Source: Verrucomicrobiota bacterium (lineage in GTDB: Bacteria > Verrucomicrobiota > Verrucomicrobiia > Opitutales > Seribacteraceae). From it: a stretch of DNA of 64,000 bases. The stretch covers positions 1-64,000 of the forward strand of contig JAOLZO010000006.1 in the NCBI GenBank assembly GCA_028343845.1. Direction: 5' to 3'. Below, one piece after another: positions 1 through 64,000 of this stretch; the stretch's first letter is position 1; every line of letters begins with the position of its first letter. The position numbers and the translations under genes were made by a program. The notes beneath the pieces were generated by a model that saw only the letters and a program-made list of their open reading frames with translations, searched no databases and was not told the DNA's origin.

Positions 1-2
1 CC

Positions 3-821
3 TATGGTTTCGGTGTGTCCGAGGAGGCGGTCGGGAAGGCTTTGCGGGAGTGGAAGGTTGATGAAATTATCGTTGCGACCAAGTGCGGCGTTCTTCCGCA
101 GGAGGACGGCAAGCCAAGAAGGTTTATCTCCCCGACCACCATCCGTGAGGAAGTGGATGGATCGCTTAGGCGTCTGGGGCGCGACCGAATCGACCTTTAT
201 CAAATTCACTGGCCCGACCCTTTGGAAAACCTGACGGAATCCTGGGAGACCTTGCAGCAGCTTCGCAAAGAAGGGAAGATCCGTTGGGCAGGGGTGTGCA
301 ATTGCTGGAAAGAGGAACTTGATTTGCTTGATTCGGTAGAAGCCGTTACCTCCAACCAACCGATGTACAGTATGCTTGCCCGGGAGATCGAATCCGAGGT
401 CCTGCCTTTGTGCGCTCAACGGGGGACGGGATTGCTGGTGTACAGTCCGATGCATTCCGGTCTGCTCACGGGAAAGGTTTCCCGGGAGTGGTTGGATGAA
501 TTGCCGGATAACGATTGGCGAAAGCACAAAAAGGATCACCCTGTGGTCAGTCCTTTGCAGAGCGAGGAAGGAATGAATGCGTTTTTGAACTTTCAGGATG
601 GGTTGAGCTCCATTGCCCTTGAAAATGGCCGGACGATCGGTCAGTTGGCGGTGGCTTGGGCCTTGCGCAGGGAAGAGGTGACTTCCGCAATCGTCGGGGC
701 CCGTCGGCCCGGACAGATTACGGAGACCGTTCGGGCGGCCGAAAAGCAAATGACCCCTGAGGAAGAAGATGCGGTGGCCAAGTGTTTGGAGAAATTTGAA
801 GAAAGGATCAAAAGTGCCTGA
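3..821 (+). CDS. Aldo/keto reductase, 5' end cut by window
   Basis: NAD(P)H-dependent oxidoreductase of the aldo/keto reductase superfamily (TIM barrel, cytosolic); substrate unknown. The reading frame is open to the window edge, where YGFGVSEEAVGKAL reads as the early barrel segment, so the true start lies upstream. Two of the family's catalytic tetrad are visible: Lys in VATKCG and His in YQIHWPDP. The Asp and Tyr would lie before the window. Later landmarks are SNQPMYSML, VYSPMHSGLLTGK and the cofactor-binding end AIVGARRPGQI. It is followed at once by panB, whose ribosome-binding site lies inside the last codons of this gene, so the two are probably co-transcribed. Confidence 0.93.
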   Translation, partial: YGFGVSEEAVGKALREWKVDEIIVATKCGVLPQEDGKPRRFISPTTIREEVDGSLRRLGRDRIDLYQIHWPDPLENLTESWETLQQLRKEGKIRWAGVCNCWKEELDLLDSVEAVTSNQPMYSMLAREIESEVLPLCAQRGTGLLVYSPMHSGLLTGKVSREWLDELPDNDWRKHKKDHPVVSPLQSEEGMNAFLNFQDGLSSIALENGRTIGQLAVAWALRREEVTSAIVGARRPGQITETVRAAEKQMTPEEEDAVAKCLEKFEERIKSA

Positions 822-1815
822 CGAAAAAAAACATACCGACGATGGCAAGCAGGAAGCCAGGTCAAAGAACCCCGATGCCAAGCCACCTGCCCGTCGAAGG
901 CGTCAGGCTTCGAAACCTGGCAGGCAAGAAGAACAATCGAGGGGAAGGCAACCTTCCGCGGCGGAGGGAAAGAACCGGTCTTTTGAATCCAAAGCAAGAC
1001 CGGCACCCCGAAAACCTCCGCAAAGAACGCACGACGTCAAACCGACGGTACGTCACGTTATGGAGCTCAAGGGCAAGAGGCCTATCGTCGCCCTGACTGC
1101 CTATGATGCAATCATGGGTAAGTTGATTTCGGAAGCCGGGGTGGATTTTATTTTGGTTGGAGATTCCGTAGGTACCACTCTTCTGGGTTTTGACACGACC
1201 ATTCCGGTAACCATGGAAGACATGGTCAGGCACACCGCCGCCGTGAGAAGATCAAACCCTCAGTGCCTCTTGGTCGCAGATCTTCCCTTTGCCGAAGCCA
1301 GCATGTCGTTTGACCGGTTTCTCGATTCGGCAAAGAGGCTTATGCAGGAAGGCGGAGCGGATGCCATCAAGGTCGAAGGAGGCCGGGATTTGGCCGACGA
1401 TATTGAGAAACTGGTTGCCACCGGCATTCCGGTTCTTGGGCATATCGGGTTGTTGCCCCAAACCGTCAAGGCTTTGGGAGGATATAGAAAATTCGGGTCT
1501 GTTCCCGAGGAGGCTGAAAGCTTGTATACGGATGCGATCAGCTTGGAAGAGGCAGGCTGTTTTGCCATTATTGCTGAGATGATGGAAGAGAAGGTCGCCA
1601 CCGAACTAGCCGGTCAAATCATCCCGCCTCTGATTGGAATCGGAAGCGGTCCGAATTGCGACGGACAAATATTGGTTACTCAGGATCTGCTTGGATTAAC
1701 CGTCAAGGGAGTCCCCTCATTCGTCACTCCATATGCCAATCTGGGTCAGGACATCTCCAGGTCTCTCGGGAAATACGTTCAGGACGTCCGTGGGAAAAAA
1801 ACCAAGGCTAGATGA
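814..1815 (+). CDS. panB: 3-methyl-2-oxobutanoate hydroxymethyltransferase (PanB) with basic N-terminal extension
   Basis: Ketopantoate hydroxymethyltransferase, the first step of pantothenate/CoA synthesis: it transfers a hydroxymethyl group from 5,10-methylene-THF to 2-oxoisovalerate. Core motifs are present: ALTAYDA, LVGDSVGTTLLG, PVTMEDM, KVEGG and PVLGHIGLLPQ. The start is taken as GTG 814 because GAAAGGA (801-807) sits at good spacing; an upstream ATG at 769 would overlap the reductase by about 50 bp. The protein is 333 aa, against about 265 for the family, because of roughly 70 residues rich in Lys, Arg, Pro and Ser before the core. That tail looks disordered. The stop overlaps the gpsA start (ATGA), which suggests translational coupling. 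Confidence 0.95.
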   Translation: MPDEKKHTDDGKQEARSKNPDAKPPARRRRQASKPGRQEEQSRGRQPSAAEGKNRSFESKARPAPRKPPQRTHDVKPTVRHVMELKGKRPIVALTAYDAIMGKLISEAGVDFILVGDSVGTTLLGFDTTIPVTMEDMVRHTAAVRRSNPQCLLVADLPFAEASMSFDRFLDSAKRLMQEGGADAIKVEGGRDLADDIEKLVATGIPVLGHIGLLPQTVKALGGYRKFGSVPEEAESLYTDAISLEEAGCFAIIAEMMEEKVATELAGQIIPPLIGIGSGPNCDGQILVTQDLLGLTVKGVPSFVTPYANLGQDISRSLGKYVQDVRGKKTKAR

Positions 1816-2825
1816 ACTTTTGTATTTTGGGGGCCGGAGCTTGGGGGACTGCAGTTGCGGTTTACCTCTCTCGGGCCGGGCATACCGTTACCTTGGTTCC
1901 AAGGCGCATTGAGCATGCCTTGGCCTTGTCCTCAGAGCGAGAGAATCGTGACTATCTTCCCGGGATCCAGTTTGACTCGAATATGCAGGTAGGCTGTTCC
2001 TTGCGCCCAGTTCTGATGGAGTGCGATTACGTGTTCTTGGCATGTCCTTCCCATGCCTTGCGCGAAACCTGCCGTCAGGCAAATTCATTCAAGGAGGATT
2101 CCTGGAAGCTTCGCGGAACGATTGCTCTTTGCAAAGGGTTGGAGCCCAAGTCCAACCTTTTTGCTCATGAAGTGATGCAGGAGGAATGGGGTAAGAATAT
2201 CCGTTCCGGTTACCTGACTGGTCCGAGCCATGCCCATGACGTTGCCGAAGGAAAGCCTGCGGCCATGGTTTTGGCGATGGATTGCGATGAAGAGGAACTG
2301 GTTGACCTTCAGAGCAACCTCAGCTCTCCGGCTATGCGTATTTACCGGTCGGAAGACCGGGTCGGAGTTGGTCTCGGGAGTTGCCTGAAGAACGTATACG
2401 CAATTGCAACGGGACTTTCGGACGGCCTCGGGCTGGGAGACAATGCCCGTGCGGCACTGCTTACCCGAAGCATCAACGAGATGATGGCTTTGGGGGTTGC
2501 ACTCGGTGGCGAGCGCGAGACCTTTTTCGGACTTAGCGGATTTGGCGACTTGATTGCAACCTGCATGGGTGAATGGAGCCGTAACCGTACCTTTGGGTTG
2601 ACCTTGGCGAAGGGGGCTAAGCCAGATGAAGTCGTAGGGTCGCAAAAGACCGTGGTCGAGGGTTACTCTGCAACGGCGTGTTTCTTCGAGAAATGTCGCG
2701 ATTTGGGGGTGGAGATGCCCATTCTTTCCGAGGTCTATTCAATCCTCCACAAAGGGAAAGCCCCTTCGCTTGCCATTGCCGACTTGATGGGCCGCGACCT
2801 CAAGGCCGAATCAGAGTCCGAATAA
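1812..2825 (+). CDS. gpsA: Glycerol-3-phosphate dehydrogenase [NAD(P)+]
   Basis: Cytosolic enzyme that reduces dihydroxyacetone phosphate to sn-glycerol 3-phosphate for phospholipid synthesis. The N-terminal Rossmann motif GAGAWGTAVA begins at about residue 7. The family motif LTGPSHAHDVAEG, the catalytic-Lys segment LKNVYAIATG and the substrate-binding segment SGFGDLIATC with SRNRTFG follow in the expected order. Length (337 aa) is normal. The start ATG overlaps the panB stop by 4 bp (ATGA), so it is probably read from the same message. Confidence 0.97.
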   Translation: MNFCILGAGAWGTAVAVYLSRAGHTVTLVPRRIEHALALSSERENRDYLPGIQFDSNMQVGCSLRPVLMECDYVFLACPSHALRETCRQANSFKEDSWKLRGTIALCKGLEPKSNLFAHEVMQEEWGKNIRSGYLTGPSHAHDVAEGKPAAMVLAMDCDEEELVDLQSNLSSPAMRIYRSEDRVGVGLGSCLKNVYAIATGLSDGLGLGDNARAALLTRSINEMMALGVALGGERETFFGLSGFGDLIATCMGEWSRNRTFGLTLAKGAKPDEVVGSQKTVVEGYSATACFFEKCRDLGVEMPILSEVYSILHKGKAPSLAIADLMGRDLKAESESE

Positions 2826-2845
2826 CCGATTGCCATTGAGTCGTC

Positions 2846-3538
2846 GTGCTGTCATGGTTCTTTGCCGTGAACACGGCCAGTAGACCAAAGTTGGAAGCTC
2901 CGGGGAACGCTTCCCGGATATTGCTGCATTCTTGTTGCGCTCCATGCGAGGGCGAGGTGTTGGAAACTTTGCTGGAATCTTCCATTCGTCCTACCGTTTT
3001 CTTTTACAATCCCAATATCCATCCGAAGCGCGAATACGAGCTTCGGAAAGGTGAGGATAAGAAGTTTTGCGATAAGCTTGGAATCGAACACGTTGATGCC
3101 GATTACGACGTGCGCAATTGGTTTGAACGGGTCAAGGGATTGGAATGGGAGCCTGAAAGGGGCTCTCGTTGCACGGTATGTTTCGATATGCGTTTCGAGC
3201 GGACGGCTCTTTTTGCTCATGAAAACGGTTTTGACGTTTTTTCAAGCAGCCTGGGGATTTCCAGGTGGAAAAGCATGAGCCAGATAAACGGTAGTGGCGA
3301 GCGGGCGGCATCCCGCTACGAGAACCTTGTCTATTGGACATACAATTGGCGCAAGTCGGGAGGTTCTCAAAGAATGATCGAAATCTCCAAAAGGGAAAAA
3401 TTTTACCAGCAGGAATACTGCGGTTGCGTTTATTCTCTAAGGGATACGAATAAATGGCGGATGGCGAAGGGCCGTGAAAAGATTGCCATTGGGGAAACTT
3501 TTTACGGGACGCAGATCGATGAATCAAAGGGAAGTTAA
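2846..3538 (+). CDS. queH: Epoxyqueuosine reductase QueH
   Basis: QueH (DUF208) family, the non-orthologous alternative to QueG, which reduces epoxyqueuosine to queuosine in tRNA anticodons. The diagnostic cysteines are present: HSCCAPC near residue 30, RCTVCFDMR near residue 110, and the pair in EYCGCVYSL near residue 195. These are expected to bind an Fe-S cluster and a second metal. YNPNIHP and the [11 protein letters not shown] segment also fit the family. The start is taken as GTG 2846; GTG 2867 is an alternative, and neither has a strong ribosome-binding site. It lies 20 bp after gpsA on the same strand. Confidence 0.93.
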
Positions 3539-3541
3539 TCG

Positions 3542-4345
3542 TTGGAGCGCTTTATTGTGAACGTAGAAGAAGTATGGTTGGTTTTGCGTCAGGAGGCCGA
3601 GCGGGTTGCCGCTAAGGAACTCATTCTCTCGAAGGTCCTTTCGGAGTTCGTTCTGGAACGTGATTCCTTGCCGGATGCCTTGGGCTGGCGCCTGGCTGCC
3701 CGTTTGGGCCGATCCTCCGTTCCCGAGCAGGATTTGCGTGAGCTTATTCGGGACGCATTTTTGGAGGAGCCGGGCTTGCTCGAGACTATCTGTCTGGATT
3801 TGCAGGCGGTTCGCGAAAGGGATCCCGCGTGCAACGACTACCTCAGCCCGTTTCTTTACTTCAAGGGGTTTCAGGCATTGGTCGGCTATCGCGCCGCAAA
3901 TTATCTTTGGCGCAATGATCGAAGGGAGTTGGCCCAATACCTTCAAAGCTTGATTGCGGCCGTGTATACGGTTGATATTCATCCCGCTGCCAAGATCGGT
4001 TGCGGAATTCTTCTCGATCACGCGACTGGCTTCGTTGCCGGGGAAACGACCGTGATCGAGGACGACGTTTCCATTCTTCATGAAGTCACGCTTGGTGGGA
4101 CGGGCAAGGAGCGGGGCGACCGGCATCCGAAGATCCGTTCTGGGGTTCTTATTGGCGCAGGGGCCAAGATATTGGGTAACGTCGAGATCGGCGAGGGCGC
4201 GAGAATCGGTGCATGCAGCGTAGTGCTCAAGGACGTTGCCCCTCATGTTTCCGTAGCAGGCGTGCCCGCCAAGGAAATCGGAAAGGTACAGGATTCTTCA
4301 CCAGCCTTGGGCATGGATCACAACCTGCTCGATTTCAACGTCTAG
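3542..4345 (+). CDS. cysE: Serine O-acetyltransferase
   Basis: CysE acetylates L-serine from acetyl-CoA to give O-acetylserine, the committed step of cysteine synthesis. The N-terminal helical domain is followed by left-handed beta-helix hexapeptide repeats. DIHPAAKIGCGILLDHATG contains the catalytic Asp/His region, and ETTVIEDDVSILHEVTLGGTG contains the second catalytic His. The C-terminal end has the usual VAGVPAKEIG. The start TTG 3542 is chosen because AGGGAAG (3528-3534) is well placed for it; GTG 3557 is an alternative. Length (267 aa) is normal. It starts 3 bp after the queH stop. Confidence 0.95.
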   Translation: MERFIVNVEEVWLVLRQEAERVAAKELILSKVLSEFVLERDSLPDALGWRLAARLGRSSVPEQDLRELIRDAFLEEPGLLETICLDLQAVRERDPACNDYLSPFLYFKGFQALVGYRAANYLWRNDRRELAQYLQSLIAAVYTVDIHPAAKIGCGILLDHATGFVAGETTVIEDDVSILHEVTLGGTGKERGDRHPKIRSGVLIGAGAKILGNVEIGEGARIGACSVVLKDVAPHVSVAGVPAKEIGKVQDSSPALGMDHNLLDFNV

Positions 4346-4454
4346 GCCGCCATTCTTTTTTCCGTTTTGCTGGATCCGTCCATTGAGTTGGCTTGATTTG
4401 GGGTGCATGGGAACTAGGTGGACGCAGTGATTTAACAATTTTTTTGGCCTAAAG

Positions 4455-4483
4455 TTGACGGATGGATTGTTTTCTTCTAAGAA
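4455..4483 (+). promoter_or_regulatory. Possible sigma-70-type promoter before the adenylate-kinase-like gene
   Basis: TTGACG (4455-4460), a 17-bp spacer, then TAAGAA (4478-4483). The -35 box is good and the -10 box is weak. The predicted transcription start would fall at or very near ATG 4490, which has no Shine-Dalgarno sequence, so a leaderless message is possible. The 144-bp gap after cysE makes a promoter here reasonable, but the assignment is tentative. Confidence 0.35.
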
Positions 4484-4489
4484 CTCTCC

Positions 4490-5764
4490 ATGCACTCTAA
4501 ACTCCCTAAGAAAACCGACAAGAAAAAGTCTGAAGAATCGCCTTCCGACGATTCGAGAGATCGGTCTTCTCCCAAAGGGCGTTCCAAGAAAAAAGTCGAG
4601 GATTTGGAGGTCAAGGACGCTCAGCTCATTTTTCAGACGCTTTGGCATGAGCTCGAGGAGGACGTGGGGGCTGAAAACCTGAAATTCCCTGCAGAGATCT
4701 TTTGGCTCAATGGCTCGCCTGGAGCCGGTAAGGGGACGCAAACTGCATTTATCATGGAGTTTCGGGACCTGACCGAGAAACCCATTATCGTCAGCGAGAT
4801 GCTTAAATCCCCGGAAGCCAAGGAGAAGATGGATGCCGGATTGCTTGCAGGCGATCGCGAAGTGACCAAACTTGTTTTGCGGACTTTGTTGGATCCATGT
4901 TACGAGAGTGGCGCCATCGTCGATGGTTATCCGCGAACCAAAACCCAAGTCGAATGCCTCAAGCTTTTTCATGGCAGGCTGAGCGAGTTGAGAACCAAAT
5001 ACCTGGGGACCTTTCAGGAAGAGCAATTCCCCAAGCCCAGGTTTCATATCATCATGCTTTTCATCGACGAGGAAGAGAGTGTGAGAAGGCAGATTTTAAG
5101 AGGGCAACGCACCATGGAGCACAATGCTGAGGTCGAGGCTTCGGGGGTGGGTGAAAAAAGAGAAGTCCGGAAAACCGATTTGGAAGAGGATGCGGCTCAT
5201 AGGCGATATAAAACCTTCAAGGAATCAACCTATGATTCTCTAACCACCCTGCGGGAGGTATTTCACTACCATTTCATTAATGCGCACGGAACCGTCATTG
5301 AGGTTCAGCAACGGATCATCCGTGAACTAAAGTACCAAAGTTCCCTTGAATTGGACGAGGCGACCTATGACCGGATATCTTCCATTCCATTGGCCCAAAA
5401 ACTTTCCTTGCATGCCCGACAGGTACTCGTTCACCGCTTGGATTCATACGAGAAGTTTCATTCCGAGCTTTTTGAGCAAGTGGTTGGCCTCATCAAGACG
5501 AAGTTCATTCCGATCGTCGATAAGCATTCCATTTCCGGTCTGGCTTACATTAACTCCGAGGACCCGGTCTTTGAAGAACCTCTTGCCATAGCCATGCTCA
5601 TCGACGTTTTTACCGAAAGGGGTTTCACTGCCGTGGTGGACATCCGAAAGATGGAAGTGCCTTCCCGGATTGATCCGAAATCATACGAGATCATCAACCG
5701 GTCCAAGAAAGTTTATCGAGTAAGGATCAATTTTCCGGGTTCCAAGATCAGACGGGGATTGTAA
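4490..5764 (+). CDS. Adenylate-kinase-like nucleoside monophosphate kinase with N- and C-terminal extensions
   Basis: P-loop nucleoside monophosphate kinase. Residues 1-45 are Lys/Ser/Asp-rich and probably disordered. The kinase core has the Walker A loop GSPGAGKGTQ near residue 75, the NMP-binding helix region (SEMLKSPEAKEK) and the adenylate-kinase signature DGYPRTKTQ near residue 144. An R-x3-D...R-x3-Y pattern (RKTDLEEDAAHRRY) resembles the Arg pair of the LID and catalytic core. The protein is 424 aa against about 215 for adenylate kinase. About 150 residues after the core (from about 280 to the end) match nothing I recognise. Whether it is the cell's only adenylate kinase cannot be told here. 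The gene is monocistronic or leads the run with the M29 peptidase, 32 bp downstream. Confidence 0.85.
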   Translation: MHSKLPKKTDKKKSEESPSDDSRDRSSPKGRSKKKVEDLEVKDAQLIFQTLWHELEEDVGAENLKFPAEIFWLNGSPGAGKGTQTAFIMEFRDLTEKPIIVSEMLKSPEAKEKMDAGLLAGDREVTKLVLRTLLDPCYESGAIVDGYPRTKTQVECLKLFHGRLSELRTKYLGTFQEEQFPKPRFHIIMLFIDEEESVRRQILRGQRTMEHNAEVEASGVGEKREVRKTDLEEDAAHRRYKTFKESTYDSLTTLREVFHYHFINAHGTVIEVQQRIIRELKYQSSLELDEATYDRISSIPLAQKLSLHARQVLVHRLDSYEKFHSELFEQVVGLIKTKFIPIVDKHSISGLAYINSEDPVFEEPLAIAMLIDVFTERGFTAVVDIRKMEVPSRIDPKSYEIINRSKKVYRVRINFPGSKIRRGL

Positions 5765-5796
5765 CTCTCCGGGTTTTCATCTAAACCATTTCCCCT

Positions 5797-6915
5797 ATGG
5801 ATCCACGATACGAATCCCTTGCGGACAATTTGGTCGCTCATTCCACCAAGCTGAAAGAGGGTGAGAAGGCTCTTATTCACGCCTTTGACGTCCCTGAGGA
5901 CATCACGCTTGCTTTGATTCGGGCTGTCAGAAGCAGGGGGGCGATTCCTTTTGTCCAACTTGAAAGCAGCAGGATTGGGCGGGAGTGCGTTCTGGGAGGA
6001 AAAGAGGTCCAGTTTGAGAGCAGTCTTTCCTGGGAGATGGAAAGGATGAAAGCCATGGACGCTTACCTGGCCTTGCGCGGTTCGGCAAACGTATTTGAAA
6101 ATTCGGATCTTCCTCAGGGAGATATGAAAAAGGCCATGAAAATTCTCAAGCCGGTTCTGGACTGGAGAGTCAAGAAGACCAAGTGGTGCGTCTTGCGCTG
6201 GCCCACTCCTTCCATGGCGCAACAAGCCAAGATGAGTACGGAAGCCTTTGAAAACTTCTATTTTGATGCCTGCTGTATGGACTATTCCAGAATGACGGAA
6301 GGGATGGCCTCGTTGGAAAAAAGGATGCGCGAAGCGGAGGATGTGAAGATTACGGGTCCGGGGACGGACCTGAGCTTTTCCATCAAGGGGATCAATGCCG
6401 TTGCCTGTGGTGGTACGCATAATATTCCAGACGGCGAAGTTTTTTCCTGTCCGATACGTGACAGCGTGGAGGGAACCATTACCTATAATGCGGACACGAT
6501 TTATCAGGGAACGTCCTTTTCGGAGATCTGCTTGAAGTTCAGTGCCGGAAAGATTGTGGAGGCAACCGCCTCTTCAAACGAGGAAAAGCTAATTGAAATC
6601 CTCGATTCAGATGAAGGAGCCCGTTTTATCGGGGAGTTTGCAATAGGTTTCAATCCCATTATCCGAGAGCCGATGCTCGACATATTGTTTGACGAGAAAA
6701 TTGCCGGCTCCTTTCATTTTACTCCTGGTCAGGCCTATGAGGAAGCGGACAACGGAAACCAGTCTCAGGTGCATTGGGATATGGTTAATATTCAAAGGCC
6801 CGAGTATGGGGGCGGGGAGATCTTGTTCGATGGTGAATTAATAAGAAAAGATGGGCAATTTCAGCCCGACGACCTCACCAAGCTGAACCCCGAGTATTTG
6901 CTCGGAGATTCTTAA
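5797..6915 (+). CDS. M29-family metallo-aminopeptidase
   Basis: Aminopeptidase of the M29 (AmpS/aminopeptidase T) family, a cytosolic dinuclear-metal exopeptidase. Putative metal ligands occur in the family order: Glu in NIPDGEVF, Glu in FIGEFAIG, His and Tyr in [13 protein letters not shown], and His/Asp in QVHWDM near the C-terminus. The motif [11 protein letters not shown] before the C-terminal domain also fits. Length (372 aa) is slightly short of the usual 400 or so. It lies 7 bp upstream of an adenosine-deaminase-family gene on the same strand. Confidence 0.88.
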
Positions 6916-6922
6916 GGGAATT

Positions 6923-7936
6923 ATGACTGACGTTGCGGCAACTCGAGAATTCATCAAGTCGTTGCCAAAGACGGAAACCCATTTGCATGTCGAGGGCGCG
7001 CTGCCTTGGGAATTGTTGGAAAGAAAAAACCCGGCCAAGTATTGCCGGAAACCGGACTTTCGAGGCGAATCCTTCAGGTATGAGAGTTTCGAGCAGTTCG
7101 AGTCCACCCTCATCGATCACGCCTTGGATTGGTTTGATTCTCCGGACAGTTATCATGAGGCGGCCGGACTGATTTTCAAAAAGCAGGTGGAACAGAACGT
7201 CAGGTACGTCGAGACTAGCTTTCATGCAGGAATGATGGAATTTCTGAAAATTCCCGGGGAAGAAATTCTTCAGGCAATCCTTTCCGCTGTTCCCCCGGAG
7301 TTGGAAGTCCGTGTCTTTCTGGGCATCAGTCGCAATGCATACACCCCTTACTTGGCTCCCATGCTGGAGGAAGCTATTGAACAATGGGATTCGTTGGCGG
7401 GGATTGACTTGCACGGGCTAGAGAGCCTCCCGATGGAGGAGTGGACCATCCCTTTTTGGCAAAGAGCTTCCTCATTTGGGAAAATGCTCAAGGCGCATGC
7501 AGGGGAATTCGGTCCGGCTGAGAACGTCGAGCAGGCGGTTACTCAGTTGAATGTCCGTCGTATCCAGCATGGCATCCGGGCATCGGAATCCGAGGAGGTT
7601 ATGGATCTATTGCTCGATAAGGACGTGACGCTGGATCTTTGCCCGATTAGCAATTACAAGCTTCGGGTCGTGGATGAATGGGACACCCATCCCATCCGTA
7701 GCTTTATGGATAGGGGAATTCGCTGTACGGTTAGCACGGATGACCCGCTTTCCTTTAACAACAGCTTGACCCAAGAATACGAGACCTTGGTCGCAAAGCT
7801 GGGTTTTTCATCCAGGGAAATCGGTCGACTGGCAAAGAATGGTTTTTTCGTTGCCGATCTTGAAAGTGGCGAAACCACCGCGTATCAACGGCAAATTGAC
7901 GAATTGGTCAATAATGCCTGCTCGATCAATGAGTGA
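6923..7936 (+). CDS. Adenosine-deaminase-family hydrolase
   Basis: Zinc-dependent purine deaminase of the amidohydrolase superfamily. The expected metal and active-site motifs are present: HxH in THLHVEGA near residue 17, HAGE (LKAHAGEFGP) near residue 192, the His in RIQHGIRA near residue 213, and the Asp pair in STDDPLSFNN near residue 273. Whether the substrate is adenosine, adenine or another aminated purine cannot be decided from sequence; the family also contains adenine deaminases. AAGGGA lies just ahead of ATG 6923. The stop overlaps the start of the pseudouridine synthase by 8 bp, consistent with one transcript. Confidence 0.88.
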   Translation: MTDVAATREFIKSLPKTETHLHVEGALPWELLERKNPAKYCRKPDFRGESFRYESFEQFESTLIDHALDWFDSPDSYHEAAGLIFKKQVEQNVRYVETSFHAGMMEFLKIPGEEILQAILSAVPPELEVRVFLGISRNAYTPYLAPMLEEAIEQWDSLAGIDLHGLESLPMEEWTIPFWQRASSFGKMLKAHAGEFGPAENVEQAVTQLNVRRIQHGIRASESEEVMDLLLDKDVTLDLCPISNYKLRVVDEWDTHPIRSFMDRGIRCTVSTDDPLSFNNSLTQEYETLVAKLGFSSREIGRLAKNGFFVADLESGETTAYQRQIDELVNNACSINE

Positions 7937-8858
7937 AGAGCGGTTTCTTTGTCCGGAAGGGGCTTCGGACAGGGCGGACAAGATTTTGGTCGCCGCTTTC
8001 CCCGAAGCGAGTCGTTCGCAGATCAAACGGGCGATCGAATCAGGGAAGATCAGGCGTGAAGACGGCAACCGTCTTGATCCCAAGAGTAAACTTAATCCCG
8101 GAGATTCCTTGGTGGTTGATCTTGTTCATCCGAAAAGCGAGGCCCATCGCGCCGTTCCTATTCCCCTTGGAGTACTTTTCGAGGACGAGGATCTGATTGT
8201 CGTCGACAAGGCGACTGGAATGGTTGTTCATCCGGGGGACGGAACCGGTGAGGATACCTTGGTCCATGCTTTGCTTCATCACTGCGGCGGGCAACTTTGT
8301 CCGATCGGCTCACCCGACCGACCGGGGATCGTTCACCGACTGGATAAAGAGACGAGTGGGGTGATGGTCGTAGCCAAAACTGAAAAAGCCTATTATTCTC
8401 TGGTTGATCAATTTGCGGGCCGAACGACCGGGAAACTTTACCAAGCTCTCATTTGCGGTCATCCCCGTTTGCTCAAGGGGGAGGTTTCCTTGCCCATCGG
8501 TCGTCACCCGAAAGTCCGGACCAAGATGGCTGTTGTGGAAAAGGGAGGCAAGCCTGCCCATACGCAATGGAGTTTGATTTCACTATATGCGGAGAAATTC
8601 GCCTTGATCGAGTGTAGGATACTCACGGGGCGTACGCATCAGATTCGGGTGCACATGTCCTCCTTGAACCATCCGCTTGCGGGAGATTCGACCTACGGAT
8701 ACAAAGCGTCCAAGAACGAAGGGGTTCACTTTCCCCGCATAATGCTTCATGCCCGGGTTTTGTCTTTCACTCACCCCCAATCAGGAGAGGCGCTGTCTTT
8801 TTCGGCAGAGGTTCCGGAGGATTTTCAGGCAGCGCTTTCTGCCCTTGCTCCTCTTTGA
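7929..8858 (+). CDS. RluA/RluD-family 23S rRNA pseudouridine synthase
   Basis: Pseudouridine synthase of the RluA family. Residues about 12-65 form an S4 RNA-binding domain (SRSQIKRAIESGKIR...GDSLVV). The catalytic Asp is in the signature HRLDKETSG near residue 138. TGRTHQIRVHM near residue 235 and the C-terminal HALVLSFTHP-like segment (HARVLSFTHP) are also standard. The S4 domain favours RluD over RluA, giving 23S rRNA modification as the likely role. The start ATG 7929 is chosen because it begins just before the S4 domain and overlaps the deaminase stop; a longer frame starting at 7839 would overlap that gene by nearly 100 bp. Confidence 0.93.
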   Translation: MSEERFLCPEGASDRADKILVAAFPEASRSQIKRAIESGKIRREDGNRLDPKSKLNPGDSLVVDLVHPKSEAHRAVPIPLGVLFEDEDLIVVDKATGMVVHPGDGTGEDTLVHALLHHCGGQLCPIGSPDRPGIVHRLDKETSGVMVVAKTEKAYYSLVDQFAGRTTGKLYQALICGHPRLLKGEVSLPIGRHPKVRTKMAVVEKGGKPAHTQWSLISLYAEKFALIECRILTGRTHQIRVHMSSLNHPLAGDSTYGYKASKNEGVHFPRIMLHARVLSFTHPQSGEALSFSAEVPEDFQAALSALAPL

Positions 8859-8889
8859 TTCGAGGGAACGTGGATCCCCATGGGTAAGC

Positions 8890-9705
8890 CTAGATTACCG
8901 GTTTTAGGCATGCGGTTATTTCGGAAAAAGCTTCATCCGTATCGTCCACAATCTTGAAAAGATCCAAATCTTTCGGCGAGATTACACCCCACTTGACGAA
9001 ATGATCAAAGTTGATCAAACCTTCCCAAAATTCACGACCGTAAAGAAAAACGGGTAATTGTTTATCCAGTTTGCCGGTTTGAGCTAGGGTGAGCGTCTCG
9101 AATAATTCGTCCATGGTGCCGAAACCGCCAGGGAAGACCACGATGGCTTTGGCATGGTAAAGGAAGTAAAACTTCCGGATAAAGAAGTAGTGGAATTCGA
9201 AAGAGAGTTCTGGTGTGGCATACTGATTGACGCCTTGTTCGAAAGGCAGGCTTATTCCCAGGGCAATCGATGCCCCCCCGGCTTGGTCAGCTCCTTTGTT
9301 GGCCGCTTCCATCATGCCGGGCCCACCTCCGGAGCATATTAGGTACTGATCTTTTGGGTCCTCGTGGTCGAGAGACCATTTTGTCAGCCTTTCGGACAGT
9401 TCTACAGCTTGGTCGTAATATTTGGACAGGAGAAGCGTTCTTTCCTTCTTGAGAACTTCTTCGGTCTGTTCTTCGCTCCTGTCTGCGGTTTCTTCAGGCA
9501 GGTCTTTCAGCAATGCGTCCAACTCGTCTTGAGCCTGTGCGGAATCCTTTGACCGGGCAGACCCGAATAAGACGATGGTGTTTTCAACCCCATGCTCGGT
9601 TAAGCGGACATCGGGTTCGATCAGTTCGCATTGGACCCGAATAGGGCGCGCGTGAGGGCTTTTCAGAAAAGTTGAATTGTCGTAGGCTTTGGAAGGTTTG
9701 TTCAT
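8890..9705 (-). CDS. LOG-family protein (possible cytokinin riboside monophosphate phosphoribohydrolase)
   Basis: Rossmann-like LOG family, often misannotated as lysine decarboxylase. The two nucleotide-binding motifs are clear: GGGPGMMEAANKGA near residue 125 and FPGGFGTMDELFE near residue 190, the latter containing PGGxGTxxE. Characterised members release a base from AMP-type nucleotides. About 85 N-terminal residues precede the core and include a Glu/Lys-rich stretch (SEEQTEEVLKKE), longer than in short LOG proteins. The gene is convergent with the pseudouridine synthase (31-bp gap) and transcribed alone. A 12-bp inverted repeat lies directly upstream. Confidence 0.88.
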   Translation of the reverse strand: MNKPSKAYDNSTFLKSPHARPIRVQCELIEPDVRLTEHGVENTIVLFGSARSKDSAQAQDELDALLKDLPEETADRSEEQTEEVLKKERTLLLSKYYDQAVELSERLTKWSLDHEDPKDQYLICSGGGPGMMEAANKGADQAGGASIALGISLPFEQGVNQYATPELSFEFHYFFIRKFYFLYHAKAIVVFPGGFGTMDELFETLTLAQTGKLDKQLPVFLYGREFWEGLINFDHFVKWGVISPKDLDLFKIVDDTDEAFSEITACLKPVI

Positions 9706-9709
9706 GGCT

Positions 9710-9799
9710 TTATCTTTGAGCTTCGAGCCTGAAATGAAAAGAGCAAATGCGTCATTAGTAAAAAAAGAGTTCTTTTTCGCTAAAGTCGCTCAAAGATAA
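9710..9799. repeat. 12-bp perfect inverted repeat upstream of the LOG gene
   Basis: TTATCTTTGAGC (9710-9721) and its exact reverse complement GCTCAAAGATAA (9788-9799), separated by 66 bp, lie in the 214-bp gap between the LOG gene and the following small ORF. One arm is only 4 bp upstream of the LOG start codon. It could be a pair of operator half-sites or a cruciform; nothing identifies a binding protein. The rest of the gap is AT-rich with no gene seen. Confidence 0.6.
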
Positions 9800-9871
9800 G
9801 TCGACTATGCATCGTAGCTGCAAGGAAGCAGACCTAATAAATCGAGGTTCGGTCCACAGGAGGTAGATCAG

Positions 9872-9925
9872 AATCACAACCGCCAATTAGCGCCAATCAG
9901 GCGCATTTCCAAATTTGTTGTGATT
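9872..9925. repeat. 9-bp inverted repeat spanning the start of the small acidic ORF
   Basis: AATCACAAC (9872-9880) and GTTGTGATT (9917-9925) are perfect reverse complements, 36 bp apart. Between them GCCAAT occurs twice, 10 bp apart, and GGCGC is present. The right arm contains the presumed GTG start (9920) of the next ORF, so a folded message would bury that start. A strong AGGAGGT (9858-9864) lies just before the left arm, with no start codon at normal spacing. This may be a regulatory leader. Confidence 0.45.
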
Positions 9926-10198
9926 TTTATCAAGGATTACCTAGAAAAAACATCTACCTCCATTCCTACAGAAACGCCTTCCGAAGAAGCTGATTGCTCG
10001 GTTTTAGAGTTTCCTGATCAAACGGCTCAAAAAGATCAGGGCTGCTCAAGGGAAGAAATAGGCAAACTTGTGGACAAGCTTATGTCCATGCCTGAACCTT
10101 CGGGACCTGGGAAGGGTTTGCTTTCGGACCTTTATGACATCGACGAAGATCCGTTTCTTTCCGTGGCAGCTCGGGTTCTCGAGGAAGAGATTAACTGA
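9920..10198 (+). CDS. Small acidic protein of unknown function
   Basis: 92-residue ORF rich in Glu, Asp and Ser, without signal peptide or membrane segment. Apart from EEIGKLVDKL and FLSVAARVLEEE, which look helical, no motif is recognised. The only start at this end is GTG 9920; the next ATG codons (10081 and 10087) would leave under 40 residues. The gene is convergent with a SixA-like phosphatase, 1 bp from its stop. The size and helical C-terminus recall antitoxin or adaptor proteins, but no toxin partner lies beside it. It might not be a gene. Confidence 0.5.
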   Translation: MIFIKDYLEKTSTSIPTETPSEEADCSVLEFPDQTAQKDQGCSREEIGKLVDKLMSMPEPSGPGKGLLSDLYDIDEDPFLSVAARVLEEEIN

Positions 10199-10199
10199 C

Positions 10200-10691
10200 T
10201 TAGTGTTCCCTTTTGGGGAAATCGAAATCGAGAAGCACGCATTTTCCAGGCTCTATTTCTTTCCACTCATTGACTTCGGCCTTGAGTGAGACAATTCCGC
10301 ATGTGGGGACGTTCGGTATTTCCAAATAGGTTAGAATATTGGATAGAAAGGTGATGGTCGGATTGTGAAAGACAAAGGCCATCGAGTCGACCGTATCGGG
10401 TGCTTCCGTGATGAAGTTTAAAACGTCCGAAGCCGATGCATCGTATAGTTCGCCTTCAACTTTGATTTCCTTCTCCTTCCACCAAAACCGTTTCAGTATA
10501 TCAGCTGTTTCGCGAGCCCGTTTGGCTCGGGAGCAAAAAATCAGTTCAGGCACAGGCCAATTCGATGCCATTCTTTGTGCCATAATGGGGGCGTCTCTAT
10601 TTCCTCTCGTGTTTAATGGACGATCTGCATCATCCAGATTTGGAGTGTCCCAAGATGACTTTGCGTGACGAATGAGAAACAGGGTTTTCAT
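10200..10691 (-). CDS. SixA-like histidine phosphatase
   Basis: Histidine-phosphatase superfamily protein of 163 aa. The N-terminal RHG-type motif FLIRHAKSSW near residue 6 carries the phospho-accepting His. Arg in CSRAKRARETA near residue 55 and His in AFVFHNPTI near residue 105 complete the usual active site. Length and the AKSSW variant fit SixA, which removes phosphate from phosphohistidine in HPt domains or in the nitrogen PTS. Neither partner is nearby. The start is divergent from a lipoprotein gene across a 60-bp gap. Confidence 0.85.
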   Translation of the reverse strand: MKTLFLIRHAKSSWDTPNLDDADRPLNTRGNRDAPIMAQRMASNWPVPELIFCSRAKRARETADILKRFWWKEKEIKVEGELYDASASDVLNFITEAPDTVDSMAFVFHNPTITFLSNILTYLEIPNVPTCGIVSLKAEVNEWKEIEPGKCVLLDFDFPKREH

Positions 10692-10751
10692 AATGCCTAT
10701 GGCCCTAACAATGAGTTTTTTCTGTTTGCCTGCAAGGTTTCAATCGCAAGA

Positions 10752-11342
10752 ATGAAGGAAATGATTGTTCGTCTTTCTACCCTGTCTGCCGCATTGCTTT
10801 TGCTTGCGGGGTGTCCTGATGACAGTGGACCGGAGGTGGTTGACCCGATCGTCCCCGAGAAGCCCGATCCGAAGCCATTTGCCGAGGATGGGGAGGTGAT
10901 TGTCGAAGTGCCCCGCTTTGCTTCAAATGATCGCAAGCTCGGTGAAATAATGGAGGACTTTTCCGGTTCGATCGATGCGTACCCGCTTGTGGATCAAGCC
11001 GAAACGATCATGAAGAAAAATGGCAGGCTTTACAGGAGAGGTATTGAAGACGAGCCCTTTACCGGTACCGTCGTTGAGTCTTTCCCCAATGGCAGCTTGT
11101 CCCTAAGCACGACTTTTTACGAAGGCAAGCCACATGGATCCCAAAAGAGGAATTTCCCTGATGGAGCAATGGCGTCGGAGATCTTTTTTGACAAAGGGGT
11201 TCTTTCGGGGATCAAGACCAAATGGTGGAAGAACGGCAGAATGCGCGAGGAAGAATATTGGAGTGACGGTAAATTCAGAGGGCGGAGGCTTTGGGACGAA
11301 ATCGGCAGGCTGGTTAGGGAAGAAATCGTGCATGAAGACTAA
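10752..11342 (+). CDS. Lipoprotein with MORN-2/YwqK-type repeats
   Basis: Predicted lipoprotein of 196 aa. From ATG 10752 the sequence begins with charged residues, a hydrophobic stretch and the lipobox LLAGC, giving Cys at about residue 18. Earlier in-frame starts would spoil this signal. A Pro/Asp-rich linker follows. About four short repeats of the MORN-2/YwqK kind are then visible: YRRGIEDEPFTGTVVE, FPNGSLSLSTTFYEGKPHG, FPDGAMASEIFFDKG and WKNGRMREEEYWSDGKFRG. Such proteins are often annotated as YwqK-family antitoxins, but here no toxin gene is adjacent and the lipobox implies an envelope location. A second lipoprotein of this kind lies at 29391. Confidence 0.8.
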   Translation: MKEMIVRLSTLSAALLLLAGCPDDSGPEVVDPIVPEKPDPKPFAEDGEVIVEVPRFASNDRKLGEIMEDFSGSIDAYPLVDQAETIMKKNGRLYRRGIEDEPFTGTVVESFPNGSLSLSTTFYEGKPHGSQKRNFPDGAMASEIFFDKGVLSGIKTKWWKNGRMREEEYWSDGKFRGRRLWDEIGRLVREEIVHED

Positions 11343-12241
11343 TCGTCGGCCTCTTCCTTGCTCCTGATCTCATCGAGGTACTTGCCGAAATCTCCGATTC
11401 TTATGATTGATAGGTTTTTGATTACCTCTCTCTTCTCGATCTCTCGGATCAAATCGAATAATTCGTCAGAAAAGTCGTCAGGGACCACAACGGCCAAATG
11501 CCGAGCTCCCAATCGGAAATTCGTGTCACTCAGAATATTGAGTAAGTCAGTCTCGCTTTTCGAATCCCAGCTGGTTCGAACCTCTATCCCAAGGCCCCAT
11601 GGTTGAATCCATAAATCCGTTTCGCCAACCCCGAATTTTTTTGTAACCTCGGCGTTTCGGAGGGCTAGCTTGTGCTCGCAAATATGAATCAGATCCATGA
11701 TGCTCGCTGAATTTCCAGTCAATGAATCTCTTTCCTTGGCCACGAGAGAGGAAAGATAGGAATTCAGATTCCCTCGATGGATCATTTGCATCCGCTCTCG
11801 GGCAAAATTCCTTAGCTGGACATCGGGGAAAAGCGTGCTCAGGGACAATTCCTTGTTGTCTGCGAGGCCGCTTCTGGTGGTTCGTTTTTCTACTCCGCTT
11901 ATCAATTGGTCGAGATCATCAGGGAAATTCAATGTGTGAACCCGCAGGTCGTAATGGCCTTGCTTGCGAGACAGTTCTCCGAGTTGTTCGCGAATCCACA
12001 TGCATAGGAAATAGGCTTCGTCGTTTCCTTCGTAACCTTTTTCGCGAAAGAACGTGATTTTCTCTCTGAATCCCAGAACCCCACTTTGGTAGTAGTCGTA
12101 CGGTCCATCGACATGGCTTATAACTGCGGTGAGCGCTTCCAGCAAATCCCGGTCATCTTTCCAATCTCTGCGTTTTCTGTGATATACGGGTGTGCCTATT
12201 GTCGAGGCTTTGGGCCTTTTGAAGGTGGGGGAATCGTCCAT
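11339..12241 (-). CDS. Unrecognised 300-aa protein, possibly nuclease-like C-terminus
   Basis: I do not recognise this protein. It is soluble, with a basic N-terminus (RKRRDWKDDRD), a largely helical middle, and a C-terminal alpha/beta-looking region. In that region GVGETDLWIQPWGLGIEVR, a following beta-strand (HLAVVVPDDF) and a helix resemble the D...ExK layout of PD-(D/E)xK nucleases, though Arg replaces the Lys. The stop overlaps the stop of the lipoprotein gene by 4 bp (convergent). It does not look operonic with anything. ATG 12241 is the first start in frame; the upstream gap to the next gene is 110 bp. Confidence 0.7.
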   Translation of the reverse strand: MDDSPTFKRPKASTIGTPVYHRKRRDWKDDRDLLEALTAVISHVDGPYDYYQSGVLGFREKITFFREKGYEGNDEAYFLCMWIREQLGELSRKQGHYDLRVHTLNFPDDLDQLISGVEKRTTRSGLADNKELSLSTLFPDVQLRNFARERMQMIHRGNLNSYLSSLVAKERDSLTGNSASIMDLIHICEHKLALRNAEVTKKFGVGETDLWIQPWGLGIEVRTSWDSKSETDLLNILSDTNFRLGARHLAVVVPDDFSDELFDLIREIEKREVIKNLSIIRIGDFGKYLDEIRSKEEADD

Positions 12242-12351
12242 TTTTGGGGAAGGTTGATGCCATTATGATTGCATGGCATCTGATAACGCAACCTTTAATG
12301 GGTTGATCGCTCCGAACTTGCCTTGGCCCTGAAACTCTCTAGTTTGTAAGC

Positions 12352-13077
12352 ATGAAATGGGCTTGCTTAACAAGGAATCTGATCAAAGGTCTGTTTGTAG
12401 CCGTTGCCCTGCCTTTTTACCACGGAAACGCTCAAACTCTCATGTCCACGAGGGCGTTTTCACCTGATGCCAATGGATCTTTGGCTTCTGCAAAAATAAT
12501 CCGAGTGGTTCAACCAGGAGTTTTTGACGTTCAGACAACAGATTACGTCGTGAGGATGCGGGCGTGGGGCGTTGGTTTCCCAAAGCGGGATCAACCCGGT
12601 TACGCCGAGGCCCTTTCCTTCACCGAGAACAGACTGGTGCTGACGGCTCCGAACTTTAAGATCAAGAGAGAATTTGACGAGAAGAACCTAAAGGTTGTGG
12701 ACGTAGTGCTCATGGGTGGGAAAATGAACTTTAGTAGGGAGGCGATCGGATTGGGTATTGGTTGGCATTTGGAAAAGGAGACCAACAGGTATGGCCCATT
12801 TGTTCTCGCTCAGTTGAAATCGAAGCGAATGAATGCGGGAGTTTGGGCAAACAATTTCAATTATAACCAGGCGGACCCATTGGCCCGGCCAACCCCTCAG
12901 CTACCTAATGCGTTACGGGATAGAAACACTTTTGTGCCAGGCTTGAGCTATTGGGTCTCGAGCTTGGGCAAAATCCACAGGCCCGGGTGCTCATTTTACG
13001 AACGGGGCAAAGGAGTGCTTACCTCAAAGCCAAGTGGTCGGGATTGCAGGATTTGCGGGGGCAGAAAGCCCAAGTAG
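12352..13077 (+). CDS. Secreted SNase-fold protein, probably catalytically inactive
   Basis: Exported protein of 241 aa. Residues 1-27 form a signal peptide ending near GNAQT. Residues about 45-165 follow the staphylococcal-nuclease fold: VRMRAWGVGFPK aligns with the nuclease strand that normally reads RLLxVDTPE, and GYAEALSFTENRL with its helix. MNAGVWANN matches the usual C-terminal GLW segment. The Asp and Glu of VDTPE are replaced by Gly and Lys, and the expected second Arg is not obvious. The C-terminus (from about 197) has YWVSSLGKIHRPGCSFYE and CRICGG, a His/Cys-rich tail seen after some SNase domains. A structural or binding role seems likelier than catalysis. Confidence 0.8.
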   Translation: MKWACLTRNLIKGLFVAVALPFYHGNAQTLMSTRAFSPDANGSLASAKIIRVVQPGVFDVQTTDYVVRMRAWGVGFPKRDQPGYAEALSFTENRLVLTAPNFKIKREFDEKNLKVVDVVLMGGKMNFSREAIGLGIGWHLEKETNRYGPFVLAQLKSKRMNAGVWANNFNYNQADPLARPTPQLPNALRDRNTFVPGLSYWVSSLGKIHRPGCSFYERGKGVLTSKPSGRDCRICGGRKPK

Positions 13078-13180
13078 TTACCTTATTTGCAAGGCTGGTG
13101 AAGGTTATTCCATTCCGTAATATGTTTCAGGCTCGCTTGGCTCAACTTTTTGCTCTCGTTTTTTGCTATGTTTAAGCGCT

Positions 13181-14392
13181 ATGGATAGAACTACGAACAT
13201 GTACATACCAGCATTAAGTGAGTTTCCTGAATTTTCTCTTGAACGCCTGCTACGCACCTGCTTTGGCCATTCTCCCGAAGAGGAGCTGAAGATTTGCATT
13301 CTCATCGATCTTCCCGACCTTTCCCTGATGGTGGGGCACAAGTTCATGAGCGAGCATGGCTTTGAGGTACAGAAGCGAGCCCATGACGTCTTCCTCAAAT
13401 TATTGAAGGAGGGCGTTTCCGAAAAGTTGGGCTATACTGAAAACGATTTTTTTGCATATCGCGCGACTGGCGGAAGTAATCTCGATCCAGATGACGAGCT
13501 GACTGATTTCGAGGGGAACTCTCTTACTTTTACGCGGGACGTATGCCCAAAATACGATTTGATACTGGCCATTTCTGACTTTTCGCTAACCGCGCCCCTC
13601 ACTGCCATGGCCAAGGAGTACGGTTTTCGTGGCGCAACCCTGCACGGAGTGAATGATATTATTTTGCAATCGGGCCTTTCGGTCGATTACCAAATGGTCA
13701 GCAGGCAAGCCGAACTGTTCCGAAGCGCCTTGGATCATGCCGATGCCTTCGAATTGGATTTCGAGGCGCTTGGAAGGTCTTTTACCCTCCGAATTGAATG
13801 TGAGCGTCAGCAAGCCCAGAAAAGTCACGGCTTATGCCCTCCGGGCATTCCTGACGTTGCGAATTTACCTGCCGGAGAAGTCTATTTCGTGCCCAAAGGC
13901 GCATCCGGCTCTTTCCCCTTCCGGTTTTCCGACGGAACCCTTGCCGAGATGAAGGTTTCGGACGGAGCGATTGTCGAAGCCGTTCTGTTGCATGGGTCCG
14001 AAGATCTTGTTGAGGAGAGGAACCGCTTGTTGACTGGGGATCCGGCGACCGGTATCATTGGGGAACTTGGCTTTGGCACTCAAATCCTGCCTTTTTCAGG
14101 TAAGGATATTCAGGACGAGAAAATCATCGGGACCTGTCACGTTGCCACGGGTCGAAGCGATCATCTCGGCGGGAATCTTACTCCTGATCTTTTCAATTCC
14201 AGGCAAAATGCTTCTCACGATGACATCCTTTACGCACCCCCTAAGACTCCTGAAATCACCGTCAGTCAGGTAAGGATGTTCAAGGACGGGACCGTTTCGC
14301 CAATATTGGAACGTTTTGCACCCACTTCCTACCTGCTGCAAAGGCTAGAAGATGAATATCCTGTGGAGAAATTTACCGGCCAAGTGGTCTAG
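13181..14392 (+). CDS. M29-like metallopeptidase-family protein
   Basis: 403-aa cytosolic protein that resembles the M29 aminopeptidase family in its C-terminal half: Glu in NLPAGEVYFVP near residue 235, Glu in IGELGFGTQ near residue 290, His pairs in GTCHVATGRSDHLGG near residue 320, and His/Asp in ASHDDILY. The N-terminal half is only loosely similar to the M29 gene at 5797 and contains FSLTAPLTAMAKEYGFRG. The two may therefore act on different substrates. ATG 13181 is chosen; TTG 13163 and ATG 13199 are alternatives, none with a good ribosome-binding site. It overlaps the next small ORF by about 40 bp. Confidence 0.8.
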   Translation: MDRTTNMYIPALSEFPEFSLERLLRTCFGHSPEEELKICILIDLPDLSLMVGHKFMSEHGFEVQKRAHDVFLKLLKEGVSEKLGYTENDFFAYRATGGSNLDPDDELTDFEGNSLTFTRDVCPKYDLILAISDFSLTAPLTAMAKEYGFRGATLHGVNDIILQSGLSVDYQMVSRQAELFRSALDHADAFELDFEALGRSFTLRIECERQQAQKSHGLCPPGIPDVANLPAGEVYFVPKGASGSFPFRFSDGTLAEMKVSDGAIVEAVLLHGSEDLVEERNRLLTGDPATGIIGELGFGTQILPFSGKDIQDEKIIGTCHVATGRSDHLGGNLTPDLFNSRQNASHDDILYAPPKTPEITVSQVRMFKDGTVSPILERFAPTSYLLQRLEDEYPVEKFTGQVV

Positions 14393-14723
14393 GCAAGTCG
14401 TTGTCCTGACCTTTCTTTGTCTTGGGCTCGAAGTATGGGGGTACCGTCCGGTTCCGCAAGCTCCCCGGGCTCCATCCGTAAGCCAAGTTCGTTCGGTTCC
14501 CCGGTATTCTAATTTCACGAGGGCTCCCAGAGCACCCAGTGCCCCCGTGTCCAGAAAGGCCAGATTCGCCCCGAGAGCCCCTTTGCCCAAGACCGTTACC
14601 CTCGTCAAGAGACCTCCCAGCGTGAAGCGTTCCAAGCCTGTTCGGTTTGTTCCATTTGTGAGGCGTGTCCCCGTTCCCAGACGGGTCCCTATCGTGCGTG
14701 TCGTGCCAAAGCGAAGGCAATGA
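14352..14723 (+). CDS. Small secreted Pro/Arg-rich basic protein
   Basis: 123-aa ORF that begins inside the end of the M29-like gene in another frame. Residues 14-32 make a plausible signal peptide (VVVLTFLCLGLEVWG). The rest is strongly basic, with repeated R-A-P and R-V-P units such as QAPRAPS, TRAPRAPSAP and FAPRAPLP, ending in VPIVRVVPKRRQ. Low complexity makes homology hard to judge. The signal peptide and the AGAAG just before ATG 14352 favour a real gene. Opposite-strand ORFs here are Gly/Thr-rich mirror images of the repeats and look like shadows. Confidence 0.5.
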   Translation: MNILWRNLPAKWSRQVVVLTFLCLGLEVWGYRPVPQAPRAPSVSQVRSVPRYSNFTRAPRAPSAPVSRKARFAPRAPLPKTVTLVKRPPSVKRSKPVRFVPFVRRVPVPRRVPIVRVVPKRRQ

Positions 14724-14809
14724 AATCGCGTCGCTTTTGCAGCTTTCAAGGAACCCTTGCGAGTTATTCATTTAAAAGCTTTGCTTTTTTAAGGGTTTTT
14801 TAGGAAATT

Positions 14810-17800
14810 ATGGACATGTCGGAGCATCCAAGCCCTTATGCTCTTCCTCAACTAAGGATGTGTTATCGTCAGCTGATTTTGCTGACCGTATCTTTGTCGA
14901 TGGGTTTCTCGATTGTTGGAAACGCTCAAACTTTTACAGGGCAGACACTTCACTCCTATTCGTTGGAATGGAATGGTTCGGCCTATCAAGTCTCGGGTTA
15001 CCCGGGTCAAAGCTTCCCACCGCTTTCTTTATACGAGAATCATTACTATGTGTTGGAGAACAATTCAACAATCGGAACGCTTCTTTCGGTCGGGGAAAAT
15101 AATCAATCCTCATATGGGAAACCGGATGTTTGGAACAACGGGGCTCATGGCAATGAAGAGTATCTGCTTATTGCGCCAGACGTAAATTCATCGAGGACCC
15201 TCCATTACTTCAACCCCGATCAGAACGGCAGCACCGGACAACTGAACGTTTTGCCTTATGACTCGCATTTGTTGCATCCTGACTTGAGTCTGGATGATTC
15301 CCGGTTCGGGCATGCGGTGCAAATCAATGACTGGAACCAAACCATCGTGGGTGCTCCCGGTCAGGGTACTTTGGACGGAGCGGTTTACCTGTTTAACCGG
15401 GAATCGAATGGAAGTCAGACTCAATTGCAAATGATGATGCCTTCGGTCGTTGACGGGCAGTTTGGGGCTTCGGTCGAGGCAAATGGGGACTTTCTCGGGG
15501 TTGGGGCGCCTGATGAATCCGGGTTTCAGGGCAAGGCATACTTGTACATGAGGGAATCGAATGGCAGTTACGCCCTTTGGGAAACTCATGCTCCTCCATC
15601 GCCTCAAGCTGGCGACAGTTTTGGCTGGGCTATGGCAATGGACACTTCCTCAATGGTGGTTGCCTCCTTGCAACGCCAGAATGGAGGAAGTGGGCAAGTC
15701 AGCCATTATAGCAAAAACCCAGACAATACCTGGTCTTTCGTTTCCTCCTTTTCCTCGGATGACAACCAAAGCGGAGATGAATTTGGCCATGACCTCGATT
15801 TGTCGGGAAATTACCTGATTGTCGGGGCCCCCATGGCAGATGCAGATGGTAATAATTCGGGGAGCGCTTACATCTTCGAACTTAACGGTTCCTCTTGGAG
15901 CCAGGTGTCCAAGCTTCAGCCCACCGGTCTTTCGATTGATGATAAGTTCGGTTATTCCGTAGCTCTGTCTGGTAACTTGGCTTTTGTCGGCGCCGTGAAC
16001 GGAGACTCGAACGTTTCCAATACGGGGTGTGTTTACGTTTTTGAAAAAACGCAGTCCGGTTGGACGGAAATCTCCAAGATCAACCCGCCGAGCCTGACCG
16101 CAGATCAGTTGTTCGCATCGAATCTTGAGGTCAACGATGATTTGCTCATGGTGGGTGCTCCTCAGCAGGGTGAGGATGGCTTTGGTTATATTTATCGTGC
16201 GGATGCCAATGCAAGCTTTTGGACACTCATCTCGGCCCTCGACTGCAAGGCCGCTGCGTCTTCCAGCAAGAATTTAACCTTTCTTGCCCTCAAGGATGGC
16301 ATGGCCGTGATTGGAAGCCCGGGGGACAGTACCCAGCAATCTTTCGGAGGAGGGGTTCTTGTGTTTTACAATGATGCTTGGAACAGCCTTGCCTTGCCTC
16401 AATTACATCCTGTCATAGACGGAAACTCGACCCCCTTGGTTCATTTTACCGAGGTTGAGGTCTCAAACCACTCTTATACCTATGATTTCAACGGTTCTCA
16501 TCCTTTTTCCAATTCACTGACTTGGACAATCGATGATGCAAACTTCAGTTCGGGGCAGTCGTCGCCGACCATCGATTCGACTACCGGGGTCTTTACCTAT
16601 AGACCGGATGCGAATTTTAGCGGTCTCCATAGCTTTACTATCTCTCTTCACGAAGGGAACCTCTCGGATAGCGTTCAGTTTTCGGTTTTTGTCGATGGTA
16701 CTCCTGACAGTCCGGTCTTTTCAAACCCTGGCGAATTCATTTTGCCCAATGCGATGGAGGGAGACGATTACAACCAATCGATTTCCTTGTTTGATGCCGA
16801 TGGTGACGCCCTTAGCCTTACCTTGAGCGGGGGAGCGCCTCCTGCCAACTTCGCCATAGTGGGCACTAACCTTACCTTTGCCCCTCCAATCGGTGCCGCT
16901 GGCGGTTTGCCTTCCCAGGCTTACACTTTCCAATTAACGGTTTCAGATGGCTCGCTTTCCTCTGTCCAAACGTTCCAGCTCACGGTGTTGGCAAGAAACG
17001 AGCCACCGTACATTTGGGTAGATGGCAATTCGTCCGTTACGGATCTTAACGTCACGATTCCCGAGGATAGCAACGCGACAACTTGGTTTTCCGTCCTTCC
17101 CACTCTGGATTACAATGATTCCGACGGTCACACGATTGAACTGAACGCTTCCGTTTCGCCTGCCCATGGCACTTTGACTCTCGATATCAATGCGGTGGGT
17201 AATCAAAGCGTATTGTATTTGCCCGATGCTGACTTCAACGGAACGGACACTTTTACCATCCGCCTGAACGACGTTGTTGGCACGATGAACAAATACGACG
17301 AATTGACTTTTTACGTAACGGTGACTCCGGTCAACGACCCGCCCGTGATTACTTCGGTTCCCCCGAGTCAATTTGCCCCTGAGGGCGTTTTGTTTGCATA
17401 TGAACTAAACGTTTCCGATCCGGATCAAGGTGATTCTTTCACGGTGGTCTATTCGAATTTGCCAACTTGGTTGAGTTTCAACCCCGGAAGCTTGACTGTT
17501 TCGGGTACTCCGAGTTGGCAGGATTATGAGGAGTCCGGTCCTCGCCTGATCTTGATCGAGGTCACTGATCAGGCTGGGGCAAAGGGGAGTCAGGGTTTTC
17601 TTTTGGAAGTCGTTCCTACGAATTATCCTCCTAGTATCGTTCAGGGCTCTTCGATCACGATTCAAGTTAATGAAGATTCGGATTTTACGGATATTTCGGT
17701 TTCCGCAACCGATCAGGATGAAACCGTTGGACAGTTGAGCTGGGTCTTGGGAACTGCTCCTGCTAATGGCACGGCCAACGTATCCGGGAATGGCACCGTT

Positions 17801-20800
17801 CCCAGCGTGTTGCAGTATAAGCCGGATGCCAATTTTACGGGGGCTGATTCCTTCGTTATCAACGTTTTTGACTCGGGGGATCCTAACGCTCAGGATTCGA
17901 TTACCATTCAAGTTGCGGTTTTGCCTCTAGACGATGCCCCCGCCTTCACAAGCGCGACCAAGGGAATTGCCGTGAGAGGGCATCAGTTTGAATACAATGC
18001 GACCGTATTTGATGCGGATGGCCAAGAGTCTCTGGTCATATCGGTTCTGAGCCCATTGCCCGACTGGGTGACTTTTGTGGATGATGGGAACGGAAGCGCC
18101 CGTTTTTACGGGACGCCGAGCGAATATGACGTCGGACAGAACCTCATTGTTCTGGAAGGTAGGGATTCTACCAATTTGTTTGCCCAGCAAACCTTCTTCC
18201 TGAAGGTAATCGGCGAGAATACGAACCCTACGATCACTCAAGGTGATAGCGTTAGCTTTTCCGCGGTGGAGGACACGACTTGGGTCGGGGACGGCTTGCT
18301 TACCGCATCCGATGCAGATGGGCAGGATTTGCAATGGTCTCTTAGCGGTCAACCAAGTCATGGCTCTGTTATTGCAGAAGGGTTGGGCGGAACGATTCAA
18401 CGCTTGGAGTATATCCCGGATGGGAACTATTCAGGACTCGATGCTTTTGTGGTCAGTGTAAGTGACGGGGTCGGTTCGAGCTCGGTGACAGTTACCTTGA
18501 ATGTTCAGAACGTTGATGACGCTCCGGTCTTTTCAGTCTTTCCTTCCAATTCCTCCATTGTGGACGGCAACCTTCTGAGCCTCCCGATCGTAGTTTATGA
18601 TGCGGATGGGTTGGGCGGGGCCACCTTAAGTGAAACGAGTCCGCTGTGGTTGTTGGTCGATTCGTCAAACCTGACTATCACCGGGAGCATCCCTTTTCAG
18701 GGAACTCCTGCCGTAGCCGACGAAGGAAATCATTCCGTCAGCCTTACGGTTACCGATTCCACCGGTTTGTCCGTGAGCGCCAGTTTGATCGTTACCGTCG
18801 AAGTGCACAATTACCCACCAAGCATCAACGCTGCCAGTTTCAGCGTTCAGATGACCGAGGATCTGGGTGGGACTTGGTCTGCACCCTCGCTTTCCGCCAC
18901 CGATTTGGAAACCAATGCCAGCCTGATGACATGGGGTATTGCCCAAGCTCCAGGCAGGGGTACGGCCGCTTTCGTTACGGCCAATGATCCGTCAAGCCTT
19001 ACCTATTTGCCTGATGGCAACTTTTCGGGAATGGATTCTTTCGTAATCTCGGTTACGGATGGTGGCGGAATACACTCTTCTGCTCCCAAAACCGCCACTG
19101 CAATCGTATCGGTGGAGGTGCTGCCCGTTAACGATGCGCCGGTCTTCACTTCCATACCCGCCACTGACTTGAATGACGGAACGTATTCTTGGAATGACGA
19201 ATCCGAATACGTCTACAAGGTCATATCCTACGATTCTGACTGGGACTGGCAAACACTCGAATTGAACGTCACCTCCGTTTTGCCAAATTGGCTGACCTTC
19301 GTTTCCGAGGGCAATGGAACGGGTACGCTCCGGGGGACCGGAGCGGTCAAGGACAAGGGGACTTATCAAATTCAATTTACGGCTACCGACTCATATGGAA
19401 CGACTGCGGAGCAGAACTTTTCACTTGTTTTGCGCATCGACAATTATCCACCCGTTTTCAAAAGTTCTTCTACAGGCAGTGAGATTACCGAACTAATCGT
19501 CTATTTGGATGAGGATTCAAAAGCTGGCGATGCCAGGGGCTGGCTTACCCCCGTGGATTACTTCGGGGAAGATCCTGATCCGCAACTCCAGAACCCGCTG
19601 AGGGATTTGAAATGGACATTAGGCTCTTCTCCCTTGAGCTTGGCTCAGGTTGAGGTCAATGGAACCGGGCTGCGCCCTCAGGGCTTCAGCTATGAGATTG
19701 CAAAGGATTTCTCTGGGAACGATCTGTTTCACCTCAAGGCATTCGATGGTCACAGGAGTGCTCTGTTGCCTGTCAGGATAGTAGTCCGCCCGGTTCCGGA
19801 CTCCCCGGTTTTCACTAAAGTTCCTCAACCCATCATCTATGGTAAGGTCGGAGCTCTGTTGCAAATTCCGTTGGAGACATCAGATCCTGACGGGGATAGC
19901 CGTAAGATCGAGGTGGTCGGATTGCCTCAAGGTGATGAGGGATTCTGGTTTGGCATTACCGATCTCAACGAGACCAGGGGGTCGGCCATTTTACAAGGCG
20001 TTCCCCCGAATGGCTTGCAAGGAAAGAGGTACCCGATTGCCTTGATTGCGACTGATTCTACAGGAAGATACGCTACTGCAAGCGCCTTGCTTATCATAGA
20101 TGGAGCGAATAGAACCCCCATCATTCAGGGGGGGGAGACCGTGCAGTTTGCTTTTGACGGATCCGGAAACGTCAAGGGCGTGGACTTGGCTTCCATAGTA
20201 GCGACCGATTTCGACGGCGATTCGTTACTATGGTCATTATCTCCCTTGTCCGAGCACAAGTATGGCGTGCCCAAGGTGAGCGGGGTAGGGGCTAGACCAA
20301 CCACGCTCACTTATCTTTCCTATGGTTCGAATACGGCAGATTCTTTCGTTATAAGGGTGTCGGACGGTTTGAGCTTCGATGAACTCAAGATTGTACCCCT
20401 AATCGTATCTTCGCACGAATCCATACAGGTGGATATGACCGAAGGTAACGTAATGGCATATGCCGGGGTCGAATACTCATCCTACTTCTCTCTCTCTCCA
20501 CTAAGCGACAGTACGATTATCGACGCCTCTCTTGATATCGCTCCTTCCTGGCTAAAGGTCAGCAAGGTTTCCCGTGATCTATTTCGATTGCACGGGATGG
20601 TGCCCAAGAGTACCCAAGGCAACTTTGACGTTCGTATCGTTTTCAGCGAGGGAGGGGTAGGCAAGGCGACGAAGAGCGTGACTCTGTCCGTTTCAAGCCT
20701 TTCATCGCCCACGGTTGCCCTTAAGGGAGAACGGTTTCTCAGGTTGAAAAAGGGGGCGTCTTTCGTTGATCCAGGCTATACGGCGACTGGGGCGGGAGGG

Positions 20801-23800
20801 CAGGATTTGTCCAGTTCGGTTATCACCCAAGGTCTGGTTGACCCGAATGCCCTCGGTCTTTTCGAACTCGTTTACAACGTTACCGACCCCATCGGTGGGG
20901 GAGGGGTTTCCGTAAAGAGGTTTGTCCAAGTAGTCGAGGGCAATGCCTCGGTGGTGGTCAAGACCCTTCACCCATTGACTCCGGGAGAAGCGCTTGGCGT
21001 ACTTCCCTCATCGGAGAATACCTTGATTTGGGGGAAAGGAAAAAATGGAACTCAAATCTCCGGCCCTACCAACTCGGTCTCTTTCGTTTCCAGCATTAAC
21101 GAAATGGGCCATTCCATTCGGGCCGAGTTTTTCGAATCCCTTTCCGGTCAGGACGTATCGATTGATGATTGCATTACGACTGCAGATGGAAATTTCCTTC
21201 TGGTTGGCAGATACAAGGGGAATTTGTTGTTTCGCGAATATCAGTTTCTGGCCAAAGGCGAACAAAATCTCTTCATCGTCAAGCTTGATCCGGATTTTAA
21301 TCTGCTTTGGTCCAAGACCCTCTACGGTACAAGTGAAATCGGTTCCCTCAGACTTAGTCAGCTCAAGGACGGATCCCTTCTTTTGGGGGGAGGCTTTGCG
21401 GGGTCACTTACTACGGAGATAGGAACCTACGTTTCAGTCGCCAAAAAAGACCTTTTTCTCTCTCGACTCGATCAGGGTACGGGGGGTTTTATATGGATGA
21501 AGAGGTTTGGGGGGGCCGGTGATGATTCCGTAACGGCGTTGGAAGCCAAGGACGATCTGATTTATCTTGCAGGTAACGTTATCAAAACTGGGTTCGAGCA
21601 GTATTCCTTTCTGTTCGAAATGGATGGAGATGGTTCGATTCAAAGCTCCCTCGCCTTAAAGGGGCTCTTTCAAAATAACGTCAAGGACTTGGCTGTGGGC
21701 GGTGAGAAAATCTATCTTTTGGGGAGTTTCGCGAGCCAACTGAAATTATCGAACGAAAGCCTGACTTCGATGAATAACTCATCCTTTGTTCTCGCTCTCA
21801 AGAAAGGTTTGACGGAGGATTGGGCCGTTGCTTTTTCGGATCAAAGCGAGCCGGTTGGAATAGAGACGGATGCTTTCGGTTACCCTGTTATCCTTAATCG
21901 TTTTTCCGGGAGTTTTGCGATGGATGAAGCCTCGCTCAATCTTTCGTCTCAAGGTTCTGGAGACTTGGTCGTTACGAAACTTGGCAAGGACGGAGGAGAC
22001 CTCGTTTGGCATAAGCAAGTGGGCGGGGCGGGAGATGAAAACTCAACTGCTTTCAAAACCGATCGACATGGACGAATCTTCACCCTCATAAGCACGGATC
22101 AAACATTCCTTCTTGATGGGCTGAGTACAAATGGAGCCAACCTTCTCCTTGCCACCATCGAGTCGAGGGACAAGCCGTCTTTCCCGAACCCTCTTTCGTT
22201 GAGTCTGAGCAAAGGGAACGGTTTCCATACCGAGATCAATGCAACGATTCCAAACGGATTTGCCAGTATGGAGTTGTTGAATGCCCCTTCCTGGGTCTTT
22301 TTGAAAGACGATGGCAATGGTACCGGTTTGATTGGGGGAGTCGTTTCTACGGATGCAAATGAATCATCTGAGTTTAAGGTCAGGGTCATTGATCCGGATG
22401 GAGCCTATGCGGACTTGAACGTTAGCTGTTCGATTTCCGATCTGAATCAATCGGAAGCTCGTACCGATCAATTTCCAAGTTTTTCGTCGTCTCTTGATTT
22501 GGGTGCGAACGTCATCGTTTCCGAGGTATTCCCCTCAAGCGGAATGAAATACGTGATATCTGGAAAATTTAAGGGTTCCCTCCAAGTGGGCAGTTTGAAG
22601 GCAGAGGCGAATTCAGGCTACGACGGATTTGCCATGCAGGTTAATTCGACTGGTACCGCCGAGTCGCTTCTTCACATGGTATCGGATGGTGATTTGGACT
22701 TGGCTGGCACGGTGACGGATGAGGATGGAAATATCCATCTGATCGGTTCTTTTTCAGGAAAGCTTTCAGTCGGCTTTTTGGATATAGTTAGCTCAGGGGG
22801 GCGGGATCTTTTCATCCTAAGCTGGAGCAAGGACGGGGATTTGCTTAATCTGCAAGGAATCGGTGGAGCAGGGAACGAGATTGCAACTTCCGCAACCTGT
22901 TCGGGCCAATCCCTCATCTTGGGAGGATATTTTAACGATTCATTCGATTACGGAACTTCCCAACAGGCTTCGGGCGGAGGATCCGACGGTTTTATCATGT
23001 CGATCTCAGTCTTCAGTTTCTCCCAAGTCAATTGGTTCATGCCCTTGGTTTCTACATCAGATGCGTTCGTTCGCGATGTGGACGTCGGTTCGGACGGTTC
23101 GGTCTTTTTTGTCGGTAGTTTTGCCGGAAACGCTTCTCTCGGAGGTATCCAAGTGGTTTCCCAAGGCTTGTCCGATGGAATTGTCGGTAAGTTGGCTAGC
23201 GATGGCCAAGTCAATTACCTCAAGTCGGGCGGGGGGAAGGGAAAGGACGAAGTTGGTTTCGTAACGGCAGCTTCCGGGTCCAATCTGATTGTCGGAGGAA
23301 CCTTTGCGGAAAAACTCGAGTGGGACAGTCAACGTGTGACTACTAAGGGAGGCAAAGATACCTTCCTCGCTACTTTTTCCGCATCGGGCAATTGTCTTTC
23401 TCTGGTTCATTTAGGAGGTAATGGGAGCGAGGATATAAAGGATCTCATGGGCACCGGTAACAACATCGTGGTTTTAGGGACTTTCAATGGAACCGTTCAA
23501 GTAGGAACGAATACCTTTGATTCAAAGGGTGAAGTAGATTCCTACCTCGCTTTTTATGATCCGAGTCTGAAGACTTGTCATCAATCAGTCCATTTCGGGG
23601 GAACGAGGAATGACTTGCTGAATGCCGCCTCCAGCGCAGTCGAAGGACACTTTGTTTTGGCTGGTCTTTCGGATCGGAGACTTGGGCAGAATCTGGAATC
23701 AAGCCTTGTGGATCCCAGTGCGAGTTCAGCGTCTTTCCTTTCTTTTTATGGACCGGTCGACTTTTCTCCAAGAGTGTGGCCAGCTCCGCCTCCTTCGGTT

Positions 23801-24667
23801 GGAGAATCCTCGTTCTTCGAATACCGTTTTAATTCAGGTCCTTGGCCCAGTGGGGCAAGCTTGGCCTTTTCGGTCCAGAGCCTTCCGTCTTGGGCAAACG
23901 CGAGCCTTGACCAAGACGGGTCTGGAGTGATCTGGGGCATGGCGCCTGCCTCATCAGCGGGGCATCAAAATGCCTTTTCCGTAGATTGCTTGATCAAGTC
24001 CGAGCGCTATGGTGAAAAAAGTATTTCATTCACCACCTCGATCGTCCCGAATGCGGAGATTTTCAAACTGGTTTCTGATTCTACAAGCGATTCGGTTACG
24101 CAATTCCAGAAATATTCGTTTATCGTGAACGTTTTGGGGGATAACCCGGGAGACGTTCTTGTTTTTCCGGAAACCTTGCCTTCATGGATGACGGGAACAC
24201 GACTGGATGATACCAGGTTTCTTCTTGAGGGAACCCCCGTGAGCGGTAATTCCGGGACGAGTCCGGTCAAGTTGCGAGCGAGCAATGCGAGCTATGAAGA
24301 AAGTTTTGAAGTAGACGTAAAAGTCCAGTCCACGCTCCAAAACTCTTCGGTCGGAACCGAGTATGGCAATTGGAAGGAAAGCTGGTTCGGACTCTCGATC
24401 TCTTTTGACAATTCATGGTCCTATCACAGTGCTCTGGGATGGATCTACGTAGAATCGAGCAAGGAGGGCGACGCCATTTGGTTCTGGAATGAAAAGTGGG
24501 GATGGTTATGGACCGATCAAGGTCATTGGGACTCCTCAAAAGGGGAGGGCTTTCTCTATTCCTACCAGACTGGGAACTGGCTTTATTTCAAAAAAGGAAT
24601 TGGAGGTGGGGCTAACCTCGTATTTCTTTATGAAACCAGCAAATGGGACTATTACGAAAGTCAGTGA
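14810..24667 (+). CDS. Giant exported protein: FG-GAP propeller, cadherin/Ig-like repeats, Trp-rich C-terminus
   Basis: 3285-aa predicted surface or secreted protein. Residues 16-40 are a signal peptide ending near GNAQT, and AGGA precedes ATG 14810. Residues about 160-520 hold seven repeats with the (D)xFG...VGAP pattern (a seven-bladed FG-GAP propeller). Residues about 540-1880 hold tandem cadherin-like repeats marked by PDANFSG-type motifs, alternating with Ig-like repeats of the LPxWL...GTP kind. Residues about 1968-2045 look like a bacterial Ig/DUF5011 domain (FVDPGYTATG). Two runs of GGAGDDxV-type repeats (about 2110-2490 and 2560-2980) look like further propellers. The last 105 residues are Trp/Tyr-rich and could be an anchoring module. 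An adhesive role is likely, but nothing shows a ligand. Confidence 0.9.
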   Translation: MDMSEHPSPYALPQLRMCYRQLILLTVSLSMGFSIVGNAQTFTGQTLHSYSLEWNGSAYQVSGYPGQSFPPLSLYENHYYVLENNSTIGTLLSVGENNQSSYGKPDVWNNGAHGNEEYLLIAPDVNSSRTLHYFNPDQNGSTGQLNVLPYDSHLLHPDLSLDDSRFGHAVQINDWNQTIVGAPGQGTLDGAVYLFNRESNGSQTQLQMMMPSVVDGQFGASVEANGDFLGVGAPDESGFQGKAYLYMRESNGSYALWETHAPPSPQAGDSFGWAMAMDTSSMVVASLQRQNGGSGQVSHYSKNPDNTWSFVSSFSSDDNQSGDEFGHDLDLSGNYLIVGAPMADADGNNSGSAYIFELNGSSWSQVSKLQPTGLSIDDKFGYSVALSGNLAFVGAVNGDSNVSNTGCVYVFEKTQSGWTEISKINPPSLTADQLFASNLEVNDDLLMVGAPQQGEDGFGYIYRADANASFWTLISALDCKAAASSSKNLTFLALKDGMAVIGSPGDSTQQSFGGGVLVFYNDAWNSLALPQLHPVIDGNSTPLVHFTEVEVSNHSYTYDFNGSHPFSNSLTWTIDDANFSSGQSSPTIDSTTGVFTYRPDANFSGLHSFTISLHEGNLSDSVQFSVFVDGTPDSPVFSNPGEFILPNAMEGDDYNQSISLFDADGDALSLTLSGGAPPANFAIVGTNLTFAPPIGAAGGLPSQAYTFQLTVSDGSLSSVQTFQLTVLARNEPPYIWVDGNSSVTDLNVTIPEDSNATTWFSVLPTLDYNDSDGHTIELNASVSPAHGTLTLDINAVGNQSVLYLPDADFNGTDTFTIRLNDVVGTMNKYDELTFYVTVTPVNDPPVITSVPPSQFAPEGVLFAYELNVSDPDQGDSFTVVYSNLPTWLSFNPGSLTVSGTPSWQDYEESGPRLILIEVTDQAGAKGSQGFLLEVVPTNYPPSIVQGSSITIQVNEDSDFTDISVSATDQDETVGQLSWVLGTAPANGTANVSGNGTVPSVLQYKPDANFTGADSFVINVFDSGDPNAQDSITIQVAVLPLDDAPAFTSATKGIAVRGHQFEYNATVFDADGQESLVISVLSPLPDWVTFVDDGNGSARFYGTPSEYDVGQNLIVLEGRDSTNLFAQQTFFLKVIGENTNPTITQGDSVSFSAVEDTTWVGDGLLTASDADGQDLQWSLSGQPSHGSVIAEGLGGTIQRLEYIPDGNYSGLDAFVVSVSDGVGSSSVTVTLNVQNVDDAPVFSVFPSNSSIVDGNLLSLPIVVYDADGLGGATLSETSPLWLLVDSSNLTITGSIPFQGTPAVADEGNHSVSLTVTDSTGLSVSASLIVTVEVHNYPPSINAASFSVQMTEDLGGTWSAPSLSATDLETNASLMTWGIAQAPGRGTAAFVTANDPSSLTYLPDGNFSGMDSFVISVTDGGGIHSSAPKTATAIVSVEVLPVNDAPVFTSIPATDLNDGTYSWNDESEYVYKVISYDSDWDWQTLELNVTSVLPNWLTFVSEGNGTGTLRGTGAVKDKGTYQIQFTATDSYGTTAEQNFSLVLRIDNYPPVFKSSSTGSEITELIVYLDEDSKAGDARGWLTPVDYFGEDPDPQLQNPLRDLKWTLGSSPLSLAQVEVNGTGLRPQGFSYEIAKDFSGNDLFHLKAFDGHRSALLPVRIVVRPVPDSPVFTKVPQPIIYGKVGALLQIPLETSDPDGDSRKIEVVGLPQGDEGFWFGITDLNETRGSAILQGVPPNGLQGKRYPIALIATDSTGRYATASALLIIDGANRTPIIQGGETVQFAFDGSGNVKGVDLASIVATDFDGDSLLWSLSPLSEHKYGVPKVSGVGARPTTLTYLSYGSNTADSFVIRVSDGLSFDELKIVPLIVSSHESIQVDMTEGNVMAYAGVEYSSYFSLSPLSDSTIIDASLDIAPSWLKVSKVSRDLFRLHGMVPKSTQGNFDVRIVFSEGGVGKATKSVTLSVSSLSSPTVALKGERFLRLKKGASFVDPGYTATGAGGQDLSSSVITQGLVDPNALGLFELVYNVTDPIGGGGVSVKRFVQVVEGNASVVVKTLHPLTPGEALGVLPSSENTLIWGKGKNGTQISGPTNSVSFVSSINEMGHSIRAEFFESLSGQDVSIDDCITTADGNFLLVGRYKGNLLFREYQFLAKGEQNLFIVKLDPDFNLLWSKTLYGTSEIGSLRLSQLKDGSLLLGGGFAGSLTTEIGTYVSVAKKDLFLSRLDQGTGGFIWMKRFGGAGDDSVTALEAKDDLIYLAGNVIKTGFEQYSFLFEMDGDGSIQSSLALKGLFQNNVKDLAVGGEKIYLLGSFASQLKLSNESLTSMNNSSFVLALKKGLTEDWAVAFSDQSEPVGIETDAFGYPVILNRFSGSFAMDEASLNLSSQGSGDLVVTKLGKDGGDLVWHKQVGGAGDENSTAFKTDRHGRIFTLISTDQTFLLDGLSTNGANLLLATIESRDKPSFPNPLSLSLSKGNGFHTEINATIPNGFASMELLNAPSWVFLKDDGNGTGLIGGVVSTDANESSEFKVRVIDPDGAYADLNVSCSISDLNQSEARTDQFPSFSSSLDLGANVIVSEVFPSSGMKYVISGKFKGSLQVGSLKAEANSGYDGFAMQVNSTGTAESLLHMVSDGDLDLAGTVTDEDGNIHLIGSFSGKLSVGFLDIVSSGGRDLFILSWSKDGDLLNLQGIGGAGNEIATSATCSGQSLILGGYFNDSFDYGTSQQASGGGSDGFIMSISVFSFSQVNWFMPLVSTSDAFVRDVDVGSDGSVFFVGSFAGNASLGGIQVVSQGLSDGIVGKLASDGQVNYLKSGGGKGKDEVGFVTAASGSNLIVGGTFAEKLEWDSQRVTTKGGKDTFLATFSASGNCLSLVHLGGNGSEDIKDLMGTGNNIVVLGTFNGTVQVGTNTFDSKGEVDSYLAFYDPSLKTCHQSVHFGGTRNDLLNAASSAVEGHFVLAGLSDRRLGQNLESSLVDPSASSASFLSFYGPVDFSPRVWPAPPPSVGESSFFEYRFNSGPWPSGASLAFSVQSLPSWANASLDQDGSGVIWGMAPASSAGHQNAFSVDCLIKSERYGEKSISFTTSIVPNAEIFKLVSDSTSDSVTQFQKYSFIVNVLGDNPGDVLVFPETLPSWMTGTRLDDTRFLLEGTPVSGNSGTSPVKLRASNASYEESFEVDVKVQSTLQNSSVGTEYGNWKESWFGLSISFDNSWSYHSALGWIYVESSKEGDAIWFWNEKWGWLWTDQGHWDSSKGEGFLYSYQTGNWLYFKKGIGGGANLVFLYETSKWDYYESQ
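15290..16370 (+). repeat. Seven FG-GAP propeller repeats in the giant protein
   Basis: Seven protein-level repeats of about 50-55 residues begin near residues 163, 215, 268, 322, 377, 430 and 484. Their markers include SRFGHAV, GQFGASV, DSFGWAM, DEFGHDL, DKFGYSV and, for blade six, DQLFASN. Each is followed by a VGAP-like strand; blade seven keeps only VIGSPGD. Seven copies fit one closed integrin-alpha-like propeller. Confidence 0.75.
16440..20450 (+). repeat. Tandem cadherin/Ig-like repeats in the giant protein
   Basis: At least five clear repeat ends share Y-x-PD-(A/G)-(N/D)-(F/Y): YRPDANFSG, YLPDADFNG, YKPDANFTG, YIPDGNYSG and YLPDGNFSG. Two weaker ones follow (YEIAKDFSG and the TYLSYGSN region). 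Between them lie Ig-like units with NYPP or NxPP joints and LPTWL/LPDWV/LPNWL...GTP motifs. The spacing is about 100 residues per unit. Confidence 0.75.
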
Positions 24668-24716
24668 GCGGTATTACTGCCCGTGAAAGAGGGACTTTGG
24701 GGAGACGTTTCTTTTC

Positions 24717-26636
24717 TTAAGCGATCAAGGGAGCCTCGAAATCTGATTCCAATTTCAGAAATTTCTCTATTTGAGCAAAGATTTGTTCGTCCCCCAGTTG
24801 ATGGGCCTCTCTCAAGCCTGATACCGAGCTTCCGTGTTCGATAAACCGGTCAGGCCAACCAAATCTTCGAACGGGCAAAGCAATGCCTTCCTCCTGCAGA
24901 TGCTCGAGAACGGCTGAGCCGAAACCACCTGCGAGAACGTTGTCTTCCAACGTTATTATGCTTCCGTGGCTTCGGGCGTGTGAAAGGAGCAAGGCTTTGT
25001 CCAGAGGCTTGACGAACCGGGCGTTCGTGACCGAGCAACTGATTCCGTGCTTGGCGGAAAGCTTGTCGGCCAGCTCTTCGGCAACGCGAACGAAATCCCC
25101 AAGTGCCCAAATCGAGCAGTCCGAACCTTCCCTCAGAACCTCGGCTTCGCCTATGGGCAACGGGGTGGGCGTCTCCTTACGCTCGATCCCTCGTCCGGCG
25201 CCTCGAGGATAGCGCACGAAGGCGGGCTGACCGCTTTCGATACCGGTGGACATCATGTCCTGTAGCTCATCTTCGTCCTTAGGTTGCATGACGATTGCAT
25301 TGGGTATCAGCCTCAAGTAGGAGAAATCGAAAACTCCGTGGTGAGTCGGCCCGTCGTTAGGAGATAGACCAGCCCGATCCAGGCAAAACGTCACGGGTAG
25401 GTTTTGGAGGCATACGTCGTGAATGAGTTGGTCGAAGGCTCGTTGCAGGAAAGTTGAATAGATCGCGCAGACCGGAATCATGTTTCGGGTGGCCATGCCT
25501 GCAGCCATCAGCACCGCATGCTCTTCCGCAATTCCTACGTCGAAGAAACGGTCGGGAATCTCCTTTTGCAGGAAGTCCAAACCTGTCCCGCTTGGCATGG
25601 CTGCAGTGATTCCGACGATCTTTTCATTTTTACGGGCCATCTTGGCAAGGCATTCTCCGAAAACGTCCTGGTATTTGGGAGGAGATCCCGGTTTGCTCGA
25701 CGGAGCCGCTCCGGTCTTGATGTCAAAAGGACCGGATCCATGCCATTTTTCCGGTTCCTCCAAGGCAACGGGAAAACCCTTGCCCTTTTTGGTCAAGAGA
25801 TGAAGTACGATGGGCTCGTCGGAAGTTTTTGCGAACTCAAGAAAGCTAACCATTCTTTTGACGTCGTGCCCGTCAATCGGACCGACATAGCGAATACCCA
25901 ATTTCTCAAAGATACTCGAAGGGGCAAGCAGTTCCTTGGTGTCTCTTTTCGCCTTGGAAATGAATTTGATCAAGGTCTCTCCTCCGGGGATTTTCGAGAG
26001 AAGATTGCCCGCGTCCTTGTGTATGCGACTATATACGGGATTGGTAATGAGTTCGTTGAAATATTTCGAAAACGCTCCCACGTTTTTTGCGATCGACCAT
26101 TCGTTATCGTTGAGAATCAGAATGAACTTCTTGGTCGAGCAAGCAATGTTGTTCAGTGCCTCGAGGGTGATGCCGCAGGTAAAGGCAGCATCCCCGGCAA
26201 TGGCAACTACGTGATCTTCCCCTCCTTTGATATCCCGGGCCATACACATTCCAAGGGCTGCCGACAGAGCCGTTCCCGCATGTCCTGCCCCAAATGCGTC
26301 ATGCGGACTTTCGTCCCTGGATAAGAAACCGCTCAGACCGCCGCTTTGCCTGATCTTTTCGAAGCGCTCGTCGTTGCGTCCGGTCAGAAGTTTGTGCACG
26401 TATCCCTGGTGGGACACATCCCATACAAAGGAGTCCTTTGGGGTTTCGAAAGCGAGGTGCAAGGCAACGCTTAGCTCAACCACTCCGAGGTTAGGGCCGA
26501 CATGCCCGCCGTTTTCGGACGTAGTCTCTATGATCCGTTGACGGATTTCTTGGCAAAGGCTCTCGATTTCCTCTTCATCGAGGCCTTTCAAGTCCTCTGG
26601 TTTCGAAATAGTGGGAAGTATCTCTCTTTTGCTCAT
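24717..26636 (-). CDS. dxs: 1-deoxy-D-xylulose-5-phosphate synthase
   Basis: Thiamine-diphosphate enzyme that condenses pyruvate and glyceraldehyde 3-phosphate, the first step of the MEP isoprenoid pathway. Family landmarks are GGHVGPNLGVVELSVALH near the N-terminus, WDVSHQGYVHKLLTGR, the TPP site, YVGPIDGHD, GIAEEHAVLMAAGMA with the catalytic Glu, and DRAGLSPNDGPTHHG. The TPP motif reads GDAAFTCG instead of the usual GDGA(x)T(x)G, but the Asp and the downstream Asn (ILNDNEWSI) are kept. Length (639 aa) is normal. The start lies 1 bp after the xseB stop, as in many bacteria, implying one operon. Confidence 0.97.
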   Translation of the reverse strand: MSKREILPTISKPEDLKGLDEEEIESLCQEIRQRIIETTSENGGHVGPNLGVVELSVALHLAFETPKDSFVWDVSHQGYVHKLLTGRNDERFEKIRQSGGLSGFLSRDESPHDAFGAGHAGTALSAALGMCMARDIKGGEDHVVAIAGDAAFTCGITLEALNNIACSTKKFILILNDNEWSIAKNVGAFSKYFNELITNPVYSRIHKDAGNLLSKIPGGETLIKFISKAKRDTKELLAPSSIFEKLGIRYVGPIDGHDVKRMVSFLEFAKTSDEPIVLHLLTKKGKGFPVALEEPEKWHGSGPFDIKTGAAPSSKPGSPPKYQDVFGECLAKMARKNEKIVGITAAMPSGTGLDFLQKEIPDRFFDVGIAEEHAVLMAAGMATRNMIPVCAIYSTFLQRAFDQLIHDVCLQNLPVTFCLDRAGLSPNDGPTHHGVFDFSYLRLIPNAIVMQPKDEDELQDMMSTGIESGQPAFVRYPRGAGRGIERKETPTPLPIGEAEVLREGSDCSIWALGDFVRVAEELADKLSAKHGISCSVTNARFVKPLDKALLLSHARSHGSIITLEDNVLAGGFGSAVLEHLQEEGIALPVRRFGWPDRFIEHGSSVSGLREAHQLGDEQIFAQIEKFLKLESDFEAPLIA

Positions 26637-26637
26637 C

Positions 26638-26892
26638 TTATTCGTTCGAGGAATCGGCCGCCGATAGGTTGCCGCCTTGATCCGTCACTTCCTTGACCTT
26701 TACTTCAGCCAATTCGATTTTCGAACGGCACAATTTCAGAAGGTTTACACCGGATTGATAGTTTTTGACCAATGACTCCAAAGGGCTGTCTCCGGATTCC
26801 ATACGGTGTATGATTGCCTCAAGTCGGGAGAGAGCCTCCTCAAAGGATAGATCCGGATCTAACTCGATCCCATCATTTTCTTCATCTGCCAT
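26638..26892 (-). CDS. xseB: Exodeoxyribonuclease VII small subunit
   Basis: 84-aa small subunit of exonuclease VII, which degrades single-stranded DNA together with XseA. The family pattern LSFEEALSRLEAIIHRMESGDSPLESLVKNY is present (FEEAL...LE.IV..LE.G...LE), followed by a helical coiled-coil region. Its stop is 1 bp from the dxs start; xseA itself is not in this window. The 88-bp gap to the divergent M48 gene must hold promoters for both directions. Confidence 0.92.
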   Translation of the reverse strand: MADEENDGIELDPDLSFEEALSRLEAIIHRMESGDSPLESLVKNYQSGVNLLKLCRSKIELAEVKVKEVTDQGGNLSAADSSNE

Positions 26893-26992
26893 GATCTCAT
26901 ACTAATTTCAATCGAATGTTCCGCAACACCGTAAATCGGGATCTTATGCAAGAAAGTCGACAACTTATGACCCTTCCTTTATGAAGGTGGCA

Positions 26993-28255
26993 ATGACAGA
27001 CGTTCAAATAATCGTACTTTGCGCCGCCGGGGCGCAAATACTCTTCGAGTGCTATCTTCGAAACGCTAACGAGCGACGGTTGCTTGACATGAAGGACACT
27101 CCTCCTGCGGAGGCGTCGGGTCTGATGGACGAACAGACCTGGGCAAAGGCAACTGATTATTCGATTGCGAAAAGCCGCTTTTCCACTGTCGAGGATATCT
27201 TTGGTTTTTTTCTCTTCATCGGAATCATTCTTTTTTTGTTCCCCTGGGCCTTTTCCCAATGGCCGTCATCGGGCAATGAATCGGTTTGGTTTTGCTCCCT
27301 CGTTGCAACGGCATTTCTACTCGCTCTTCAGGTGCCCAGCCTTTTCTTCGATTGGAAAAAACAGTTCTCGCTTGAGGAAAAATTTGGTTTCAACAAGTCG
27401 ACCAAAGGGCTTTGGGTCGCTGACAAGATAAAAGGGGCTCTTCTGGGGTTTGTTTTTTCTCTCCTCTTGTTCGCATTGATGATTTGGCTGTATCGTTCCA
27501 TTTCAGGCGCCTTTCCTCAGGCTTGGTGGATTCTTGTCTTCGTTGTGTTTTTCGGGATTCAGCTATTGCTGATGATTCTTTGGCCCAAGTTCATTATTCC
27601 TCTTTTTAATAAACTATCACCTCTCGAAGAGGGCGAACTGAGAGACCGCCTCATGTCATTGGCGGATAAAACCGGTTTTCAGGCTCAAACCATAGAGGTG
27701 ATCGACGGGAGTAAGCGTTCCGGGCATTCCAACGCCTACTTTACGGGGTTTGGGAGATTCAGGAGAATCGTTCTGTATGACACCTTGATCGAGCAGATGG
27801 AGGTTGATGAGATCGAGGCCGTTCTTGCTCATGAAGTCGGGCACTATAAGAAGGGGCATATACCCAAACGGTTGCTTGTTTCCTTTTTGATGGGACTGGG
27901 AGGATTTTATCTCTTGGCTGTTTCTCTGCAGAGCCAATGGTTGTACGAAGGGTTTTCGCTGGACTCCGGTCTAGTTGGATCCTTTGCATCCATGATCGTG
28001 GCCCTATCGCTGTGTCTTGGGTTTTTCACTTACTGGCTTAGCCCGATCAATAACTATTTTTCCCGTAAACATGAGTTTGAGGCCGACCATTTTGCAAAGA
28101 ATGCGGTAGGAAGCGGAGACCCTTTGATTTCTTCGCTTCGGAAACTATATGTCGAGAACCTATCCCATCCGCTTCCGCATCCCTGGATGGCTACTTTTCA
28201 CTACTCTCATCCGACTCTGCTGGAGAGGGAGAAGGCTCTGCGGGCCAAAGACTGA
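26993..28255 (+). CDS. Ste24/CAAX-type M48 metalloprotease, membrane bound
   Basis: Integral-membrane zinc protease of the M48A (Ste24) type. The zinc motif HEVGHYKKGH (HExxH) lies near residue 275, and the third ligand in EFEADHFA near residue 355. Several hydrophobic segments lie in the first 200 residues and around 290-340. Like other bacterial members it may act in membrane-protein quality control, since bacteria lack prenylated CAAX substrates. ATG 26993 is preferred because GAAGG (26983-26987) is 5 nt before it; ATG 26981 is an in-frame alternative. Length is about 420 aa, as in the family. Confidence 0.92.
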   Translation: MTDVQIIVLCAAGAQILFECYLRNANERRLLDMKDTPPAEASGLMDEQTWAKATDYSIAKSRFSTVEDIFGFFLFIGIILFLFPWAFSQWPSSGNESVWFCSLVATAFLLALQVPSLFFDWKKQFSLEEKFGFNKSTKGLWVADKIKGALLGFVFSLLLFALMIWLYRSISGAFPQAWWILVFVVFFGIQLLLMILWPKFIIPLFNKLSPLEEGELRDRLMSLADKTGFQAQTIEVIDGSKRSGHSNAYFTGFGRFRRIVLYDTLIEQMEVDEIEAVLAHEVGHYKKGHIPKRLLVSFLMGLGGFYLLAVSLQSQWLYEGFSLDSGLVGSFASMIVALSLCLGFFTYWLSPINNYFSRKHEFEADHFAKNAVGSGDPLISSLRKLYVENLSHPLPHPWMATFHYSHPTLLEREKALRAKD

Positions 28256-28262
28256 AGGGGAA

Positions 28263-28763
28263 CTATCCCTTTGGTGTGGTTTCTCGGTTTTTCTCATTCC
28301 ATTCCCTGAGCCTCCAATGACAAAGAATACCGAGAATTACGCCAACTGAGTTCATGAGCAAATCTCCGGGCGACGGAAATCTCTCCGGGATAAAAGCTTG
28401 CGTTAGTTCGTTGATGCAACCGTAAGCCAGTGAGAACAAGAAAGCTTGATTCTTCCATGCCAGACCGATTCTTTCGATCGGGCCCAGGTACCACGACCAT
28501 AGCCATGCCAAGACGAAAAAAAGCGGAAGATGACTCAAGTCCTGAAGCCAGTAAGGATAATCGAACAGTTCTTCCGAGAAGCGGATGAGAATCTCGTTTG
28601 CATCAAATCTTTTCAGTGCGTCAGGTTTTGGTAATCCGGTTATGAGCTGAAGAAAACACAAATAGCCCAGAGGGAGCGCGATCCATGAATTCCTTTTGGG
28701 TTTTTGACTCCAAAAAGCGATCCATCCAGGCAAGATTCGGAGCGGTTGTGATTTAGTTGGCAT
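28263..28763 (-). CDS. VanZ-like membrane protein
   Basis: 166-aa membrane protein with about four hydrophobic segments. The family motif INELTQAFIPERFPSPGDLLMNSVG near residue 115 corresponds to the VanZ signature (E-x2-Q-x5-R-x4-D-x3-N). Function is uncertain; VanZ gives low-level teicoplanin resistance in enterococci, but most relatives are unassigned. It is convergent with the protease (7-bp gap) and divergent from the FmdB-like gene. Confidence 0.85.
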   Translation of the reverse strand: MPTKSQPLRILPGWIAFWSQKPKRNSWIALPLGYLCFLQLITGLPKPDALKRFDANEILIRFSEELFDYPYWLQDLSHLPLFFVLAWLWSWYLGPIERIGLAWKNQAFLFSLAYGCINELTQAFIPERFPSPGDLLMNSVGVILGILCHWRLREWNEKNRETTPKG

Positions 28764-28821
28764 TTTCCTAGATGTTCTTTTGCTTGAAAGCCAAGCCTTA
28801 CTCTTTCAAAAGATTCTAACA

Positions 28822-29394
28822 ATGCCAATATACGAATTCTATTCCCCGGGTACGAGAAAGATATATTCGTTCTTTGCCCGGTCTCTGTCCCATGCCGAGA
28901 CCATTCCCGTTTGTCCCGATGGGAAAAAACACGAAATGAAAAAACTGATTTCCGGCTTTTCCATTACCGGACGGAATGGAGACGGACCTGAAACCGTTGA
29001 GGAAACCCCCAACCCCGAAGATCCTTTTTCCGGAATGGATCCAGGTCAGGCGGAGAAGGTAATGCAGGAGCTTGAGGGGGCGCTGGACGGAATGGATGAG
29101 GATAATCCGGATCCTCGGCAAATGGGCAGTTTGATGAGGAAAATGTGCGAGATGACGGGAGAGAACATGGACGAATCGATGGAGGAGGTGGTGAGAAAGC
29201 TTGAGGAGGGGATGGATCCGGATGAACTGGAGGATCGAATGGGTGATGTACTTGGGGACGATGGAGTTGGTGGGGAAGTTGGCGAAGGAGAGGAAGGGAC
29301 GGATGAAGTAAAGGCAAGGTTGAGAAGCTTAATGAGGAACACCTTGGCCCGCGATCCCGAGCTCTATGAATTTTCAGACTATCTGCCTCATTGA
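28822..29394 (+). CDS. FmdB-like protein with degenerate zinc ribbon and acidic tail
   Basis: 190-aa protein. The first 50 residues (MPIYEFYSP...PVCPDGKKHEMKKLISGFS) align with the FmdB/CxxC zinc-ribbon family, which begins MPxYEYxCxxC and ends ECPxC...VKRLISG. Here only the Cys in VCPDG remains, so zinc should not bind. The tail is very acidic and Met/Glu/Asp/Gly-rich (residues 55-165). ATG 28822 is chosen because the family begins with this MPIYEF; an upstream TTG (28780) would add 14 residues. Its last base pairs overlap the TTG start of the next lipoprotein gene, suggesting coupling. Confidence 0.75.
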   Translation: MPIYEFYSPGTRKIYSFFARSLSHAETIPVCPDGKKHEMKKLISGFSITGRNGDGPETVEETPNPEDPFSGMDPGQAEKVMQELEGALDGMDEDNPDPRQMGSLMRKMCEMTGENMDESMEEVVRKLEEGMDPDELEDRMGDVLGDDGVGGEVGEGEEGTDEVKARLRSLMRNTLARDPELYEFSDYLPH

Positions 29395-29849
29395 AAGCGT
29401 TTTTACTGCCGCAACTGATTAGACTGGGAGGAAGCTTTCTTCTTCTCCTTTGTTCGTGCGATTTTGACGATGATTCGCATGGCGAAGAAGAATTCCCTCA
29501 ATTTTGGAAGGGCAATGATTCTGCTTTCGATCGAGGGTTTTCTTTCCGCAAATCGGAAGGGAATGATTCCGTACTTTATCTCGAAAACTCGGATGAGCCC
29601 TTTAACGGTTTGATCGAGAGGAACTCATCGGGGGTTTTGACCCGTCAGTCTTTTTCGGAAGGCAAGCTTACAGGTAAAAGTTCCAAAAGATCGGTGGACG
29701 GTTCGTGGGTGGAAGCCAATTATCTGAAGGGGAAACCCCATGGTGACATGATTTTCTACTCGGCGGACGGAACCGTGCGATCGGTCATTACGTTCGATAA
29801 TGGACGGCTTGTCCCGAATGCCGGGGGTGGGGATCTGAGCCAGCCCTAG
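29391..29849 (+). CDS. Small lipoprotein with MORN-2-like repeats
   Basis: 152-aa predicted lipoprotein starting at TTG 29391, which overlaps the preceding stop (TTGA). The signal is LGGSFLLLLCSC, giving a lipidated Cys near residue 24. Three repeats then resemble those of the lipoprotein at 10752: SDEPFNGLIERNSSGVL, EGKLTGKSSKRSVDGS and KGKPHGDMIFYSADGTV. Function is unknown. The stop overlaps that of the convergent histidine kinase by 4 bp. Confidence 0.75.
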   Translation: MKAFLLPQLIRLGGSFLLLLCSCDFDDDSHGEEEFPQFWKGNDSAFDRGFSFRKSEGNDSVLYLENSDEPFNGLIERNSSGVLTRQSFSEGKLTGKSSKRSVDGSWVEANYLKGKPHGDMIFYSADGTVRSVITFDNGRLVPNAGGGDLSQP

Positions 29850-31495
29850 GGTTTTCTGGTCTTGATGAACGCTCTTGTCGCCCGTCTCATTCGTTTCGTG
29901 CGCAAGGACTGGTCGTCCTCGTCATCAATCGCCAATGGCAAAAATAGATAGAACGTGCTTCCTTTTCCCATTTCGCTTGAGAAGCCTATTTCCCCATTAT
30001 GGTCTTCGATGAAAAGCTTGGTGTTATAGAGACCGAATCCGGATCCGGAACTTGATTCCTTGGTTGTGAAGAAAGGGTCGAACAATTTCTCCTCTACGTC
30101 ATCAGGGATTCCCTTGCCGTTGTCGGTTAGGGAAATTTCGGCACCGTTCACGGGGGCGGTTCGAACTTCCCCCGAGGTTCCGTTCATAATCGGTTGGCCT
30201 TTTCTCACGCGTCTAAGGCAAATTCTGATTTTTCCGTTCCTCTCAATCGCGTCCCTTGCATTGATGGCCAAGTTTAGGATGACCTGACGGAATCCCGTTT
30301 CCTCAAGAAACGCCGGGAGGGGTTCGCTCCCGAAATCCGTCTGTAACTTGGCGCTTCGGGGAATGATAATCGCAACTAAATCCATCTGGTCCTTCAAGAG
30401 GAGTCGGAGGTCATGGATGGCACGGGTGGCAGGTTTTTCACGATGCAGGTCGATGATCCTGCGAACGAGCTTTTGGGCCTGCATCGCGCTTTTCTTGATC
30501 TGCCCCATGCCGTTTGCCATGGGGTCGTCCTTCTCCATCATTCCATGGTAGAGCTCGCTGATCGAAAAAATTCCCGCCATCAGGTTGCTGAAATCATGAA
30601 CCAATCCGTTTGTCAGGGTTGCCAGGCCTTCCCTCCAAACCGAATTCGAAAGGCGGTGCTCGGCAATCGCTTGCCGGGTAATGTCGATCAGGACCCCGTC
30701 GTAGCCCAAAAGCTTTTGGGTGGCGGTGATGATCGGAGTTCTTACGTCCAGCAAATAGACGACTTGGCCGGTGGGCGGCAGTTTTACCCTATATGAAAAG
30801 CTGAAGGTTTCTCGGTTTTTTCCGTTTGCATTCAATTCGTTCAGGAAGTGCTCACGGTCCTTCTCGAAGATTTTGCTGAGGAATAGCCCGCCGTTACGGG
30901 AGAATTCGGTGTGTTCGGCAGGAAACAGACGCTTGATACCCAGAGAGAGGTAACTGAAGGTCATGTCCGTTCGTTGGGTAAAGAAGATACCCGGAAAGTT
31001 ACTGACGTAGTCGGAGAGTCTGCTTTCCGCTTTCTGCAACCGGATCAAGGTGTTTGCCAAGGCTCGAGGGTCATTCATTAAGTCGCCCATGAAAGCCTTT
31101 TTCAGGGAGTCGTGGGGGGCTAGGGCGGGTGAAAGCGAAAGAACAACGCTCATGTCATGGCGCATGCAATTGAAATAGATGCCCATCGATGATTGCTGGG
31201 AGTCCGAAGAAAGGGGGAGAAAGCATTCGAAATCTTCAAGGTGGAATTGATTGGGGATCAAAAATCCCCAACTATTCTCCAAGGACAGGAAAAACGTCCG
31301 GAAATGCTGCCCTATGAGTTCTTCTACGCCTTTTCCCACCCATGAGGAAAAAGCCTCGGATACCTTTACGATGAGACCTTTGCTATCCAGGCCTATCTGA
31401 CAGTTTTCAAAATTCGGTGACTTCATTGAATCGTGATCCTTATCAAACAACTTTTTGCGATCATTGAAAAGACTCAAAAGCCAATCCTTTCCCAT
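29846..31495 (-). CDS. Soluble PAS-domain sensor histidine kinase beside the flagellar cluster
   Basis: 549-aa histidine kinase without membrane segments. Residues about 30-145 and 160-275 look like two PAS folds (GLDSKGLIVKVSEAFSSWVG; LGYDGVLIDITRQ). The phospho-acceptor is in GLVHDFSNLMAG near residue 300. The ATPase domain has the N-box NLAINARDAIE, the G1 box DNGKGIP, FDPFFTTKE and SGFGLYNTKLF. The HDFSN form and PAS layout resemble NtrB/AtoS-type kinases that feed NtrC-family activators of sigma-54. It diverges from flgB across 155 bp that contain a perfect sigma-54 site. No response regulator is in the window. A role like FlrB/FlgS is inferred, not shown. Confidence 0.9.
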   Translation of the reverse strand: MGKDWLLSLFNDRKKLFDKDHDSMKSPNFENCQIGLDSKGLIVKVSEAFSSWVGKGVEELIGQHFRTFFLSLENSWGFLIPNQFHLEDFECFLPLSSDSQQSSMGIYFNCMRHDMSVVLSLSPALAPHDSLKKAFMGDLMNDPRALANTLIRLQKAESRLSDYVSNFPGIFFTQRTDMTFSYLSLGIKRLFPAEHTEFSRNGGLFLSKIFEKDREHFLNELNANGKNRETFSFSYRVKLPPTGQVVYLLDVRTPIITATQKLLGYDGVLIDITRQAIAEHRLSNSVWREGLATLTNGLVHDFSNLMAGIFSISELYHGMMEKDDPMANGMGQIKKSAMQAQKLVRRIIDLHREKPATRAIHDLRLLLKDQMDLVAIIIPRSAKLQTDFGSEPLPAFLEETGFRQVILNLAINARDAIERNGKIRICLRRVRKGQPIMNGTSGEVRTAPVNGAEISLTDNGKGIPDDVEEKLFDPFFTTKESSSGSGFGLYNTKLFIEDHNGEIGFSSEMGKGSTFYLFLPLAIDDEDDQSLRTKRMRRATRAFIKTRKP

Positions 31496-31620
31496 TGAAG
31501 TCGGAAAAGTAGGAAAAAATTGCCATTTTGAAAGAAATATGGATTGAGCGCGGATGATGCTATGATGAGGATTGACTGTAATAACGGGATTCCTTCGCTT
31601 GCAAACAATTAGCTTTGATT

Positions 31621-31636
31621 TGGCACAAAGATTGCA
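31621..31636 (+). promoter_or_regulatory. Sigma-54 (-24/-12) promoter of flgB
   Basis: TGGCAC (31621-31626), 5 bp, then TTGCA (31632-31636): a full match to the consensus TGGCAC-N5-TTGCW. With C of GC at -12, transcription would begin near 31647, only 4 nt before ATG 31651. No Shine-Dalgarno sequence exists in or before that interval, which fits a leaderless message. Confidence 0.85.
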
Positions 31637-31650
31637 TTGTTTGCCTCCAA

Positions 31651-32040
31651 ATGGCAGAATTACTTGATAATCTTTATAGTCAGGAAAACTATTTGATCTC
31701 CAAAAAGTTGCTTGATGCTACCCACCTTCGCCATGAAGCCCTCTCCAACAACTTGGCCAACGTGGAGACTCCCGGTTTCAAGCGACGGGACTTGCCGAAG
31801 ACTTTCTCCGTCGAGCTCAGGCGGGCCGTGGACAGAAAGGATTTTCGGAGGGTGAAGGGATTGCTTCCAAGAAGCGCTGAGGATCGTCAGGCCAAACCCG
31901 TGCGGATGGATGGCAATACCGTTCAGTTGGACGAAGAAATGCTTGCTATGAACAGGAATGCTCTGAATTACGATTATCTAAGTGGCGCAGTCGGTGGTTC
32001 CATTAAGGAACTGAACAAGGCCATTCGCGGTAGGGTCTAA
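31651..32040 (+). CDS. flgB: Flagellar basal-body rod protein FlgB
   Basis: Proximal rod subunit of 129 aa, the first gene of the flagellar run. SQENYLISKKLLDATHLRHEALSNNLANVETPGFKR carries the rod/hook N-terminal signature (ANNxANxxTPGY/F). The start ATG 31651 is chosen because homology begins at MAELLDN; an upstream in-frame ATG at 31615 would lie before the predicted transcription start. It is followed 23 bp later by flgC. Confidence 0.95.
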   Translation: MAELLDNLYSQENYLISKKLLDATHLRHEALSNNLANVETPGFKRRDLPKTFSVELRRAVDRKDFRRVKGLLPRSAEDRQAKPVRMDGNTVQLDEEMLAMNRNALNYDYLSGAVGGSIKELNKAIRGRV

Positions 32041-32063
32041 TTGACCGAAGGAGGATAAGAATA

Positions 32064-32504
32064 ATGGCCATGAATCTCATACCTGGAATCGAGTCAACCG
32101 GAAGCGCCTTGTCCGCGGAGAAGATCAGACTCGAAATAATCGCCCAAAACATTGCAAACTCCAATACCACTCAAGATGCTTCTGGACATGTCTATCAGAG
32201 GAAAGAGGTTGCTTTCGAGGAGTTTGTCAAAACTCCCGACAGGAGAGTTCCCGGTTACGTCGACGAAAATCTTTATCAAGGTGTTCGCGTTACGGACGTT
32301 TACAATGACCAAACTCCCGGAAGGATGATCTATAACCCCGGGCATCCCCATTCCAACGATGACGGCATGGTCCAAATGCCTAATGTCGATGTTTCCCGTG
32401 AGATGATCGATTTGATCAGCGCGTCCCGGGCATACGAAGCGAACTTGACCGTCGTGAAGACTTCCAGGCGAATGGCTCAGCAAGCCATGGCAATCGGCAA
32501 ATAA
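32064..32504 (+). CDS. flgC: Flagellar basal-body rod protein FlgC
   Basis: Proximal rod protein of 146 aa. IAQNIANSNTTQDASGHVYQRKE near residue 30 is the rod signature; the C-terminal end has PNVDVSREMIDLISASRAYEANLTV, as in FlgC. A strong GAAGGAGGA lies before ATG 32064, one of the best ribosome-binding sites in the cluster. Confidence 0.95.
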   Translation: MAMNLIPGIESTGSALSAEKIRLEIIAQNIANSNTTQDASGHVYQRKEVAFEEFVKTPDRRVPGYVDENLYQGVRVTDVYNDQTPGRMIYNPGHPHSNDDGMVQMPNVDVSREMIDLISASRAYEANLTVVKTSRRMAQQAMAIGK

Positions 32505-32522
32505 TCATTTTACCATATAATC

Positions 32523-32945
32523 GTGAACGAAATATCATCCCTTCCCAGTCTTAACGAACTGCTCTCGCAGAACCCTAACCTTAAGCCTAATCAGCAACTT
32601 GACAGGTTTGCCCAGTCTTCCTCCGAGATAGGGCAGAACTTCGGTTCGTCGTTCACCGACAGCGTGGGGAATGGAACTGCAGTTGTTCCTATTGACAAGA
32701 CGACCCCAACCGAGCGGGTAACCGCACCCGGGTTTGCCCAGATGTTCGAAAACTTCATCAAGGGCGTTGATCAAAAGAAGAAAATTTCGAAAAGGGAAAC
32801 CCAAGACCTAATTCTCGGCCGATCCGACAACATCCACGAAGCCGTGGTCAAGTCGCAAGAGGCCGGAGTCGCTTTTAACCTCATGATCGAAGTTCGTAAC
32901 AAGCTTGTGGACTCTTACAAGGAACTCATGAGGATGCAGGTATAG
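32523..32945 (+). CDS. fliE: Flagellar hook-basal body protein FliE
   Basis: FliE joins the MS ring to the rod. The C-terminal half is typical: FENFIKGVDQKKKIS, IHEAVVKSQEAGVAFNLMIEVRNKLVDSYKELMRMQV. At 140 aa it is longer than the usual 100-110 because of about 60 N-terminal residues rich in Asn, Gln and Ser. The start is GTG 32523, 18 bp after flgC. Confidence 0.93.
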   Translation: MNEISSLPSLNELLSQNPNLKPNQQLDRFAQSSSEIGQNFGSSFTDSVGNGTAVVPIDKTTPTERVTAPGFAQMFENFIKGVDQKKKISKRETQDLILGRSDNIHEAVVKSQEAGVAFNLMIEVRNKLVDSYKELMRMQV

Positions 32946-32974
32946 AATGTTTACTATTTAACATATTATTTTGA

Positions 32975-34549
32975 ATGAAAGAGAGATTTGAAAAATTAAA
33001 TCAATTGTGGGGAGACCTTGATTCTTCCAGAAAAATCGGGCTAGCCGTTGCGGTTCTCGGGATTGTCGGGCTCAGCATAGGCATTCTTAGCTGGTCTGGC
33101 GGGAGCGGAGACATGAGAGTCCTCGTGAGCGGAACCGACGCGAAGGACTTGGGAGAGGTCGTTGACGTACTCAAGTCCAATCAGGTCGAATTCGAGTACG
33201 GAGAGTCCGGAGACACCATCCTCGTTCCCGAGGAAAGCTTGCCTGCCATGAGAATGGAGTTGGCCATGAAGGGCTTGCCCAAGAGCGGTGACGTGGGATT
33301 TGAGATTTTCGATGAAGGTAACTTCGGGATCAGTGATTTCGTTCAGCGAACCAATCACACCCGTGCCATACAAGGCGAACTGGGGCGTACCATTGCGATG
33401 ATGGATTCGGTGCGTTCGGCCAAGGTTTTCGTCGTTAAGCCGGAGAACAACCTTTTGCTCAGCGAAGACCCCAATGACCGCCCAAGTGCCTCGGTTTACG
33501 TAGATACGGCTGGAAATACTTTGGACAAGAATAATGTCAATGCCATCCAGTTTTTGGTTTCGCGAGCCGTCAAGGGCGTAAACAAGTCAAACGTTTCGGT
33601 TTTGGATAACCAGGGTAACGTTCTTTCCGAGGAAGGTGATTCCGGAGGAGCTGCTGGTGTTGCCGGGCAAATGATGAAGGCTTATCAGGCTCAGGAAAAA
33701 AGATTGCAAGACAAGATCGTGACCATGCTTGCTCCTATCGTTGGTGGTCAGGACAAGGTTGTCGCACGCGTATCCGTAAACCTTGATACGAAATCCTCCA
33801 CCATGCTTGACGAAAAGTTCGATCCGGATGGTCAGGGCGGCGTACCCAGGACCCAGACTACGGACAAGGATGACGCGAAGACCGTTGAAACTCAGCAAGG
33901 CAATAATGCTGCCGGAATGGGCGCGAACGTTCCGAACGTCAGCCAGGATGCGACGATGCAGGATCCGATCATGGCTGAGAGCGAAGAGAAGAGAGAATCC
34001 AAGACCACAGATTACGAAATCAGCCGCAAGCTAAACGAGACGGTCCAGGAACCAGGCGCCATTGTCGGGAGGAGTGCCGCAGTGCTTATCGCTCGGGGGG
34101 AAACTCCAAAAACCGCTGCAGAAATTGACGTCATCAAGGAGTCAGTGGTAAATGCCATTGGAGCTCGGTTCGATGAGAAGACGGACTTGGCGACCCACGT
34201 CACCGTTCATGAGGTTGAGTTTATGGAGAGTTCCGCCTTTGGTGCGGCCGGAGATGCAATTGGCAAATGGCAAAGTCTGATTGAAGAATACGGTTCGCTT
34301 TTCAAGACTTTCCTCGGTCCTCTTTTGGCCATTATCATGTTCTTCGTTTTTATTCGCATGTTCAAGAAATTCAAGCCAAGCGAGGCCGAGGTTCAGGTTT
34401 TGGACGAAGACGATCAGCAACTTCTTGCCGGTACGCGTAGTTTGGGCAGTGGCCTGACGCCAGAATTACTTAATGACTTGATTCAGGAAAAGCCGGACAA
34501 CGTGGGTACCGCCTTGAGGCGCTACTTGGAAACCGGGTCTTCATCTTAG
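32975..34549 (+). CDS. fliF: Flagellar MS-ring protein FliF
   Basis: Inner-membrane ring protein of 524 aa. The first membrane segment is at residues 22-42 (IGLAVAVLGIVGLSIGILSW); then come the YscJ-like domain (FEYGESGDTILVPEESL, AMKGLPKSGDVGFEIFD, FVQRTNHTRAIQGELGRTI), a periplasmic region and a second membrane segment near residue 450 (FLGPLLAIIMFFVFI). The C-terminal tail ends VGTALRRYLETG and would bind FliG. The leader before ATG 32975 is very AT-rich with no Shine-Dalgarno sequence. Confidence 0.97.
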   Translation: MKERFEKLNQLWGDLDSSRKIGLAVAVLGIVGLSIGILSWSGGSGDMRVLVSGTDAKDLGEVVDVLKSNQVEFEYGESGDTILVPEESLPAMRMELAMKGLPKSGDVGFEIFDEGNFGISDFVQRTNHTRAIQGELGRTIAMMDSVRSAKVFVVKPENNLLLSEDPNDRPSASVYVDTAGNTLDKNNVNAIQFLVSRAVKGVNKSNVSVLDNQGNVLSEEGDSGGAAGVAGQMMKAYQAQEKRLQDKIVTMLAPIVGGQDKVVARVSVNLDTKSSTMLDEKFDPDGQGGVPRTQTTDKDDAKTVETQQGNNAAGMGANVPNVSQDATMQDPIMAESEEKRESKTTDYEISRKLNETVQEPGAIVGRSAAVLIARGETPKTAAEIDVIKESVVNAIGARFDEKTDLATHVTVHEVEFMESSAFGAAGDAIGKWQSLIEEYGSLFKTFLGPLLAIIMFFVFIRMFKKFKPSEAEVQVLDEDDQQLLAGTRSLGSGLTPELLNDLIQEKPDNVGTALRRYLETGSSS

Positions 34550-34590
34550 AGCAAGCGGCCTTTTATTAATGCCAATCAGAGGATAAGGAA

Positions 34591-35637
34591 ATGGAAGAGG
34601 TAGCCGAAGAGGAAGAAAGCGTATACGAACGCTACTCGAGGATGTCACGGCATCAGAGATTGGCCCTGCTTATGATCGCGTTGGGTTCTGATGCTTCGGC
34701 CACGCTCCTCAAGCGTTTTGACGTCAAGGATTCAGAGAACATCTGCAAGGAAATTGGCAATTTTCCGATCGTCGATCAGGAAATGAAGGATTGCGTACTG
34801 GACGAATTTTCCGAACTCATCGAATCAAGTGTTAATTCAAATTTGGGGGGGTTGGGTTTTGCCCAAAAGACTTTGGAATTGGCTCATGGTGATTTCAAGG
34901 CCAACAATATGATGAACAGAATCGCTCCCGTCCGGGATTCCTTGGAATTCATGGATGACATCAAGGAGATGGATTCGGGGCAGATTTATAACGTTCTTCG
35001 TTTCGAGCAACCCCAGACAATTGCTTTTGTCTTGGCGAATGTCGATGCGGACAAGGGTTCCGAGGTTCTTCAGATGATGCCTCCGAATATTCAGGAACAA
35101 GTTGTGGAGCGAGTCGGTTCAATGGAAACGACCCCCATGGATCAAATTGAAGTCGTTGCAAATTCACTCAATTCCCGTATGGGCAAGAAAGGGCAGTCGC
35201 CCCGGGTGAAGACTGGTGGAGTCAAGTCCGCTGCCGATCTCTTGAACTGGTTTGATAAGGAGGAAGGTAAGGAACTCCTCAAGAGCATCGAGAAAAGAAA
35301 CCCCAAGCTTGGAGGTTCGATTCGACAAAGAATGTTCCGTTTCGAAGATTTGACCAGGCTCAGTGCGGGAGATATTTCCAAGATTACCAAGGAAGTCGAT
35401 CAGGACGATTTGATCATTGCCATGAAGAATGCTTCGGCTGAATTGAAAAAGGCAATTTATACGACCATGTCCAAACGAGCGGTTGAAGCATTGGAAGAAC
35501 AATTGAGTTTCCTCGGACCCAAACGGCTTTCCGAAATTGAGGCTGCCCAGGACCGCGTTATCCAAATCGTTCGTGAACTCGAGGAAGACGAGGAGATTAT
35601 CCTTGATACCGGAGGTAGCGACGTTGTCGTACAATAA
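34591..35637 (+). CDS. fliG: Flagellar motor switch protein FliG
   Basis: C-ring and torque protein of 348 aa. The family motif FEQPQTIAFVLANVD near residue 132 corresponds to the usual EHPQT segment. The C-terminal domain (FEDLTRLSAGDISKITKEVDQ...LSFLGPKRLSEIEAAQ) carries the charged helix that meets the stator. GGATAAGGA precedes ATG 34591. The TTG start of fliH lies 14 bp upstream of the fliG stop, in another frame. Confidence 0.96.
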   Translation: MEEVAEEEESVYERYSRMSRHQRLALLMIALGSDASATLLKRFDVKDSENICKEIGNFPIVDQEMKDCVLDEFSELIESSVNSNLGGLGFAQKTLELAHGDFKANNMMNRIAPVRDSLEFMDDIKEMDSGQIYNVLRFEQPQTIAFVLANVDADKGSEVLQMMPPNIQEQVVERVGSMETTPMDQIEVVANSLNSRMGKKGQSPRVKTGGVKSAADLLNWFDKEEGKELLKSIEKRNPKLGGSIRQRMFRFEDLTRLSAGDISKITKEVDQDDLIIAMKNASAELKKAIYTTMSKRAVEALEEQLSFLGPKRLSEIEAAQDRVIQIVRELEEDEEIILDTGGSDVVVQ

Positions 35638-36304
35638 GTCCATTCCCTTTCCGGAAACGCCTGCGGGATTCAAGGTCAGTTTTTTCGGAGATCCCCCCCT
35701 TTCGAACGAACAGGCGGACGACCAGAAGACGTCTGCCTACGAAAGGGGTAAGGCTGAGGCAACTGACTTCTATCAAGCGGAAATAAAGAGGCTTCGTGAC
35801 GAGTATGCTCAGCGTCAGGAACAGTTGCTTTCCTCGCTTGATCAAAAGACCACCGACGTGGTCGGGAAATTGGATCAGCGTTTGCCTGACTTGATCGTTG
35901 GATTGGCTGAGCGCGTGTTGGGGCAGATTGAACTCGATGCCCAAGCCATCGAGGGAATCGTAAGGAATATGGTTTCCGAGTTTGCCGGGCAGGACGAGGA
36001 AAAGCTTGAGGTGTATCTTTGTCCACAAGACCTGTCTTTGCTCAAGGCAATGGCAAACCCTCAAAAAGAACCCGATGAGGGAGGGGAGGGGGATGACGAA
36101 GGCTTTGCCAGTGCAATTGCCGGTATTTTTGACGGACTGGATGGTGATGATGCACTTCTTGCTGGTTATCCCAACGTTAAGTTTTTCGAGGATGAGTCTT
36201 TAAGTTCGGGGGATTGTCAGATCAAGAGCCGCTTTGGCTTGCTTGACGGTCGGATTGCAACGAAGTTGCGAAAGATAGGGGAAGAGATTTCGGGAGATGA
36301 TTGA
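35624..36304 (+). CDS. fliH: Flagellar assembly protein FliH
   Basis: Stator of the export ATPase; 226 aa. Residues about 38-75 are a coiled coil (YERGKAEATDFYQAEIKRLRDEYAQRQEQ), followed by the conserved VGLAERVLGQIELD and LEVYLCPQDLSLL. The start is taken as TTG 35624 because GGAGG (35611-35615) lies 8 bp before it, inside the end of fliG. A longer frame from 35537 would overlap fliG by 100 bp and adds no family sequence. It overlaps the fliI start by 8 bp. Confidence 0.9.
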   Translation: MSYNKSIPFPETPAGFKVSFFGDPPLSNEQADDQKTSAYERGKAEATDFYQAEIKRLRDEYAQRQEQLLSSLDQKTTDVVGKLDQRLPDLIVGLAERVLGQIELDAQAIEGIVRNMVSEFAGQDEEKLEVYLCPQDLSLLKAMANPQKEPDEGGEGDDEGFASAIAGIFDGLDGDDALLAGYPNVKFFEDESLSSGDCQIKSRFGLLDGRIATKLRKIGEEISGDD

Positions 36305-37619
36305 GTCCTTGGATGAGCGTTTTGCCTTCATGGAGGAAGGGATCAAGGGGGTCAGAACCTTTGATAAAATCGGTACCGTACGCCGGGTGACGGGCTTGAT
36401 TATCGAATCCGAAGGTCCCGAAGTAAGCATTGGCCAGGTCTGTTCGATCAGTTCGGATCGGCATGACGACAAGATCGAGGCTCAGGTAGTTGGCTTTAGG
36501 GAGAATACGGTTTTGCTGATGGCTCTTGATAGCGTTCATCTCATTCACCCTGGTTGCAAGGTTGCTTCCAAAAGGAATTCCAATGCAGTCCCTTACGGTC
36601 CCTCCCTGTTGGGGCGGATTATAGATGGAATGGGTCGACCAATTGACGGGAAGGGCCCCTTGCTCGCTCCTCAGCGGGATGGCTTTTATGCCGAACCGCC
36701 AAACCCCTTGAGCCGCTCTCTGATTGCGGATTCCTTTTCCACCGGCATCAAGTCCATAGATACTTTCGTTCCTTTGGGAAATGGTCAAAGAGTGGGAATT
36801 TTTTCCGGAAGTGGCGTGGGCAAATCGATTCTTCTTGGTATGATTGCCAGGGGCTCGGAGTCCGACGTTAACGTGATTTCGCTCGTTGGTGAAAGAGGCA
36901 GGGAGTTGCGGGAGTTTGTCGAGAATGACTTGGGTCCGGAGGGTATGGCCAAATCCGTAATTGTGGTTTCGACTTCCGATCAACCGGCTCCCATGAGAAT
37001 ACGAGCCTCGATTTTGGCCACTGCTCTAGCTGAGGGATTTAGGGATCAAGGTTCGAAAGTTCTTTTGCTAATGGATTCCTTGACTCGTTTTGCCATGGCT
37101 CAACGGGAGATAGGGCTTGCTGCAGGCGAGCCTCCGGCCTCCCGGGGATACGTACCCTCGGTCTTTTCCATGCTACCAAGGTTGCTCGAGCGTACGGGTA
37201 CTAGCGAGAAAGGCGCGATCACCGCAATTTATACCGTCTTGGTCGAGGGTGATGACATGAATGAGCCCGTTGCCGATGCCGTCCGGGGCTTCCTGGATGG
37301 TCACATCGTCTTGAGCCGGAAGCTTGCCAATGCCAATCACTTTCCTGCCGTCGACGTTTTGCGAAGCGTCAGCAGGCTGGATCGGGCGGTTTGTTCCGAA
37401 GACGAAATCAAGCTGATTTCGGAAGCCCGCGATCTTCTCTCCGTCTATCGCCAAAATGAAGACCTGATCAATGTCGGGGCTTATGTTAAGAACAGTAATT
37501 CAAAGATTGATCGGGCGATTGATAAATTTGAATTACTTGAAACCTTTCTTCGGCAAAAATACGACAAGTTGGTTCCTCGGGCCGAAGCTTTTTCACAGTT
37601 ATTCGGTATTCTGTCATGA
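36297..37619 (+). CDS. fliI: Flagellum-specific ATPase FliI
   Basis: Export ATPase of the type III apparatus; 440 aa. Walker A is GSGVGKS in GIFSGSGVGKSILLG near residue 165, and Walker B is KVLLLMDSLTRFAMAQRE near residue 255. SLVGERGREL and PPASRGYVPSVFSMLPRLLER are the usual F1-beta-like motifs. The start overlaps fliH and the stop overlaps fliJ, so the three are tightly coupled. Confidence 0.98.
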   Translation: MIESLDERFAFMEEGIKGVRTFDKIGTVRRVTGLIIESEGPEVSIGQVCSISSDRHDDKIEAQVVGFRENTVLLMALDSVHLIHPGCKVASKRNSNAVPYGPSLLGRIIDGMGRPIDGKGPLLAPQRDGFYAEPPNPLSRSLIADSFSTGIKSIDTFVPLGNGQRVGIFSGSGVGKSILLGMIARGSESDVNVISLVGERGRELREFVENDLGPEGMAKSVIVVSTSDQPAPMRIRASILATALAEGFRDQGSKVLLLMDSLTRFAMAQREIGLAAGEPPASRGYVPSVFSMLPRLLERTGTSEKGAITAIYTVLVEGDDMNEPVADAVRGFLDGHIVLSRKLANANHFPAVDVLRSVSRLDRAVCSEDEIKLISEARDLLSVYRQNEDLINVGAYVKNSNSKIDRAIDKFELLETFLRQKYDKLVPRAEAFSQLFGILS

Positions 37620-38071
37620 AGGCTTTTGGATTCAGACTGGAAACTCTTCTGCATTTGCGGGAATTGGCCAAGGACAAGGCGATTGCCGAGTATGGATTGG
37701 CCGTTGCTCAAAAGGAGGCTGCGGGAAAAGCTCTCGATGAGGCGAAGGATGCATTGCGGAATTTGAGGGAGGAAATAAGCATAAGGAGAAGTGTTGGTTT
37801 TTCGGGTGACGATCAGGAAACTTTCAATAGGTCGCTTGTTCTTGCGAAGGAGGGAATCGTTGATTTTAACGCCAAGCTCGAGGAGGCTCGGAGGATCGAG
37901 CTTGCCAAGAGAGATATGTATCTTCAGGCCGATTCCAGTTACAAGAGCCTGCTTAAGCTCAAGGAAAAAAAACGAGAGGAGCATATCGAGCGCGAAACCA
38001 AAAAGGAAGAAATTGAACTTGAGAATATCATTGGTTCGCGATTTGTATTTAACCAAGCTAGCAGTCATTAA
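37616..38071 (+). CDS. fliJ: Flagellar export protein FliJ
   Basis: 151-aa protein, nearly all coiled coil, that sits in the centre of the FliI hexamer and binds FlhA. MKAFGFRLETLLHLRELAKDKA is the FliJ-type start (FxFRLExLLxLRE). Its ATG overlaps the fliI stop by 4 bp (ATGA). Assignment rests on pattern and position. Confidence 0.9.
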   Translation: MKAFGFRLETLLHLRELAKDKAIAEYGLAVAQKEAAGKALDEAKDALRNLREEISIRRSVGFSGDDQETFNRSLVLAKEGIVDFNAKLEEARRIELAKRDMYLQADSSYKSLLKLKEKKREEHIERETKKEEIELENIIGSRFVFNQASSH

Positions 38072-38073
38072 TC

Positions 38074-38742
38074 ATGAAAATATCACCCACTATAATCGTT
38101 CTGATAGCCGTTTTGCTTTCCGTTGCATCTGCAGGAGCAGTGCTATGGATGAACTACGACAAGCTCTTTAAGCCAGCCCCGAAGATTGTCGCTGAATTCA
38201 CGAGCGTCGAATTTGATGCGGACGATACCAGCTATTCTCCGGCCGAGACTCACTCCATGAATCAGTTGTCCAAGGAGCTTGTAGCCCTTAAGGAAAAACT
38301 ACTTGAGCGTGAGAGCGAATTGGATGCCAGGGAATCTGCAATTGCCATGGATCTGGAAGCTTTGGAGAAGCAGAAAAAGGAGCTTGGTCAAATTAGGGAA
38401 GATCTTTCGACCAGGTTGGCCGATTTCGAATCAAAGCAAGGTCAGGATATCAGCGAAGCTAAGAAGGCCGAATACAAGGACACTTCCAAGCGTTGGGTCG
38501 AAATGGGCCCCGAAGTGGCTAGCGTGGAAATCCAAAATTGGCGCCAGAAAAGAAGATTCGAAGAAGCCCTGACCATATTCGAGTTGCTCAAGGCCGAGGA
38601 GAAAGCTCCGATTATCGCCTTTATGCTCAATAGCGATGAGGACGCGCTTATCGAGCTTGCGGATGCTCTGGCAATGAGGGATCGAGGGCTTTTGCCCAGC
38701 TTGGACTTGGACGAAGTGGTGCCTAGCCCCAATCCTAACTAA
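38074..38742 (+). CDS. MotE/FlbB-like membrane coiled-coil protein
   Basis: 222-aa protein with one N-terminal membrane segment (residues 5-27, IIVLIAVLLSVASAGAVLWM), a coiled coil (about 70-125) and a C-terminal helical domain with FEEALTIFELLKAEEKAPIIAFML. This layout and its place between fliJ and fliK match MotE or FlbB, which chaperone MotC or help assemble the stator in other phyla. It starts 2 bp after fliJ. Sequence identity to those proteins cannot be tested here. Confidence 0.75.
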   Translation: MKISPTIIVLIAVLLSVASAGAVLWMNYDKLFKPAPKIVAEFTSVEFDADDTSYSPAETHSMNQLSKELVALKEKLLERESELDARESAIAMDLEALEKQKKELGQIREDLSTRLADFESKQGQDISEAKKAEYKDTSKRWVEMGPEVASVEIQNWRQKRRFEEALTIFELLKAEEKAPIIAFMLNSDEDALIELADALAMRDRGLLPSLDLDEVVPSPNPN

Positions 38743-38749
38743 AGCCCTG

Positions 38750-39721
38750 ATGTCGCTTGCTTCAATAAGCGCTTCTGCGTCGACCGGGATTAACCAGGCG
38801 CCTTCTTCCCAGGTACTTGGCAAGAACGGATCGTTTTGGTTGCCTGAGAAAATCGACGAAAGCTTCGCTTCCAAAGTTAGGAATTCCTCTCAGAATGGAG
38901 ATGGTAAAAAGAGTCAGGCTCTGAAGGACGGTAAATCCGGGCATTCCAAATCTTCGGGAAGAAGCTCTTCTGCAGAACCGTCTTTGAGCAGGACTGTGCC
39001 TGGAACTGAAGCCAAAACGCCCCAAGGGCGTACCATAACCTCTCCCTTGCCTGGCAAGACACGATTGGCGGAGGCTAGGTTGCCTCGCAGTCAATCTGGC
39101 AAGGCTCCAGCCGTTCTTTCCCCTCGGGTTGACCAACTCCAGCGTCAGGGTGTCGCTAAGGTTCAGGTTCTGCAACAAGGCAAATTGTCTAAGAATCCGA
39201 TCAGAAATCATTCCTTGGCGGCAGAAAATTACAAAGATTCAATCATTGATCCTGATGCGAGAAAGGATGATGGGAATAAAAACGGAAAGAGGCGTGGCGC
39301 AAAAAATGCTTCTAACCCTTCCAAGATGGAAGTAAGTCACGCACAGCAAGAAATCCAGGTTACGGAAGGACGCGAATCCAGGGAGTCGCAACCTTCTTCC
39401 TCACCGCAGGCGCGCACCTTTTTGAATTTGCTCACAAAATCGGTTCTTCCGCGGATTTCCTACCTCGACAAGCATGCAAAGAAGGTAGTCCGTTTTGCCG
39501 TAGATCTCCCCAACAAGGTTAAGTTGGGCGTCCGGTTGGAAAATTCTGGCGGATCTCTTTCCATTTGTTTCATCTGCTCCGACCCCGAGTCTTTGGAGAT
39601 GCTTGGATTCACCAAGGATGCTCTTTCCGAGTCTCTGTCCGACCAGTCGGGCAAAAATACGCAAATTAACGTTTTTAACAACTATAAGGAAATGGACCAG
39701 CACTTTTCTCGTGCTGCCTGA
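38750..39721 (+). CDS. fliK: Hook-length control protein FliK
   Basis: 323-aa protein with a long Ser/Lys/Gln-rich N-terminal half that looks unstructured, as in the ruler part of FliK. The C-terminal domain (from about 230) has VRFAVDLPNKVKLGVRLENSGGSLSICF, comparable to the FliK substrate-switch domain (LRPxxLGxLxVxLxxxxGxxxVxF). Position before flgD supports it. Sequence conservation is weak, as usual for this family. Confidence 0.75.
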   Translation: MSLASISASASTGINQAPSSQVLGKNGSFWLPEKIDESFASKVRNSSQNGDGKKSQALKDGKSGHSKSSGRSSSAEPSLSRTVPGTEAKTPQGRTITSPLPGKTRLAEARLPRSQSGKAPAVLSPRVDQLQRQGVAKVQVLQQGKLSKNPIRNHSLAAENYKDSIIDPDARKDDGNKNGKRRGAKNASNPSKMEVSHAQQEIQVTEGRESRESQPSSSPQARTFLNLLTKSVLPRISYLDKHAKKVVRFAVDLPNKVKLGVRLENSGGSLSICFICSDPESLEMLGFTKDALSESLSDQSGKNTQINVFNNYKEMDQHFSRAA

Positions 39722-39730
39722 AGTACCGTC

Positions 39731-40162
39731 ATGATCGAAGCCATCGCCGCCGCGTCCCAATCAAACCCACGCTCTTCTGCTCTTACCGAGGAATCGAGCA
39801 AGAAGGGCAGTTACATGCAAATGGAGGATTTTCTCCAATTGTTAACGAGCCAGATCAGCAACCAGGACCCGCTCGAACCGATGAAGGATACCGAATTCAT
39901 TTCTCAAATGGCGAACATTGCCTCTCTCGAGCAAATGCAACAATTCACTCAGGGATTCGAAAGCTTTGCCGATTCTCAAAAGGATATGGTGGCTCAGGCT
40001 TATCTTGGTCGCATCGTATCGATATCCGAAGAGGGTAGCGAAGTTTCCGGTTTGGTCGATTCGGTAGAAAAATCCGAGGATGGAACGATTTCCGTCCTTG
40101 TCTCCGGCAAGAGTTACGATCCCCAAAATATAACCCGTGTCAGCTTGCCCCAAAACCGATAA
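39731..40162 (+). CDS. flgD: Hook cap protein FlgD
   Basis: Hook assembly scaffold of 143 aa. The N-terminal region YMQMEDFLQLLTSQISNQDPLEPMKDTEFISQMANIASLEQM is diagnostic. The C-terminal part (residues about 85-143, LGRIVSISEEGSEVSG...) is only the first strands of the usual domain, so it is shorter than FlgD of enterics (about 230). The overall length is like the minimal FlgD of some other phyla. Confidence 0.93.
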   Translation: MIEAIAAASQSNPRSSALTEESSKKGSYMQMEDFLQLLTSQISNQDPLEPMKDTEFISQMANIASLEQMQQFTQGFESFADSQKDMVAQAYLGRIVSISEEGSEVSGLVDSVEKSEDGTISVLVSGKSYDPQNITRVSLPQNR

Positions 40163-40165
40163 GAA

Positions 40166-41023
40166 ATGATTCCCTCTTTGCACAACGGAATAACTGCCTT
40201 GAAGAGTCTCAGTCAAGGGCTTCAGATTCTAGGTAACAACATAGCCAACGTTAACTCATTGGGTTACAAATCCTCGAGAGCTAACTATTCGGATAATTTT
40301 TATCTTCATCTTAACGATGCAGAATCAGGTGCGGACGGGGAACCAAGTAACAATATTCAACAACACGGTACGGGTGTCCACGTGGGTTCCGTTTCTTCCA
40401 ATTTCAATCAGGGTACCATAGAGGTTACCGGACTGGATTTGGATTTGGCGATCCAAGGAGAAGCTTTGCCCAATGGGGGAGGATTCTTTGAGGTTACCGA
40501 TCCGGTTACCGGCGAACTGTTTTACACCAGGGCAGGTGCATTTGAGGCAACGAATCAGGGCTTTGTCGTAACCCGTGACCAATATCGATACCAGTTGCAG
40601 GGAGTGGACAACGCTCTTACCGTTGCCGTTCCTGAAACCCAAACTCTTTTGGCCCGCAGGGTCGAGGAAGACGGCGTGATCAATCTGGTCGTTCATGACA
40701 GTGCCCAGAAAAAGGACATAGTCACCAAGGTGGGGCAGGTTAAGTTGGTTAATTTTCTTTCTCCCCAATATCTTAGGAGAGTGGGGAATGGTTTTTACTC
40801 GAATGGCAAGGCTGGACAGAATATCGCCGGGATCTCCGCTAATCCTGTTCCTGCAACCGGTTCCAACGGAAAAATCAAGCAATACGCCCTTGAGATGTCG
40901 AACGTTGACCTTACCAACGAGTTTGCCTCCATGATTTCACACCAGCGTTCATTTCAAGCTGGTTCTCGCGTAGTCACAACCTCTGACATGATCTTGTCAG
41001 AAGCCGTTAACTTGAAACGCTAG
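40166..41023 (+). CDS. flgE: Flagellar hook protein FlgE, short form
   Basis: Hook/rod-family protein of 285 aa directly after flgD, where flgE is expected. The N-terminal ALKSLSQGLQILGNNIANVNSLGYKSS and the C-terminal YALEMSNVDLTNEFASMISHQRSFQAGSRVVTTSDMILSEAVNLKR are the family ends. Hook proteins are usually 390-450 aa, so the outer D2-like domain appears reduced or missing. It could instead be a rod-type paralogue; flgF and flgG are both present at 52.9 kb, which favours FlgE here. Confidence 0.82.
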   Translation: MIPSLHNGITALKSLSQGLQILGNNIANVNSLGYKSSRANYSDNFYLHLNDAESGADGEPSNNIQQHGTGVHVGSVSSNFNQGTIEVTGLDLDLAIQGEALPNGGGFFEVTDPVTGELFYTRAGAFEATNQGFVVTRDQYRYQLQGVDNALTVAVPETQTLLARRVEEDGVINLVVHDSAQKKDIVTKVGQVKLVNFLSPQYLRRVGNGFYSNGKAGQNIAGISANPVPATGSNGKIKQYALEMSNVDLTNEFASMISHQRSFQAGSRVVTTSDMILSEAVNLKR

Positions 41024-41053
41024 TCACGAAAACCAACATACTTCTTAACTGCC

Positions 41054-41593
41054 ATGTGTGCCGCTCAATTAGACGAACTTCCAGAAAGTAACGATGCTCC
41101 GGAGAGCAAGTCCGGAGGAGGTAACCTTATCCCCGCGCTGATCGCCATCGTCTTGGCCCCGGTTTTGACCGTGGCGGCCATGTACTTTTTGATCCAGATG
41201 AATAAACCGGTCCAAGCTCAGGGTCCGCAGATTACCGAAGGTGGTCAGCCTCTCGACATGGAGCCCTCCGGTGAAGAAAAGTATTACGAGTTGACTGGGT
41301 TGATTACCAATTTGGGCGGTCCCATCAAATCTCGCTACATCAACGTCGAGCTCAAGCTCGAGGGTTTGGCTGGAGATTTCGAGAAACTGTTGGAGATCAA
41401 CGAGCACAGGATTCGTGACAGGGCGCTGACCATCATGGGGCAATATACCTATGAAGATGCCCAGCTCGATGGTTTTCAGGAAAGGGTCCGAGTGGACTTG
41501 AAAAAAGGTTTTTCCATTATTCTTAAGAAATATCGGAATGGCGAAAGCGACTTGATCAGGAATATCTATTTCACCCAGTTTGTCGTCCAGTAG
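41054..41593 (+). CDS. fliL: Flagellar basal-body protein FliL
   Basis: 179-aa single-pass inner-membrane protein associated with the stator. A short acidic cytoplasmic segment (residues 1-25) is followed by the membrane helix LIPALIAIVLAPVLTVAAMYFLI. The periplasmic part has the FliL pattern ELTGLITNLGGPIKSRYINVELKLE and ends NIYFTQFVVQ. The start ATG 41054 lies 30 bp after flgE; no Shine-Dalgarno sequence is seen. Confidence 0.9.
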   Translation: MCAAQLDELPESNDAPESKSGGGNLIPALIAIVLAPVLTVAAMYFLIQMNKPVQAQGPQITEGGQPLDMEPSGEEKYYELTGLITNLGGPIKSRYINVELKLEGLAGDFEKLLEINEHRIRDRALTIMGQYTYEDAQLDGFQERVRVDLKKGFSIILKKYRNGESDLIRNIYFTQFVVQ

Positions 41594-41620
41594 ACCTTTG
41601 CACCCACCTCCTTCTTAGCC

Positions 41621-42634
41621 ATGGAAAACGATCCAAATTTTTCGGACGAGAGTTTTGATTTAAGCGAAATCGAAAGTCAAGGTTCGGGCGGGTCGCTTTT
41701 CTTGCATGACGGAACCAAACTCAGTGATCCCTCTTCCGTTAAGGTAAAGAAGTACGATTTTACTAACCCCATTGTTCTTTCCGATGCAGACTTGAGCAAG
41801 CTCAGGACGAAGTCGGAGCAGTTCGTGTACTATTTAGCGGGGCATTTGTCGATGTTCTTGCGGACCGAGTTTAATCTTGAGTTGGAGGATCTTACTGCCG
41901 ATTTGTACGCTAACTTTACGCACTCTGTAAAAAATCCATCCTGCATTACGATGTTCAAGTTGCAGGAACTGAACGGGGTCTGTTTGTTGGATGTCAATTC
42001 GCATCTGTCCGCAACCGTGGTTGATCGGATTCTCGGAGGGAGGGGTTCCACTAACCCCGAGGAAAGAGGTCTGACGGATATAGAGAAGGCCTTGGTTGAG
42101 GATTTCAACCAGATTATTCTCGAGGAATGGTGCAAGCAATGGGACGGAACCCTTCAGTTGAACCCCACTATTATCGGGACGGAGAGCACTGGTAAGTTTC
42201 TTCAGACTTCACCTGCGGATGCCATGATGCTCGTCTTGAGCATGGAGGCGTCATTCGGTGACGTTTCGGGGCCGATGAGAATTGCCGTTCCCTATTACAC
42301 TTTGGAACCCGTTGTCAGTCGCTTGCTTGCCACTGTAGCGACAAAGGAGGAAAAGCAAACTGCCCCTCCCCGTTGGCATAACGTCTATGACGAGATACCC
42401 GTTGCCGTTTCTGCTGAATGGGACGCATTTGAGCTGACCTTGCGGGACCTTTCGAATCTGGAGGTCGATGATGTGATTGAAATGTCTCCATCCCTTATCG
42501 ATGACACGAAACTCCGTATAGAAAACCGAACTTGTTTCATTGGAGAAATTGGACTTGAGGGTGACCAGGTTGCCTTTCAGGTAAACGAAAGTATTGCGGA
42601 GGCTGTTAAACTAATCGGAAAAAATCATGGATAG
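41621..42634 (+). CDS. fliM: Flagellar motor switch protein FliM
   Basis: C-ring protein of 337 aa. The middle domain has VVDRILGGRG...ERGLTDIEKALVEDF, and the C-terminal SpoA domain DLSNLEVDDVIEMSPSLIDD. The N-terminus (residues 1-40) is acidic but lacks the usual LSQxEIDALL segment that binds CheY-P. The stop overlaps fliN by 8 bp. A pyrimidine-rich stretch, not a Shine-Dalgarno sequence, precedes ATG 41621. Confidence 0.95.
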   Translation: MENDPNFSDESFDLSEIESQGSGGSLFLHDGTKLSDPSSVKVKKYDFTNPIVLSDADLSKLRTKSEQFVYYLAGHLSMFLRTEFNLELEDLTADLYANFTHSVKNPSCITMFKLQELNGVCLLDVNSHLSATVVDRILGGRGSTNPEERGLTDIEKALVEDFNQIILEEWCKQWDGTLQLNPTIIGTESTGKFLQTSPADAMMLVLSMEASFGDVSGPMRIAVPYYTLEPVVSRLLATVATKEEKQTAPPRWHNVYDEIPVAVSAEWDAFELTLRDLSNLEVDDVIEMSPSLIDDTKLRIENRTCFIGEIGLEGDQVAFQVNESIAEAVKLIGKNHG

Positions 42635-42875
42635 TAAGAAAATGGATATCGTCATGGATGTGAAAGTTAACGTCACCGTCCAACTTGGAACTGCTGAACT
42701 TCCCATGAAAGAAGTTGTTGAATTGAGTCCGGGGGCTCAAATTCAGCTCAAGCAAAATGCGAAGGATCCGGTGAGCTTGCTTGTGAACGGAAAGCTCATC
42801 GCCCACGGTGAAGTCGTTGTAGTCGACGATAAGTTCGGACTCAAGATTACCGAAATCGTTGATTCTCCTTCGTGA
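42627..42875 (+). CDS. fliN: Flagellar motor switch protein FliN
   Basis: 82-aa SpoA-domain protein: VMDVKVNVTVQLGTAELPMKEVVELSPGAQIQL followed by VSLLVNGKLIAHGEVVVVDDKFGLKITEI, the standard FliN core with no N-terminal extension. It begins 8 bp before the end of fliM. A 50-bp gap separates it from fliO, with no structure noted in it. Confidence 0.95.
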   Translation: MDSKKMDIVMDVKVNVTVQLGTAELPMKEVVELSPGAQIQLKQNAKDPVSLLVNGKLIAHGEVVVVDDKFGLKITEIVDSPS

Positions 42876-42925
42876 TTACCCCAATGCGTTCGGCTGCTCA
42901 ATGCGGTTTGAAGGCATGAGGAATC

Positions 42926-43297
42926 ATGCAGGCATTTGATTCATTTTCCTTTTTATCTACCGTTTCCGTTTCTGGGGATGGTTATGTTTTTGATTTGGTT
43001 AAGCTGATCGGTTTTCTTGGCTTGCTCGGTGCCGGTGCTTATTTTCTCACTGACTTTGCCAAAAAGAGAAGAATACAATCCGCCCTTTCGAGCGAAGGAA
43101 AGATTGTCGTTGCAGATACCTGCCCTTTGGGAAACAAGCAATTTTTGGTTGTAGCTCAATATGGTCCCGAGAAGCATTTGATCGGAGTAAGTCCCAATTC
43201 GATCCGTCACCTGTCCAAGCTGAATTCGGAAAGCAATGATTTTCAACAAAAATTGGATGAGGCGAAGTCAATGGAAAGCGAGGAGCAGGATGCTTAG
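42926..43297 (+). CDS. fliO: Flagellar biosynthesis protein FliO
   Basis: 123-aa protein with one membrane helix (residues about 24-43, LVKLIGFLGLLGAGAYFLTDF). The cytoplasmic SpoA-like part IVVADTCPLGNKQFLVVAQYG...LIGVSPNSIRHL is typical of FliO, which stabilises FliP during export-gate assembly. Position before fliP supports the call. It overlaps fliP by 8 bp. Confidence 0.9.
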   Translation: MQAFDSFSFLSTVSVSGDGYVFDLVKLIGFLGLLGAGAYFLTDFAKKRRIQSALSSEGKIVVADTCPLGNKQFLVVAQYGPEKHLIGVSPNSIRHLSKLNSESNDFQQKLDEAKSMESEEQDA

Positions 43298-44072
43298 GCG
43301 CATGATATCCTGTCGGTCTCTTTTCCTCTTGTTGGCCGGAGTTGCTTTCCTTGCCGTTCCCTCCACTGTGGTGGATGCCCAAACGACTGGCACTGGTTCT
43401 CCCGGACTGCGGATCGACGTGACCGGTTCCAATGAAGAAGGGGACTTCGGGGTGGCGATCCAGTTGGTGATTGCCATGACCATTCTGACTTTGGGGCCAT
43501 CGATCATCATGATGATGACCTGCTTTACGCGCATTGTGATTGTTTTGGGGTTTGTCAGAAACGCGATCGGAGTAAATTCCGCTCCATCCAGTCAGATTAT
43601 CGTTGGTCTTGCCCTGTTTCTGACCTTTTTCGTCATGGGGCCGGTTTGGAACAAGATTTATGACGATGCGGTTACCCCGTATATGGCGAAAACCATGAAG
43701 TCAAGTGATGCGCTGATGGTGGCGACCGCTCACATGAAGGACTTCATGATGAATCAAACCCGTCAGCAAGACGTGCAGTTTTTTCTGGAAATATCAAGGC
43801 AGGGGGCCATGACGCGGGATGAATTGCCCCTTAGCATAGTGGTGCCTTCCTTTGTTCTGAGCGAACTTAGAACGGCCTTCCAAATGGGTTTTCTCATTTT
43901 CATACCCTTTATCATCGTGGACTTTATCGTCGCGTCCTCCCTCATGTCGATGGGGATGATGATGATGCCCCCCGTGGTTATTTCCATGCCATTCAAATTG
44001 CTTTTGTTTGTGCTGGTTGACGGCTGGTATTTGGTCGTGCAGTCTTTGGTGAATAGTTTCAACATAGCATAG
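43290..44072 (+). CDS. fliP: Flagellar export-gate protein FliP
   Basis: 260-aa export-gate core protein. Signal peptide at about residues 1-30 (LFLLLAGVAFLAVPS...VVDA). The conserved TLGPSIIMMMTCFTRIVIVLGFVRNAIG and the C-terminal MGMMMMPPVVISMPFKLLLFVLVDGW are diagnostic. ATG 43290 is chosen because AGGAG (43281-43285) is 4 nt before it and the signal peptide starts there; upstream in-frame starts (43236) lie deep in fliO. Confidence 0.97.
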   Translation: MLRRMISCRSLFLLLAGVAFLAVPSTVVDAQTTGTGSPGLRIDVTGSNEEGDFGVAIQLVIAMTILTLGPSIIMMMTCFTRIVIVLGFVRNAIGVNSAPSSQIIVGLALFLTFFVMGPVWNKIYDDAVTPYMAKTMKSSDALMVATAHMKDFMMNQTRQQDVQFFLEISRQGAMTRDELPLSIVVPSFVLSELRTAFQMGFLIFIPFIIVDFIVASSLMSMGMMMMPPVVISMPFKLLLFVLVDGWYLVVQSLVNSFNIA

Positions 44073-44084
44073 GAGGATTTTGTT

Positions 44085-44354
44085 ATGACGATGGAGCTTG
44101 CGGTTGATATCCTGAGGAATCTCCTCCAGACCGGTCTGATACTCTCCATTCCTATCCTCGGAACCGCCACGGTGGTCGGATTGGCGATCAGTTTCTTTCA
44201 GTCGATTACCAGTCTTCAGGAGCAGACCCTTACTTTCGTTCCCAAATTGGTTTGCGTCTCTTTGGCCATTGTAATCTCCGCCAATTTCATTTTGAAGACC
44301 CTAACCGAATTTTGCATCTCGATGATCAATCTCGTTCCGACCATGGCTCAATGA
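44085..44354 (+). CDS. fliQ: Flagellar export-gate protein FliQ
   Basis: 89-aa protein with two membrane helices. ISFFQSITSLQEQTLTFVPKL is the FliQ signature between them. AGGAGGATTT precedes ATG 44085. The stop overlaps the fliR start (ATGA). Confidence 0.97.
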   Translation: MTMELAVDILRNLLQTGLILSIPILGTATVVGLAISFFQSITSLQEQTLTFVPKLVCVSLAIVISANFILKTLTEFCISMINLVPTMAQ

Positions 44355-45115
44355 CTATTCTGGCCGGGGAGATTGTCGTGTGGGTACTCGTTTTTATTCG
44401 GACGGGTGCTTTTTTTTTAGGAATCCCGCTTTTCGCGGGTAAAATGGTTCCCAAGAAAATTAGGGTTGCCTTTGCCCTTATGCTTTCCCTTTTGATTAAC
44501 CCTCTGGTCCCTGCGAACCTCGAAATCGCGACTCATTTTGCCGGAGCTATCCTTCTGGCCATGAATGAAGTGTGCATCGGTTTACTTCTTGCCATGACCG
44601 TGAGGATGGTTTTTTTCGCGGTGGAATTGGCCGGGCACCTCATCTCCTATGAAATCGGTTTGATGGCGAGTAACAGTATCAATCCTCTGCTTGGTTCCTC
44701 CAACGCAACCATCACCACTTTGCTCTATTATTTCAGCTTGCTCGTATTCTTTGTAGCCGAAGTGCATTATGACGTGCTCAAGGCCTTTATAATGAGCTTC
44801 GAGATTCTACCGATAGGATCATTCTTCCTGAAGGCCAGTCCAATGGTCGAGTTCGTCCGGGAAGTGGCGCATGTTTTTGTGCTCGGAACACTTATGGCCG
44901 CGCCCTTTATTGCCTTGAACTTTCTTATCAACGTGTCCTTTGCCGTCTTAGGCAAGGCTGTCCCTAAAATGAACGTGTTCATGACAAGTTTCGCGATCAG
45001 GATTCTTTCCGGCCTTATTTTGTTGGTCTCCTCCATTCTATTAATTTCCGCCTACATTCTGGACAGCAGCAGAAGGTCGGTCGAGATCATGCTCGATATC
45101 ATCCAGCCTGGCTGA
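44351..45115 (+). CDS. fliR: Flagellar export-gate protein FliR
   Basis: 254-aa membrane protein, third component of the FliPQR pore. GAFFLGIPLFAGKMVPKKIRVAFALMLSLLI and the central GLLLAMTVRMVFFAVELAGHLISYEIGL are typical. ATG 44351 is chosen because it overlaps the fliQ stop by 4 bp; an upstream frame (44252) would run through fliQ in another frame. Confidence 0.96.
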   Translation: MTILAGEIVVWVLVFIRTGAFFLGIPLFAGKMVPKKIRVAFALMLSLLINPLVPANLEIATHFAGAILLAMNEVCIGLLLAMTVRMVFFAVELAGHLISYEIGLMASNSINPLLGSSNATITTLLYYFSLLVFFVAEVHYDVLKAFIMSFEILPIGSFFLKASPMVEFVREVAHVFVLGTLMAAPFIALNFLINVSFAVLGKAVPKMNVFMTSFAIRILSGLILLVSSILLISAYILDSSRRSVEIMLDIIQPG

Positions 45116-45125
45116 ATGCGTTCTT

Positions 45126-46238
45126 ATGTCAGACGTTGATAAAAGTTCAAAAACCGAGCCACCCACAGAGAAAAAGCTCTCAGAGGCACGAGCCAAGGGG
45201 AATTTTGCAAAAGCGCCTGAGATAAGCATGACTTTTACCCTTCTGGCGGGGTTTACCATCATTTTGTTCTATGCTCCCGGAAAAGCCGAAGACATTGCTT
45301 TTTTTACACAGTCAATCTTTGAAAACCTGGATTCGATAACGGCCACGCAGGAGGGGGTTGCCCATACTTTGACCGAGTCTTACTTTACCTTGGCCATGAT
45401 TGTACTACCCTTGCTCTTGGCCTGCTTCGTCGCCGCGGCCGTAGGGGAGGGGTTGCAAACAGGCTTTCGACTTTCGCCTAAGGCTTTGGAACCTAAATTA
45501 AGCAAGCTGAATCCCATTAGCGGATTCAAAAAGGTATTTGGTCTGAAGGCCTTGAAGACTTTTGGGGTGGACTTCCTGAAGTTTTTAGCGATCGGCAGCG
45601 TGGTTTGGATCACTTTGTTGATTTTTCTGGACGATCCTATTTTTTATGCTCCGATCCCCATTCAGTATTTGCCTCAGTTCATTTACAAGCTCTTCGTGGT
45701 TATGTTTGCCATATTAGTGCTGCTTTTGATTGTCGTCGCGATTATCAACTTCTTGATCAAGAAAAAGGAACATGCTGATGAGATGAAGATGACCAAGGAT
45801 GAGGTGAAGGAAGAGAGGAAAAGCAAGGAGGTCGCGCCCGAGGTGAAGTCAGCCCAAAGAAAGAAAGCCATGGAGTTGCTTGGGGGTCAGGGCGCCACCG
45901 ATGTCGCGACTGCAGACGTCGTGGTTACGAACCCCACTCACTATGCAGTGGCCTTGAGATATGAAAAAGGCATGGATCTTGCTCCTGTAGTCGTTGCGAA
46001 AGGAGAAAATCTCTTGGCAAGAAGAATAAAAATCATAGCAAAAGAGCACGAAGTGCCCATGGTTGAGAACAAACCGGTGGCGCAGGCTTTGTTTGCGTTG
46101 GGCAAGGTTGGCCAACCCATTCCTTATGCCTTATTTCAAGTCGTCGCTGAAATTTTGGCTCTGGTTTACAAAACCCATGCCTATTATTTTCATAGGCTCA
46201 AGGCTCGCCGTCTTTTGGCTAAACCCACTGCTTCCTAG
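45126..46238 (+). CDS. flhB: Flagellar export-switch protein FlhB
   Basis: 370-aa protein. The N-terminus KTEPPTEKKLSEARAKGNFAKAPE and four membrane segments are standard. The autocleavage site N-P-T-H is present in VVTNPTHYAVALRY near residue 275, followed by APVVVAKGENLLARRIK. The cytoplasmic domain ends in an extra tail of about 25 residues. It lies between fliR and flhA. Confidence 0.97.
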   Translation: MSDVDKSSKTEPPTEKKLSEARAKGNFAKAPEISMTFTLLAGFTIILFYAPGKAEDIAFFTQSIFENLDSITATQEGVAHTLTESYFTLAMIVLPLLLACFVAAAVGEGLQTGFRLSPKALEPKLSKLNPISGFKKVFGLKALKTFGVDFLKFLAIGSVVWITLLIFLDDPIFYAPIPIQYLPQFIYKLFVVMFAILVLLLIVVAIINFLIKKKEHADEMKMTKDEVKEERKSKEVAPEVKSAQRKKAMELLGGQGATDVATADVVVTNPTHYAVALRYEKGMDLAPVVVAKGENLLARRIKIIAKEHEVPMVENKPVAQALFALGKVGQPIPYALFQVVAEILALVYKTHAYYFHRLKARRLLAKPTAS

Positions 46239-46244
46239 CATCTT

Positions 46245-48500
46245 ATGAAACAATTTCTGGATAAATTGCGTTCAGCTTTCAGCCGATTCGGCGGAAACTC
46301 CGATCTAGGTTTTGTTTTCGGACTCTTTGGGGCAGTTTTGCTCCTCGTCGTACCTGTGCATAAGGATGTCCTGAGCGTTTTACTGGTTTTCAGTATAGCG
46401 ATTTCATTGCTTATTCTTTTGACCGTCATTTATGTCAAGGAACCACCTGAATTTTCGGTATTTCCTACCATTTTGCTTGCCGTTACCCTCTACAGGTTGG
46501 GGTTGAACGTTGCTTCCACTCGTCTCATTCTTCTCGATGGCGATGCCGGTTCCGTAATCCAGTCTTTTGGTACTTTCGTCGTCGGTGGGAACTATGTGGT
46601 GGGTTCGGTTATTTTTCTTATCCTAGTTATCATTAATTTTGTCGTGATCACCAAGGGTGCGGGGCGAATTGCCGAAGTTACCGCCCGTTTCACTTTGGAT
46701 GCCATGCCAGGCAAGCAAATGTCTATCGATGCCGAAATGAACTCCGGCGTGATCACCGAGGCTCAAGCCCTTGAGAAAAGGGAAAAGATTCAAAAGGATG
46801 CCGATTTCTACGGTTCCATGGATGGTGCCAGCAAGTTTGTCCGCGGGGATGCCATTGCCGGTATCTTTATTACGGTAGTCAATGTCATCGGAGGTATCTT
46901 AATCGGTTATTTTCAGCGCGACCTGACAATGGGTGACGCCCTGCAAACCTATACGATCCTTTCCATCGGGGATGGTTTGGTCTCTCAAATTCCTGCGATC
47001 ATTGTCTCGATCGCTGCAGGTATTCTCGTAACGCGTTCTTCCGAAGAATCCGACTTGGGTGAATTTGTTGGCAAGCAGTTGACCATTTATCCTCGAGCCG
47101 TGGGGATTTCAGGTGCCATGCTTCTTCTGTTCGCCTTCTTTCTCGATGAAACCTTCTGGCCTTTCTTTATTCTTTCAATGGGTTGTTTTGCCGCTGCTTA
47201 TCATTTCAAGAAAAAAGCGGATTCCGAGGCTGCCGTTTTGGAGGAACTCGGTGCGGGAGATCACTCCGCTCTTGCCCACGGGGGCGCTGGTCCTTCTGCT
47301 GGTCAGGCAGGGGGAGGGCAGTCCGGTCTGGTTCCGGGCGGCGAAGAAGGTGCTTCGCAACTTTCGCCTATGGAAAGCGCGATCGAACAAGAGGTTTTCG
47401 GTCTGGAGATGGGGTACGGTCTTTTGGTCTTGGCAGACAAGAAAAAAGGTGGAGATCTCCTTGAGCGAATAACCGGAGCCAGGACAAATTTTGCGAAAGA
47501 AATGGGAATGCTCCTTCCCACAATCGGAGTTCGGGATAATATCGAACTTGAGCCTAATGAGTATCGCTTCCTGTTACGAGGCAAGGAGATCGTGCGCTCC
47601 ACGATTATCCCTGACCGAATGTTGGCTATGAGCATGGGGGGCGGAGATGCCGGTCGGCTCAAAGGGATCCCCACGATTGAGCCGGTTTTCGGCATTCAGG
47701 CTATGTGGGTGCCAGAAGAAGAAAGGCGCAATGCCGAGGTCGAAGGTTGTACGGTGGTTGATCCTTCATCCGTTTTGGTCACGCATCTTTCTGACGTGCT
47801 GAAGAGAAACGCTTACCTTATTTTGGAAAGGGAGGGAGCCCAAAGGCTACTTGACCTAGTCAAGGACAGGAATCCTACTCTCGTGAGCGAATTGTTGCCT
47901 GATTTGGTGAACGTCGGCATTATTCAGAGAACTTTGCAAAATCTGCTTCGGGAGAGAATTCCGATCAAAAACCTGACCCTTATTCTCGAAACGATTGCCG
48001 ACATGGCGGCGCTCACCAAAAACCCCGACGACCTTTCCGAGCAGACCCGAAAGCGTTTGGGTATGTATTTCGTGAAGGAATATGAGGTCGAGGCCAACAA
48101 GTTGCTTGCCATGACGTTCGAACCTAAGCTCGAGCAGACGTTGATAGGGAGGGTTAAACGAAGCCAGTTTGACATTGGAATGGTGATGGACCCTGACTTG
48201 ACCGAAGGGATCATTGCGGAGATCGAGCCCAAGATTCAAGAGATGACGGAAAAAGGACTTACCCCAGTAATCGTGACAACTTCCGAGCTTAGGCTTGCTT
48301 TCCGAAGGTTCATGGAACCTTCCTATCCTCAACTTGTGGTTTTGGCTTACCAAGAACTGCCAAGCGAAACCCAGATCGAACCATTTGGAGCGATTGCTCT
48401 TTCCGGGCAGACCTTACCTGAAGAAATAGTTTCCGCTATGGAAGCTGAAGGCGGCCCGGTTAACCCCAGTTCCCCGGAGGAAGTGCCCGTCGCGGCATGA
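46245..48500 (+). CDS. flhA: Flagellar export-gate protein FlhA
   Basis: 751-aa export-gate component with about eight N-terminal membrane segments. FIPEP-type motif regions KEPPEFSVFPTILLAVTLYRLGLNVASTRLIL, TRFTLDAMPGKQMSIDAEMNSG (as ARFTLDAMPGKQMSID) and DGLVSQIPAIIVSIAAGILVTRSS are diagnostic. A Gly-rich linker (residues about 340-370, GGAGPSAGQAGGGQSG) separates the membrane and cytoplasmic halves and is longer than usual. It starts 6 bp after flhB and ends 7 bp before flhF. Confidence 0.98.
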   Translation: MKQFLDKLRSAFSRFGGNSDLGFVFGLFGAVLLLVVPVHKDVLSVLLVFSIAISLLILLTVIYVKEPPEFSVFPTILLAVTLYRLGLNVASTRLILLDGDAGSVIQSFGTFVVGGNYVVGSVIFLILVIINFVVITKGAGRIAEVTARFTLDAMPGKQMSIDAEMNSGVITEAQALEKREKIQKDADFYGSMDGASKFVRGDAIAGIFITVVNVIGGILIGYFQRDLTMGDALQTYTILSIGDGLVSQIPAIIVSIAAGILVTRSSEESDLGEFVGKQLTIYPRAVGISGAMLLLFAFFLDETFWPFFILSMGCFAAAYHFKKKADSEAAVLEELGAGDHSALAHGGAGPSAGQAGGGQSGLVPGGEEGASQLSPMESAIEQEVFGLEMGYGLLVLADKKKGGDLLERITGARTNFAKEMGMLLPTIGVRDNIELEPNEYRFLLRGKEIVRSTIIPDRMLAMSMGGGDAGRLKGIPTIEPVFGIQAMWVPEEERRNAEVEGCTVVDPSSVLVTHLSDVLKRNAYLILEREGAQRLLDLVKDRNPTLVSELLPDLVNVGIIQRTLQNLLRERIPIKNLTLILETIADMAALTKNPDDLSEQTRKRLGMYFVKEYEVEANKLLAMTFEPKLEQTLIGRVKRSQFDIGMVMDPDLTEGIIAEIEPKIQEMTEKGLTPVIVTTSELRLAFRRFMEPSYPQLVVLAYQELPSETQIEPFGAIALSGQTLPEEIVSAMEAEGGPVNPSSPEEVPVAA

Positions 48501-48507
48501 TTGAAGG

Positions 48508-49662
48508 ATGAGCGCTGTAACTGAAGACAAGGTGGATCGCAAAGAAGGGAAGCGTTTCAAGTTGGTTGTCCGCTCCGCTGAGGAAGCGGTGCGTGTCATT
48601 CGGGAGAAACTTGGCGAAGACGCTAGGGTTTTGTCAGTCAAGCAGGTTGGAGGTGAGGGGCTTAAGCGCTTTATCTCTTCCCCCAAGCTTGAGGTAATTG
48701 CAGAAGTGCCGTCTCCGGATCAGCAAAGAGACGATGCGAATGCCTTGACCAATGCTTCCGTGGAGGAGGCCCCATCCGAAGCCGCGGAAGTGGGGCAGGC
48801 AGAGGCTCCTGCGCCTCCGGTTATCGAGGAGAAGCCGGATGGTGACGCTGCTACCCCTTCTGAGGGTCAGGACGGAGTAGGTTCTGCCGGCGAGACTGCG
48901 CGGATTCTTTCCAAGGCCGGGTTTGATCCTGCCCTGCTATCGGAAATCCAGTCATGGGCTGATTGGAGTAAAATCAACGAGTTGCCCTTGGCGGATGGCT
49001 TGAAGGAGATCACGATCGGTCTTTCGGATAGATTTCGTTCAACTCATTTGGTTCCAACAACCGATAAAATAGCCCTTCTGGGTGCACCTGGTGTCGGGAA
49101 AACGACGACTTTGTGCAAATTTCTTGCTCATGAGGTGTTCATGAACAAGCGAACCCCTCATGTTCTCAAGGTTGAAAACGGTATCCCTAACCCGGATGAC
49201 GCATTGAGGATCTTTTGCGAAGTCGTAGGGGTTACTCTTTTTCGGGAGGCTGGGAATCTGCCCGAAATAGGCGAATCGAGTCCTCTGTACTTGGATTTCC
49301 CCGGGCTTTCGCTCTCACATGTGGACGACTGGGTTGAAACCAAGGAGACCTTGGATCAATTGGACGTTCGTACCCGTGTTTTGGTTCTGAACGGTGCTTA
49401 TGACCGGCAAGTTCTTTTGAAAAACATCAGTTCGGGAAAGCATCTTGGCGCCACTCACGTCGCCTTTACTCATTTTGACGAGTTGTCAAACTCTACGAAG
49501 TTGTGGCCCATCATTTTGCACTCGGGACTTTCTCCCATGTGCATATGCAACGGACAGAACGTGACGGGAGACTTTACGACGAGCGTTCTCAATCAAATGA
49601 TCGCCAGAACTTTCCCTGAAGAGCTTTATTCTCGAGGTTTTGCCTCTTATCGCAGGGCCTAA
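48508..49662 (+). CDS. flhF: Flagellar SRP-type GTPase FlhF, divergent
   Basis: 384-aa protein after flhA. The N-terminal domain (RFKLVVRSAEEAVRVIREKLGEDARVLS) and a Pro/Glu-rich linker are like FlhF, which sets flagellar position and number. The P-loop GAPGVGKTTT is near residue 195, and KFLAHEV follows. The G3 motif DTAGR is not found; the corresponding strand reads LYLDFPGLS. G4 appears as FTHFDELSN (usually TKLDE). GTP hydrolysis may therefore differ. flhG, its usual partner, is absent here. Confidence 0.85.
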   Translation: MSAVTEDKVDRKEGKRFKLVVRSAEEAVRVIREKLGEDARVLSVKQVGGEGLKRFISSPKLEVIAEVPSPDQQRDDANALTNASVEEAPSEAAEVGQAEAPAPPVIEEKPDGDAATPSEGQDGVGSAGETARILSKAGFDPALLSEIQSWADWSKINELPLADGLKEITIGLSDRFRSTHLVPTTDKIALLGAPGVGKTTTLCKFLAHEVFMNKRTPHVLKVENGIPNPDDALRIFCEVVGVTLFREAGNLPEIGESSPLYLDFPGLSLSHVDDWVETKETLDQLDVRTRVLVLNGAYDRQVLLKNISSGKHLGATHVAFTHFDELSNSTKLWPIILHSGLSPMCICNGQNVTGDFTTSVLNQMIARTFPEELYSRGFASYRRA

Positions 49663-49666
49663 GGGT

Positions 49667-50002
49667 ATGAACGATTTTGCGAAATTTTTCTTTTGTCTCT
49701 CCGGATTTGCTGGGTTTGTGATCTTTTTCTGCCTGGCCCTTTTGATCCATCGCGATCCTTCCTTAGCGCTCTTTCATGGCGGGGTGGGCTGCCTTTTGTT
49801 CGCTTTGTCAGGCCGCGCTTTGCTGGGGTTTGTTCTTAATGGCGTTGCAAACCGAGGGAGACCAGTTCCTCCAGCACCGGTTGCTGATGAAAAACCAGTT
49901 GAGGGCGAATCTGATATCCTGATGCAGGAAAAACTTACTGCAGCGCAAATGAGCGAGGCAGTTGCAAATCCCCAAAAGCCGATTGTGGAGGCAAAGGCTT
50001 GA
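49667..50002 (+). CDS. Small membrane protein between flhF and fliA
   Basis: 111-aa protein with two hydrophobic segments (FFFCLSGFAGFVIFFCLALLI; GGVGCLLFALSGRALLGFVL) and an Ala/Glu/Pro-rich tail. I do not recognise it. AAGGG lies just before ATG 49667. It sits 4 bp after flhF and 17 bp before fliA, where other phyla carry flhG, so a flagellar role is possible from context only. Confidence 0.75.
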   Translation: MNDFAKFFFCLSGFAGFVIFFCLALLIHRDPSLALFHGGVGCLLFALSGRALLGFVLNGVANRGRPVPPAPVADEKPVEGESDILMQEKLTAAQMSEAVANPQKPIVEAKA

Positions 50003-50019
50003 ATCAAGGAATTGTCTGA

Positions 50020-50844
50020 ATGAGCGCTCCTTTACCTAATGCATCCCAGGATGAATCCCTTGCTTCATCTCATGATCAAGGGCTCAAGCGAATGAAGCAG
50101 GCGGCCGAGCGATATCGCAAAGCGATGGCGAGCGAAAAAGATCGGGACCGTCTGATCGAAGATTATCTTCCCTTGGTGAAATCGATCGTTTCGCGTATGC
50201 GGCATCATTTCCCGGATACCTATGAAACCGAGGATATGTACGGAATCGGAGCCAAGGCTCTTGTTGTTTCCGTAAATCAATTCAACCCGTCCAAGGGAAA
50301 ATCTTTTGGAAACTATGCCGCATTGAGAATTAGGGGCGCGCTCCTTGACGAACTCAGGCGGATCGATTCTCTTCCCCGTGCGAATCGAGCTAAGGCCAGA
50401 TCTCTTCAGGCGACCATTGCCGAAATGGAAGCCCGCAATAAGCGTCCGCCAGACGAAAAGGACGTCAGGAAGGAACTTTCCCTGTCACCTGCAGAATATG
50501 GAAAACTTTTGAAGGAAACCCAACCGATTACCTTTGTGCCAATCGATTCTTCAGTTGATCGTGGATATTCGGATGGCGAAGGTTTGCCTTTGACGGAAAC
50601 CCTTTCCGACCCAACCGAGGAGACTGCCTTGGACAAGACGGAGAAGCGGGAGAAAGTCATTTTACTCCGTGATAAAATCAAGGGATTGCCCGAACAGCAG
50701 CAGAAAATCTTGCTTCTTTATTACTACGAGGATCTCAAACTTTCTGAAATTGCGAAAATCTTTGGCTTGACCGAAGGGCGAATCAGTCAAATTCTTTCAC
50801 ATTCCATTTTATCTCTGCGAACTCATTTTCAAAATCTAAATTAG
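50020..50844 (+). CDS. fliA: Flagellar sigma factor sigma-28 (FliA/WhiG family)
   Basis: 274-aa sigma-70-family factor. Region 2 has LIEDYLPLVKSIVSRMRHH...EDMYGIGAKALVVSVNQFNPSKGKSFGNYAALRIRGALLDELRRIDSLPR, the FliA pattern. Region 4 has LPEQQQKILLLYYYEDLKLSEIAKIFGLTEGRISQILSHSI. It should drive late genes such as flagellin, not in this window. No flgM anti-sigma gene is visible. Its place inside an operon with probable sigma-54 control fits a cascade. Confidence 0.94.
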   Translation: MSAPLPNASQDESLASSHDQGLKRMKQAAERYRKAMASEKDRDRLIEDYLPLVKSIVSRMRHHFPDTYETEDMYGIGAKALVVSVNQFNPSKGKSFGNYAALRIRGALLDELRRIDSLPRANRAKARSLQATIAEMEARNKRPPDEKDVRKELSLSPAEYGKLLKETQPITFVPIDSSVDRGYSDGEGLPLTETLSDPTEETALDKTEKREKVILLRDKIKGLPEQQQKILLLYYYEDLKLSEIAKIFGLTEGRISQILSHSILSLRTHFQNLN

Positions 50845-50859
50845 AACTAAAATTAAGAC

Positions 50860-51720
50860 ATGCTTCTCGCTATAGGAATATTAATCGTTTTTGGAGCCTG
50901 TGCTGGAGGTTTCGTCATGGCAGAAGGTGATCTGCGGATGCTCTATCACCCCGGGGAAATCGTTATCATCGTCGGTATAGGCCTTGGTATTCTTGTCGTA
51001 TCCAGTCCAAAGAGCGTTCTCTTGGGATTGAAGAGCGACATCACGAAGGCCTTCAAGGGAGGGATTGCAAACCAGGGTAAGTTTATTGATTTGCTGGTCT
51101 TGCTTTACGAATTGTTCATGCTTGGCAGGAGGAAGGGCACCCCGGCCTTGGACGAGCATGTCAGTGATCCCCAGAACAGTACCATCTTTACCAAATACCC
51201 TTCTTTTCTCAACGACAAGGGATTAGTGGAGTTTCTATGTAATTCCCTGAGGCCCATCGTTGACGGTCGATGCAAACCTGCTGAGATAGGCGGGATTCTT
51301 GCCGCCGAATTGCAAAGTCGGGAAGCGGAGGCCGGCCGATCGGTCAAGGCTGTTGCCATGATTGCCGATGCGTTGCCCGGAGTTGGGATCGTGGCCGCGG
51401 TTCTTGGAATCATCAACACCATGTCCGATCTTTCCGATCCTGAAACAGTTGGTGCAAAAGTTGCGGCCGCCTTGAGCGGAACCTTCTTGGGGATTTTCTT
51501 GGCCTACGGAATTGGTGTTCCCGTTACCCAGCTTATCACTCTTAACCAAACTCAGGAATTTCTTTATTATCATATCGTTCAAAGGTCCGTTTCTGGCTTT
51601 GCGACCGGGTTGTCCCCCATCATGGCGGTAGAAATCGGCCGCCGTTCCCTTGACAAGCAAATTCAGCCTTCCGCTGATGAACTTGAAGAAAAGTGCAAGG
51701 ACGCGGCTAAGGGAGCCTGA
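50860..51720 (+). CDS. motA: Flagellar stator protein MotA
   Basis: 286-aa stator subunit with four membrane segments. MAEGDLRMLYHPGEIVIIVGIGLG at the start, the cytoplasmic loop with Lys/Arg residues, and AMIADALPGVGIVAAVLGIINTM and GIFLAYGIGVPVT are typical (MotA Pro residues of the third and fourth helices). The AT-rich leader before ATG 50860 has no Shine-Dalgarno sequence. motB follows 32 bp later. Confidence 0.96.
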   Translation: MLLAIGILIVFGACAGGFVMAEGDLRMLYHPGEIVIIVGIGLGILVVSSPKSVLLGLKSDITKAFKGGIANQGKFIDLLVLLYELFMLGRRKGTPALDEHVSDPQNSTIFTKYPSFLNDKGLVEFLCNSLRPIVDGRCKPAEIGGILAAELQSREAEAGRSVKAVAMIADALPGVGIVAAVLGIINTMSDLSDPETVGAKVAAALSGTFLGIFLAYGIGVPVTQLITLNQTQEFLYYHIVQRSVSGFATGLSPIMAVEIGRRSLDKQIQPSADELEEKCKDAAKGA

Positions 51721-51752
51721 TAACCATCCCTTTCGACGCTTTCCCGATAATC

Positions 51753-52562
51753 ATGGCATTCCGATCCAAGCTTGATTCAGCTAAGAAAAAGTCAACGTTC
51801 CACGCTGGAGCTTGGAAAGTTGCTTATGCTGATTTCGTAACGGGCATGATGTCTCTTTTTCTCGTTCTTTGGATTTTGTCGCAGGATGAGGAGGTTATTA
51901 TTGCCACCACTCGTTTTTTCAGGGATCCATACAAGGCTGGTGTTCCTAAGTCAACGCCCGTTGAGCAGAAAGACGCGAGGCCTGGCAGCATGGTGGATCA
52001 GATCGTAGGCCGTTCAGACACGACTATGCGTAATACGAACGACTCGACCTCCATCGATATCGATGTCTTGCACCGTATTGCTCAGGATTGGTACAAGCGC
52101 TTGAGATTGCACCAGATAGATGATGAAACCATCCAGATCGAGGCCACTACGGACGGGATCAAGGTAACTCTTTTTTATGGGGACGAAAAGCCCTTGTTTG
52201 AGAAATCCTCTGAAAAGCTTACCGACCATGGTAAAAAGGTCATGCAAAAAATGTCCTGGTTGCTCTCCCAGCATGTGTTGGTTTTTCGCGTTGATTCGCA
52301 TTCCAATCATTTGGCTGAGGGGAGGGGAGTTGAGTCTGAAATTAGTGCGTGGGATATGTCCCTTGCCCAAGGGACTGAGGTCACGGACGCTCTTTTCCAT
52401 TATTCCGGTGGGGAGTTGGCTGAGAAACTGGAACGAATTACCGGACATGGATTAACCAAGCCTAACAAGATTCGTTATCCCAATCAGCCTGCCAAGAACC
52501 GTCGTGTGGAGCTTAGTCTGGTTTTGGACATGAGCAAAGAGGACTTGCAGCAGTTTAAGTGA
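51753..52562 (+). CDS. motB: Flagellar stator protein MotB, divergent OmpA domain
   Basis: 269-aa stator subunit. WKVAYADFVTGMMSLFLVLWILSQ near residue 20 holds the conserved ion-channel Asp in the single membrane helix. The C-terminal OmpA-like domain keeps NRRVELSLVL, but the usual GHTD...RA segment reads DSHSNHLAEGRGVESEISAWDMSLAQGTEV, so the peptidoglycan-binding site is altered. Proton or sodium specificity cannot be told. Confidence 0.93.
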   Translation: MAFRSKLDSAKKKSTFHAGAWKVAYADFVTGMMSLFLVLWILSQDEEVIIATTRFFRDPYKAGVPKSTPVEQKDARPGSMVDQIVGRSDTTMRNTNDSTSIDIDVLHRIAQDWYKRLRLHQIDDETIQIEATTDGIKVTLFYGDEKPLFEKSSEKLTDHGKKVMQKMSWLLSQHVLVFRVDSHSNHLAEGRGVESEISAWDMSLAQGTEVTDALFHYSGGELAEKLERITGHGLTKPNKIRYPNQPAKNRRVELSLVLDMSKEDLQQFK

Positions 52563-52568
52563 ATTAGG

Positions 52569-52584
52569 TGGTACGGGAATTGCT
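52569..52584 (+). promoter_or_regulatory. Sigma-54 promoter of the 89-aa gene
   Basis: TGGTAC (52569-52574), 5 bp, TTGCT (52580-52584): one mismatch from TGGCAC-N5-TTGCW. C of GC at -12 gives a start near 52595, 1 nt before ATG 52596. No ribosome-binding site is present, consistent with a leaderless message. Confidence 0.7.
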
Positions 52585-52595
52585 TATTTGTATAT

Positions 52596-52865
52596 ATGGA
52601 AAGTTATCTTACAGGGCGCGGGGATTCTTCAGGAAACGCATTGCCTTCCTCGGATGACGATGAATTTCGTTCCTACTTGGAGGATGCGCCTAAGCAGGTT
52701 ATTTCACCTGCCGAGCAAAATATAAGCGAGGATGAGCAGGTTGAGGTCGTTTACGACGAGGCCAATTGCCCAAAGGTTGAGGTGGTTACGAGCGAGGGGA
52801 AACCCCGTCGAATCGTAATTCATCTCCCTGATGGAAAGTTGCTTGAGATTTCCTGCGAGTATTAA
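52596..52865 (+). CDS. Unknown 89-aa acidic protein with its own sigma-54 promoter
   Basis: Acidic protein without signal peptide or membrane segment. The first 50 residues are Ser/Asp/Glu-rich; the end (PKVEVVTSEGKPRRIVIHLPDGKLLEIS) looks like three beta strands. It lies between motB and flgF, flanked by two sigma-54-like sites. It is not like FlgM. A regulatory or chaperone role is possible but unsupported. Confidence 0.8.
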   Translation: MESYLTGRGDSSGNALPSSDDDEFRSYLEDAPKQVISPAEQNISEDEQVEVVYDEANCPKVEVVTSEGKPRRIVIHLPDGKLLEISCEY

Positions 52866-52915
52866 GGCTTTCTGAACCTCTGAGCCTTTCTGACAGGCTT
52901 ATCCCTTTATTTTTT
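52864..52915 (+). terminator. Possible terminator with competing hairpins between the 89-aa gene and flgF
   Basis: AGCCT (52883-52887) pairs with AGGCT (52895-52899) over a 7-nt loop, followed by a T-rich run ending TTTATTTTTT. AAGGCT (52864-52869), at the stop of the 89-aa gene, can instead pair with AGCCTT (52883-52888), so the two hairpins exclude each other. Stems are short, so this is weak evidence for a terminator or attenuator. Confidence 0.4.
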
Positions 52916-52930
52916 GGCGCGTATTTTGCT
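52915..52930 (+). promoter_or_regulatory. Sigma-54 promoter of flgF
   Basis: TGGCGC (52915-52920), 5 bp, TTGCT (52926-52930): one mismatch from the consensus, exact spacing. C of GC at -12 gives a start near 52941, 1 nt before GTG 52942. No Shine-Dalgarno sequence is present. Confidence 0.7.
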
Positions 52931-52941
52931 TTCACGAACGC

Positions 52942-53703
52942 GTGAATTTGTCTTTATACGAGAACGCATCGGCGCTACGGGGGCTTGAGCAATACCAAAA
53001 CGTCATAGCAAACAACATTGCGGCCAGTCACGTAGCCGGCTTCAAGAAAGTCGCCGTTAGCTTCGAGGCAGTGGAAGGCGGGGAGATTGCGCGAAGCACG
53101 CATGACAAACTCAAAAACGAGATGCCAGGTTCCTTTCCGGTAATGAAGAACCAGGTCGACTACCATGAGGGGGAGCTTCGCGAAACCAACAACCCGATGG
53201 ACTTGGCTTTGAGGGGGGACGGTTTCTTTGCCTTGATGAATGAAAATGGTGATTCCGTTTACACCCGGGACGGTCAGTTTTACGTTAATTCGCAAGGCGA
53301 GATGGTAAACAGCATGGGGCATCAATTTTCCGATGTGGGTGGCGGAGTGATTCAAACTATCCCCGGTGGCGGCGATTTGACGATAGACAAGGAAGGCCAG
53401 ATTTTTCAAAACGGACAAACCGTCGGTCAAGTCGGCGTTTTCGTTTTCGAGAATCCGTTGCTCGATCTACAGAAGGTCGGAGGCGGGTTTGTAGCCAAGG
53501 AGGCCGAGACCGCTCCTGAGGCCGCCGAAGCTCAGCAGTTTACTATCATGCAGGGGTACTTGGAAAGCAGCAATGTTTCGGCGATCGAGGAAATGATCGG
53601 TTTGATCGAAGTTTCCCGAGCTCATGAGGCGAATCAAAAGATGATACAGACTTTCGATCAGAACATAGGCAAGGCCATCGGGACGCTCGGTCAGACTCAG
53701 TAA
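52942..53703 (+). CDS. flgF: Flagellar basal-body rod protein FlgF
   Basis: 253-aa rod protein starting at GTG 52942. NVIANNIAASHVAGFKKVAVSFE near residue 20 is the rod signature, and the C-terminal QGYLESSNVSAIEEMIGLIEVSRAHEANQKMI is standard. Internal AALRGDGFFAL-type segment (LALRGDGFFALMNE) and YTRDGQFYVNSQGEMV fit the FlgF/FlgG fold. It heads a run ending with flgL. Confidence 0.94.
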   Translation: MNLSLYENASALRGLEQYQNVIANNIAASHVAGFKKVAVSFEAVEGGEIARSTHDKLKNEMPGSFPVMKNQVDYHEGELRETNNPMDLALRGDGFFALMNENGDSVYTRDGQFYVNSQGEMVNSMGHQFSDVGGGVIQTIPGGGDLTIDKEGQIFQNGQTVGQVGVFVFENPLLDLQKVGGGFVAKEAETAPEAAEAQQFTIMQGYLESSNVSAIEEMIGLIEVSRAHEANQKMIQTFDQNIGKAIGTLGQTQ

Positions 53704-53721
53704 TTTCAACTATTAAAAAAT

Positions 53722-54504
53722 ATGAATCTCTCTCTTTATTCTGGCGCAACTGGGATGCAAGCCCAGCAACTCAATCTTAACGTTATTTCAAATAACATAG
53801 CTAACGTTAACACAACCGGTTACAAAAAGAACAAGATCGAGTTTCAGGATCTTCTCTACCAAAACCCTCGTCAGGCGGGAGGTCAAACGGGAGCCGGAAA
53901 CGTTATTCCAACCGGAGTCGAGATGGGTAACGGGACCAAAGTGGTTTCAACTGCAAAGATTTTCACGCAAGGTCAACTTACTCAAACCAGTGAAAAAATG
54001 GACGTTGCCATTGACGGCATAGGCTTTTTCCAAGTCGAGCGTCCGGACGGAACCGAGGCGTATACCCGTGACGGGGCGTTCAAGGTTGGTCCTGATGGCC
54101 AAATTACCACCGCCGATGCCTTGCCTCTGGCCGCAGGTCTTCAAATAGATCCTGAGGTAACCAACGTTTTCGTTTCTCCGACTGGAGAGGTTTCCGTCGA
54201 GACCGCCGACGGAACTCAAATTATCGGTCAGCTTGAGCTGGTCCGATTTCCCAATCCCGCCGGGATGAAGGCTATGGGAGGAAATTTGTTCATAGAAACC
54301 GAAGCAAGCGGTGCTCCTGAAATCGGTGCTCCTGGCGAAAACGGTTTCGGCGTTTTGCAACAAGGTTATCTCGAAATGTCCAACGTCAACGTTGTGGAAG
54401 AGATGGTAAACATGATCATTGCCCAGCGCGCTTACGAAATTAATTCGAAATCGATCCAGACTTCCGACGACATGCTTGCCAGAGTCAATCAATTGAAGAG
54501 ATAA
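53722..54504 (+). CDS. flgG: Flagellar distal rod protein FlgG
   Basis: 260-aa rod protein. LNVISNNIANVNTTGYKKNKIEFQDLLYQ and the C-terminal LEMSNVNVVEEMVNMIIAQRAYEINSKSIQTSDDMLARVNQLKR are diagnostic. The GIGFFQVERPDGTEAYTRDGAF segment is typical. ATG 53722 follows an A-rich leader without a clear Shine-Dalgarno sequence. Confidence 0.97.
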   Translation: MNLSLYSGATGMQAQQLNLNVISNNIANVNTTGYKKNKIEFQDLLYQNPRQAGGQTGAGNVIPTGVEMGNGTKVVSTAKIFTQGQLTQTSEKMDVAIDGIGFFQVERPDGTEAYTRDGAFKVGPDGQITTADALPLAAGLQIDPEVTNVFVSPTGEVSVETADGTQIIGQLELVRFPNPAGMKAMGGNLFIETEASGAPEIGAPGENGFGVLQQGYLEMSNVNVVEEMVNMIIAQRAYEINSKSIQTSDDMLARVNQLKR

Positions 54505-54507
54505 CCA

Positions 54508-55338
54508 ATGCGTACTTTATTGAGTTTTTGCCTGTTTGCTTCCGCTTTTTCGGCGGCAGCCGATATCGGTCGCTTTATCGAACCGATTCAGGTAGCCCCC
54601 AAAGCCACTGTTCCCAGCGTTCGGTATGTGGTAAAATCTTCCGCCTTCGTTTCTCCGCATGCGGCCGGTCCCAAAACACAGGAAGCTGCACCGATTGCCG
54701 ATTCTATACTCATAGACAGGCAATTAATTGAAAAGCGTCTTGGCGAAGCCCTGGCTCATCGATTTCAGGCAACTGGACGAATTTCCGCATTCCTTACCAG
54801 GGAGTGGGTCAACTGTCCTTCCAGTTCCGGTTTTATTGTAAAAATAAAGGATTGCTCCCCGGATGAACTAACTCCGAGCACCTTTGTTCGTTTCAGTATT
54901 TGGGATCAAGGCAAGGAATTGGGCAGGTTCGCCGAACCCATCCGCATGGCCCATTTTGTCGAAGTGTTTTACTCGAAGGCTCCTCTTGCCAGGGGTACGC
55001 GCTTGGGCTTGTCCAATCTTTCCACCCGCCTCGTAGACATTCTTAAGCAACATGCCGGATCCGTTCCCTCTCAGTCCCGGTTGTCCGGTTATCAACTCGA
55101 TTCGAACGTCAAGGCCAACAGTCCCCTTAAGTGGAGTAACTTGTCCAAGGTCGTCCTGGTTAAGAAAGGGCAAATCGTGGATGTCTTCGCATCGGGTAAC
55201 GGAATTTACGTCACCATGAAGGGCATGGCTCTGAACGATGGCGTCGAGGGTGGGAACGTAATCGTGAGGAATCTCTCTTCCGATAAGGAATTTCCCGCTA
55301 AAGTACTTAATGAAAACAGCGTAAAGGTACATCTCTGA
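54508..55338 (+). CDS. flgA: P-ring assembly chaperone FlgA
   Basis: 276-aa periplasmic chaperone for the P ring. Signal peptide at residues 1-18 (LLSFCLFASAFSAAA). The C-terminal SAF domain has VVLVKKGQIVDVFASGNGIYVTMKGMALNDGVEGGNVIVRNLSSDKEFPAKV, the FlgA pattern. The N-terminal half has weak similarity. It lies 3 bp after flgG and 1 bp before flgH. Confidence 0.9.
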   Translation: MRTLLSFCLFASAFSAAADIGRFIEPIQVAPKATVPSVRYVVKSSAFVSPHAAGPKTQEAAPIADSILIDRQLIEKRLGEALAHRFQATGRISAFLTREWVNCPSSSGFIVKIKDCSPDELTPSTFVRFSIWDQGKELGRFAEPIRMAHFVEVFYSKAPLARGTRLGLSNLSTRLVDILKQHAGSVPSQSRLSGYQLDSNVKANSPLKWSNLSKVVLVKKGQIVDVFASGNGIYVTMKGMALNDGVEGGNVIVRNLSSDKEFPAKVLNENSVKVHL

Positions 55339-55339
55339 T

Positions 55340-55981
55340 ATGACTAAAACACTCTTGCTTGCCTTATTTTCGGTTCCCTTTTTAACCTTGTCCGAGGTTG
55401 ATGCAGTATCCCTTTGGATGAAGAGCACAAATCACCAGAAGGGTCTTTACGTCGGCAAACGGGCTTACGCCATAGGAGACTTGATCACGATTGACGTAGC
55501 GGAGAGCTCCTCCCTTGCCGCATCACAGAACTCTGCCCGTAATCGTCAGTCTCAAGTGGAAAACGCGGTTAAGCAATTCCTGTTTGCGAACAGCAACATG
55601 GGTAAGCACAACGGCGGTCTTCCCGGCACGGAGATCGAAACGAAAAGCAGTAACAAGGGTGGTGGTTCCATTGCGAATACGCAAAATCTCAAGGGTCGAG
55701 TGAGCGTAGTCGTTATTGACGCTTTGCCCAATGGCGTACTCGTGGTCGAAGGCGCCCGGATGATTACTTTTTCCGGGGAAAGTTATTACATGGTTCTTAA
55801 GGGAATGGTTCGAAAGGAGGATATCGGTTTTGGTTTTAAGGACGGATTGAGATACCGAAATATCGTTTCCTCTCAATATATTGCCGACGCTCAAATCGAG
55901 TTCGTTTCAAAGGGTAGCCTGAACGATGCCCAAAAGGAAAGTTGGTATCAGAGACTTGCTTCCATCGTAAATCCATTTTGA
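55340..55981 (+). CDS. flgH: L-ring protein FlgH without lipobox Cys
   Basis: 213-aa outer-membrane L-ring protein. The mature part has SLW...KGLYVGKRAYAIGDLITIDVAESSSLAAS and later NLKGRVSVVVIDALPNGVLVVEGAR, matching FlgH. The N-terminal signal (LLLALFSVPFLTLSEVDA) has no Cys, so it should be cut by signal peptidase I and not lipidated, unlike enteric FlgH. The start ATG 55340 is the only plausible one. Confidence 0.94.
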   Translation: MTKTLLLALFSVPFLTLSEVDAVSLWMKSTNHQKGLYVGKRAYAIGDLITIDVAESSSLAASQNSARNRQSQVENAVKQFLFANSNMGKHNGGLPGTEIETKSSNKGGGSIANTQNLKGRVSVVVIDALPNGVLVVEGARMITFSGESYYMVLKGMVRKEDIGFGFKDGLRYRNIVSSQYIADAQIEFVSKGSLNDAQKESWYQRLASIVNPF

Positions 55982-55983
55982 TT

Positions 55984-57096
55984 ATGAAGATTCAGAAACT
56001 CGGATTTGCCATTCTTTGCTCCCTTTTTCTCTTGGGAGCTTCTTCTGTTTTCGGGGCTCGCATCAAAGACTTGACCGACGTGAGGGGAAGCAGAAGCAAT
56101 CAACTCTACGGTTACGGGATCGTGACCGGTTTGGCGGGGCAGGGCGATTCGCGGATCGAATATACTGAGCTTGGGATCTTGAATGCTCTTGAAAACTTGG
56201 GTATCCGGGCGGACAAGGCAGACAAATCACGTAACATTGCCGCAGTCATGGTTACTGCTGACATTGGTCCCTTTGCCAAAGAAGGAGCCAAGATGGACGT
56301 GACGGTTTCATCCATAGGTAATGCCGACTCCCTTCAGGGTGGAATTCTTTTGCAAACGCCCTTGTATGGTGCGGACGGAAAGGTTTATTCCGTTGCCCAA
56401 GGCCCGGTTTCAGTCGGAGGTTTGTCTGCTGGAAACGCCGGAGGGGCGAACGTACAGGTCAATCATCCGACTGTGGGCATGGTTAGCAACGGGGCCACGG
56501 TGGAAAGGGAAATCGAGAGCAAGGTTCTGAATGGCGGTGAGATCGAGCTCATCTTGCGTTCTCCCGATTCTTCGACTGCGGTCAAGATTGCCGATGCGAT
56601 CAATCAGTACTATCCGGGTACGGCCTTGGCCAAGGACAGCGGATTGGTTAATATTCAGGTTCCTGGGAACTTCCGGGGGCAGACTACTAATTTTCTTGCC
56701 GCAATTGGAGGGATTGACGTCAAGCCTGACGTGCCTGCCCGCGTTATCATTAACGAAAGGACCGGAACCATTGTCGCTACCCAAAACGTAAGGATTTCAC
56801 CCGTTGCCGTAAGCAGTAGCAACATTACTATCTTTCTCAACCCAACCACCGGGGTCAGTCAGCCTCTGCCTTTTTCTCAAGGCGCAACCCAAATACTCGC
56901 TGGAGAGAATGCCGACTTAATCGAAGAGGTCGGTCGCTTCGAGCCACTCGACGAATTGGACCCACCGGGGGTTTCCACTGTAAACGACCTTGCCTCCGCG
57001 CTGAACAAGCTCGGTCTGACTACCCGTGAAATGACCTCGATCCTGCAGTCCATCAAGAATGCGGGCGCTCTTCAGGCTGAGCTTATCATTAACTGA
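55984..57096 (+). CDS. flgI: P-ring protein FlgI
   Basis: 370-aa periplasmic P-ring protein. Signal peptide at residues 1-21 (GFAILCSLFLLGASSVFG), then ARIKDLTDVRGSRSNQLYGYGIVTGLAGQGDS, the family start. LPNP-type motif regions and the C-terminal LASALNKLGLTTREMTSILQSIKNAGALQAELII are standard. ATG 55984 is chosen; an earlier in-frame start at 55942 is inside flgH. Confidence 0.97.
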   Translation: MKIQKLGFAILCSLFLLGASSVFGARIKDLTDVRGSRSNQLYGYGIVTGLAGQGDSRIEYTELGILNALENLGIRADKADKSRNIAAVMVTADIGPFAKEGAKMDVTVSSIGNADSLQGGILLQTPLYGADGKVYSVAQGPVSVGGLSAGNAGGANVQVNHPTVGMVSNGATVEREIESKVLNGGEIELILRSPDSSTAVKIADAINQYYPGTALAKDSGLVNIQVPGNFRGQTTNFLAAIGGIDVKPDVPARVIINERTGTIVATQNVRISPVAVSSSNITIFLNPTTGVSQPLPFSQGATQILAGENADLIEEVGRFEPLDELDPPGVSTVNDLASALNKLGLTTREMTSILQSIKNAGALQAELIIN

Positions 57097-57106
57097 TTGA
57101 TTGAAA

Positions 57107-57478
57107 ATGGAAACGAACCCAATAGAAGGAAGCAAGTATGTAGGAATGGATTCCTCCATGCTTATGGAGATGGCTCATTCCAAGCAGGCGACCGAACAGC
57201 AAAAGGTAGCGGCTGTCAGCCAGCAGTTCGAGTCCGTTCTGGTTAAGCAGTTCCTCAAGGAGGCTCTTAAGCCTATGTTTCAGGGTGTTTTTAATGAGGA
57301 CGGGAACGCCCACCGCCTTTATCGGCACTTCTTTACGGACGCCATTTCCGAAAGCATCGCAAGTGGCGGCGGATTTGGTGTCTCGACTATCTTGCAGCAA
57401 CAAATCGGCAGTCAGGGCTCAAAATCCGCTGACGGAGCCGCTCAAGGACCGGTTTCCAAACCAAAGCCTAAAAGCTAA
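57107..57478 (+). CDS. flgJ: Rod-binding protein FlgJ, muramidase-less
   Basis: 123-aa rod-capping protein comprising only the N-terminal FlgJ domain: VSQQFESVLVKQFLKEALKPMFQGVFN...YRHFFTDAISESIASGGGFGVSTIL. The peptidoglycan hydrolase domain of enteric FlgJ is absent, as in many phyla. ATG 57107 is chosen; TTG 57101 is 2 codons upstream. Confidence 0.9.
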   Translation: METNPIEGSKYVGMDSSMLMEMAHSKQATEQQKVAAVSQQFESVLVKQFLKEALKPMFQGVFNEDGNAHRLYRHFFTDAISESIASGGGFGVSTILQQQIGSQGSKSADGAAQGPVSKPKPKS

Positions 57479-57483
57479 CGATC

Positions 57484-58014
57484 ATGGTTCAAATCGCTCA
57501 AGTTCCAAACCTGCAACCCTCTTTCAATTGGGAGGATCTTTTGGGTCTGCTGAGGGACGAACTTCAGGAGTACGGTGGTTTGGTCGGTTTGCTCAGCGCT
57601 CAGCAGCAAAGCATTCTTAACCGCCGTCCCGAAAGTTTGCTCGAAATCAATCAATCGGTTCAGACGCAAATGGAAGCTAGTCAAATGCTTCAGCGTCGGC
57701 GCCAAGGATTCGTTTCTTCCCTCGCGTCCTCCTACGGGGAGCCCGACGAGTCAAGTCTTAGTGAATTGGTTCCGCATTTTCCGGATGTTACCCAACCCAT
57801 GTTTCAGAGTATTATTGAGGAAATCAATAGCTTGATTTCGCAAATCCGAAGGAAGATCGAGCAGAACCAGCGGTTGCTTAACCGCTTAACTGAAGTTACC
57901 GACCAAATACTTGGGGTGACCGATCCCGGTTCTCATTCCAAGACCTACGACAAGAGCGGAGACCTTTCCAGGTTGTCTTCGGATGGTCGTTCGACCCTCA
58001 ACGAATCCGCTTAA
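57484..58014 (+). CDS. flgN: FlgK/FlgL export chaperone FlgN
   Basis: 176-aa helical protein with coiled-coil segments (LLRDELQEYGGLVGLLSAQQQSILNRRPESLLEINQSVQTQ) resembling FlgN. It lies directly before flgK, whose product it would chaperone together with FlgL. No flgM precedes it. The call rests on helix pattern and position. Confidence 0.8.
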   Translation: MVQIAQVPNLQPSFNWEDLLGLLRDELQEYGGLVGLLSAQQQSILNRRPESLLEINQSVQTQMEASQMLQRRRQGFVSSLASSYGEPDESSLSELVPHFPDVTQPMFQSIIEEINSLISQIRRKIEQNQRLLNRLTEVTDQILGVTDPGSHSKTYDKSGDLSRLSSDGRSTLNESA

Positions 58015-58033
58015 TACAAAAATCTAACACACC

Positions 58034-61000
58034 GTGTCACTACTAGGGGAAATTTCCAAGAACAGCGAAGCGCTTCGATACCATGCGAAGACAGCTGAGG
58101 TTGCTGGACAGAATCTTGCCCATGTGAATGACGAAAAGTATGCCCGCCAACGCGTGCTTGCGCGTGAGGGGGTCATGCACAAGGCTTTCGGCGGATTGCT
58201 TACTTCGGGGTTGGAGGCAGCGGGTGTTGAGCATGCCAGAAGCGAGATTCTTGACAGGAGGGTTATCAATGAGGTCGGTCAAGGCAAGTCCCTTGCCGCC
58301 CAAAAGGAAATTTTGGAACTGCTTCAAGTTGCTCTTGGAGAGGAAATCACCAGGCAGGGCGTCAACGTAGGGTTGGACGATTTGCATGAAAGCGATCTCG
58401 CTCCCGGTAGCTTGACGCGGGCTCTCAATGATTTTTTCAATACTTTCGAGGAATTGTCTGCTTCCCCCTATGAGCCTGCGATCAAACAGGAACTTTTTCA
58501 CAAGATTCAAACCCTGACCAAGCGCTTTAACGAGGCTGGCCAGAGCCTTGAGCAAATCGAATCCGAACTGACCGGCACGATAGAAAGGTCAGTAGAGGAA
58601 ATAAACAGGATTCTCGATCAGATCCACGAAACTAACCTTCAAGTCCGCAGGTTCGAGTTGTTGGACCAAGGCAAGGCTGTTTCCTACCGGGATGAGCGAC
58701 AGGCCTTGATGGAGCGTCTTGCCGGTTACGTCAACTTTACGACCAAGGAGGAAGTGAACGAGCAAAACAAGCCGACGGGCTTTTTGAACCTCTACATGGC
58801 CGGGCAACATGGGACTCCTCCCTCTACCCACGCGATCCTTGATAATAATGGCGTTGTCGGATTGACAAATAACTGGGGACAGGAGGTTGCTTTGGCAGCT
58901 CCCGTGGACACCATGGGCTCAACCGCGAGAGTTCGTGCCAAGATCGGCTCGGATGGAAAACTCGGCCGATTTGAGGTCTTGGACGGCGGATCCAGGTACA
59001 ATGACTCGGATGGACCGTTTCTCTTCACTTTACTCCCCCCGAAATCTCAGGATTCGACGGGCGATCAAGCCACTGCCGACCAACAGGCTGCGCAGCAGGA
59101 GGCCGGGGCAGCCGGGTTGCAAGCCGACCCGACCTTGCAGGCCGGGCAGGGCGTTGACACGCAAATTACCAATGACACCGCGGACACCTTTCCTGCCGAT
59201 GGACAAGCCACCGCCGCGACCGATCCCCTTAAGTCTGCGGAGGCGAGAAAAGTTGGAGAAGTTTTCTATCAAGGAGGAAAATATTACCAAGCCCTTACCA
59301 GTACGATTAAGGACGATCTCCTTTCCGACGAAGGGAAATTCATGGTGGTCACCGAGCCTTTGCCAAATGGTGTGTTTACCGAGACCAAGAGAAGCTTCTC
59401 CGATCTCGAGTACATTACCAAGGGCTCTCAGGTCTATTACGAAGGAAAGCTTTATCAAGCCACCGCCGACATCGGACCCACAAATGTCGAGGTAGGTGTC
59501 ACTAATGCCGAAACCAACACGGTTTCCACTTCCCGCGGTTATGCCTATGGGGAGGTTTTCAAGTACGACAACAATTTCTATCAAGCGACCAAAGCAGTCC
59601 CCAAGGGCACTGATCTTAGTAGTGCCCAGACTCCAATCGACTTCACTCGTGGATTTGTTCAGATCGGAGCTGAACTTCCGAAGAAGTCGGAAGCGGCTTC
59701 CTTGATTTGGCCCAATGGCAATGCCTTGACTGCGGGGGAAGTTTTCTACTTTGTTGGGGCCGGCTCTACCAGCAATGTGGACGGAGCGTTCTTTATGGCT
59801 ACCACTACGGTGGCGTCCGGTTCCTCCGATCCGAGTAATTCGAACAGTAATTTTGTACGTGTGGGCGCTTATGTCGACGATACCGTGCAAACAGTGGAAT
59901 CCCTGCCTCAGGAAAAGACGGTCACTTCCATTGATCCGCAAAATGGACAAGTTCTTACCGCGACCCAAATGGAAATGTCCCTTGAGGATGGGAAGGTATA
60001 TTATCATCAAGGTTCGGGCACCCATTTTATGGTCAAGGCTCAACCCGAGACAATAGCCGGAAGCCAGGAGTTCATCACCGCTTTCAATCCGACTGATGCG
60101 CAATGGAAGAACAATTTCCATATTTTTACACCGGATCCCAACACGGGTCTTGCTCAACCCGCTATTCAAAGACGGTCTGCTCCGACCGGTTGGAACGTTT
60201 CGGGTGGCGCTCTTGTGGAAGTCAACGTAGGTGTAGCCGAAGCCGTCGTTCATGATGGAGAAATCCAAAGCCTAAATATTGTTAATCAAGGTTCGGGTTT
60301 TCCATCAACTGACGCCCTTTTTGTTAGAAGCAAGAATGCGGATGGTACCTTCGCGACCGATCCTGGCTCGGAAGTCAAGCTTGAGTCCGGTTCCGTTCAC
60401 GGCTATCAGCAATCACGACTTGTCGATATCGAGAAATTTCGAACTTCCCTGAATGGTTTCGTTTCTACTTTCGTCGAGCAGGTCAACGAGATTTACAACC
60501 CGTTGGATGCACCGAGTGAATACTTGTTTGGGTTCAAGGCGAACCTCACCAGACCTTCGTTGCAGAGCAATAGCTATATGGAGGAGTTGGGGCTCTATGG
60601 AGCGGAAGGCAATGGCGAGCTGAGGCTCTTCAGGGACGAGTCCAATATGATTCTTCCGTTCGGGGAGTCCGATACCTTTACCTTGAGTAGCATTTCTCCA
60701 GTGGTGCCTGATGATTTGCCTATTACTCATCCCGATCCCACTAAGCTCGGCTTGGCGGATTTCAAGCTCCAAAATTACTACATAAGGGGAAATGACGGAT
60801 TCGGGGATGATTCCGGAGATCCTTATGACGATGATTTGGAAATCGCTCAAAACAGGGACAAGATCTTTCAGTTCTATGCGGCTGCCCGCAGGATGAAGAA
60901 CGTTACCACTGAACTCGATTCCAGCTATCCCGGCGATGACGGAATACCAGGCTCAGGCGATAATGAAGGCCGTGCCATGTTGTTGGGATACGACTCGGTT

Positions 61001-61453
61001 CCTTTCAGGATAAACGAAGGATCCAAGGCATTCATATTTGGTGATAGCTTTTCCTTTGACGCCGTTTTGGAAAATAGTTGGAATTTGGCTAGTTCCCTTG
61101 TCGTTCACGACGACCTTACTGCTGAAACAATCAAGGCAAGCAACGACTTTGACGAAGCCTCGAATGAGATAGCCTTGAAGGTCGCGGAACTGGGTAATGG
61201 CAATTTTACCGACATGATATCGAATATGAATGCCGATCTCGGCAACACCTTGTCGGACGTGAATGACAACGTCAGTCATCAAAATACGATCGAAACCTTG
61301 CTGCTTGATCAGAGACGTGCGGTCAGTTCGGTTTCGATTGACGAGGAGGTGGCTGATCTCATGCAGTTTCAAAGGTCTTTTCAGGCCTCTTCGCGTGTAC
61401 TTAATACCCTCGACAAGATGCTCGAGTTGGTTGTAATGGGACTCATAAAATAA
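58034..61453 (+). CDS. flgK: Hook-associated protein 1 FlgK with large repeat-bearing insert
   Basis: 1139-aa junction protein, about twice the usual 450-650. The N-terminal D0/D1 region (residues 1-300; AGQNLAHVNDEKYARQRV, SLTRALNDFFNTFEELS, LTGTIERSVEEINRILDQIHETN) and C-terminal end (VSSVSIDEEVADLMQFQRSFQASSRVLNTLDKMLELV) are canonical. Residues about 325-755 are an insert: a Gln/Ala-rich linker, then five G-x-V-x-Y-x-G-x-x-(Y/F)-x-A repeats near 405, 460, 502, 564 and 650. Two DGGSRYND/NQGSGFPS-type segments flank it. The GTG start at 58034 gives the standard N-terminus. Confidence 0.93.
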   Translation: MSLLGEISKNSEALRYHAKTAEVAGQNLAHVNDEKYARQRVLAREGVMHKAFGGLLTSGLEAAGVEHARSEILDRRVINEVGQGKSLAAQKEILELLQVALGEEITRQGVNVGLDDLHESDLAPGSLTRALNDFFNTFEELSASPYEPAIKQELFHKIQTLTKRFNEAGQSLEQIESELTGTIERSVEEINRILDQIHETNLQVRRFELLDQGKAVSYRDERQALMERLAGYVNFTTKEEVNEQNKPTGFLNLYMAGQHGTPPSTHAILDNNGVVGLTNNWGQEVALAAPVDTMGSTARVRAKIGSDGKLGRFEVLDGGSRYNDSDGPFLFTLLPPKSQDSTGDQATADQQAAQQEAGAAGLQADPTLQAGQGVDTQITNDTADTFPADGQATAATDPLKSAEARKVGEVFYQGGKYYQALTSTIKDDLLSDEGKFMVVTEPLPNGVFTETKRSFSDLEYITKGSQVYYEGKLYQATADIGPTNVEVGVTNAETNTVSTSRGYAYGEVFKYDNNFYQATKAVPKGTDLSSAQTPIDFTRGFVQIGAELPKKSEAASLIWPNGNALTAGEVFYFVGAGSTSNVDGAFFMATTTVASGSSDPSNSNSNFVRVGAYVDDTVQTVESLPQEKTVTSIDPQNGQVLTATQMEMSLEDGKVYYHQGSGTHFMVKAQPETIAGSQEFITAFNPTDAQWKNNFHIFTPDPNTGLAQPAIQRRSAPTGWNVSGGALVEVNVGVAEAVVHDGEIQSLNIVNQGSGFPSTDALFVRSKNADGTFATDPGSEVKLESGSVHGYQQSRLVDIEKFRTSLNGFVSTFVEQVNEIYNPLDAPSEYLFGFKANLTRPSLQSNSYMEELGLYGAEGNGELRLFRDESNMILPFGESDTFTLSSISPVVPDDLPITHPDPTKLGLADFKLQNYYIRGNDGFGDDSGDPYDDDLEIAQNRDKIFQFYAAARRMKNVTTELDSSYPGDDGIPGSGDNEGRAMLLGYDSVPFRINEGSKAFIFGDSFSFDAVLENSWNLASSLVVHDDLTAETIKASNDFDEASNEIALKVAELGNGNFTDMISNMNADLGNTLSDVNDNVSHQNTIETLLLDQRRAVSSVSIDEEVADLMQFQRSFQASSRVLNTLDKMLELVVMGLIK
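59240..60060 (+). repeat. Carbohydrate-binding-like repeats within FlgK
   Basis: Five protein-level repeats of about 45-85 residues: GEVFYQGGKYYQA, SQVYYEGKLYQAT, GEVFKYDNNFYQA, GEVFYFVG...AFFMAT and GKVYYHQGSGTHFMV. Each has an aromatic-rich strand and a following A/T-rich strand, the pattern of chitin/cellulose-binding modules of CBM families 5 and 12. The arrangement is tandem. Binding is inferred only. Confidence 0.65.
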
Positions 61454-61460
61454 CCTATTG

Positions 61461-64000
61461 ATGCGCCTACCCAACTTAAGCTCCAGTAACGCGATTACTT
61501 CAAAGATTCGCGACTTGGATCAACAACGATTCAAGATGGATCGTCAGATTACGTCCGGACAAAAGCTTCGGCTTCCCGAGGACGACGGGATGCGTTTGGG
61601 GCGTGTTATCAGATTGGAAACGCAAAAGGGTCAGCTTACCCAGTACCAAAGGAATGCCTCCTATGCCGAAGAGTTCCTGAATGCAGGGCAGTTAAACCTC
61701 GACAAGCTCACGGAGTTGAATCAACGGGCTCAGGAGATTGCCCGCTCGGCTGGTTCCAGCTTGAATGGTCCGGCGATGGAGACCTATGGTCATGAGATTA
61801 GTCAGTTGATCGAGGAGGCCTTGAACAGAATCAATGCGACTCACCGCAAGCAAGCTCTGTTCGGCGGGACGGAGCTCAAACCCAAGTTCGCAAGCTCGGA
61901 CGTATTGCTTGGCAAAAGGCAGACAAAGACTTTTGCCTTCAACGAAGTCGGGCAGCCTGGAGCCGATGGCAAGAGAAGGATTGGCTTTGGTGACGAGATG
62001 GTCTTTGCCCTCAACGGTCGGGAATATGTTTTTCAGTCCAAAGCCGAAGGAGTTGATACGGACGAGGTAGCTGGGAAAATCAAGGATTTGATCAACAGCG
62101 AGTCTGAAATTCTAGGTGATTCCCTTTCCTACGAGACCACCGAATACAGGGCTTTTGTTCGCGGGGGGGCTACTTCCGCTCATTCCTATGACTCACGGAT
62201 TAAGCCAAAGGCTTCGCTTTCCTCTCTCGGGGAGTTGGTCGTGACTGGGGCTGTCGGTCGGACATTCGAAGCTAAGTCAACCTTGCTTACCCATTGGGAT
62301 CCGAACTTTTACCTGCCTGAGCAATTCGATCAAAAACTCAAACAGGAAACCGCTTTCAGGTATCCCGGCGTTGCGTACGAAGATTTGAGCCAAACTGAGA
62401 AGGATCTTGTTCAGGAAGCGGTCAAGGGAGTTCCTTCTAATTTGCAGAAGGCCCTTGATGACGAGACTGCCAAGCAGTTTCCTAATGCCACATTCCCTGG
62501 GATTTCCTCTTATTCGGACTTGACCAACACGCAAAAGCTGAGCGTCTACAAGTTGGTTGTTAAGAACAATTGGTCAAGAGGCCTTACCGTAAATTCCAAA
62601 CTCGGGGACGGGGCTTCCACCATAAAGGCGGAGCACTCCGAAGGATGGAAGAGGTTGACCATATACAATCAAGGGGACGTCGTTCGTTTTGGAGACAAAA
62701 TGTACGAGTCCACTGGTTCGCATAATGTTAACCACAATCCTGAGAAATCAGGAACCGATTATTGGAGAGAGATCAATTCCGGATATAAAACGGAAAGGGA
62801 AGATTGGAACCTTGAGGTTTCGGGCACCGAGAACCGCTACTATTGGATTGCCCCGGACGGAAAGCTTTTTGCTGATCAAAGCGCTGCCGTGAGCCACGCT
62901 CAAAACCTTTTGTGGTCGGCCAAGAAAACCGAATATACCCTCATGAACGATCCCAGTACCACTGCGGACGAGGGCGTCATTCAACTCAATAAGGACGTGG
63001 CCAACAACGTTCGGCAGGTAGCTATTCCCGTAAACGAGTTTTCCGTAACCGGTTCTGAAAATAAAGGCACCGTATTTTTCGATGAAGAAAGCTTTGATTA
63101 TCGTTTGGTTGCAGCCTCGGAGGGAGGCTCGATCGTATCCGGTCCTTACGTTAAGGGGAATTTACAACTCTTTAAGCCCGATGATCCCTTTGTTCAGGCC
63201 AAGGACGTAGTTCTTCACGAGGGCCGCTATTTCCTTGTGAACGACCCAACCGGAATCGACAAAGACAACTTGTCCAAAATCGTTGAACGTTTTCCTCCCC
63301 CCGGAGTGGTGGTGAGCTACAGTGGTCAAGTGCAGAAGGTTGCAACAGGTCAAGGTGCTCAGCTCTCCGCCGGTCAATATATTCTCGACCCGGTAAACGG
63401 GCAGTACTACGTAGCGAACCAAAAGGTCAATTACACTGCTCTGGATTTACAGGCGGCAATCACCAATGCGAACTCAGTTGCGACGGCATTGGGAAATCAA
63501 TCTCAATCGATTGCCATGCCTGTCGAACCAAGTGCATTCAGTGCCTATTCGTCGGATCCTTATTCGGCTGGAGAAATTATATCTCCCGACGGACTCGTGA
63601 CCAAAGTCGCGACCAACCAGATGCGCGGTACTTTTGACCCGAAAAAGCGTTATAATTCTCAAAACAACGCCTCGGGTACGGATCCTCAAACCGGTATGAC
63701 TCCTTTGCTCCCTCATGTCGTTCATGGAGGAGTAAGCAATGGCAAAGGTACCTATTTTACCTTTAATCGGGATCACCTCGGGGAGTGGGAGGCAGGTAGC
63801 TCGGTAACTCAGTTTCAATCGGTCTACAAGGATGGTCAGTTGTGGCAAGCCAATGCCAGTTTGACTTCCGCGCAGAATACGGATGCGAGTTTCAACTCCA
63901 ATTGGACATCCATAGGCCCAGCTTCCGGTGGCGTGCAGATACTTGCGAACGCAGCGACCTCAAATGCGACCGACGTTTCGGCAGCCGTCGAAGCGGAAGC
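61461..64000 (+). CDS. flgL: Hook-associated protein 3 FlgL, 3' end beyond window, with large repeat insert
   Basis: Open to the window end for 846 codons, already about twice a normal FlgL (300-450). It begins ATG 61461, 7 bp after flgK. The N-terminal D0/D1 helix region (NLSSSNAITSKIRDLDQQRFKMDRQITSGQKL...NASYAEEFLNAGQLNLDKLTELNQRAQEIARS) and HRKQALFGGTE are FlgL/flagellin-like. From about residue 393, repeats like those of FlgK appear: IYNQGDVVRFGDKMYEST, AKDVVLHEGRYFLVN, LSAGQYILDPVNGQYYVA and QSVYKDGQLWQAN. The C-terminal D0 helix lies outside the window. Confidence 0.92.
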   Translation, partial: MRLPNLSSSNAITSKIRDLDQQRFKMDRQITSGQKLRLPEDDGMRLGRVIRLETQKGQLTQYQRNASYAEEFLNAGQLNLDKLTELNQRAQEIARSAGSSLNGPAMETYGHEISQLIEEALNRINATHRKQALFGGTELKPKFASSDVLLGKRQTKTFAFNEVGQPGADGKRRIGFGDEMVFALNGREYVFQSKAEGVDTDEVAGKIKDLINSESEILGDSLSYETTEYRAFVRGGATSAHSYDSRIKPKASLSSLGELVVTGAVGRTFEAKSTLLTHWDPNFYLPEQFDQKLKQETAFRYPGVAYEDLSQTEKDLVQEAVKGVPSNLQKALDDETAKQFPNATFPGISSYSDLTNTQKLSVYKLVVKNNWSRGLTVNSKLGDGASTIKAEHSEGWKRLTIYNQGDVVRFGDKMYESTGSHNVNHNPEKSGTDYWREINSGYKTEREDWNLEVSGTENRYYWIAPDGKLFADQSAAVSHAQNLLWSAKKTEYTLMNDPSTTADEGVIQLNKDVANNVRQVAIPVNEFSVTGSENKGTVFFDEESFDYRLVAASEGGSIVSGPYVKGNLQLFKPDDPFVQAKDVVLHEGRYFLVNDPTGIDKDNLSKIVERFPPPGVVVSYSGQVQKVATGQGAQLSAGQYILDPVNGQYYVANQKVNYTALDLQAAITNANSVATALGNQSQSIAMPVEPSAFSAYSSDPYSAGEIISPDGLVTKVATNQMRGTFDPKKRYNSQNNASGTDPQTGMTPLLPHVVHGGVSNGKGTYFTFNRDHLGEWEAGSSVTQFQSVYKDGQLWQANASLTSAQNTDASFNSNWTSIGPASGGVQILANAATSNATDVSAAVEAE
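62640..63930 (+). repeat. Carbohydrate-binding-like repeats within FlgL
   Basis: At least four units of the Y/V-x-x-G-x-x-Y/F-x-A kind lie near residues 398, 580, 634 and 783. The last is followed by FNSNWTSIGPA, a typical end of CBM5/12-like modules (x-W-x-x-I/L-G). Units are less regular than in FlgK. Confidence 0.55.

Follow-up and report, generated by a model that had tools for sequence, protein, structure and literature searches.

The window analyzed here (the whole stretch of 64,000 nucleotides from a draft genome of a Verrucomicrobiota bacterium) contains the long ORF of the sequence-only reading; it starts with ATG and is open throughout. The ORF encodes a giant exported protein. The features of the locus are listed below.

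14810..24667, + strand: reading frame for the 3285-aa giant exported protein
14810..14926, + strand: signal peptide at the N-terminus, probably cleaved behind residue 39 (...IVGNA-QTF) (by eye)
15257..16369, + strand: FG-GAP_2 repeats (propeller), approximate limits by reading (Pfam)
16427..20689, + strand: tandem Ig/cadherin-like repeats (Big_9, He_PIG, Cadherin_4/5), approximate limits by reading (Pfam)
20717..20932, + strand: Bact_surface_Ig-like domain, residues 1970-2041 (Pfam)
21047..23599, + strand: pair of propeller-like repeat regions with approximate limits, unproven (reading only)
24359..24664, + strand: Trp-rich terminal module, residues 3184-3285 (HMM match, AlphaFold)

The signal peptide was positive by a loose heuristic and in three of the four settings of a strict test; it was missed when only the first ATG was allowed. 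Translation might instead begin at Met 17. An FG-GAP propeller was recovered by Pfam (FG-GAP_2, E 4.6e-32, the best stretch being residues 308-356), but only five stretches pass, and the seven blades proposed from the sequence were not confirmed. The region that follows fits the expected ten or so cadherin/Ig-like repeats: Pfam reports 10 stretches of Big_9, seven of He_PIG, six of Cadherin_4, seven of Cadherin_5 and two of Bact_surface_Ig-like, counts that are not additive, as the models overlap one another. The two further propeller-like regions (approximately residues 2080-2480 and 2600-2930) were recognized by reading only. A “GG.D.FI...” motif can be seen by eye to recur there, but sequence searches of Pfam, NCBIfam and the PDB found no match, and residues 2050-3185 compared with themselves by BLAST gave no repeat.

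The genes around the giant ORF do not encode transporters. Upstream lies the gene of a 409-aa protein without a Pfam match and downstream that of an M48 protease; a DXP synthase is encoded on the opposite strand. At 12352-13074 (+) the window also encodes a signal-peptide-like protein with a Cys-rich end motif (HRPGC...GRDCRICGG), which matches nothing in Pfam at 0.001 or in NCBIfam at 0.01. A long run of flagellar genes occupies 31615-61453 (+), with FliF, FliG, the export ATPase, FliM, FlhB, FlhA and FlgI among the 10 ORFs scanned; its last gene encodes an FlgK-like protein of unusual length (1139 aa).

The Trp-rich C-terminus is real and exceeds chance. The last 102 residues contain 12 Trp residues, compared with at most four in any other 102-residue window of the protein (binomial P about 2e-7), and they match nine other places in the same genome. 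Thus the module is present at 10 places in this draft (2.5 Mb, 107 contigs, 63.7% complete), the weakest of the nine others having E 0.001. A profile built from these ten copies (A1) found the module in 7 of 387 genomes across the phylum, the source genome included, and an improved profile (A6) found it in 8 of 387 genomes drawn across the phylum. Within the order, the module was detected in 90 of 372 genomes and in 34 of 100 genera (profile, E <= 1e-4). Copy numbers per genome in this survey are lower bounds, and many are at least about 14. All 42 listed genomes of the same family are module-positive, and none of that family is among the 20 listed out of 282 module-negative genomes.

In a motif search, at least one match was found in 31 of 34 module-positive genomes, with maxima of 25 in G515, 20 (at 18 places) in G561 and 16 in G536, whereas 23 module-negative genomes gave 0-2 matches each (one or two in 7 of the 23) and the reversed motif, used as a control, gave 0-3. 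Motif matches are not copy numbers: some arise by chance and a single module can match twice. G561 has two pairs of matches 60-63 bases apart, and a pair of such kind sits within one module. The proposed restriction to a lineage is supported. The module is concentrated in the order Opitutales, and a scan of the genomes of 84,980 species, which uses short peptide patterns and reaches only closer relatives, confirmed 16 loci; the records behind them are without exception titled Opitutales, Opitutia, Puniceicoccaceae or Verrucomicrobia.

Two occurrences lie outside this core. The genome G023, which belongs to another order, contains a shortened module seven times, in each case ending 0-3 residues from the stop, and 11 other genomes of its order have no module at E 1e-5. 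This distribution looks like lateral gain and local spread, and it fits a scenario in which the module would have been acquired from elsewhere and then spread over passenger proteins. Several proteins with the shortened module are clustered close together on contigs 45 and 20 of G023 (L133-L135). G114, from another family of the phylum, has a single copy that ends 13 residues from the stop. An origin of the module in phages or plasmids was rejected, as tblastn of one module gave no match in either collection. Homogenization within genomes was rejected as well: the mean identity of modules is 0.297 within genomes (206 pairs) and 0.290 between genomes (4072 pairs).

The proteins that carry the module are otherwise unrelated. 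We ran Pfam on 29 of them (nine from the source genome and 20 from others), and all families named here are over the Pfam cut-offs. The passengers include trypsin-like and subtilase proteases, CAP, FGE-sulfatase and G8 with a CEMIP beta-helix; proteins with cadherin and other Ig-like repeats, TSP3, Flg_new_2, FG-GAP or a beta propeller; and also a nucleoside phosphorylase (PNP_UDP_1), AhpC/TSA, a cyclophilin with FKBP, and DUF3179. Seven of the 29 have no Pfam match at 0.001. A spread of this kind is typical of a tag rather than of an enzyme-specific domain. In one protein of the source genome (L016) the module is followed by an FGE-sulfatase domain (Pfam); the same order of domains can be read, by reading only, in L046 and L060 from another family.

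We then recorded the position of the module in a census of 120 ORFs, collapsed at 85% identity to 106 clusters. The sample was hand-picked, mostly from high-scoring hits, and supplemented with the motif hits of G450 (13 of 13) and G480 (7 of 11). Loci that overlap others or were taken for other ends (L001-L010, L019, L020, L027, L033, L039, L044, L049 and L106-L109) were left out, and L133-L135 and L142-L144 were added later, outside the census. Among the 106 distinct modules, 87 are C-terminal (at most 20 residues from the stop), nine are N-terminal, six are near-C-terminal with tails of 30-147 residues, and three are internal; the position of the remaining one is undecidable because the contig ends. 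The nine N-terminal modules start at most 75 residues from the ORF start and all follow a signal peptide (by eye). In G450, which is a single contig, the stretches around the 13 motif hits contain 13 distinct module ORFs; in nine of them the module is C-terminal, in three N-terminal, and in one it has a 54-residue tail. A stretch of G561 contains a module with a 74-residue tail. The internal and tailed copies indicate that a free end is not strictly required. The expectation that the module would occur at C-termini only therefore describes most copies but does not hold strictly.

Each of the 120 census ORFs has one module. The only two-module protein seen is L142 (G405, contig 5), a 786-aa open frame that ends in a tandem pair of shortened modules; the second of the pair forms the C-terminus itself. 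On a tree of 93 modules (80 residues or longer, from genome-mapped loci; 92 columns), which is poorly resolved, the N-terminal label needs at least eight changes for nine rows, and the starred branches force at least two. Since the N-terminal cases are scattered over the tree, the position of the module seems to have changed between the ends more than once.

The link to proteins with signal peptides, suggested by the sequence-only reading, was also recovered. Signal-peptide-like starts were found in 29 of 52 module ORFs vs 86 of 331 controls under a strict rule and in 45 of 52 vs 190 of 331 under a loose one; the controls are other ORFs of at least 200 aa from the same stretches, and the rule is a home-made heuristic with a high background. 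Two passengers (L096 and L114) start with twin-arginine signals, by eye. We saw neither random positions of the module nor cytosolic carriers (location being judged from signal peptides only), nor did the module turn out to be a known enzyme domain. In general, the data partly support the sequence-only reading and point to a lineage-specific tag on exported proteins that appears usable at either end.

AlphaFold predicts a compact structure both for residues 3182-3285 of the giant protein (pLDDT 88.3, pTM 0.78, 10 strands; 43 sequences) and for the module of a relative, L090 (pLDDT 93.5, pTM 0.82, ten strands; 73 sequences). The prediction is a confident all-beta fold, in which the last 100 or so residues would form a self-folding domain of repeated aromatic beta-hairpins. 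In the alignment, W67 is invariant and W9, G11, W20, G27, W28 and W48 are nearly so. Aromatic columns (20/22, 28/30, 40/42, 48/50, 58/60 and 67/69) enclose aliphatic ones (21, 29, 41, 49, 59 and 68), an alternation expected if each hairpin has an aromatic face and an aliphatic one. Two of the hairpins, R2 and R3, resemble each other, with a mean BLOSUM score of 25.5 against -11.1 for shuffled sequences.

The module gave no significant match to a known family. Pfam gave nothing significant for eight modules up to E 1 or for 43 modules up to E 10, where the best match was OCRE at E 0.017 and where HMMER filters remove most hits above about 0.1 even at that limit. NCBIfam gave nothing significant for eight and then for 73 modules (best E 0.021, a beta-lactamase model). 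Among solved structures compared by sequence, the best E-values were 0.094 and 0.32. Foldseek at E <= 0.001 found no PDB match for either model and no BFVD match for the L090 model. In a second-look structure comparison, the top match of the giant protein's module was an insect amine-binding protein (Z 4.7, rmsd 3.5, 85 aligned). For the L090 model the best match was the RBM10 OCRE domain (Z 4.4, rmsd 3.2, 52 aligned). A Z under 8 may mean no more than a common arrangement, and such scores establish neither novelty of the fold nor kinship with a known one.

We compared the presence of the module with that of known export and anchoring systems; the sequence-only reading had proposed such a check for a particular secretion system. 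No such tie was found: the presence of the module does not track exosortase, the T9SS tail, secretin or LicD. Exosortase (PF09721) is encoded by 33 of the 36 module-positive genomes, by 21 of the 23 module-negative ones and by nine of the 10 genomes behind the named loci. With similar shares in both sets there is no association, and the exosortase link was rejected. G445, G491 and G459 have modules and no PF09721 match (drafts, 85-94% complete). Secretin was found in 54 of 57 genomes; it is missing from module-positive G426 and G445 (drafts, 85-94% complete) and from one module-negative genome. A secretin link was rejected on this distribution. The T9SS tail PF18962 was detected in two of 57 genomes and is over the cut-off in one of them, which is module-negative. 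On contig 62 of G451 (around 72851), a weak T9SS-tail match falls on one uninterrupted frame reported as 21,533 aa long. LicD is a marker of choline decoration. It was found in none of 34 module-positive and in four of 23 module-negative genomes, which would make choline itself an unlikely ligand.

PEP-CTERM tails (PF07589) occur in none of the 16 genomes tested from the source family but in 41 of the 43 tested from the rest of the order. Exosortase is nevertheless present in 12 of the 14 family genomes tested, and these exosortases would be either orphans or enzymes serving an unrecognized tail. The source genome has two exosortase loci (L107 and L108), the latter located among apparent polysaccharide and ABC-export genes (by reading). 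In other families both the module and PEP-CTERM tags are present (e.g., G119 and G450), so the replacement of PEP-CTERM by the module is only an idea.

We propose that the module is a non-covalent envelope-retention tag, a reading by analogy that we consider about as probable as its negation. The proposal draws on the aromatic hairpins and the placement at either end, as in choline-binding modules, together with the lack of a CW match and of LicD, which suggest another ligand. A passenger with a Sec or Tat signal would cross the inner membrane, and the module would then fold. It would bind non-covalently to part of the envelope or of the surface coat, either a polysaccharide or a protein exposed there, and the propellers, Ig repeats or enzymes ahead of it would thereby stay on the cell. 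The ligand is presumably common to the lineage. At 13 module loci, we found no ligand, receptor or conserved neighbor gene, barring the synteny of two sister genomes.

Other readings have to be weighed against this one. The module could be a sorting or secretion signal, recognized by an outer-membrane machine that exports the passenger, similarly to the T9SS C-terminal domain. The many unrelated passengers, the C-terminal majority and the restriction to a lineage agree with this, but with nine of 106 modules N-terminal and three internal, the module does not act like the sorting signals of T9SS or PEP-CTERM, which are tied to one terminus. The rarity of PF18962, with its sole over-cut-off case in a module-negative genome, and the module-positive drafts that lack secretin or exosortase also argue against it, and we regard it as unlikely. 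An aromatic-rich predicted beta fold, and hydrolases and adhesin-like proteins among the passengers, would suit a carbohydrate-binding module that keeps enzymes and adhesins attached to food outside the cell (algal or particle polysaccharide). However, a nucleoside phosphorylase, a redoxin-like protein, a cyclophilin/FKBP protein and DUF3179 have no obvious polysaccharide substrate, and Pfam gave no carbohydrate-binding family for the modules; this explanation seems quite improbable to us.

Alternatively, a multi-protein surface matrix might be assembled through contacts between modules or between a module and a short peptide. This reading would gain from the second-look match of the L090 model and from the weak matches of five of 43 modules to Pfam OCRE, a binder of proline-rich peptides (excerpts of PMC5127646). 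Both OCRE signals are below significance, the Z score may reflect a common arrangement, and for the giant protein's own module OCRE is not among the best 50 structural matches listed; we regard assembly as quite improbable as well. The retention tag is the reading that we carry forward.

A terminal tag on exported proteins is a known kind of element. The module as a family appears new, given that no Pfam or NCBIfam model matches it significantly and no description of such a domain was found in those parts of the open PubMed Central literature that were covered. One might go further and imagine a surface-display system of this lineage, in which an aromatic beta domain with its own fold, at either end, takes at least 10 proteins per cell to one envelope receptor and has taken over the role of PEP-CTERM in the source family; we hold this wider picture to be unlikely. 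A retention tag of the proposed kind would explain how cells of a little-studied group, represented here mostly by assemblies from metagenomes and single cells, hold on to their giant adhesin-like proteins and enzymes. One sequence model would then mark many uncharacterized proteins as surface proteins, and the search for the envelope ligand of this group would have a defined domain to start from.

Several known systems resemble the module in part. The T9SS C-terminal domain has an all-beta fold. Por_Secre_tail (PF18962) is similar to the module in its length of about 80-100 residues, its all-beta structure and its diverse cargo, but its model fails to match the modules, and the module is not confined to the C-terminus. 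PEP-CTERM proteins, sorted by the exosortase (EpsH) system, number 65 in Verrucomicrobium spinosum (excerpts of PMC1569441). In both cases many unrelated signal-peptide proteins per genome carry the tag; in contrast, the module has no Pro-Glu-Pro, transmembrane helix or basic tail (sequences by reading), is a predicted folded domain and can be N-terminal. OCRE is a six-stranded domain of splicing factors. It is a small antiparallel beta-sheet in which aromatic side chains form arrays, and it binds proline-rich peptides via exposed tyrosines (PMC5127646, in part). The likeness in beta-sheet and aromatic arrays is not significant by sequence or structure and is suggestive at most.

By analogy, choline-binding modules would be the closest working model. 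In Streptococcus pneumoniae, aromatic-rich hairpin units of about 20 residues occur on diverse surface proteins and hold them on the wall non-covalently; they are mostly C-terminal, with a location behind the signal peptide in LytB and in the N-terminal region in LytC (PMC4929436, as far as the excerpts go). The module differs in that the modules scanned (eight, then 43) gave no CW_binding hit and in that it is one compact domain of ten predicted strands, unlike the long choline-binding solenoid. Like CW_binding_1, it has aromatic hairpin units of about 20 residues and is mostly C-terminal and in some proteins N-terminal.

Follow-up and report, generated by a model that had tools for sequence, protein, structure and literature searches.

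CBM5/12-superfamily modules on flagellar junction, cap and filament proteins in one family of Verrucomicrobiota, and their possible role in holding glycan surfaces

Introduction

The transition of aquatic bacteria from swimming to attachment on polysaccharide particles is not fully understood, and adhesion through flagella is usually thought to be incidental. The window considered here, i.e. the whole stretch of 64,000 nucleotides that was analysed, comes from an uncultured member of the Verrucomicrobiota (genome G000, 64% complete) and carries flagellar genes from about 32 to 64 kb, among them a flgK with flgL directly 3' of it. A first-pass annotation described in this FlgK an insert of five repeats of CBM5/12 type and suggested that they form a sugar-binding or surface-sensing collar. 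The locus raises the question of what the insert is built from, where else such modules occur and what they may do on a flagellum.

Results

An ordinary FlgK scaffold around a long insert

The flgK gene is one open reading frame, and both its length and its intact D0/D1 ends are as first annotated: FlgK_D1 (1.4e-28) and Flg_bbr_C (3e-9) match at the ends, while the full-length model TIGR02492 aligns with residues 12-244 and again near 1030-1132 (whole-protein E 1.3e-46; the score of 159.8 bits is slightly below the cut-off of 170.75). Model positions 220 and 326, which are ~105 residues apart in TIGR02492, lie ~785 residues apart in the window protein. FlgK was matched in 37 of the 57 genomes of the genome search. 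There is no cysteine in FlgK and one in FlgL, a near-absence that fits export as an unfolded chain. The flgK features, all on the forward strand, are as follows.

58034..61453, +, flgK, hook-filament junction protein 1; one ORF, 1139 aa, GTG start; FlgK_D1, Flg_bbr_C, TIGR02492
58034..58765, +, N-terminal D0/D1 part, residues 1-244; TIGR02492 positions 8-220
58901..59047, +, second-type beta repeat, residues 290-338 (AxVRAKI..GxLGRFEVLDGGSRY); hhalign 95.5% to FlgL 1205-1262
59045..59233, +, Ala/Gln-rich linker, residues 338-400; by composition
59234..59356, +, CBM5/12-like module 1, residues ~401-441; family HMM 3.8e-7; hhalign
59396..59503, +, CBM5/12-like module 2, residues 455-490; family HMM 1.8e-7; hhalign 95% to FlgL modules
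59525..59608, +, CBM5/12-like module 3, residues 498-525; family HMM 1.9e-7; hhalign 89-96% to FlgL modules
59699..59869, +, claimed repeat 4, residues ~556-612; doubtful; hhalign 0.8-16%
59951..60169, +, claimed repeat 5, residues 640-712; hhalign about 1%; separate conserved element FNPxDxxWxxNF (alignment)
60209..60358, +, second-type beta repeat, residues 726-775 (AEAVV..GEIxxxNIxNxGxGFP); hhalign 88.4% to FlgL 1205-1262
61121..61450, +, C-terminal D1/D0 part, residues 1030-1139; TIGR02492 positions 326-433; Flg_bbr_C

The Gln/Ala linker noted earlier is present, with 14 Ala and 11 Gln in its 63 residues; it is only 13-33% identical outside the closest relatives, with a similar length in most. 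It is followed by three copies of the repeat motif, GEVFYQGGKYYQA (at residue 408), GSQVYYEGKLYQA (464) and GEVFKYDNNFYQA (506). On average, a shuffled protein contains the motif, which was fitted to these repeats, 0.0003 times, and three copies were not reached in any of 20,000 shuffles. Module 1 aligns with the FlgL modules at 52-79% probability (hhalign) and with FlgK module 2 at 93%; module 2 is also the FlgK match in a six-frame scan of the genome with PF02839 (13.7 bits, E 0.2). Of the five repeats first claimed, these three are retained, their probabilities spanning 52-96%, while the fourth is doubtful and the fifth unsupported as CBM5/12 modules (0.8-16% for the pair); a module resembling repeat 4 gives weak matches in some relatives (E 0.04-0.9). 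Two copies of a second type of beta repeat bracket the CBM region, and a single copy is found in FlgL (residues 1205-1262); this type recalls the repeats of phage tail fibres. There is no tryptophan in residues 401-525, and modules 1-3 lack the conserved first and last Trp of CBM5/12; the tryptophans of the insert are at 281, 559, 691 and 720.

Elsewhere in the window, a 3285-aa frame (14810-24667) may carry a signal peptide; its long repeats have an FG-GAP- and cadherin-like appearance, and it is perhaps a large surface protein.

Clearer modules in FlgL, FliD and the flagellins

The neighbouring FlgL carries clearer CBM5/12 modules than FlgK, and these bear tryptophan. The window ends within flgL, and the complete frame (1482 aa) is at L044:1462-5907.

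61461..63998, +, flgL, hook-filament junction protein 3; residues 1-846 of 1482, runs past the window; TIGR02550, Flagellin_N
62634..62780, +, CBM5/12 module A of FlgL, residues 392-440, Trp-bearing; PF02839 19.5 bits, E 0.003 (own genome); AF2 model and Foldseek
63786..63887, +, CBM5/12-like module of FlgL, residues 776-809; family HMM 6.7e-6

In the six-frame PF02839 scan of the window's own genome, FlgL takes ranks 1 and 2 and FlgK rank 3. The own-genome FlgL scores 17.8-23.6 bits, under the cut-off of 26.2, whereas Pfam CBM_5_12 is matched by 15 of 16 FlgL orthologues (best 1.1e-11), some of which exceed the gathering cut-off. The Trp pairs of module A and of module B, the latter at residues 1114-1192, are invariant in all 16 orthologues (W396, W435, W1120, W1187), and the motif N-x-N-[HR]-x-P is likewise invariant in FlgL across genera, as are core residues of the modules. 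The AlphaFold model of module A has a mean pLDDT of 73 (core about 85), and its 50 best PDB matches by Foldseek consist solely of chitin-binding domains of chitinases or deacetylases, a CBM5 cellulose-binding domain, and phage tail and injection-system proteins. The very small size of the domain keeps the E-values of these matches modest (0.2-2.4), and it is the agreement among them that constitutes the evidence. A further PF02839 match in this genome, in a 2031-aa frame (G000:C86, E 0.78), was taken as chance.

The module extends to other axial proteins. FliD, which was not found in the window's own 64% complete genome, matches CBM_5_12 above the Pfam cut-off in relatives (4.3e-11 and 1.6e-6); flagellins of ~1000 aa in relatives match below it (8.5e-5, 3.2e-4), and a 567-aa flagellin from another family of the same order matches above it (8.5e-12). 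In the window's own genome, a separate flagellin (L116:4337-5674; G000:C53, about 12336-13673) carries between normal flagellin ends a C-type lectin domain (PF00059, Lectin_C; 29.5 bits against a Pfam cut-off of 22.6) whose EPN and WND calcium-sugar motifs are intact and whose PDB matches include DC-SIGN. Congeneric flagellins with such a domain occur in genomes G008, G009 and G012, and probably in G004, G013 and G014. The flagellin sets of some relatives are unusually large, with 23-33 Flagellin_N matches per genome in G004, G008 and G007.

One carrier lies outside the flagellum. In several congeners the cytochrome c oxidase subunit IV is fused to a C-terminal CBM5/12 module (L104:1150-1839, also L105 and L111; COX4_pro 4.9e-7, CBM_5_12 2e-8); in this lineage the module is thus also put to use where glycan binding is unlikely.

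The FlgK modules by family profile

Searches of the single window FlgK against Pfam (up to E=1), NCBIfam and the PDB (phmmer) gave no CBM match, and the assignment is accordingly based on profiles of the family. An HMM seeded from two FlgL modules only retrieves the FlgK modules in orthologues (1.7e-4 to 0.003) as well as FliD and the long flagellins, with shuffled and reversed decoys all at E >=1. An HMM iterated from relatives gives 1.8e-7 to 3.8e-7 for modules 1-3 of the window protein, and profile-profile comparison links the same three to the FlgL modules at 52-96% probability. Among orthologues of FlgK, 3 of 18 match Pfam CBM_5_12 (best 3.2e-7); the window FlgK does not reach the PF02839 gathering cut-off (13.7 against 26.2 bits), and in its genome every flagellar CBM module is individually below the Pfam cut-off.

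Against the PDB, a profile pooled from 26 FlgK and FlgL modules matches a phage tail fibre (2.8e-7), chitin deacetylase DA1 (1.1e-6), an Anabaena contractile-injection baseplate (3.9e-6) and the ChiA1 chitin-binding domain (1.5e-4), while a profile of FlgK modules only has six matches at E <= 10, all of them CBM5/12 chains or phage-tail relatives at sub-threshold values (0.06-1.2). Phage tail and baseplate proteins are also among the best viral matches. The AlphaFold model of the FlgK insert is of low confidence (mean pLDDT 43.8); its first 21 PDB fold matches are CBM5/12 chains or phage tail proteins, and the model was judged too poor for the arrangement of the modules to be read from it. Alignment of the modules to the binding loops of chitinase type was not achieved.

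By profile homology, then, FlgK modules 1-3 probably belong to the CBM5/12 (chitin-binding ChiA1-type) superfamily, to which they are linked through the FlgL modules. The first-pass claim of a CBM5/12-type signature is supported at the level of the family, less so for the individual protein, which stays below the Pfam cut-off and has modules without Trp. Weak Pfam matches of window proteins to Phage_holin_7_1, DUF1664, Tmp39 and Filament were below cut-off and scattered, and were rejected.

One family of long FlgKs

Within one GTDB family FlgK measures about 1020-1725 aa, whereas open frames elsewhere in the class are about 470-650 aa (65 FlgKs above cut-off, from 286 genomes drawn from the class) and those in other families of the same order 465-506 aa. 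In the rest of the class sample no recognisable FlgL carried module A; its six weak matches there, in other genomes, lie in frames of 153-236, 851 and ~3900 aa, lengths that do not suggest FlgL. Since long FlgK is confined to the family and FlgL module A was unseen elsewhere in the sample, we tie the trait to a single GTDB family; a related flagellin occurs in one further family of the order. The presence of the modules, their homology and their restriction to this lineage are what these results show.

The N-terminal part of FlgK is 55-92% identical within the family. Outside the closest relatives the insert has 26-50% identity against 54-79% for the ends, a faster divergence that is as expected for a surface domain. 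From this divergence and from known flagellar structures (PMC12221982, PMC5691160), we infer that the FlgK insert faces outward.

Genome G008 holds two very different FlgKs (C142, 1096 aa; C268, 1729 aa), and G035:C14 (1712 aa) is similar in length to the longer; this longer type has another large insert, and in G008 it may belong to a second flagellar system or reflect a mixed bin.

Discussion

What the modules may do

We propose that this lineage has rebuilt the outward-facing parts of its extracellular flagellar proteins from small beta modules of the CBM5/12 superfamily, which lie between ordinary D0/D1 ends. The modules would sit in rings at the hook-filament junction, on FlgK and FlgL; at the cap, on FliD; and along the filament, on at least one long flagellin. 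A separate flagellin contributes the C-type lectin domain. The Trp-bearing modules of FlgL and FliD, together with the lectin flagellin, may bind glycans weakly but many times over, such that a cell meeting polysaccharide particles, mucilage or algal walls would be held by its flagellum. The Trp-less modules and Ala/Gln linker of FlgK would mainly extend the outer layer, and these degenerate modules are probably spacers. This division of labour, in which rebuilt outer domains hold glycan surfaces through the Trp-bearing modules and the lectin flagellin, is the reading we favour, by a little more than an even chance. The stronger version, in which junction, filament and cap together make a lectin flagellum, a multivalent glycan-binding organelle of CBM5/12 modules and a C-type lectin flagellin that serves the whole lineage for attachment to polysaccharides besides motility, is a tentative one that we put somewhat short of even. 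Adhesion through the flagellum, as judged from the sequences, stands at about even odds, because the invariant Trp pairs, N-x-N-[HR]-x-P and the lectin flagellin speak for it, and the Trp-less FlgK and the oxidase fusion against. The sugar-binding collar first suggested for FlgK is less well supported: FlgK itself has modules without Trp that fail the Pfam cut-off, while the adhesive idea draws its backing from FlgL, FliD, the flagellins and the lectin flagellin. None of the observations points to sensing.

The serious rival to adhesion is a purely structural role, in which the CBM5/12 modules, as small and stable bricks of beta structure, reinforce the outer layer of junction, filament and cap by thickening or locking it through protein-protein contacts, sugar binding having been lost. 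The loss of Trp from the FlgK modules fits such a role, as do the module on cytochrome c oxidase subunit IV in relatives, the homologues that are components of phage tail fibres and of injection-system baseplate and cap complexes, and the sharing of one module type by all four axial proteins, as expected if neighbours pack. It is harder to reconcile with the Trp pairs retained without exception in FlgL, and the intact EPN/WND of the flagellin lectin domain is hard to explain without sugar binding; moreover, every flagellum needs stability, yet for the most part only one family has the modules. We regard the structural role as a real possibility, though the less probable one.

The divergence of the insert relative to the FlgK ends (26-50% against 54-79%), the wide variation of insert lengths (FlgK of 1022-1725 aa) and the up to 33 Flagellin_N matches in relatives could also suggest a fast-changing decoy against phages and grazers, in which the type of module is incidental. 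Pure evasion would not, however, require the invariant module core and the N-x-N-[HR]-x-P of FlgL across genera, and we consider this improbable. That the repeats are a chance match of a short motif in a usual FlgK outer domain is more improbable still: the window FlgK alone has no Pfam CBM match up to E=1 and FlgK outer domains do vary between species (PMC5691160), but profile, fold and lineage evidence oppose such ordinary D2/D3 domains, FlgK is twice the class length, and for FlgL and FliD they are already refuted.

The junction, cap and filament proteins share a type of module familiar chiefly from chitin-active enzymes, and another flagellin bears a lectin domain, so that the role becomes addressable domain by domain. 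Such a flagellum would also be a clear example of domains changing in concert in four proteins that have to assemble with one another. If its role is structural, CBM5/12 folds would have been reused as flagellar building bricks, as apparently in phage tails.

Comparison with known systems

Neither the module family nor the presence of inserts in flagellar proteins is new. In the open-access papers searched, we found no hook-associated protein or flagellin described with a CBM, a chitin-binding or a lectin domain, nor a flagellum in which junction, cap and filament proteins bear CBM5/12 modules alongside a lectin flagellin. With the CBM5/12 domains of PF02839 (the ChiA1 domain 1ED7, chitin deacetylase DA1, chitinase C), the FlgL modules share the core W..Y..G..V...G..Y.A, the final W and the predicted fold; those proteins are enzymes, whereas here the modules sit on flagellar axial proteins and those of FlgK lack the Trps. 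The closest PDB profile matches are CBM5/12-like modules that occur on phage tail fibres and in contractile injection systems (9RKV, 8FQC, 7B5H), and these likewise belong to an extracellular tubular machine, although the machines are viral or injection tubes rather than a flagellum and do not share the D0/D1 scaffold. FlgK of Campylobacter, Burkholderia and Salmonella (PMC5691160) has, as here, D0/D1 ends and beta outer domains, but there the outer domains form beta barrels or take other folds, CBM modules are not described in them, and FlgL has no partner modules. Giant flagellins (PMC6248924) and flagellinolysin (PMC7643111) resemble the present case in that their hypervariable region contains inserts that are long or have a function; they are, however, flagellins with DE repeats or a protease, whereas in this lineage the junction and cap proteins share a CBM-type module.
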